Below, piece by piece: positions 1 to 12,806 of a stretch of 12,806 bases of DNA. The stretch's first letter is position 1. Each line of letters starts with the position of its first letter. Under the pieces are notes generated by a model. It was not told the DNA's origin. It worked only from the letters and a program-made list of their open reading frames with translations, and did no database searches. The stretch comes from an uncultured Pseudomonadota bacterium (GTDB lineage Bacteria > Lernaellota > Lernaellaia > Lernaellales > Lernaellaceae), in NCBI GenBank assembly GCA_937967875.1, contig CALBTQ010000310.1, positions 1 through 12,806 of the forward strand. Reading direction: 5' to 3'. Both the position numbers and the translations under genes were made by a program.

Positions 1-55
1 CTGGACCTATGTTTTGCCTTCATTGTGCGGGACCTCGGCCGGCGGCAAAGCCGCA
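1..55. repeat. 55-bp direct repeat, copy 1
   Basis: An exact copy of this segment recurs at 177-231. It begins at the window edge with CTGG, which in copy 2 is the right arm of a palindrome, so this copy probably continues upstream of the window. Its 3' end contains a small GCGGC-AAA-GCCGC hairpin (42-54). No credible protein is encoded. It looks like a dispersed intergenic element. Confidence 0.85.
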
Positions 56-73
56 CGAGGGGCATTATTTGTC

Positions 74-93
74 ATTTCCGCGAAGGCGGAAAT
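74..93. repeat. Dispersed palindromic repeat (REP-like, VIPAKAGIQ class)
   Basis: A perfect 8-bp inverted repeat, ATTTCCGC and GCGGAAAT, flanks a GAAG loop. The surrounding sequence (about 72-97) translates as VISAKAEIQ, matching the very common intergenic repeat whose spurious translation is VIPAKAGIQ or, in the other frame, FRLRGND. It lies in the spacer of repeat unit 1 and is absent from the corresponding shorter spacer of unit 2, as if it had inserted there. Confidence 0.6.
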
Positions 94-137
94 CCAGGAT
101 TGGAGATGCCTTTCCTGACCTTATCAACGTGCCATCA

Positions 138-164
138 TGGGACAAACGGGACACTTCGGGACAC
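138..164. repeat. GGGACA-rich 27-bp motif, copy 1
   Basis: This 27-bp motif holds three GGGACA units and is repeated at 252-278 with 25 of 27 bases identical. Each copy follows a copy of the 55-bp repeat, so the two together form a composite unit present twice in tandem. The function is not known. Confidence 0.7.
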
Positions 165-180
165 CAGGAATAATTCCTGG
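164..180. repeat. 8-bp palindrome at the repeat boundary
   Basis: CCAGGAAT and ATTCCTGG are perfect inverted arms around a single A. The right arm overlaps the first four bases of the second 55-bp repeat copy, marking the junction between units 1 and 2. Confidence 0.6.
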
Positions 181-231
181 ACCTATGTTTTGCCTTCATT
201 GTGCGGGACCTCGGCCGGCGGCAAAGCCGCA
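177..231. repeat. 55-bp direct repeat, copy 2
   Basis: This is identical over 55 bp to positions 1-55. It is followed after 20 nt by the second GGGACA motif (252-278), whereas the first copy has an 82-nt spacer holding the palindromic repeat. Confidence 0.85.
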
Positions 232-251
232 TGGTGAAAGGTAGCAATTCG

Positions 252-278
252 TGGGACAGATGGGACACTTCGGGACAC
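252..278. repeat. GGGACA-rich 27-bp motif, copy 2
   Basis: This is the second copy of the motif at 138-164, differing at two positions. A related GTGGGAC sequence follows at 339-346 and pairs with GTCCCACG at 361-368, so the motif family extends as an inverted repeat. Confidence 0.7.
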
Positions 279-591
279 TTTGTCCTACCTCTCAGATTGA
301 CGTTACCACTGCAATATCAATAGGTTATAAAGATCGACCGTGGGACGCTCCGGAACAAGTGTCCCACGCCAATAGCACAGACGTTCGAGGGCGGAATTGG
401 AAATACCCTTCCGATATTTTAAATTCTCATCATTTACAACCAGCTTCGGTTGTGTGCCGGACTTTAGGCGAAAGTCCAAGGCGTGTGCTTCGGAGCAACA
501 CAACGGGCATGCCCGGCCGGGCAAACAATCTTCTATCCGGTTACCTTCTGTTATGTTACTATTCATGATGCAATCCAAGTGGGAGAGATCG
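279..591. other. Gene-free region with several hairpins upstream of the amidohydrolase
   Basis: No convincing coding sequence is seen here. The stretch holds an inverted repeat CGTGGGAC (339-346) / GTCCCACG (361-368). It also has a chain of small hairpins: ACAACC 436-441 with GGTTGT 448-453, GGACTTT 459-465 with AAAGTCC 471-477, TGCT 486-489 with AGCA 494-497 over a TCGG loop, and the palindrome TGCCCGGCCGGGCA at 510-523. It could be a structured leader of the downstream gene or more repeat sequence. I could not match it to a known riboswitch, and I see no clear promoter. Confidence 0.4.
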
Positions 592-2364
592 ATGAAACAG
601 TTTTTTACCTTATTGCTGACGATTATCTGCTGTCTGATCGCGGGCATGTTCATGTCTGCTTGCTCTTGCGACAACGACGATGATGACGACGACTCGGTTG
701 CCGATCTGGTGGTCACCAACGCCACGATTTTTACCGCCGACGCCGACAATCCGTGGGCCGAAGCGCTGGGGGTTCGCGACGGGAAATTTGTGTACGTCGG
801 CGACGAAGCGGGCGTGCAAGGCTTCATCGGCAAGCAGACGCAGCAAGTCGACGCGCAGGGCTTCTGGGTGACGCCGGGCTTCGTCGACAATCATTGCCAT
901 ACGGTCTGGATCGGCTCGATGATGGCGCTGATGGCTTCTCTGTACGGCCTGAACACGTTGAACGATATCGTGGCGACGATTCAGACATGGTCGGCGCAAA
1001 CGCCGGAACTGCCCTTCGTCATGGCCATCGGCTGGACGCTGGGCCAGATTCCCGGCGACGAGCTGCCGGATGCGGCTTTGGCCGACACCATTCTGGCGGA
1101 TCGTCCGCTGATTCTGTGGGGCGAAGGCGGGCACGCGGGCTGGCTCAACACGATGGCCCTGGAGCTCTTGCAGGAACGCAACGCGGCGGCATTCGCTACC
1201 CTCGTGCCGGAATTGGACGGCGAAGGCAACCCGACGGGCTTCCTCAACCACTTCTACAAGTACAATCCCTTCGACTTTTTCATTCAGGATGAATTCGGGA
1301 GCGAAACGCAGGCGACCATGGCCTACGCGGTGCAGGAAGTGCTGGCCGAGGCGCTCAAGACCGGCGTCACCACGATGAACGATATCCAGATTTATCAGAC
1401 GTTCCTGCCGTTCATCGAGCAATTCCAGGAGGCCGGCGTGTTCGATAAAACGCGCATTCGCATGGCGTACTTCATCGAGCCGTCCACCCTCGACGACGTG
1501 GACACGCTGACCGACGATCTGACGGCCTGGCAGACGTGGGGGACGACCGTCAGCGACGAACACCTGATCGCCGGCGAATCGGTCAAGCTGTACATCGACG
1601 GCGTGGTGGGCAATCACACCGCCTTTTTAAGCCAACCGTATACCGACGCTCCCGACGTATACGGCGAACCGGAGTGGAGCGCGGCGGAGTTCGACGAGGT
1701 TACCGCTTTGGTCGACGGTCTCGGGTTGCAGATTCACACCCACGGCATCGGCGACGCGGGCATCACGCGGATCATCGACAGCTACCAGCGCGCCGCCGAG
1801 GTTAACGGCGTTTGGGATGCGCGTCACAGCGTCGAGCACGTCGAAATGATCCAACCGGAGGATATCCCACGTATGGCGGCCAACGACATTTACGCTTCGA
1901 TGCAGCCTTCCCACTTTTTCGGCAACGACGACACGTGCATCGAGGCGATCGGCGAGGAACGCACGGCGGCGATGATGCCCTGGGGCAGCATTGAGAACGC
2001 CGGCGTCAACCTGACCTTCGGCAGCGATTGGGTAGCCGCGCCGATCAATCCGTTCTACGGGCTGATCATCGCCGCCACGCGGATGAACTATCTAGGCGAG
2101 CAGAACTGGCGCCCGGAGGATGCGGTCGATTTCAACGACGCGCTGACGCATTACACGATCGACAGCGCCAGGATGCTGAAAATGGAGGAGGAAATCGGTT
2201 CGATCCAGGAAGGCAAATACGCCGACTTCGTATTGTTCTCCATCGACGTGTCGCAGATCGTCACGCCCTCATTTTTGATGGAGCACGGTTTTGAGATCGG
2301 CAGCCTCGACGACTTCGTAACCATGACGGTCGTGGGCGGCGAGGTCGTTTATCAGGCGGAATGA
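592..2364 (+). CDS. Lipoprotein amidohydrolase, YtcJ-like (amidohydrolase family 3)
   Basis: This is a 590-residue metal-dependent hydrolase predicted to be exported and lipid-anchored. The N-terminus is a signal peptide ending in a lipobox (M21-S22-A23-C24), followed by an Asp-rich linker (about 27-34). The enzyme begins with a small beta domain, then VTPGFVDNHCHT with the metal-binding H101-x-H103. Further candidate metal or active-site residues are K332 in VKLYIDG, H382/H384 in IHTHGIGD, H416 in VEHVEM and D479 in FGSDW. GKYADFVLFS near the C-terminus is the usual returning beta-domain motif. The family hydrolyses amide or related C-N bonds, and the substrate cannot be read from sequence. 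Start: the frame is open from 397, but ATG 592 has GGGAG just upstream and begins the signal peptide, whereas the earlier residues look non-coding. It is single-gene, with a terminator after it. The export signal is unusual, because many YtcJ-like proteins are cytoplasmic. Confidence 0.9.
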   Translation: MKQFFTLLLTIICCLIAGMFMSACSCDNDDDDDDSVADLVVTNATIFTADADNPWAEALGVRDGKFVYVGDEAGVQGFIGKQTQQVDAQGFWVTPGFVDNHCHTVWIGSMMALMASLYGLNTLNDIVATIQTWSAQTPELPFVMAIGWTLGQIPGDELPDAALADTILADRPLILWGEGGHAGWLNTMALELLQERNAAAFATLVPELDGEGNPTGFLNHFYKYNPFDFFIQDEFGSETQATMAYAVQEVLAEALKTGVTTMNDIQIYQTFLPFIEQFQEAGVFDKTRIRMAYFIEPSTLDDVDTLTDDLTAWQTWGTTVSDEHLIAGESVKLYIDGVVGNHTAFLSQPYTDAPDVYGEPEWSAAEFDEVTALVDGLGLQIHTHGIGDAGITRIIDSYQRAAEVNGVWDARHSVEHVEMIQPEDIPRMAANDIYASMQPSHFFGNDDTCIEAIGEERTAAMMPWGSIENAGVNLTFGSDWVAAPINPFYGLIIAATRMNYLGEQNWRPEDAVDFNDALTHYTIDSARMLKMEEEIGSIQEGKYADFVLFSIDVSQIVTPSFLMEHGFEIGSLDDFVTMTVVGGEVVYQAE

Positions 2365-2401
2365 TCGTTTTCCCATCGTTTACAGATCACCGCTTAAACG
2401 C

Positions 2402-2436
2402 CGACGCCAAGGCTTCCCGCCCTGGCGTCGATTTTT
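2402..2436 (+). terminator. Rho-independent terminator after the amidohydrolase
   Basis: The stem CGACGCCA (2402-2409) pairs with TGGCGTCG (2423-2430), and further GG/CC pairs sit inside past a bulged A. ATTTTT follows. It lies between two convergent genes, but the T-run serves only the plus strand. Confidence 0.7.
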
Positions 2437-2450
2437 AACAGGGATTTAAC

Positions 2451-4163
2451 TTACGCGGTTTTGACGTTGGCCGCGTCTTCCAGGCCCAGTTCCTTGATGG
2501 CGATTTCGCGCATCTTGAATTTCTGGATCTTGCCGGTGACGGTCATCGGGAAATCCTCGGCCGCGCCGACGAACTTCCAGTAGCGCGGGATTTTGTGGTG
2601 CGTGATCTTGCCCTTGCAGAAGGCGCGGATTTCCTCTTCGTTCGTCTGCTCGCCGTCGCGGCACAGCACCCAGGCCATGAGTTCCTCGCCGTACTTGATA
2701 TCGGGCACGCCGATGACGTACACGTCCATCACCTTGGGCATGGCGCGCAGGAATTCCTCGATCTCGCGCGGGTACAGGTTTTCGCCGCCGCGGATGACCA
2801 TCTCCTTGATGCGGCCGGTGATCTTCACGTAGCCGTCGGCGTCCATTACGCCCAGGTCACCGCTGTGCAGCCAGCGCGCGGAGTCGATGGCCTCGGTGGT
2901 GGCGTCGGGATTGTTGTAGTAGCGGTTCATCACCTGGTAGCCGCGGAAGCAGATTTCGCCCTGCTCGCCGCGCGCCACGACCGCGTCGGTGGCCGGGTTG
3001 ATGATCTTGAGTTCCTGCATGGGCATGACGCGCCCGACGCTGCCCACGCGGCGCTCAAGCGAATCGTCGCCGCGGGTCATGGTGGTGACCGGCGAGGATT
3101 CGGTCTGGCCGTAGGCGATGCACACGTCGACCATATTCATTTTGTCGATGACCGCGCGCATGGTGTCGATGGGGCACGGGGCGCCGGCCATGATGCCGGT
3201 GCGCAGGTGCGAAACATCGTACCTGGCGAAGTCGGGATGATTGAGCAGCGCGATGAACATGGTGGGCACGCCGTTGAGCGCGGTGCATTTTTCCGCGTCG
3301 ATGGCCTTGAAAACCTCTTCGGGCATGAACACCGGCGCGGGCAGCACCATCGTCGCGCCCTGGCTGACGCAGGCGATGCTGGACATAACCATGCCGAAGC
3401 AATGATAGAACGGCACCGGAATGCACAGGCGGTCGCCCTCTTTCAATTGCATGATATGCGCGACGTGATGGCCGTTGTTGAGGATGTTGAAGTGGCTGAG
3501 CGTCACGCCCTTGGGAAAGCCCGTCGTGCCCGAGGTGTACTGGATATTGATGTCGTCGTCGGGTTCGAGCTTGCCGAGAATTTCGCGCATTTTGTCGGCG
3601 GACTCGCCTTTGCCCAGTTCGATGATGTCGGCCAGCAGGTACTGGCCGGGCAGTTTCTGATCGAAGTTGATTACGCGCTTGAGCTGCGGCAACTTGGCGG
3701 CCCTGATCTTGCCCTCTTCGCACTCGGCGATTTCGGGGCAGACTTCCAGCAGCATCTCGCGGTAGAGCGAGGACTTGAAGGAATCCATCAGAATGATGGT
3801 TTCGGTTTCGGACTGCCGGAGCGCGTATTCGAGCTCGTGAGTGCGATAGGCCGGGTTGATGTTGACCAGCACCGCGCCGATCTTGGCCGTGGCGTACTGT
3901 ACGACGATCCATTCCCACCGATTGACCGACCAGATGGCCACGTGCTCGTTGCGGCGCACGCCGAGTTTTAACAAGCCCTTGGCCAGATTGTCGGTCAGTT
4001 CGTTGAATTCCCGGTAATTGAAACGGACATTCTGAAACACCGACACCATGCATTCGCTGTCGGGAAACGTGGCGGCGGTATGCTCGAGCAACTCGCCGAG
4101 GGTCAGGTACAACAGGGGCAATTCGCTGGAGCCGTGACTGTAGCTCGGGTTTTTGACCGTCAT
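2451..4163 (-). CDS. Fatty acyl-CoA ligase (AMP-binding family)
   Basis: This 570-residue enzyme of the ANL adenylate-forming superfamily is predicted to activate a carboxylic acid with ATP and CoA. Diagnostic motifs are present in order. The P-loop YTSGTTGFPKG is at about 209-219, and YGQTESSP at about 351-358. WLHSGDLG at about 431-438 and the hinge/C-terminal signature GRIKEMVIRGGENLYPREIE at about 450-469 follow. The catalytic Lys is K545 in TVTGKIQK. Length and motif spelling fit medium- or long-chain fatty acyl-CoA synthetases, and the chain-length preference is not determinable. There is no signal peptide, so it is cytoplasmic. Start: upstream ATGs at 4184 and 4178 are in frame, but ATG 4163 has GGGAGA at a proper distance and begins where the family usually begins. 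It is transcribed divergently from the selenoperoxidase. It could feed beta-oxidation, but no other such gene is in the window. Confidence 0.93.
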   Translation of the reverse strand: MTVKNPSYSHGSSELPLLYLTLGELLEHTAATFPDSECMVSVFQNVRFNYREFNELTDNLAKGLLKLGVRRNEHVAIWSVNRWEWIVVQYATAKIGAVLVNINPAYRTHELEYALRQSETETIILMDSFKSSLYREMLLEVCPEIAECEEGKIRAAKLPQLKRVINFDQKLPGQYLLADIIELGKGESADKMREILGKLEPDDDINIQYTSGTTGFPKGVTLSHFNILNNGHHVAHIMQLKEGDRLCIPVPFYHCFGMVMSSIACVSQGATMVLPAPVFMPEEVFKAIDAEKCTALNGVPTMFIALLNHPDFARYDVSHLRTGIMAGAPCPIDTMRAVIDKMNMVDVCIAYGQTESSPVTTMTRGDDSLERRVGSVGRVMPMQELKIINPATDAVVARGEQGEICFRGYQVMNRYYNNPDATTEAIDSARWLHSGDLGVMDADGYVKITGRIKEMVIRGGENLYPREIEEFLRAMPKVMDVYVIGVPDIKYGEELMAWVLCRDGEQTNEEEIRAFCKGKITHHKIPRYWKFVGAAEDFPMTVTGKIQKFKMREIAIKELGLEDAANVKTA

Positions 4164-4212
4164 GATTTTATCTCCCATCTGCAAGTACGTTCAGTCGCAA
4201 AAGTCGCGCAGC

Positions 4213-4240
4213 ATTGTGCAAAAATCGTCCGGGATGTCAA
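4213..4240 (-). promoter_or_regulatory. Candidate sigma-70 promoter for the acyl-CoA ligase
   Basis: Read on the minus strand, a perfect TTGACA (4240-4235) is followed after 16 nt by CACAAT (4218-4213), which matches four of six consensus bases at -10. It would give a leader of roughly 40 nt before ATG 4163. Confidence 0.45.
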
Positions 4241-4261
4241 GCCGAGAATGTGTTTAAGCCC

Positions 4262-4291
4262 TTGGCAAAGCCGGAAAATCGTGGCTATCAT
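4262..4291 (+). promoter_or_regulatory. Candidate sigma-70 promoter for the first selenoperoxidase
   Basis: TTGGCA (4262-4267) and TATCAT (4286-4291) are separated by 18 nt. Each matches five of six consensus bases. An inverted repeat, TTGAAAA (4291-4297) and TTTTCAA (4312-4318), lies directly downstream in the leader and could be an operator, though it matches no regulator box I know. Confidence 0.4.
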
Positions 4292-4348
4292 TGAAAAGGT
4301 AAAAGTATCTTTTTTCAAATATTCACACGCCAGCAAAAGGAGGAATCC

Positions 4349-5059
4349 ATGAAGGACAAACCGGAATCCTGTGTGGAGCCGGCAGGTGGACCGATTCCAC
4401 CGCCCGGCCAAGAGAAGGAACAGTCACCCCCTACCACCAAATTGGAGGAGAAATCAGCCATGACCGCGCAAGTAGGCAAAAGCGCACCGAATTTCGAAGC
4501 GTCCGTCTATTTCGAAGGCGGCTTCAAGAACATCAAACTTTCCGATTATCTGGGCAAATGGGTCGTGCTTTGCTTTTACCCGGGTGATTTCACCTTTGTC
4601 TGACCGACCGAATTGGCGGCAGTTGCCGCCAAAGCCGACGTCCTGGACAAACTGGGCGTGCAGGTGCTTTCGGTCAGCACGGACAGTCGTTTTACCCATA
4701 AAATCTGGCAAGAAGAAGAACTGGGCAAGATGGTCAAGGGCGGATTCCCCTACCCGATGATTTCCGATCAGAACGGCGCGATCGGCAAGATCTACGGCGT
4801 GTACGAACCGGCCGCCGGAGTGAATATCCGCGGTCGTTTTATCATCGATCCGGACGGCGTGATCCAGGCGATGGAAGTGCTCACTCCCTCCGTGGGCCGC
4901 AACGTGAATGAGTTGATCCGGCAGGTGCAGGCGTATCAGCACGCGCGGGCGACCGGTGAAGTGATGCCCTCGGATTGGACGCCGGGCAAACCGACGCTCA
5001 AACCTCATCCGGACCTGGTCGGCAAGGTCTGGAAAGTTTGGAAACCGAAGAAGTCGTAA
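4349..5059 (+). CDS. Selenocysteine peroxiredoxin, AhpC/Prx1 type (in-frame TGA at 4601-4603 = Sec)
   Basis: Reading through the TGA gives a 236-residue peroxiredoxin, a thiol/selenol peroxidase reducing H2O2 and organic hydroperoxides. Sec85 sits in PGDFTFVUPTEL, where the family has its peroxidatic Cys (P-x3-T-x2-C). Other family marks are T82, R184 in SVGRNVNEL and [12 protein letters not shown] at about 162-172. The resolving Cys expected in the C-terminal GEVCP motif is replaced by Met (GEVMPSDW, M206). The only other cysteines are C8 and C75. Two starts are possible. ATG 4349 has a strong AAAGGAGG and adds a Pro-rich 37-residue extension with C8. ATG 4460, also preceded by GGAGGA, gives a 199-residue protein of normal family length with Sec at 48. 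A SECIS-like hairpin follows the TGA. Other genes here end in TGA, so the codon is not generally reassigned. A nonsense mutation is the alternative, but a second similar case next door argues against it. Confidence 0.9.
4601..4632 (+). promoter_or_regulatory. Sec UGA codon and bacterial SECIS-like hairpin, first selenoperoxidase
   Basis: TGA is at 4601-4603. A perfect 8-bp stem, TTGGCGGC (4613-4620) with GCCGCCAA (4625-4632), closes an AGTT loop (4621-4624). The loop starts 17 nt after TGA and has G in its second position. This meets the published general bacterial SECIS model (loop roughly 16-37 nt from UGA, G among the first two loop bases). By family knowledge it would bind SelB and direct Sec-tRNA insertion. 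Confidence 0.8.
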
Positions 5060-5075
5060 TTGATTCTAACGAACG

Positions 5076-5109
5076 AAACGCCGCAACCGGCCGGTGGCGG
5101 CGTTTTTTT
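5076..5109 (+). terminator. Rho-independent terminator after the first selenoperoxidase
   Basis: A 9-bp stem, AAACGCCGC (5076-5084) with GCGGCGTTT (5097-5105), encloses a GC-rich loop and runs into seven Ts (5103-5109). It separates the two selenoprotein genes into different transcription units unless read through. Confidence 0.85.
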
Positions 5110-5156
5110 ATTTATTGGCGGTAACGGATTCCCGGAAAACACGGAAAACAGTCGGA

Positions 5157-5185
5157 TTCACAGAAGGCGCAGAAACTGTTAATAT
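5157..5185 (+). promoter_or_regulatory. Candidate sigma-70 promoter for the second selenoperoxidase
   Basis: TTCACA (5157-5162, five of six bases) and TAATAT (5180-5185) are spaced 17 nt apart, with an extended -10 TG at 5177-5178. It is placed between the preceding terminator and the gene start at 5231, giving a leader of about 40 nt. Confidence 0.55.
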
Positions 5186-5230
5186 TGCTGGGACATTCGT
5201 TTAAGGATCGGCATCACTTGGGGAGGGACG

Positions 5231-5692
5231 ATGCTCAAGGTCTACGATCGAGCGCCTACATTTACCGCCCATACGCACACCGGCGGTACGTTCAATCTGA
5301 AACAGGCGCGACAGGAAAACACGATCGTGCTGGTGTTCCTGCGCGGCTTTTCGTGACCCTACTCGCGCAAGCATCTGGTCCAGATGCGGGACGCGATCGA
5401 TCACTTCAAGGCGATGGACGCGCAGGTCGTCGTCGTGGCGCGGCACGATTACGCGCAAATGAAGGCGTTCTGGAAGGAGCACAAGCTGCCGTTCATCGGC
5501 ATTCCCGATCCGCAGGGAACAATCGGCAAGCAGTACGGTCAGCAGTGGAAGCCGTGGCGGCTGGGGCTGATGCCGGCGCTGTTCATCATCGATCGCGACG
5601 GGCTCATCGCCCACGCGCATTACAGCAAGGGCATGACCGACATTCCCAGCAACGAAACGCTCTTCAGCCAGATGCGCCAATTGAAGCGCTGA
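5231..5692 (+). CDS. Selenocysteine AhpC/TSA-like thioredoxin-fold protein (in-frame TGA at 5354-5356 = Sec)
   Basis: Reading through the TGA gives 153 residues with one continuous thioredoxin-fold pattern. The N-terminus (KVYDRAPTFTAHTHTGGTFN) is the usual AhpC/TSA opening. FLRGFSUPYSRKHL with Sec42 matches the family's RGxWCPYCR active-site region, and ALFIIDRDGLIAHAHY at about 116-131 is the second conserved block. The position of the second Cys of CxxC is Ser45, and the whole protein contains no cysteine, so Sec is its only redox residue. A peroxidase or thiol/selenol oxidoreductase role is expected; the substrate is unknown. There is no signal peptide, so it is cytoplasmic. Start ATG 5231 has GGGAGGG four to five bases upstream and is the only sensible start, because the frame downstream of the TGA would lack the first beta strands. 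The genes on both sides share its strand. Confidence 0.88.
5354..5396 (+). promoter_or_regulatory. Sec UGA codon and bacterial SECIS-like hairpin, second selenoperoxidase
   Basis: TGA is at 5354-5356. A perfect 7-bp stem, GCATCTG (5371-5377) with CAGATGC (5381-5387), closes a GTC loop (5378-5380). An outer 5-bp stem, TCGCG (5363-5367) with CGCGA (5392-5396), lies beyond an internal loop. The apical loop begins 21 nt after TGA. The tip reads GGTC, recalling the GGUCU at the tip of the E. coli fdhF SECIS. Confidence 0.82.
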
Positions 5693-5727
5693 CGGGCGGC
5701 CCTTGCCCCGGCGGACGATCGGTGCTT

Positions 5728-5742
5728 TGATAACGATTATCC
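5728..5742. promoter_or_regulatory. Fur-box-like 7-1-7 palindrome
   Basis: TGATAAC-G-ATTATCC matches 13 of 15 positions of the classical 7-1-7 Fur box TGATAAT-n-ATTATCA. It lies 25 nt upstream of the membrane-protein start and just after the second selenoperoxidase. It may be an operator for an iron- or peroxide-responsive Fur-family regulator. Short AT-rich palindromes can occur by chance. Confidence 0.4.
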
Positions 5743-5767
5743 CTTCACCCAAAATTCGAGGCACGCC

Positions 5768-6421
5768 ATGACCGCAGCATCCCAACAAGCGTTGACCGGT
5801 TTACGCGACCTGTCCACCCTGCAGTGGTACGTGATTCCGCTGCTGGCGATCGTCATGCTCGTCTACGCCAAGGAAATCAACAAGGCGCGCTTGAACGGCA
5901 ACTGGAACGCCGTGTTCGCCGGGTTGACCGTTTTCGGCATGGATTTCGTCAACGAAACATGGAACGGCTGGGTGCTGGCGATCGGCGGACGTTCGGCGGT
6001 GTGGACGACGCCCGGACCGACGGCGCTGCGCACGATGGCCGGCTGGAACATCGAGATCATGTTCATGTTTCTCCTGGCGGGGATCGTTTATTATTATTCG
6101 TTGTCGCCCGACAAAGACGAAAAGATTCTCGGCCTGCGTAACGACTGGTTCTGGGCCGTCGGCTTCAGCGTGTTCTGCGTGTTCGTCGAGTGCCTGTTGA
6201 ACATGGGCGACCACCTGGTCTGGGAGTACGAGTACTGGTTCCTGTCGTTCAAAGGCGTGTGGCTGATCTTCTTCTTCGGCTACTTCCACTTCTTCGTCGC
6301 CACACTGATCGTAGTGCGGCTCAAAACGATCAAGGCCAAGGCGATCGTCGTCGGGTCGATGTACGGCCTGGCGATCTTAATGAACATTTTCGGCATGGGG
6401 ATCATGGGCTGGGTGTATTGA
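5768..6421 (+). CDS. Polytopic membrane protein of unknown function
   Basis: I do not recognise this 217-residue protein. Six hydrophobic segments are visible, at about 19-34, 48-72, 94-112, 126-147, 158-183 and 191-216, so it is an integral inner-membrane protein. Polar and aromatic residues lie inside the helices: DFVNETWNGW in the second (D59, N62, E63, W65, N66), E96 in the third, ECLLNMGDH in the fourth (E141, C142, N145) and HFF in the fifth (H174). This pattern suggests a buried functional or metal/haem-type site, but that is inference. GAGG (5758-5761) precedes the ATG by 6 nt. It sits 75 nt after the second selenoperoxidase with no obvious terminator between them, so it could be co-transcribed with it. 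A Fur-box-like palindrome lies in that gap. The next gene follows after 46 nt on the same strand. Confidence 0.85.
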   Translation: MTAASQQALTGLRDLSTLQWYVIPLLAIVMLVYAKEINKARLNGNWNAVFAGLTVFGMDFVNETWNGWVLAIGGRSAVWTTPGPTALRTMAGWNIEIMFMFLLAGIVYYYSLSPDKDEKILGLRNDWFWAVGFSVFCVFVECLLNMGDHLVWEYEYWFLSFKGVWLIFFFGYFHFFVATLIVVRLKTIKAKAIVVGSMYGLAILMNIFGMGIMGWVY

Positions 6422-6437
6422 GCCTCAAATCATTCGG

Positions 6438-6462
6438 CCCGCATCCCCAAAATGCGGGAGGT
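6438..6462 (+). promoter_or_regulatory. Hairpin overlapping the ribosome binding site of the Cys-rich lipoprotein
   Basis: CCCGCAT (6438-6444) pairs perfectly with ATGCGGG (6452-6458) over a 7-nt loop. The Shine-Dalgarno GGGAGGT (6456-6462) starts inside the 3' arm, so the folded form would partly hide it. No T-run follows, so it is not a terminator. It may tune translation of the gene at 6468. Confidence 0.45.
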
Positions 6463-6467
6463 AAAAA

Positions 6468-6812
6468 ATGAGACCTTGGTTATTGTTTGCATTGCTGTGC
6501 GTATCGGTGTGCTTGTCGGTCGGCCTGCTCATCGCCTGCGGGGACGACGATGACGACGATGACAACGATGACGACAACGATGACGACGACGACAACTCGA
6601 CCTACGCCGGTTGCGCCGGCATCTGCCAGCGCGGCTACGAGTGCTTTGGCGATGAATACGGCGAATATGACAGCATGGACGATTGCATCGAGCAATGCGA
6701 AAGCGACATGGCAAGCCTCGACGAGGCGACCGCCAATTGCATCTACGGCTGTAATAGCATTACCGATTGCGAAGACTGGGCGGCCTGCACCAGCGAGTGT
6801 GCGGGATACTGA
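6468..6812 (+). CDS. Small Cys-rich lipoprotein with Asp/Asn tract
   Basis: This 114-residue protein has a signal peptide (about 1-23) and a good lipobox, L21-I22-A23-C24. Gly at +2 gives no inner-membrane retention signal, so outer-membrane sorting is plausible. An Asp/Asn tract of about 18 residues follows (26-43). The remaining ~70 residues hold ten cysteines, many spaced as C-x3-C and C-x5-C (for example CAGIC, CIEQC, CIYGC, CTSEC). An even number of Cys in an exported domain suggests five disulfides and a small rigid fold. I recognise no family and no enzyme motif. GGGAGGT precedes the ATG. It is followed by a strong terminator and may end a transcript shared with the upstream membrane protein. 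The tract is encoded by near-perfect GAC/GAT/AAC triplet repeats, which are prone to length change. Confidence 0.85.
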   Translation: MRPWLLFALLCVSVCLSVGLLIACGDDDDDDDNDDDNDDDDDNSTYAGCAGICQRGYECFGDEYGEYDSMDDCIEQCESDMASLDEATANCIYGCNSITDCEDWAACTSECAGY

Positions 6813-6837
6813 TCAACTATCGGAAAAACGTTCAACG

Positions 6838-6865
6838 CCGCCGGTCGATGGCCGGCGGTTTTTTT
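6838..6865 (+). terminator. Rho-independent terminator after the Cys-rich lipoprotein
   Basis: CCGCCGG (6838-6844) pairs with CCGGCGG (6852-6858), two further pairs are possible inside, and seven Ts follow (6859-6865). It stands between convergent genes, since the minus-strand gene ends at 6871. Confidence 0.88.
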
Positions 6866-6870
6866 AAACA

Positions 6871-7947
6871 CTAAATCTCCTCGATCGTTTCGTTGAAGGG
6901 GTGCACGTGCACGTCGTCGAGCTCGCGGAGGAAGTCCATGCCGAAGGCCTGCGCGGGCGTCCAGGCGCCGGGATCGACGTTGCCGGCCAGCACGCGCTGC
7001 ACGGCTTTGAGCACCGAATCGGCCGTCGGCTTGTAGGCTTCGGGCGCGGTGACGGTCAGCGTGACCTTTTCGCCGGACGGATTTTGCACGCAGCCCCAGA
7101 GGCTGGAATAGCTGTTGTCGCGAACCTCCTCGCCGGGCCCGTTGACGGTCCATTGCACGAGGCGCTGCGCGGCGCGGGTCAGCGGCTTGAAGCGGAAGGC
7201 GTGCCGATACAGGTTCAATAAGCGGTAGATCGTCGGGCGCGCGGCGAAGTAGACGGCGATGTTGGGAATGCCCGTCGTGCGATAGGCGGTGACGACGTCG
7301 CCCCAGGGGATGGTCACCGTTTTGTAAGAGCCGTGGGCGAACTGAATTTTCGGCGTGCGCCAGGTGTAGGGAACCGGCTGCAGTTTGCCGTTGATGCGCG
7401 CCAGCGAACCCTGCCCCAGCGATTCGAGCATCGTCTTGAGCGTGCCGCGGCTCAGGCGCGCGGACTTGGTGCCGAAGCCGCCCAGCGCCAGTTCCAGCTT
7501 GTCGGCGTTGGGCAGTTCGTTTTTGAGCATCGCGGCCAGACAGTCGGTGGGCACGACGTCGAAGCCGACGCCGGGGATGAGCGCCACGCCGGCCTGCACG
7601 GCCTCGTCGTGCCGGGCGAAGATCGCCTCGAATACCGGATGCTCGCCGGTGATGTCCAGATAATTCGTGCCGGTCAGCAGGCAGGCGTCGACCATCGGTT
7701 TGGCCGTATGGACGAAGGGCCCGGCGACGTGCGCAACGACGGCGATGTCGTGCAAAGCCTCGCGGATCGTCTCCGGCTTTTGCAGATCGAAGACGCGGTG
7801 TTCCATGCCCACTTCGCGCGCGACGCGCTCGACCTCCTTTTTGTTGCGCCCCGCCAGGACGGGATTGCTCATGCGGGTGGCGGCCAGTTCCGCGATCAGC
7901 CTGCCGGTGTAGCCGTACGCTCCATAGAGCATCCACTGAACAGCCAT
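6871..7947 (-). CDS. Saccharopine dehydrogenase-like NAD(P)-binding protein
   Basis: This 358-residue protein begins with a Rossmann nucleotide-binding fold: WMLYGAYGYTGRLIAELAA has the GxxGxxG-type loop at residues 9-15, and LAGRN follows the second strand. AHVAGPFVHTAKPMVDAC and YLDITGEHPVFE are typical of the saccharopine dehydrogenase / trans-acting enoyl reductase group (COG3268-like). In that group some members act with polyketide synthases, while most have no assigned reaction. The substrate here is unknown, and it should not be called a true saccharopine dehydrogenase of lysine metabolism. Start ATG 7947 is preceded by GGGGGAGGT and opens directly into the first beta strand. The frame is open further upstream to 8028, but those residues look non-coding. 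It is alone on its strand downstream of tRNA-Lys, from which a terminator separates it. Confidence 0.88.
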   Translation of the reverse strand: MAVQWMLYGAYGYTGRLIAELAATRMSNPVLAGRNKKEVERVAREVGMEHRVFDLQKPETIREALHDIAVVAHVAGPFVHTAKPMVDACLLTGTNYLDITGEHPVFEAIFARHDEAVQAGVALIPGVGFDVVPTDCLAAMLKNELPNADKLELALGGFGTKSARLSRGTLKTMLESLGQGSLARINGKLQPVPYTWRTPKIQFAHGSYKTVTIPWGDVVTAYRTTGIPNIAVYFAARPTIYRLLNLYRHAFRFKPLTRAAQRLVQWTVNGPGEEVRDNSYSSLWGCVQNPSGEKVTLTVTAPEAYKPTADSVLKAVQRVLAGNVDPGAWTPAQAFGMDFLRELDDVHVHPFNETIEEI

Positions 7948-8040
7948 ACAACCTCCCCCATTTGGTCGGCGGTTCCGGATCGATCGATTTTCTTGCTTTG
8001 GTTGCACTGAAGACGACAGGGCGATCATAGCGTTTTCGAA

Positions 8041-8075
8041 TTAAAAAGAAAAGGAACCGGTGTAACGCCGGTTCC
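8041..8075 (-). terminator. Rho-independent terminator of tRNA-Lys
   Basis: On the minus strand, GGAACCGG (8075-8068) pairs perfectly with CCGGTTCC (8060-8053). TTTTCTTTTT follows, 8 nt after the tRNA 3' end. Confidence 0.85.
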
Positions 8076-8082
8076 CGTCTTT

Positions 8083-8155
8083 TAGACCTGGGGGGACTCG
8101 AACCCCCAACCAACGGATTAAGAGTCCGCTGCTCTACCGATTGAGCTACAGATCT
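8083..8155 (-). tRNA. tRNA-Lys (anticodon CTT)
   Basis: A 73-nt cloverleaf is seen on the minus strand. The acceptor stem AGATCTG pairs with CAGGTCT with one wobble. The D arm holds GCTCAATCGGTAGAGC, and the anticodon stem GCGGA/TCCGT encloses loop CTCTTAA with CTT at 34-36. The T arm is GGGGG-TTCGAGT-CCCCC, and the discriminator is A. CCA is not encoded. It decodes AAG lysine codons. It has its own promoter and terminator, so it is a single-gene unit. Confidence 0.96.
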
Positions 8156-8162
8156 GGCGCGG

Positions 8163-8190
8163 ATTTTACTTACGAAACGTTCGCTGTCAA
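8163..8190 (-). promoter_or_regulatory. Sigma-70 promoter of tRNA-Lys
   Basis: On the minus strand, a perfect TTGACA (8190-8185) is followed after 16 nt by TAAAAT (8168-8163). Between the -10 and the mature tRNA lies CCGCGCC, the GC-rich discriminator typical of stringently controlled stable-RNA promoters. Confidence 0.8.
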
Positions 8191-8210
8191 GACCAAAAAG
8201 CGTGCGGCGC

Positions 8211-8249
8211 AAAAAAGCGGTCGCCAAGCGGCGGCGGCGACACTTTTTT
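8211..8249. terminator. Bidirectional terminator-like hairpin between divergent units
   Basis: GTCGCC (8220-8225) pairs with GGCGAC (8236-8241). The plus strand continues into ACTTTTTT (8242-8249), and the minus strand into CGC then six Ts (complement of 8211-8216). It sits upstream of both the tRNA-Lys promoter and the PEGA gene, so it may insulate them. It could also be a chance structure in GC-rich DNA. Confidence 0.45.
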
Positions 8250-8297
8250 CCTTTACATTTAACGCGGTTCCGGTTTTAACCTATCTCGCTGCGCATT

Positions 8298-9416
8298 ATG
8301 CGTAAAAGAGGAAGTGTATCGTTGCGTCGATGGTTGCCGATTTTATTGCTGGTGTTCGCGTTAACGGGCGCGCTTTGGGCGCAGGAGCGTCCGGTGCCCG
8401 AGGCTTTTGCGCCGGATCTGACGCTGTCGATCGACAAGCTGTTCGGCGAGTACACCTTCTGGCGGCAGACCGAGGAAGGCTACGAGAGCGGCTATCTGGC
8501 TTTCGCCCTCGACCATGCCTGGACGCTGGTGGTGCACGTGGATCGCGACTACGACCGCTATCCCGACCGCTATGAAGTGCGCAAAGGCGCGTACGCGGTC
8601 GAAAAGCAAGAAGACGGCGGGTACGGCTTTCGCCTGACCGACGAAGGCGCGACGGCGTTTCTGGCCGACGTGCGCATCGTCGACGGGCGCGTGCAGTCGT
8701 TCACCTACGGCGAGCGTTCGTTCGTGCGGCGGCACGGTCAGGATCCGTATTTCAACATGGTCGGCAATCAGCCGAAGCTGGCCGGACAACTGACCGTGGG
8801 CAGCGATCCGGCGGGCGCGGCGGTGTTCGTCGACGGGCACCGGGTGCCGGGCTCGACGCCGCTGACGATCGCCAAGCCGGCGGCGGACCGGGAACTGCGC
8901 ATCCGCGTGGTGCGACAGGATTACCGGCCGACAGAAAAGACGGTTACGCTGGCCGAAAACGAAAACCGGTCGATTCATTTCGAATTGTTCCGCGGCGACT
9001 CGGGTTTGTCGATCAAGAGCCTGCCGCGGGTGAAGGTGTCGCTGGACGGACGGGCGATGGGCACGACGCCGCTGGAACTAAGCGACCTGCCCGCCGGCCG
9101 GCATGAGTTGGCGCTGACCAACGAGGCGCTGGGCATTGATCATCGCGAAACGTTCACGATCGCCGAGGGCGAAACATTTGCGCGTTCCTACGAGTTCACC
9201 GGCCGATTGGTGATCGATGTGGGGCGCGCGTGCCGCATTTACCGCCGTGATCGTCTGGCGGGACGTACGCCCTTCGACGAACGCGTACCGGTCGGGCGGC
9301 ACGTGCTGGTGCTGGTGGACGAGAACGGCGAGCGCCGCCGGGTGACGGTGGACATTGCGCCGGAAAAAACGACGACCATCGAGCAGGACTTCACCGCGCT
9401 GCCGGAAGCGGATTGA
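8298..9416 (+). CDS. Exported protein with three PEGA-like repeats
   Basis: This 372-residue protein starts with a signal peptide having a basic start, hydrophobic core about 13-24 and probable cleavage after ALWA (A28). A unique domain follows (about 30-150), rich in aromatic and charged residues, which I do not recognise. Three beta-rich PEGA-like modules then follow, at about 163-230, 235-300 and 302-366. Each has the PxGAxVFVDG / LDGRAMGTTPLEL / GRTPFDERVPVGRH type of signature; the third is most diverged. PEGA modules are found in bacterial surface and periplasmic proteins and probably mediate binding. No catalytic motif is seen and there is no lipobox, so a soluble periplasmic or secreted protein is expected. 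Start: ATG 8298 lacks a clear RBS, whereas in-frame TTG at 8322 has AGAGGA about 10 nt upstream and would still leave a complete signal peptide. Confidence 0.87.
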   Translation: MRKRGSVSLRRWLPILLLVFALTGALWAQERPVPEAFAPDLTLSIDKLFGEYTFWRQTEEGYESGYLAFALDHAWTLVVHVDRDYDRYPDRYEVRKGAYAVEKQEDGGYGFRLTDEGATAFLADVRIVDGRVQSFTYGERSFVRRHGQDPYFNMVGNQPKLAGQLTVGSDPAGAAVFVDGHRVPGSTPLTIAKPAADRELRIRVVRQDYRPTEKTVTLAENENRSIHFELFRGDSGLSIKSLPRVKVSLDGRAMGTTPLELSDLPAGRHELALTNEALGIDHRETFTIAEGETFARSYEFTGRLVIDVGRACRIYRRDRLAGRTPFDERVPVGRHVLVLVDENGERRRVTVDIAPEKTTTIEQDFTALPEAD

Positions 9417-9458
9417 TCCGCCCACGGCGCGACCGCAGATCGGGAGGAAAAGCCAGAC

Positions 9459-11405
9459 ATGAACAGCAAATTGCGTGAAGCCGACAAAACGTATTTCCCC
9501 GATAAATGGGGCGGCGGCTATTTCACCATCAACAACAAGGGGAACGTGCAGGTCGACGTGAACGCCGACGGGCATCAGAAGCTGGACTTGTACGAGTTGG
9601 TGGAATTGTGCCGGGCGAAAAGCCTGACCCCGCCCTTTTTGTTTCGCTTTCCGCAAATTCTCGAACACCGCATCGAGCAATTGCACTGGGCGTTCGCCAG
9701 CGCGATCAAAGAGTTCAAATACAAGAACCGCTACCAGGGCGTATACCCGATGAAGGTCAACCATCGCCGCGAGGTGATGGAAGCGATCATCCGCTCGGGC
9801 AAGCGTTTCGGCTACGGCATCGAAGTCGGCTCGAAGCCGGAGATCTACCTGGCGTTGGGCCTGACGATGGCCGACGACAGCCTACTGCTGTGCAACGGCT
9901 TCAAGGACGACGATTACCTGTCCATGGCGATCAACGCCACGCGCATGGGCCGCAACGCGATCATCACCTTCGAATCGGTGGTCGAGGCCAAGCGGGCGAT
10001 CGAACTGGCGACCAAGCAGGGCATTCGCGTGGCGTTCGGCACGCGCGTGCGGCTCAACGCGCGCGGCTCGGGCCGCTGGGAGGAAAGCGGCGGCACGAGC
10101 AGCAAGTTCGGGTTGACCAGCGCCGAGGTGCTCGAGGTGATCCGGCTGCTCAAGGACGCCGACAAGCTGGACTGGCTGGAGATGCTGCACTTCCACGTGG
10201 GCAGTCAGATCACCGAAATCAAGCGCATCAAAAACGCGATCAAGGAAGCCGCGCGCGTGTACGCCAAGGTCAAGAAGATGGTGCCGTCGCTGACCTACCT
10301 GAACGTGGGCGGCGGTCTGGGCGTGGACTACGACGGATCGAAGTCGAGCGCGGACAGTTCGATCAACTACAGCATTCAGGAATACGCGAACGACGTGGTC
10401 TATACGATCATGGACGTCTGCGACAACGAGGACATCGAACCGCCGGTGCTGGTCAGCGAATCGGGCCGCGCGGTGACGGCGCATCACGCGGTAATGGTCA
10501 CGCACGTGCATCGCACGCCGGAGACCTACCTGGACGTGAGCGGAATCGACGTCAAGGACGACGATCCGCAGGTCGTGATGGAACTGAACGACATCTGGAA
10601 CAACATCTCGCGCAAGAACTACCGTGAATATTATCACGACGCGATGGAACACCTCGACGAGCTGTACTCGCTGTTCAACCTCGGCTACATCGGCCTGAAC
10701 GACCGCGCGCACGGCGAAGCGTTCTACAACGACATCTGCCGCAAGGCGGTGTACTTCGCCCAGCGCGAGCCCGGTCCGTTGCGCGAGGAGTTCGCCAACC
10801 TGCAACGGCATCTGGCGGAGCGGTACATCTGCAACTTCTCGGTGTTTCAATCGGCGCCCGACAGTTGGGCGATCGAGCAGCTCTTCCCGATCATGCCCAT
10901 TCATCGCCTGACCGAGAAGCCGGACACGGGCGCGATCCTGTGCGACATCACCTGCGACTCGGACGGCGTGATCGACAACTTCATCGACATTCACGACGAG
11001 CGCCGCTTCCTGGATCTGCACAAGACGGGCAACGGGCTGTACTGGATCGGTTTCTTTTTGTTGGGCGCGTACCAGGATACGATGGGCGACTTTCACAACC
11101 TGTTCGGCAAGTGCACCGAGGTGCAGGTGGTCGTCGACGAAGACGGGCAGCCGCATTTGCAAAAGACGATCCGCGCCGATTCGATTCGCGAGTCGGCGAT
11201 TTTCGTACGGCACGACCCGGACGAAATGACCCAACGCATCGAGCGGGAACTGGAGCAGAAGAACAAAGACGGACTGTTGCCGGCCAAGGAAGTCAGGGAG
11301 CTGAGCAAGGCGTTCCGCGAGGGGTTGAACAACACGACGTACTTGCAACCGCAGCTCAATCTGGGCATGCCAACCCCCCGAAAAAGACCGAAAAAGGGCC
11401 GTTGA
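9459..11405 (+). CDS. speA: Biosynthetic arginine decarboxylase
   Basis: This 648-residue PLP enzyme converts arginine to agmatine, the first step of the agmatine route to putrescine and spermidine. It has the fold III (alanine-racemase-like barrel) layout: PLP lysine K99 in GVYPMKVNHRREVME, HFHVGSQI for the phosphate/ring region, the glycine-rich YLNVGGGLGVDYDG, then VSESGRAVTAHHAV. The substrate-side motif CDSDGVIDNFID and GAYQDTMGDFHNLFG near the C-terminus are typical. Length agrees with SpeA enzymes (about 630-660). The C-terminus is short and basic (RKRPKKGR). No signal peptide is seen; it acts in the cytoplasm. GGGAGG lies about 13 nt before ATG 9459, a rather long spacing. No agmatinase or agmatine deiminase gene is in the window, so the next pathway step is encoded elsewhere. 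It lies 42 nt after the PEGA gene, possibly on the same transcript. Confidence 0.96.
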   Translation: MNSKLREADKTYFPDKWGGGYFTINNKGNVQVDVNADGHQKLDLYELVELCRAKSLTPPFLFRFPQILEHRIEQLHWAFASAIKEFKYKNRYQGVYPMKVNHRREVMEAIIRSGKRFGYGIEVGSKPEIYLALGLTMADDSLLLCNGFKDDDYLSMAINATRMGRNAIITFESVVEAKRAIELATKQGIRVAFGTRVRLNARGSGRWEESGGTSSKFGLTSAEVLEVIRLLKDADKLDWLEMLHFHVGSQITEIKRIKNAIKEAARVYAKVKKMVPSLTYLNVGGGLGVDYDGSKSSADSSINYSIQEYANDVVYTIMDVCDNEDIEPPVLVSESGRAVTAHHAVMVTHVHRTPETYLDVSGIDVKDDDPQVVMELNDIWNNISRKNYREYYHDAMEHLDELYSLFNLGYIGLNDRAHGEAFYNDICRKAVYFAQREPGPLREEFANLQRHLAERYICNFSVFQSAPDSWAIEQLFPIMPIHRLTEKPDTGAILCDITCDSDGVIDNFIDIHDERRFLDLHKTGNGLYWIGFFLLGAYQDTMGDFHNLFGKCTEVQVVVDEDGQPHLQKTIRADSIRESAIFVRHDPDEMTQRIERELEQKNKDGLLPAKEVRELSKAFREGLNNTTYLQPQLNLGMPTPRKRPKKGR

Positions 11406-11499
11406 CGACGGGGGGCCTTAGGGATAAAGTTCCAACAATTGAAATTTATTCCACAAGGGAAATGCAGCTTAAGACTAACCGTAACGCGGAGTGTGGAAC

Positions 11500-12606
11500 A
11501 TGATTATTGGTGTCCCGAAAGAGATCAAGACCGAGGAAAAACGAGTTGCCATCACGCCGTCGGGCGTCAACGCACTGACCTCGAACGGTCACACCGTGTA
11601 CGTCCAGAAGGACGCGGGTGTGGGCAGCCAGATCGACGACCAGGCCTACATGAAGGCCGGGGCGAAAATTCTTCCCAAGGCCGCGGACGTGTGGGGCAAG
11701 GCCGACATGATCATGAAGGTCAAAGAGCCGCTGCCCTCCGAATACAAGTTCATGAAGAACAAGTTGATCTTCACGTACCTGCATTTGGCGGCGGCAAAAG
11801 AACTGACCAAAGCGATGGTCGACGCCAATTGCATCGGCGTCGCCTATGAGACGATCGAGCTTCCCGACGGCTCGCTGCCCCTGCTCACTCCGATGAGCGA
11901 AGTGGCCGGCAAGCTCGCTCCGCAGGTCGGCTCGTGGTGCCTGGAAGCGTGCAACGGCGGCAGCGGCGTGCTGCTGGCGGGCGTGAGCGGCGTGGCGCCG
12001 GCGAAAGTCGCGATCATCGGCGGCGGCGTGTCGGGCTCGTGCGCGCTGGAAATCGCGCTGGGCATGGGCGCGCAGGTGACGATCCTGGATATCAATCCGG
12101 CGCGGCTGCGGTACCTGCACGACATTCACCAGGGACGGATCGTGACGATGATGTCCAATGAGAGCAACATCGCCAAGGCGTGCCGCGAATCGGACCTGGT
12201 GATCGGCGCGGTGCTGATCCCCGGGGCGAAGGCGCCCAAGCTGGTGACCAAAGAGATGATCAAGGAGATGAAGCCGGGCAGCGCGATCGTGGACATCAGC
12301 GTCGACCAGGGCGGCTGCGTGGAAACCACGGTGGCCACGACGCACAGCGAACCCACGTTCATCAAGTACGGCGTGGTGCACTACTGCGTGGCGAACATGC
12401 CGGGCATCGTGCCGCGCACCAGCACCTACGCGCTGACCAACGTGACGATCAACTACGCGCTGGCGTTGGCCAACAAGGGCTTCGCGAAAGCCGTGGCCGA
12501 GGACGAAGGGTTGTTCAAGGGCATCAACATCTACAAAGGCCAGGTGACCTACAAAGCCGTCGCCGAAGCCTTCAACATGAAGTATCAGCCCTACGTCGCG
12601 CAGTAA
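11500..12606 (+). CDS. ald: Alanine dehydrogenase
   Basis: This 368-residue NAD-dependent enzyme interconverts L-alanine with pyruvate and ammonia. The start MIIGVPKEIKTEEKRVAITP is the canonical Ald N-terminus. K75 in KVKEPLP and H95 in YLHLA match the conserved substrate-binding Lys and catalytic His of known alanine dehydrogenases. TPMSEVAGKLAPQVG, the Rossmann loop IIGGGVSG followed by VTILDIN, DISVDQGGCVET and VANMPGIVPRTSTYALTN are all present, and the length is normal. An in-frame GTG at 11491 could add three residues (MWN), but ATG 11500 has GGAG at proper spacing and gives the family-standard start. It lies 94 nt downstream of speA with a well-formed terminator after it. The enzyme can serve alanine use as nitrogen/carbon source or NADH recycling; the direction cannot be told from sequence. 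Confidence 0.97.
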   Translation: MIIGVPKEIKTEEKRVAITPSGVNALTSNGHTVYVQKDAGVGSQIDDQAYMKAGAKILPKAADVWGKADMIMKVKEPLPSEYKFMKNKLIFTYLHLAAAKELTKAMVDANCIGVAYETIELPDGSLPLLTPMSEVAGKLAPQVGSWCLEACNGGSGVLLAGVSGVAPAKVAIIGGGVSGSCALEIALGMGAQVTILDINPARLRYLHDIHQGRIVTMMSNESNIAKACRESDLVIGAVLIPGAKAPKLVTKEMIKEMKPGSAIVDISVDQGGCVETTVATTHSEPTFIKYGVVHYCVANMPGIVPRTSTYALTNVTINYALALANKGFAKAVAEDEGLFKGINIYKGQVTYKAVAEAFNMKYQPYVAQ

Positions 12607-12628
12607 GCGCGCACAAAGCGAATCGCAC

Positions 12629-12660
12629 GCGGGGAGGCTGCGGCCTTCCCGCTTTTTTTT
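12629..12660 (+). terminator. Rho-independent terminator after ald
   Basis: A 10-bp stem with one G-T pair, GCGGGGAGGC (12629-12638) and GCCTTCCCGC (12643-12652), closes a TGCG loop and is followed by eight Ts (12653-12660). Confidence 0.92.
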
Positions 12661-12750
12661 AACGCATACTGAAATCGGGGAAGTCCTGCACTTCCGCCGG
12701 GAAGGTTTCCACGTTATCGACGCTGGCCAGGGGCGGCCCTTCGTTCATCC
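12659..12750 (-). CDS. Possible C-terminus of a minus-strand gene (partial)
   Basis: A minus-strand frame ending in TAA (12661-12659) reads NEGPPLASVDNVETFPAEVQ, then DFPDFSMR. Base composition resembles the window's genes. The stop lies inside the T-run of the ald terminator, the usual spacing for convergent genes. Upstream of about 12750 the frame stays open but becomes an improbable Leu-run (HLLLLLFLQ), so the true gene probably does not continue through the last 56 bases as given. The product is not identifiable. Confidence 0.35.
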
Positions 12751-12806
12751 ATGTTTGTAGAAATAGAAGAAGGAGTAGATGGTTTGATCCACATTTCCGA
12801 TTTATC
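12751..12806 (+). CDS. Fragment of an S1 RNA-binding domain (partial, runs off the window)
   Basis: The last 56 bases read MFVEIEEGVDGLIHISDL on the plus strand. FVEIEEGVDGLIHISDLS is the core of an S1 domain as in ribosomal protein S1, where it is normally preceded by YG-x-F and several earlier strands. Those are missing: the in-frame residues upstream (GAALRSS) do not fit. Codons (GTA, ATA, GGA, TTA) are AT-rich, unlike all other genes here. It is therefore probably a broken or wrongly joined piece rather than a gene start. Confidence 0.5.
   Translation, partial: MFVEIEEGVDGLIHISDL

What the first reader, a model, noticed from the sequence alone, without database searches (positions are those of the whole stretch)
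5231..5692. Second, adjacent selenoprotein: AhpC/TSA-like protein with UPYS active site and no cysteine
A second in-frame TGA falls at the catalytic Cys of the FLRGFxCPYC-type motif. A 7-bp perfect stem with a GTC loop follows, its tip reading GGTC, at 21 nt after the TGA. Finding two independent Sec codons in neighbouring redox genes makes sequencing error or pseudogenisation very unlikely. The protein has Ser in place of the second Cys and no other Cys, so the selenenic acid must be resolved by an external thiol.
Basis: partly seen in the sequence, partly recalled or inferred. Interest (0 to 1): 0.85.

Follow-up and report, generated by a model that had tools for sequence, protein, structure and literature searches.

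The report
Selenocysteine redoxin without any cysteine
This bacterial gene reads through a stop signal to insert the rare amino acid selenocysteine at the working centre of a small redox protein that has no cysteine, and relatives of it sit in public databases with their front third, active centre included, missing.

Summary
ORF 5231-5692 has one in-frame TGA (5354-5356), then a 7-bp hairpin (5371-5387, GUC loop, GGUC from nt 21). Comparative evidence for a selenoprotein is strong: in a genome scan 27 of 27 relatives spanning the site carry TGA there, and a few paralogues have genuine Cys. In the 22 sequences of the closest clade, of 57 conserved columns only three keep one invariant codon, all in the hairpin. 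SelB and/or tRNA-Sec pass their cut-offs in 26 of 26 genomes of relatives; the window's own genome is not held. The neighbour 4349-5059 is PrxU, a known selenoprotein.

Correction: the fold is peroxiredoxin-like, the active site is not. In profile alignments Sec42 falls on the peroxiredoxin Thr/Ser, Ser45 on the peroxidatic Cys/Sec, and invariant Pro115 on the catalytic Arg: a thioredoxin-like UxxS site. It lies in a UxxA/S clade, nearly Cys-free, of the known UxxC "Prx-like" selenoproteins. Of the best 120 database proteins, 118 are annotated as a tail of about 101 aa. Likely chemistry: a monoselenol oxidoreductase or peroxidase resolved by an outside thiol (inferred). New variant of a known kind.

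The parts
5231..5692 (+). CDS of the Cys-free Prx-like selenoprotein (153 aa with Sec42)
   Evidence: PF00578 78.8 bits, PF08534 74.8 bits
5354..5356 (+). in-frame TGA read as Sec42 (UPYS)
   Evidence: TGA in 27 of the 27 loci (28 in all) that span the site
5363..5396 (+). bacterial SECIS-like hairpin; apical stem 5371-5377/5381-5387, loop GUC 5378-5380, outer pairs 5363-5368 with 5390 and 5392-5396
   Evidence: codon invariance; alignment
5220..5227 (+). ribosome-binding-site-like GGGGAGGG
   Evidence: sequence
5157..5186 (+). promoter-like match upstream of the gene (TTCACA, 17 or 18 nt, TAATAT/AATATT)
   Evidence: consensus match only
5075..5106 (+). terminator-like hairpin followed by T run between the two genes
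   Evidence: -20.5 kcal/mol, z -2.54; not listed by the consensus scan
4349..5059 (+). neighbouring selenoprotein PrxU (TxxU peroxiredoxin)
   Evidence: NF040737 375.4 bits, cut-off 270
4601..4603 (+). in-frame TGA of PrxU
4613..4632 (+). SECIS-like hairpin of PrxU (8 bp, loop AGUU)
   Evidence: z -2.74; P 0.03 to 0.13
5690..5692 (+). TGA used as the stop of the same gene, so TGA is not simply Trp in this genome

Best explanation
5231-5692 encodes a bacterial selenoprotein. UGA 5354-5356 is decoded as selenocysteine with the help of the coding-region hairpin 5371-5387 (SelB-dependent mechanism, inferred from relatives). The product has the peroxiredoxin fold but a thioredoxin-style active site: Sec42 precedes the active-site helix at the first position of a CxxC-type box, the second position is Ser45, and Met114-Pro115 falls on the cis-Pro loop. 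With no Cys in the chain it most likely works as a monoselenol enzyme: the selenolate attacks a disulfide, another oxidised sulfur, or a peroxide; the resulting selenosulfide or selenenic acid is released by an external thiol (low-molecular-weight thiol or thioredoxin). Shown by computation: recoding signature, predicted fold, active-site register. Inferred: substrate, reductant, SelB dependence in this host.
Against: Host genome not held, so Sec machinery cannot be shown for this organism. No compensatory changes in the hairpin core. Single-sequence hairpin energies of relatives are mostly unremarkable. Pairwise BLASTP of the two window proteins opens a gap and puts Sec on Sec, against the profile register, and the profile match to PrxU is weak (17.5 bits). 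The overall fold is closest to 1-Cys peroxiredoxins, which leaves a peroxidase role open. In the first phylum SelB is found in 263 of 297 genomes and 16 of the 18 family carriers, so co-occurrence says nothing there. One of the 27 loci (L026) loses the family's C-terminal part.
Confidence: 0.88

Rival explanations
1. Nested rival that shares the recoding and the register and differs in substrate: a true hydroperoxidase, that is a glutathione-peroxidase-like monoselenol peroxidase in which Sec42 reduces peroxides and external thiols recycle it.
For: Fold nearest to 1-Cys peroxiredoxin AhpE. Peroxidase neighbour PrxU. PMC2757866 (passages) puts glutathione peroxidases in the Cxxc type, usually with Thr at the last position.
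Against: In profile alignments the peroxiredoxin TxxC box and Arg are absent and a Pro on the cis-Pro position is invariant in 27 of 27. The window protein has no GSHPx Pfam match at 1e-3; 1 of 27 relatives has a marginal one.
Confidence: 0.35
2. Pseudogene or sequencing error: the TGA is a real stop and only a 102-aa tail from Met52 is made, as databases annotate relatives.
For: 118 of the 120 best database proteins are annotated as the tail only.
Against: TGA at the same codon in 27 of 27 loci from several phyla by record title, each with a possible start codon in frame upstream, 26 of them with the frame running through the family's C-terminal part (L026 is the exception); Cys at the site elsewhere; an independent TGA in PrxU next door.
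Confidence: 0.02
3. Alternative genetic code: TGA encodes Trp.
For: 93 of 112 full-length database homologues show Trp at the site.
Against: The gene itself ends in TGA; genomes of relatives have SelB and/or tRNA-Sec; family matches above 100 bits seen in DNA have TGA or TGC there, never TGG. The Trp entries are most simply gene calls made with code 4, many on short contigs (inferred; their DNA was not seen).
Confidence: 0.02

Closest known systems
Prx-like thiol:disulfide oxidoreductase selenoproteins (PF00578, UxxC/UxxU; PMC13188914 Table 1, PMC1088965)
   Same: AhpC-TSA domain, Sec at the first position of the box; UxxC members from Chloroflexota and other genomes lie in the same tree.
   Different: Ser here (Ala in the other 21 rows of its clade) instead of Cys/Sec at the fourth position, and no Cys in the chain; UxxS/UxxA is not listed under PF00578 or PF08534 in that table.
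AhpC/TSA family UxxS selenoprotein of the Olavius symbiont (cd02970 in Table 1 of PMC13188914, pfam13911 in PMC9312934)
   Same: UxxS motif, AhpC/TSA class.
   Different: The window protein matches PF00578/PF08534 and not PF13911 at 1e-3; 2 of 27 relatives reach PF13911. The named accessions were not compared.
SelL-related redox protein (NF040769)
   Same: Best NCBIfam match of the window protein; all 27 rows of A3 match at 1e-3 or better.
   Different: 68.4 bits against a cut-off of 120 for the window protein; SelL itself is UxxU (recalled).
PrxU (NF040737), the neighbour
   Same: Peroxiredoxin domain, Sec, hairpin after UGA.
   Different: TxxU: Sec at the opposite end of the box and an Arg where this protein has Pro115 (profile alignment).
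AhpE, 1-Cys peroxiredoxin (1xxu)
   Different: Peroxiredoxin TxxC box and Arg (recalled; R116 is named in an entry title).
ResA/TlpA-type thiol-disulfide oxidoreductases (3hdc, 1st9)
   Same: CxxC first position and Pro align with Sec42 and Pro115 for 3hdc; ResA Foldseek TM about 0.77.
   Different: Two Cys in the box of 3hdc, no Sec; ResA is exported (recalled).

Membership tests
Bacterial selenoprotein (UGA + SECIS + SelB) | In-frame UGA where homologues have Sec or Cys | tested here: met
Bacterial selenoprotein (UGA + SECIS + SelB) | Hairpin shortly downstream of UGA with G in the loop, conserved | tested here: met
   but no covariation
Bacterial selenoprotein (UGA + SECIS + SelB) | Host encodes SelB/tRNA-Sec | tested here: inconclusive
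   own genome not held; 26 of 26 genomes of relatives have at least one of the two over cut-off
Bacterial selenoprotein (UGA + SECIS + SelB) | Sec shown in the protein | not testable with these tools
   needs mass spectrometry or 75Se label
Peroxiredoxin (AhpC/TSA) | Peroxiredoxin fold / PF00578 | tested here: met
Peroxiredoxin (AhpC/TSA) | PxxxTxx(C/U) box with the nucleophile at the last position | tested here: not met
   Sec42 on Thr/Ser and residue 45 on Cys/Sec in profile alignments; a pairwise BLASTP aligns otherwise
Peroxiredoxin (AhpC/TSA) | Catalytic Arg | tested here: not met
   Pro115 in 27 of 27, aligned on Arg of 2ywn, 2cx3 and PrxU
Prx-like thiol:disulfide oxidoreductase selenoprotein (UxxC/UxxU) | PF00578 with Sec at first box position | tested here: met
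Prx-like thiol:disulfide oxidoreductase selenoprotein (UxxC/UxxU) | Cys or Sec at the fourth box position | tested here: not met
   Ser45; in A3 19 Ala, 6 Cys, 1 Thr, 1 Ser
SelL-related redox protein NF040769 | Score over curated cut-off | tested here: not met
   68.4 of 120 bits
UxxS AhpC/TSA selenoprotein (pfam13911/cd02970) | PF13911 domain | tested here: not met
   no PF13911 match at 1e-3; the cited accessions were not compared
Glutathione peroxidase | GSHPx domain PF00255 | tested here: not met
   no match at 1e-3 for the window protein

The most novel reading that the evidence does not exclude
A widespread, unrecognised clade of nearly Cys-free UxxA/UxxS selenoproteins, found in bacteria that carry the Sec machinery, has kept the peroxiredoxin chassis but moved the nucleophile to the thioredoxin end of the active site and discarded the resolving Cys, so that a lone selenol does all the chemistry. 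In this window it stands beside a PrxU that carries Sec at the opposite end of the same box, giving a cell two mirrored selenium redoxins. Databases keep most members as headless proteins of about 101 aa.
Probability: 0.6. Interest if true: 0.55.

Novelty: new variant of a known kind. Interest (0 to 1): 0.45.

Why it matters
A Sec-only redoxin with no cysteine is a clean system for asking what a lone selenol can do that a thiol pair cannot: the family holds UxxC, UxxA, UxxS, UxxT and Cys (CxxS, CxxT, CxxC) versions that could be compared side by side. It also shows a systematic annotation fault: 118 of the 120 best database proteins lack the active site, many starting at the Met codon that forms the hairpin's 3' arm, and the closest NCBIfam model fits the window protein only below its cut-off (for the other 26 rows one search gave E-values only, best 1.8e-21).

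Tried and rejected
Rejected: pseudogene or error (27 of 27 conserved TGA); TGA=Trp code (gene ends in TGA). Viral or plasmid origin found no support: 14 viral stretches matched a pattern but none encodes a relative, and one plasmid record matched at 70% identity, over the PrxU part only; the phages collection was not searched. A conserved PrxU neighbourhood found little support: among loci L001-L068 only L010 has a PrxU-like match of 57% identity, about 4.2 kb downstream (its flanks, like those of many loci, are short); L048, L053 and L056 give generic 29-34% matches. Rfam has no meaningful hit for the hairpin (3 hits at E 3.8-8.8).

Weak or negative results: single-sequence hairpin energies are mostly unremarkable in relatives; no covariation in the core; SelB co-occurrence is uninformative in the first phylum (16 of 18 carriers against 263 of 297 overall) and modest in the second (29 of 30 carriers against 165 of 221 others, Fisher P 0.0046, uncorrected for kinship). 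tRNA-Sec passes its cut-off in 5 of 14 control genomes and SelB in 2 of 14. The window's taxonomy stayed unresolved.

Rows dropped before counts: L027 lacks the active site; L030-L032 duplicate L016, L002 and L007; L094 is L019's gene again; L047/L068 are pieces of one frame-broken copy; L069 duplicates L023. L009 and L010 come from one assembly, so L010 was left out of the 27 handles given, of which 26 were searched (L027's genome is not held). The codon test used 22 of 43 TGA loci, those with HLxxM; other clades have other hairpins.

Full report
Observation. The ORF 5231-5692 is open except for TGA 5354-5356, codon 42, in the context FLRGFS-U-PYSRKHL, and ends in TGA 5690-5692. It contains no Cys. 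The hairpin is as described: GCAUCUG-GUC-CAGAUGC, 5371-5387, GGUC starting at nt 21. As a single sequence it is only moderately better than expected (4 of 200 shuffles; P 0.003-0.006 against synonymous recodings for folding energy, 0.17 for stem length).

Relatives in protein databases. A search with the window protein found 6 matches. Searching with their alignment gave 2869 proteins at E 1e-3, best 120 listed; 118 of these 120 are at most 130 aa long, and most start near Met52, just after the Sec site, a few slightly earlier or later and one (P0085) with unrelated residues. Two are full length. A full-length profile gave 7026 proteins, 120 listed; of the 112 full-length ones the residue at the Sec site is Trp in 93, Cys in 18 and Leu in 1. 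Trp is what a code-4 gene caller writes for TGA; the DNA of these entries was not seen, so this is inference.

Relatives in DNA. A scan of named genomes found 28 loci; 27 span the site and 27 of 27 have TGA there. L009 and L010 are two copies in one assembly, and L026 loses the family's C-terminal part.

Whole genomes. In 297 genomes of the phylum of L007's genome 18 genomes hold 23 matches of 100 bits or more: 18 with one TGA, 4 Cys paralogues of a single genome (CKQS, CRYT, CRNS, CRNS), 1 tail of a frame-broken copy whose head has TGA. In 251 genomes of the phylum of Anaerolinea thermolimosa 30 genomes hold 31 matches at E 1e-25, 30 with TGA (one of these also with a TAA) and 1 with TGC. In 235 genomes of the phylum of L019's genome 2 matches exceed 100 bits, both with TGA, one of them L019's own. 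The family is thus mainly a Sec family with occasional Cys members, the Cys/Sec pairing expected of a selenoprotein.

Hairpin. In the 22 sequences with HLxxM after the Sec (22 of 43 TGA loci), 57 columns keep the same residue in at least 19 rows (Met, Trp and Sec excluded). Only three have one invariant codon: His48 CAT 22/22, Leu49 CTG 22/22, Gln51 CAG 19/19, all in the stem. Neighbouring invariant Pro43 uses all four codons and Arg46 five. Under each locus's own codon usage the chances are 8e-7, 1e-10 and 4e-4, not corrected for kinship. The core pairs do not covary (21 rows): 4 of 6 pairs never vary, one is kept through U-G in two rows and one is broken in one row. Other clades fold different hairpins near the same place, for example GGCACC-UGGA-GGUGCU in L036 and L037 and a GCGC-AGUU-GCGC-type stem in HMAQLR/HLAQLR rows such as L023 and L025; several further rows fold otherwise or weakly.

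Machinery. The window's genome is not held. Of 26 genomes that carry relatives, SelB passes its cut-off in 22 (2 of 14 control genomes) and tRNA-Sec in 21 (5 of 14 controls); each genome has at least one. SelB is commoner among family carriers than among the rest in the second phylum (29 of 30 against 165 of 221, P 0.0046) but not in the first (16 of 18 carriers, 263 of 297 overall).

What kind of protein. Pfam gives AhpC-TSA and Redoxin (27 of 27 rows). The model (pLDDT 92, pTM 0.89) is closest to 1-Cys peroxiredoxin AhpE and to Bcp, with ResA near. Yet the catalytic positions differ. Profile alignments put Sec42 on the Thr of 2ywn and the Ser of 2cx3, residue 45 on their Cys, and Pro115 on their Arg; in 3drn Sec42 falls on Thr too; in the thioredoxin-family protein 3hdc Sec42 falls on the first Cys of CPYC and Pro115 on the Pro of LP. 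The same profile against the neighbouring PrxU, a weak match of 17.5 bits, puts Sec42 on the Thr of TFVU, Ser45 on PrxU's Sec and Pro115 on an Arg. A plain pairwise BLASTP of the two window proteins instead opens a gap and aligns Sec with Sec; I prefer the profile register because it agrees across several structures and needs no gap in the box. PMC2757866 (passages) states that most peroxiredoxins use cxxC with Thr or Ser first, that their Arg occupies the cis-Pro position of thioredoxins, and that monothiol glutaredoxins and glutathione peroxidases are the Cxxc type. By those criteria this is a Cxxc-type (UxxS) site on a peroxiredoxin fold.

Clade. The tree of 63 rows puts the window in a set of 22 rows, 21 UxxA and itself UxxS, with support 100/99; its end branch is long, so its exact place is unsure. 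A wider group of 30 rows without a second Cys (UxxA, UxxS, CxxS, CxxT) has only 81/67 support. The Cys paralogues with Ser/Thr at position 45 show that the missing second Cys is not tied to Sec. Apart from the box, Cys is absent in 24 of 27 rows of A3 (L010, L019 and L023 have one each) and in 118 of 120 short database proteins held.

Literature. PMC1088965 (passages) describes the Prx-like family as UXXC in place of TXXU. Table 1 of PMC13188914 (section 7, parts 1 and 2 of 3 read) lists PF00578 Prx-like as UxxC/UxxU, PF08534 redoxin as UxxC, and for this class UxxS only for a cd02970 protein; PMC9312934 (passages) gives pfam13911 for the latter. PMC2398784 (passages) lists Prx-like 1-3 as UxxC and reports rare neighbouring selenoprotein genes, including one Prx/Prx-like 2 pair. 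In PMC12013277 the terms searched do not occur. No held paper has both 'selenoprotein' and 'UxxA'. The 2007 Olavius paper and the 2025 neighbourhood paper were not held, so I cannot exclude that the clade is described there.

Context. A terminator-like hairpin with a T run at 5075-5106 (the consensus scan listed no terminator) and a promoter-like match at 5157-5186 suggest that PrxU and this gene may be separate transcripts.

Verdict. A real, correctly observed selenoprotein gene; a Cys-free UxxS member of a UxxA/S variant of a known selenoprotein kind. The additions here are the conserved recoding signature, the active-site register and the extent of the mis-annotation.

Noticed in passing
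L028:4400-5432: An Asgard archaeon (Candidatus Borrarchaeum yapensis) has two adjacent family members, one reading UGHU with two TGA codons and one UPYC.
   Followed up: no
L060-L063 and L039 (genome G111), L036 and L064 (genome G037): One genome carries a Sec copy (UPFA) and four Cys paralogues with Ser/Thr at the fourth position; a second genome has UPYA and a Sec copy UKQS that is sister to one of the Cys paralogues.
   Followed up: partly
window 5768-6421: 217-aa membrane-like protein directly downstream, no Pfam or NCBIfam match at 1e-3.
   Followed up: no
window 397-2364 and 6468-6812: Two putative lipoproteins with long runs of Asp after a lipobox-like Cys (translations).
   Followed up: no
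window 8083-8155 (-): tRNA gene (Rfam RF00005, 74.3 bits).
   Followed up: no
window 5384-5386: The Met codon near which databases start many of the truncated relatives lies in the 3' arm of the SECIS-like hairpin (CAG ATG), so the recoding signal itself supplies a false start.
   Followed up: partly
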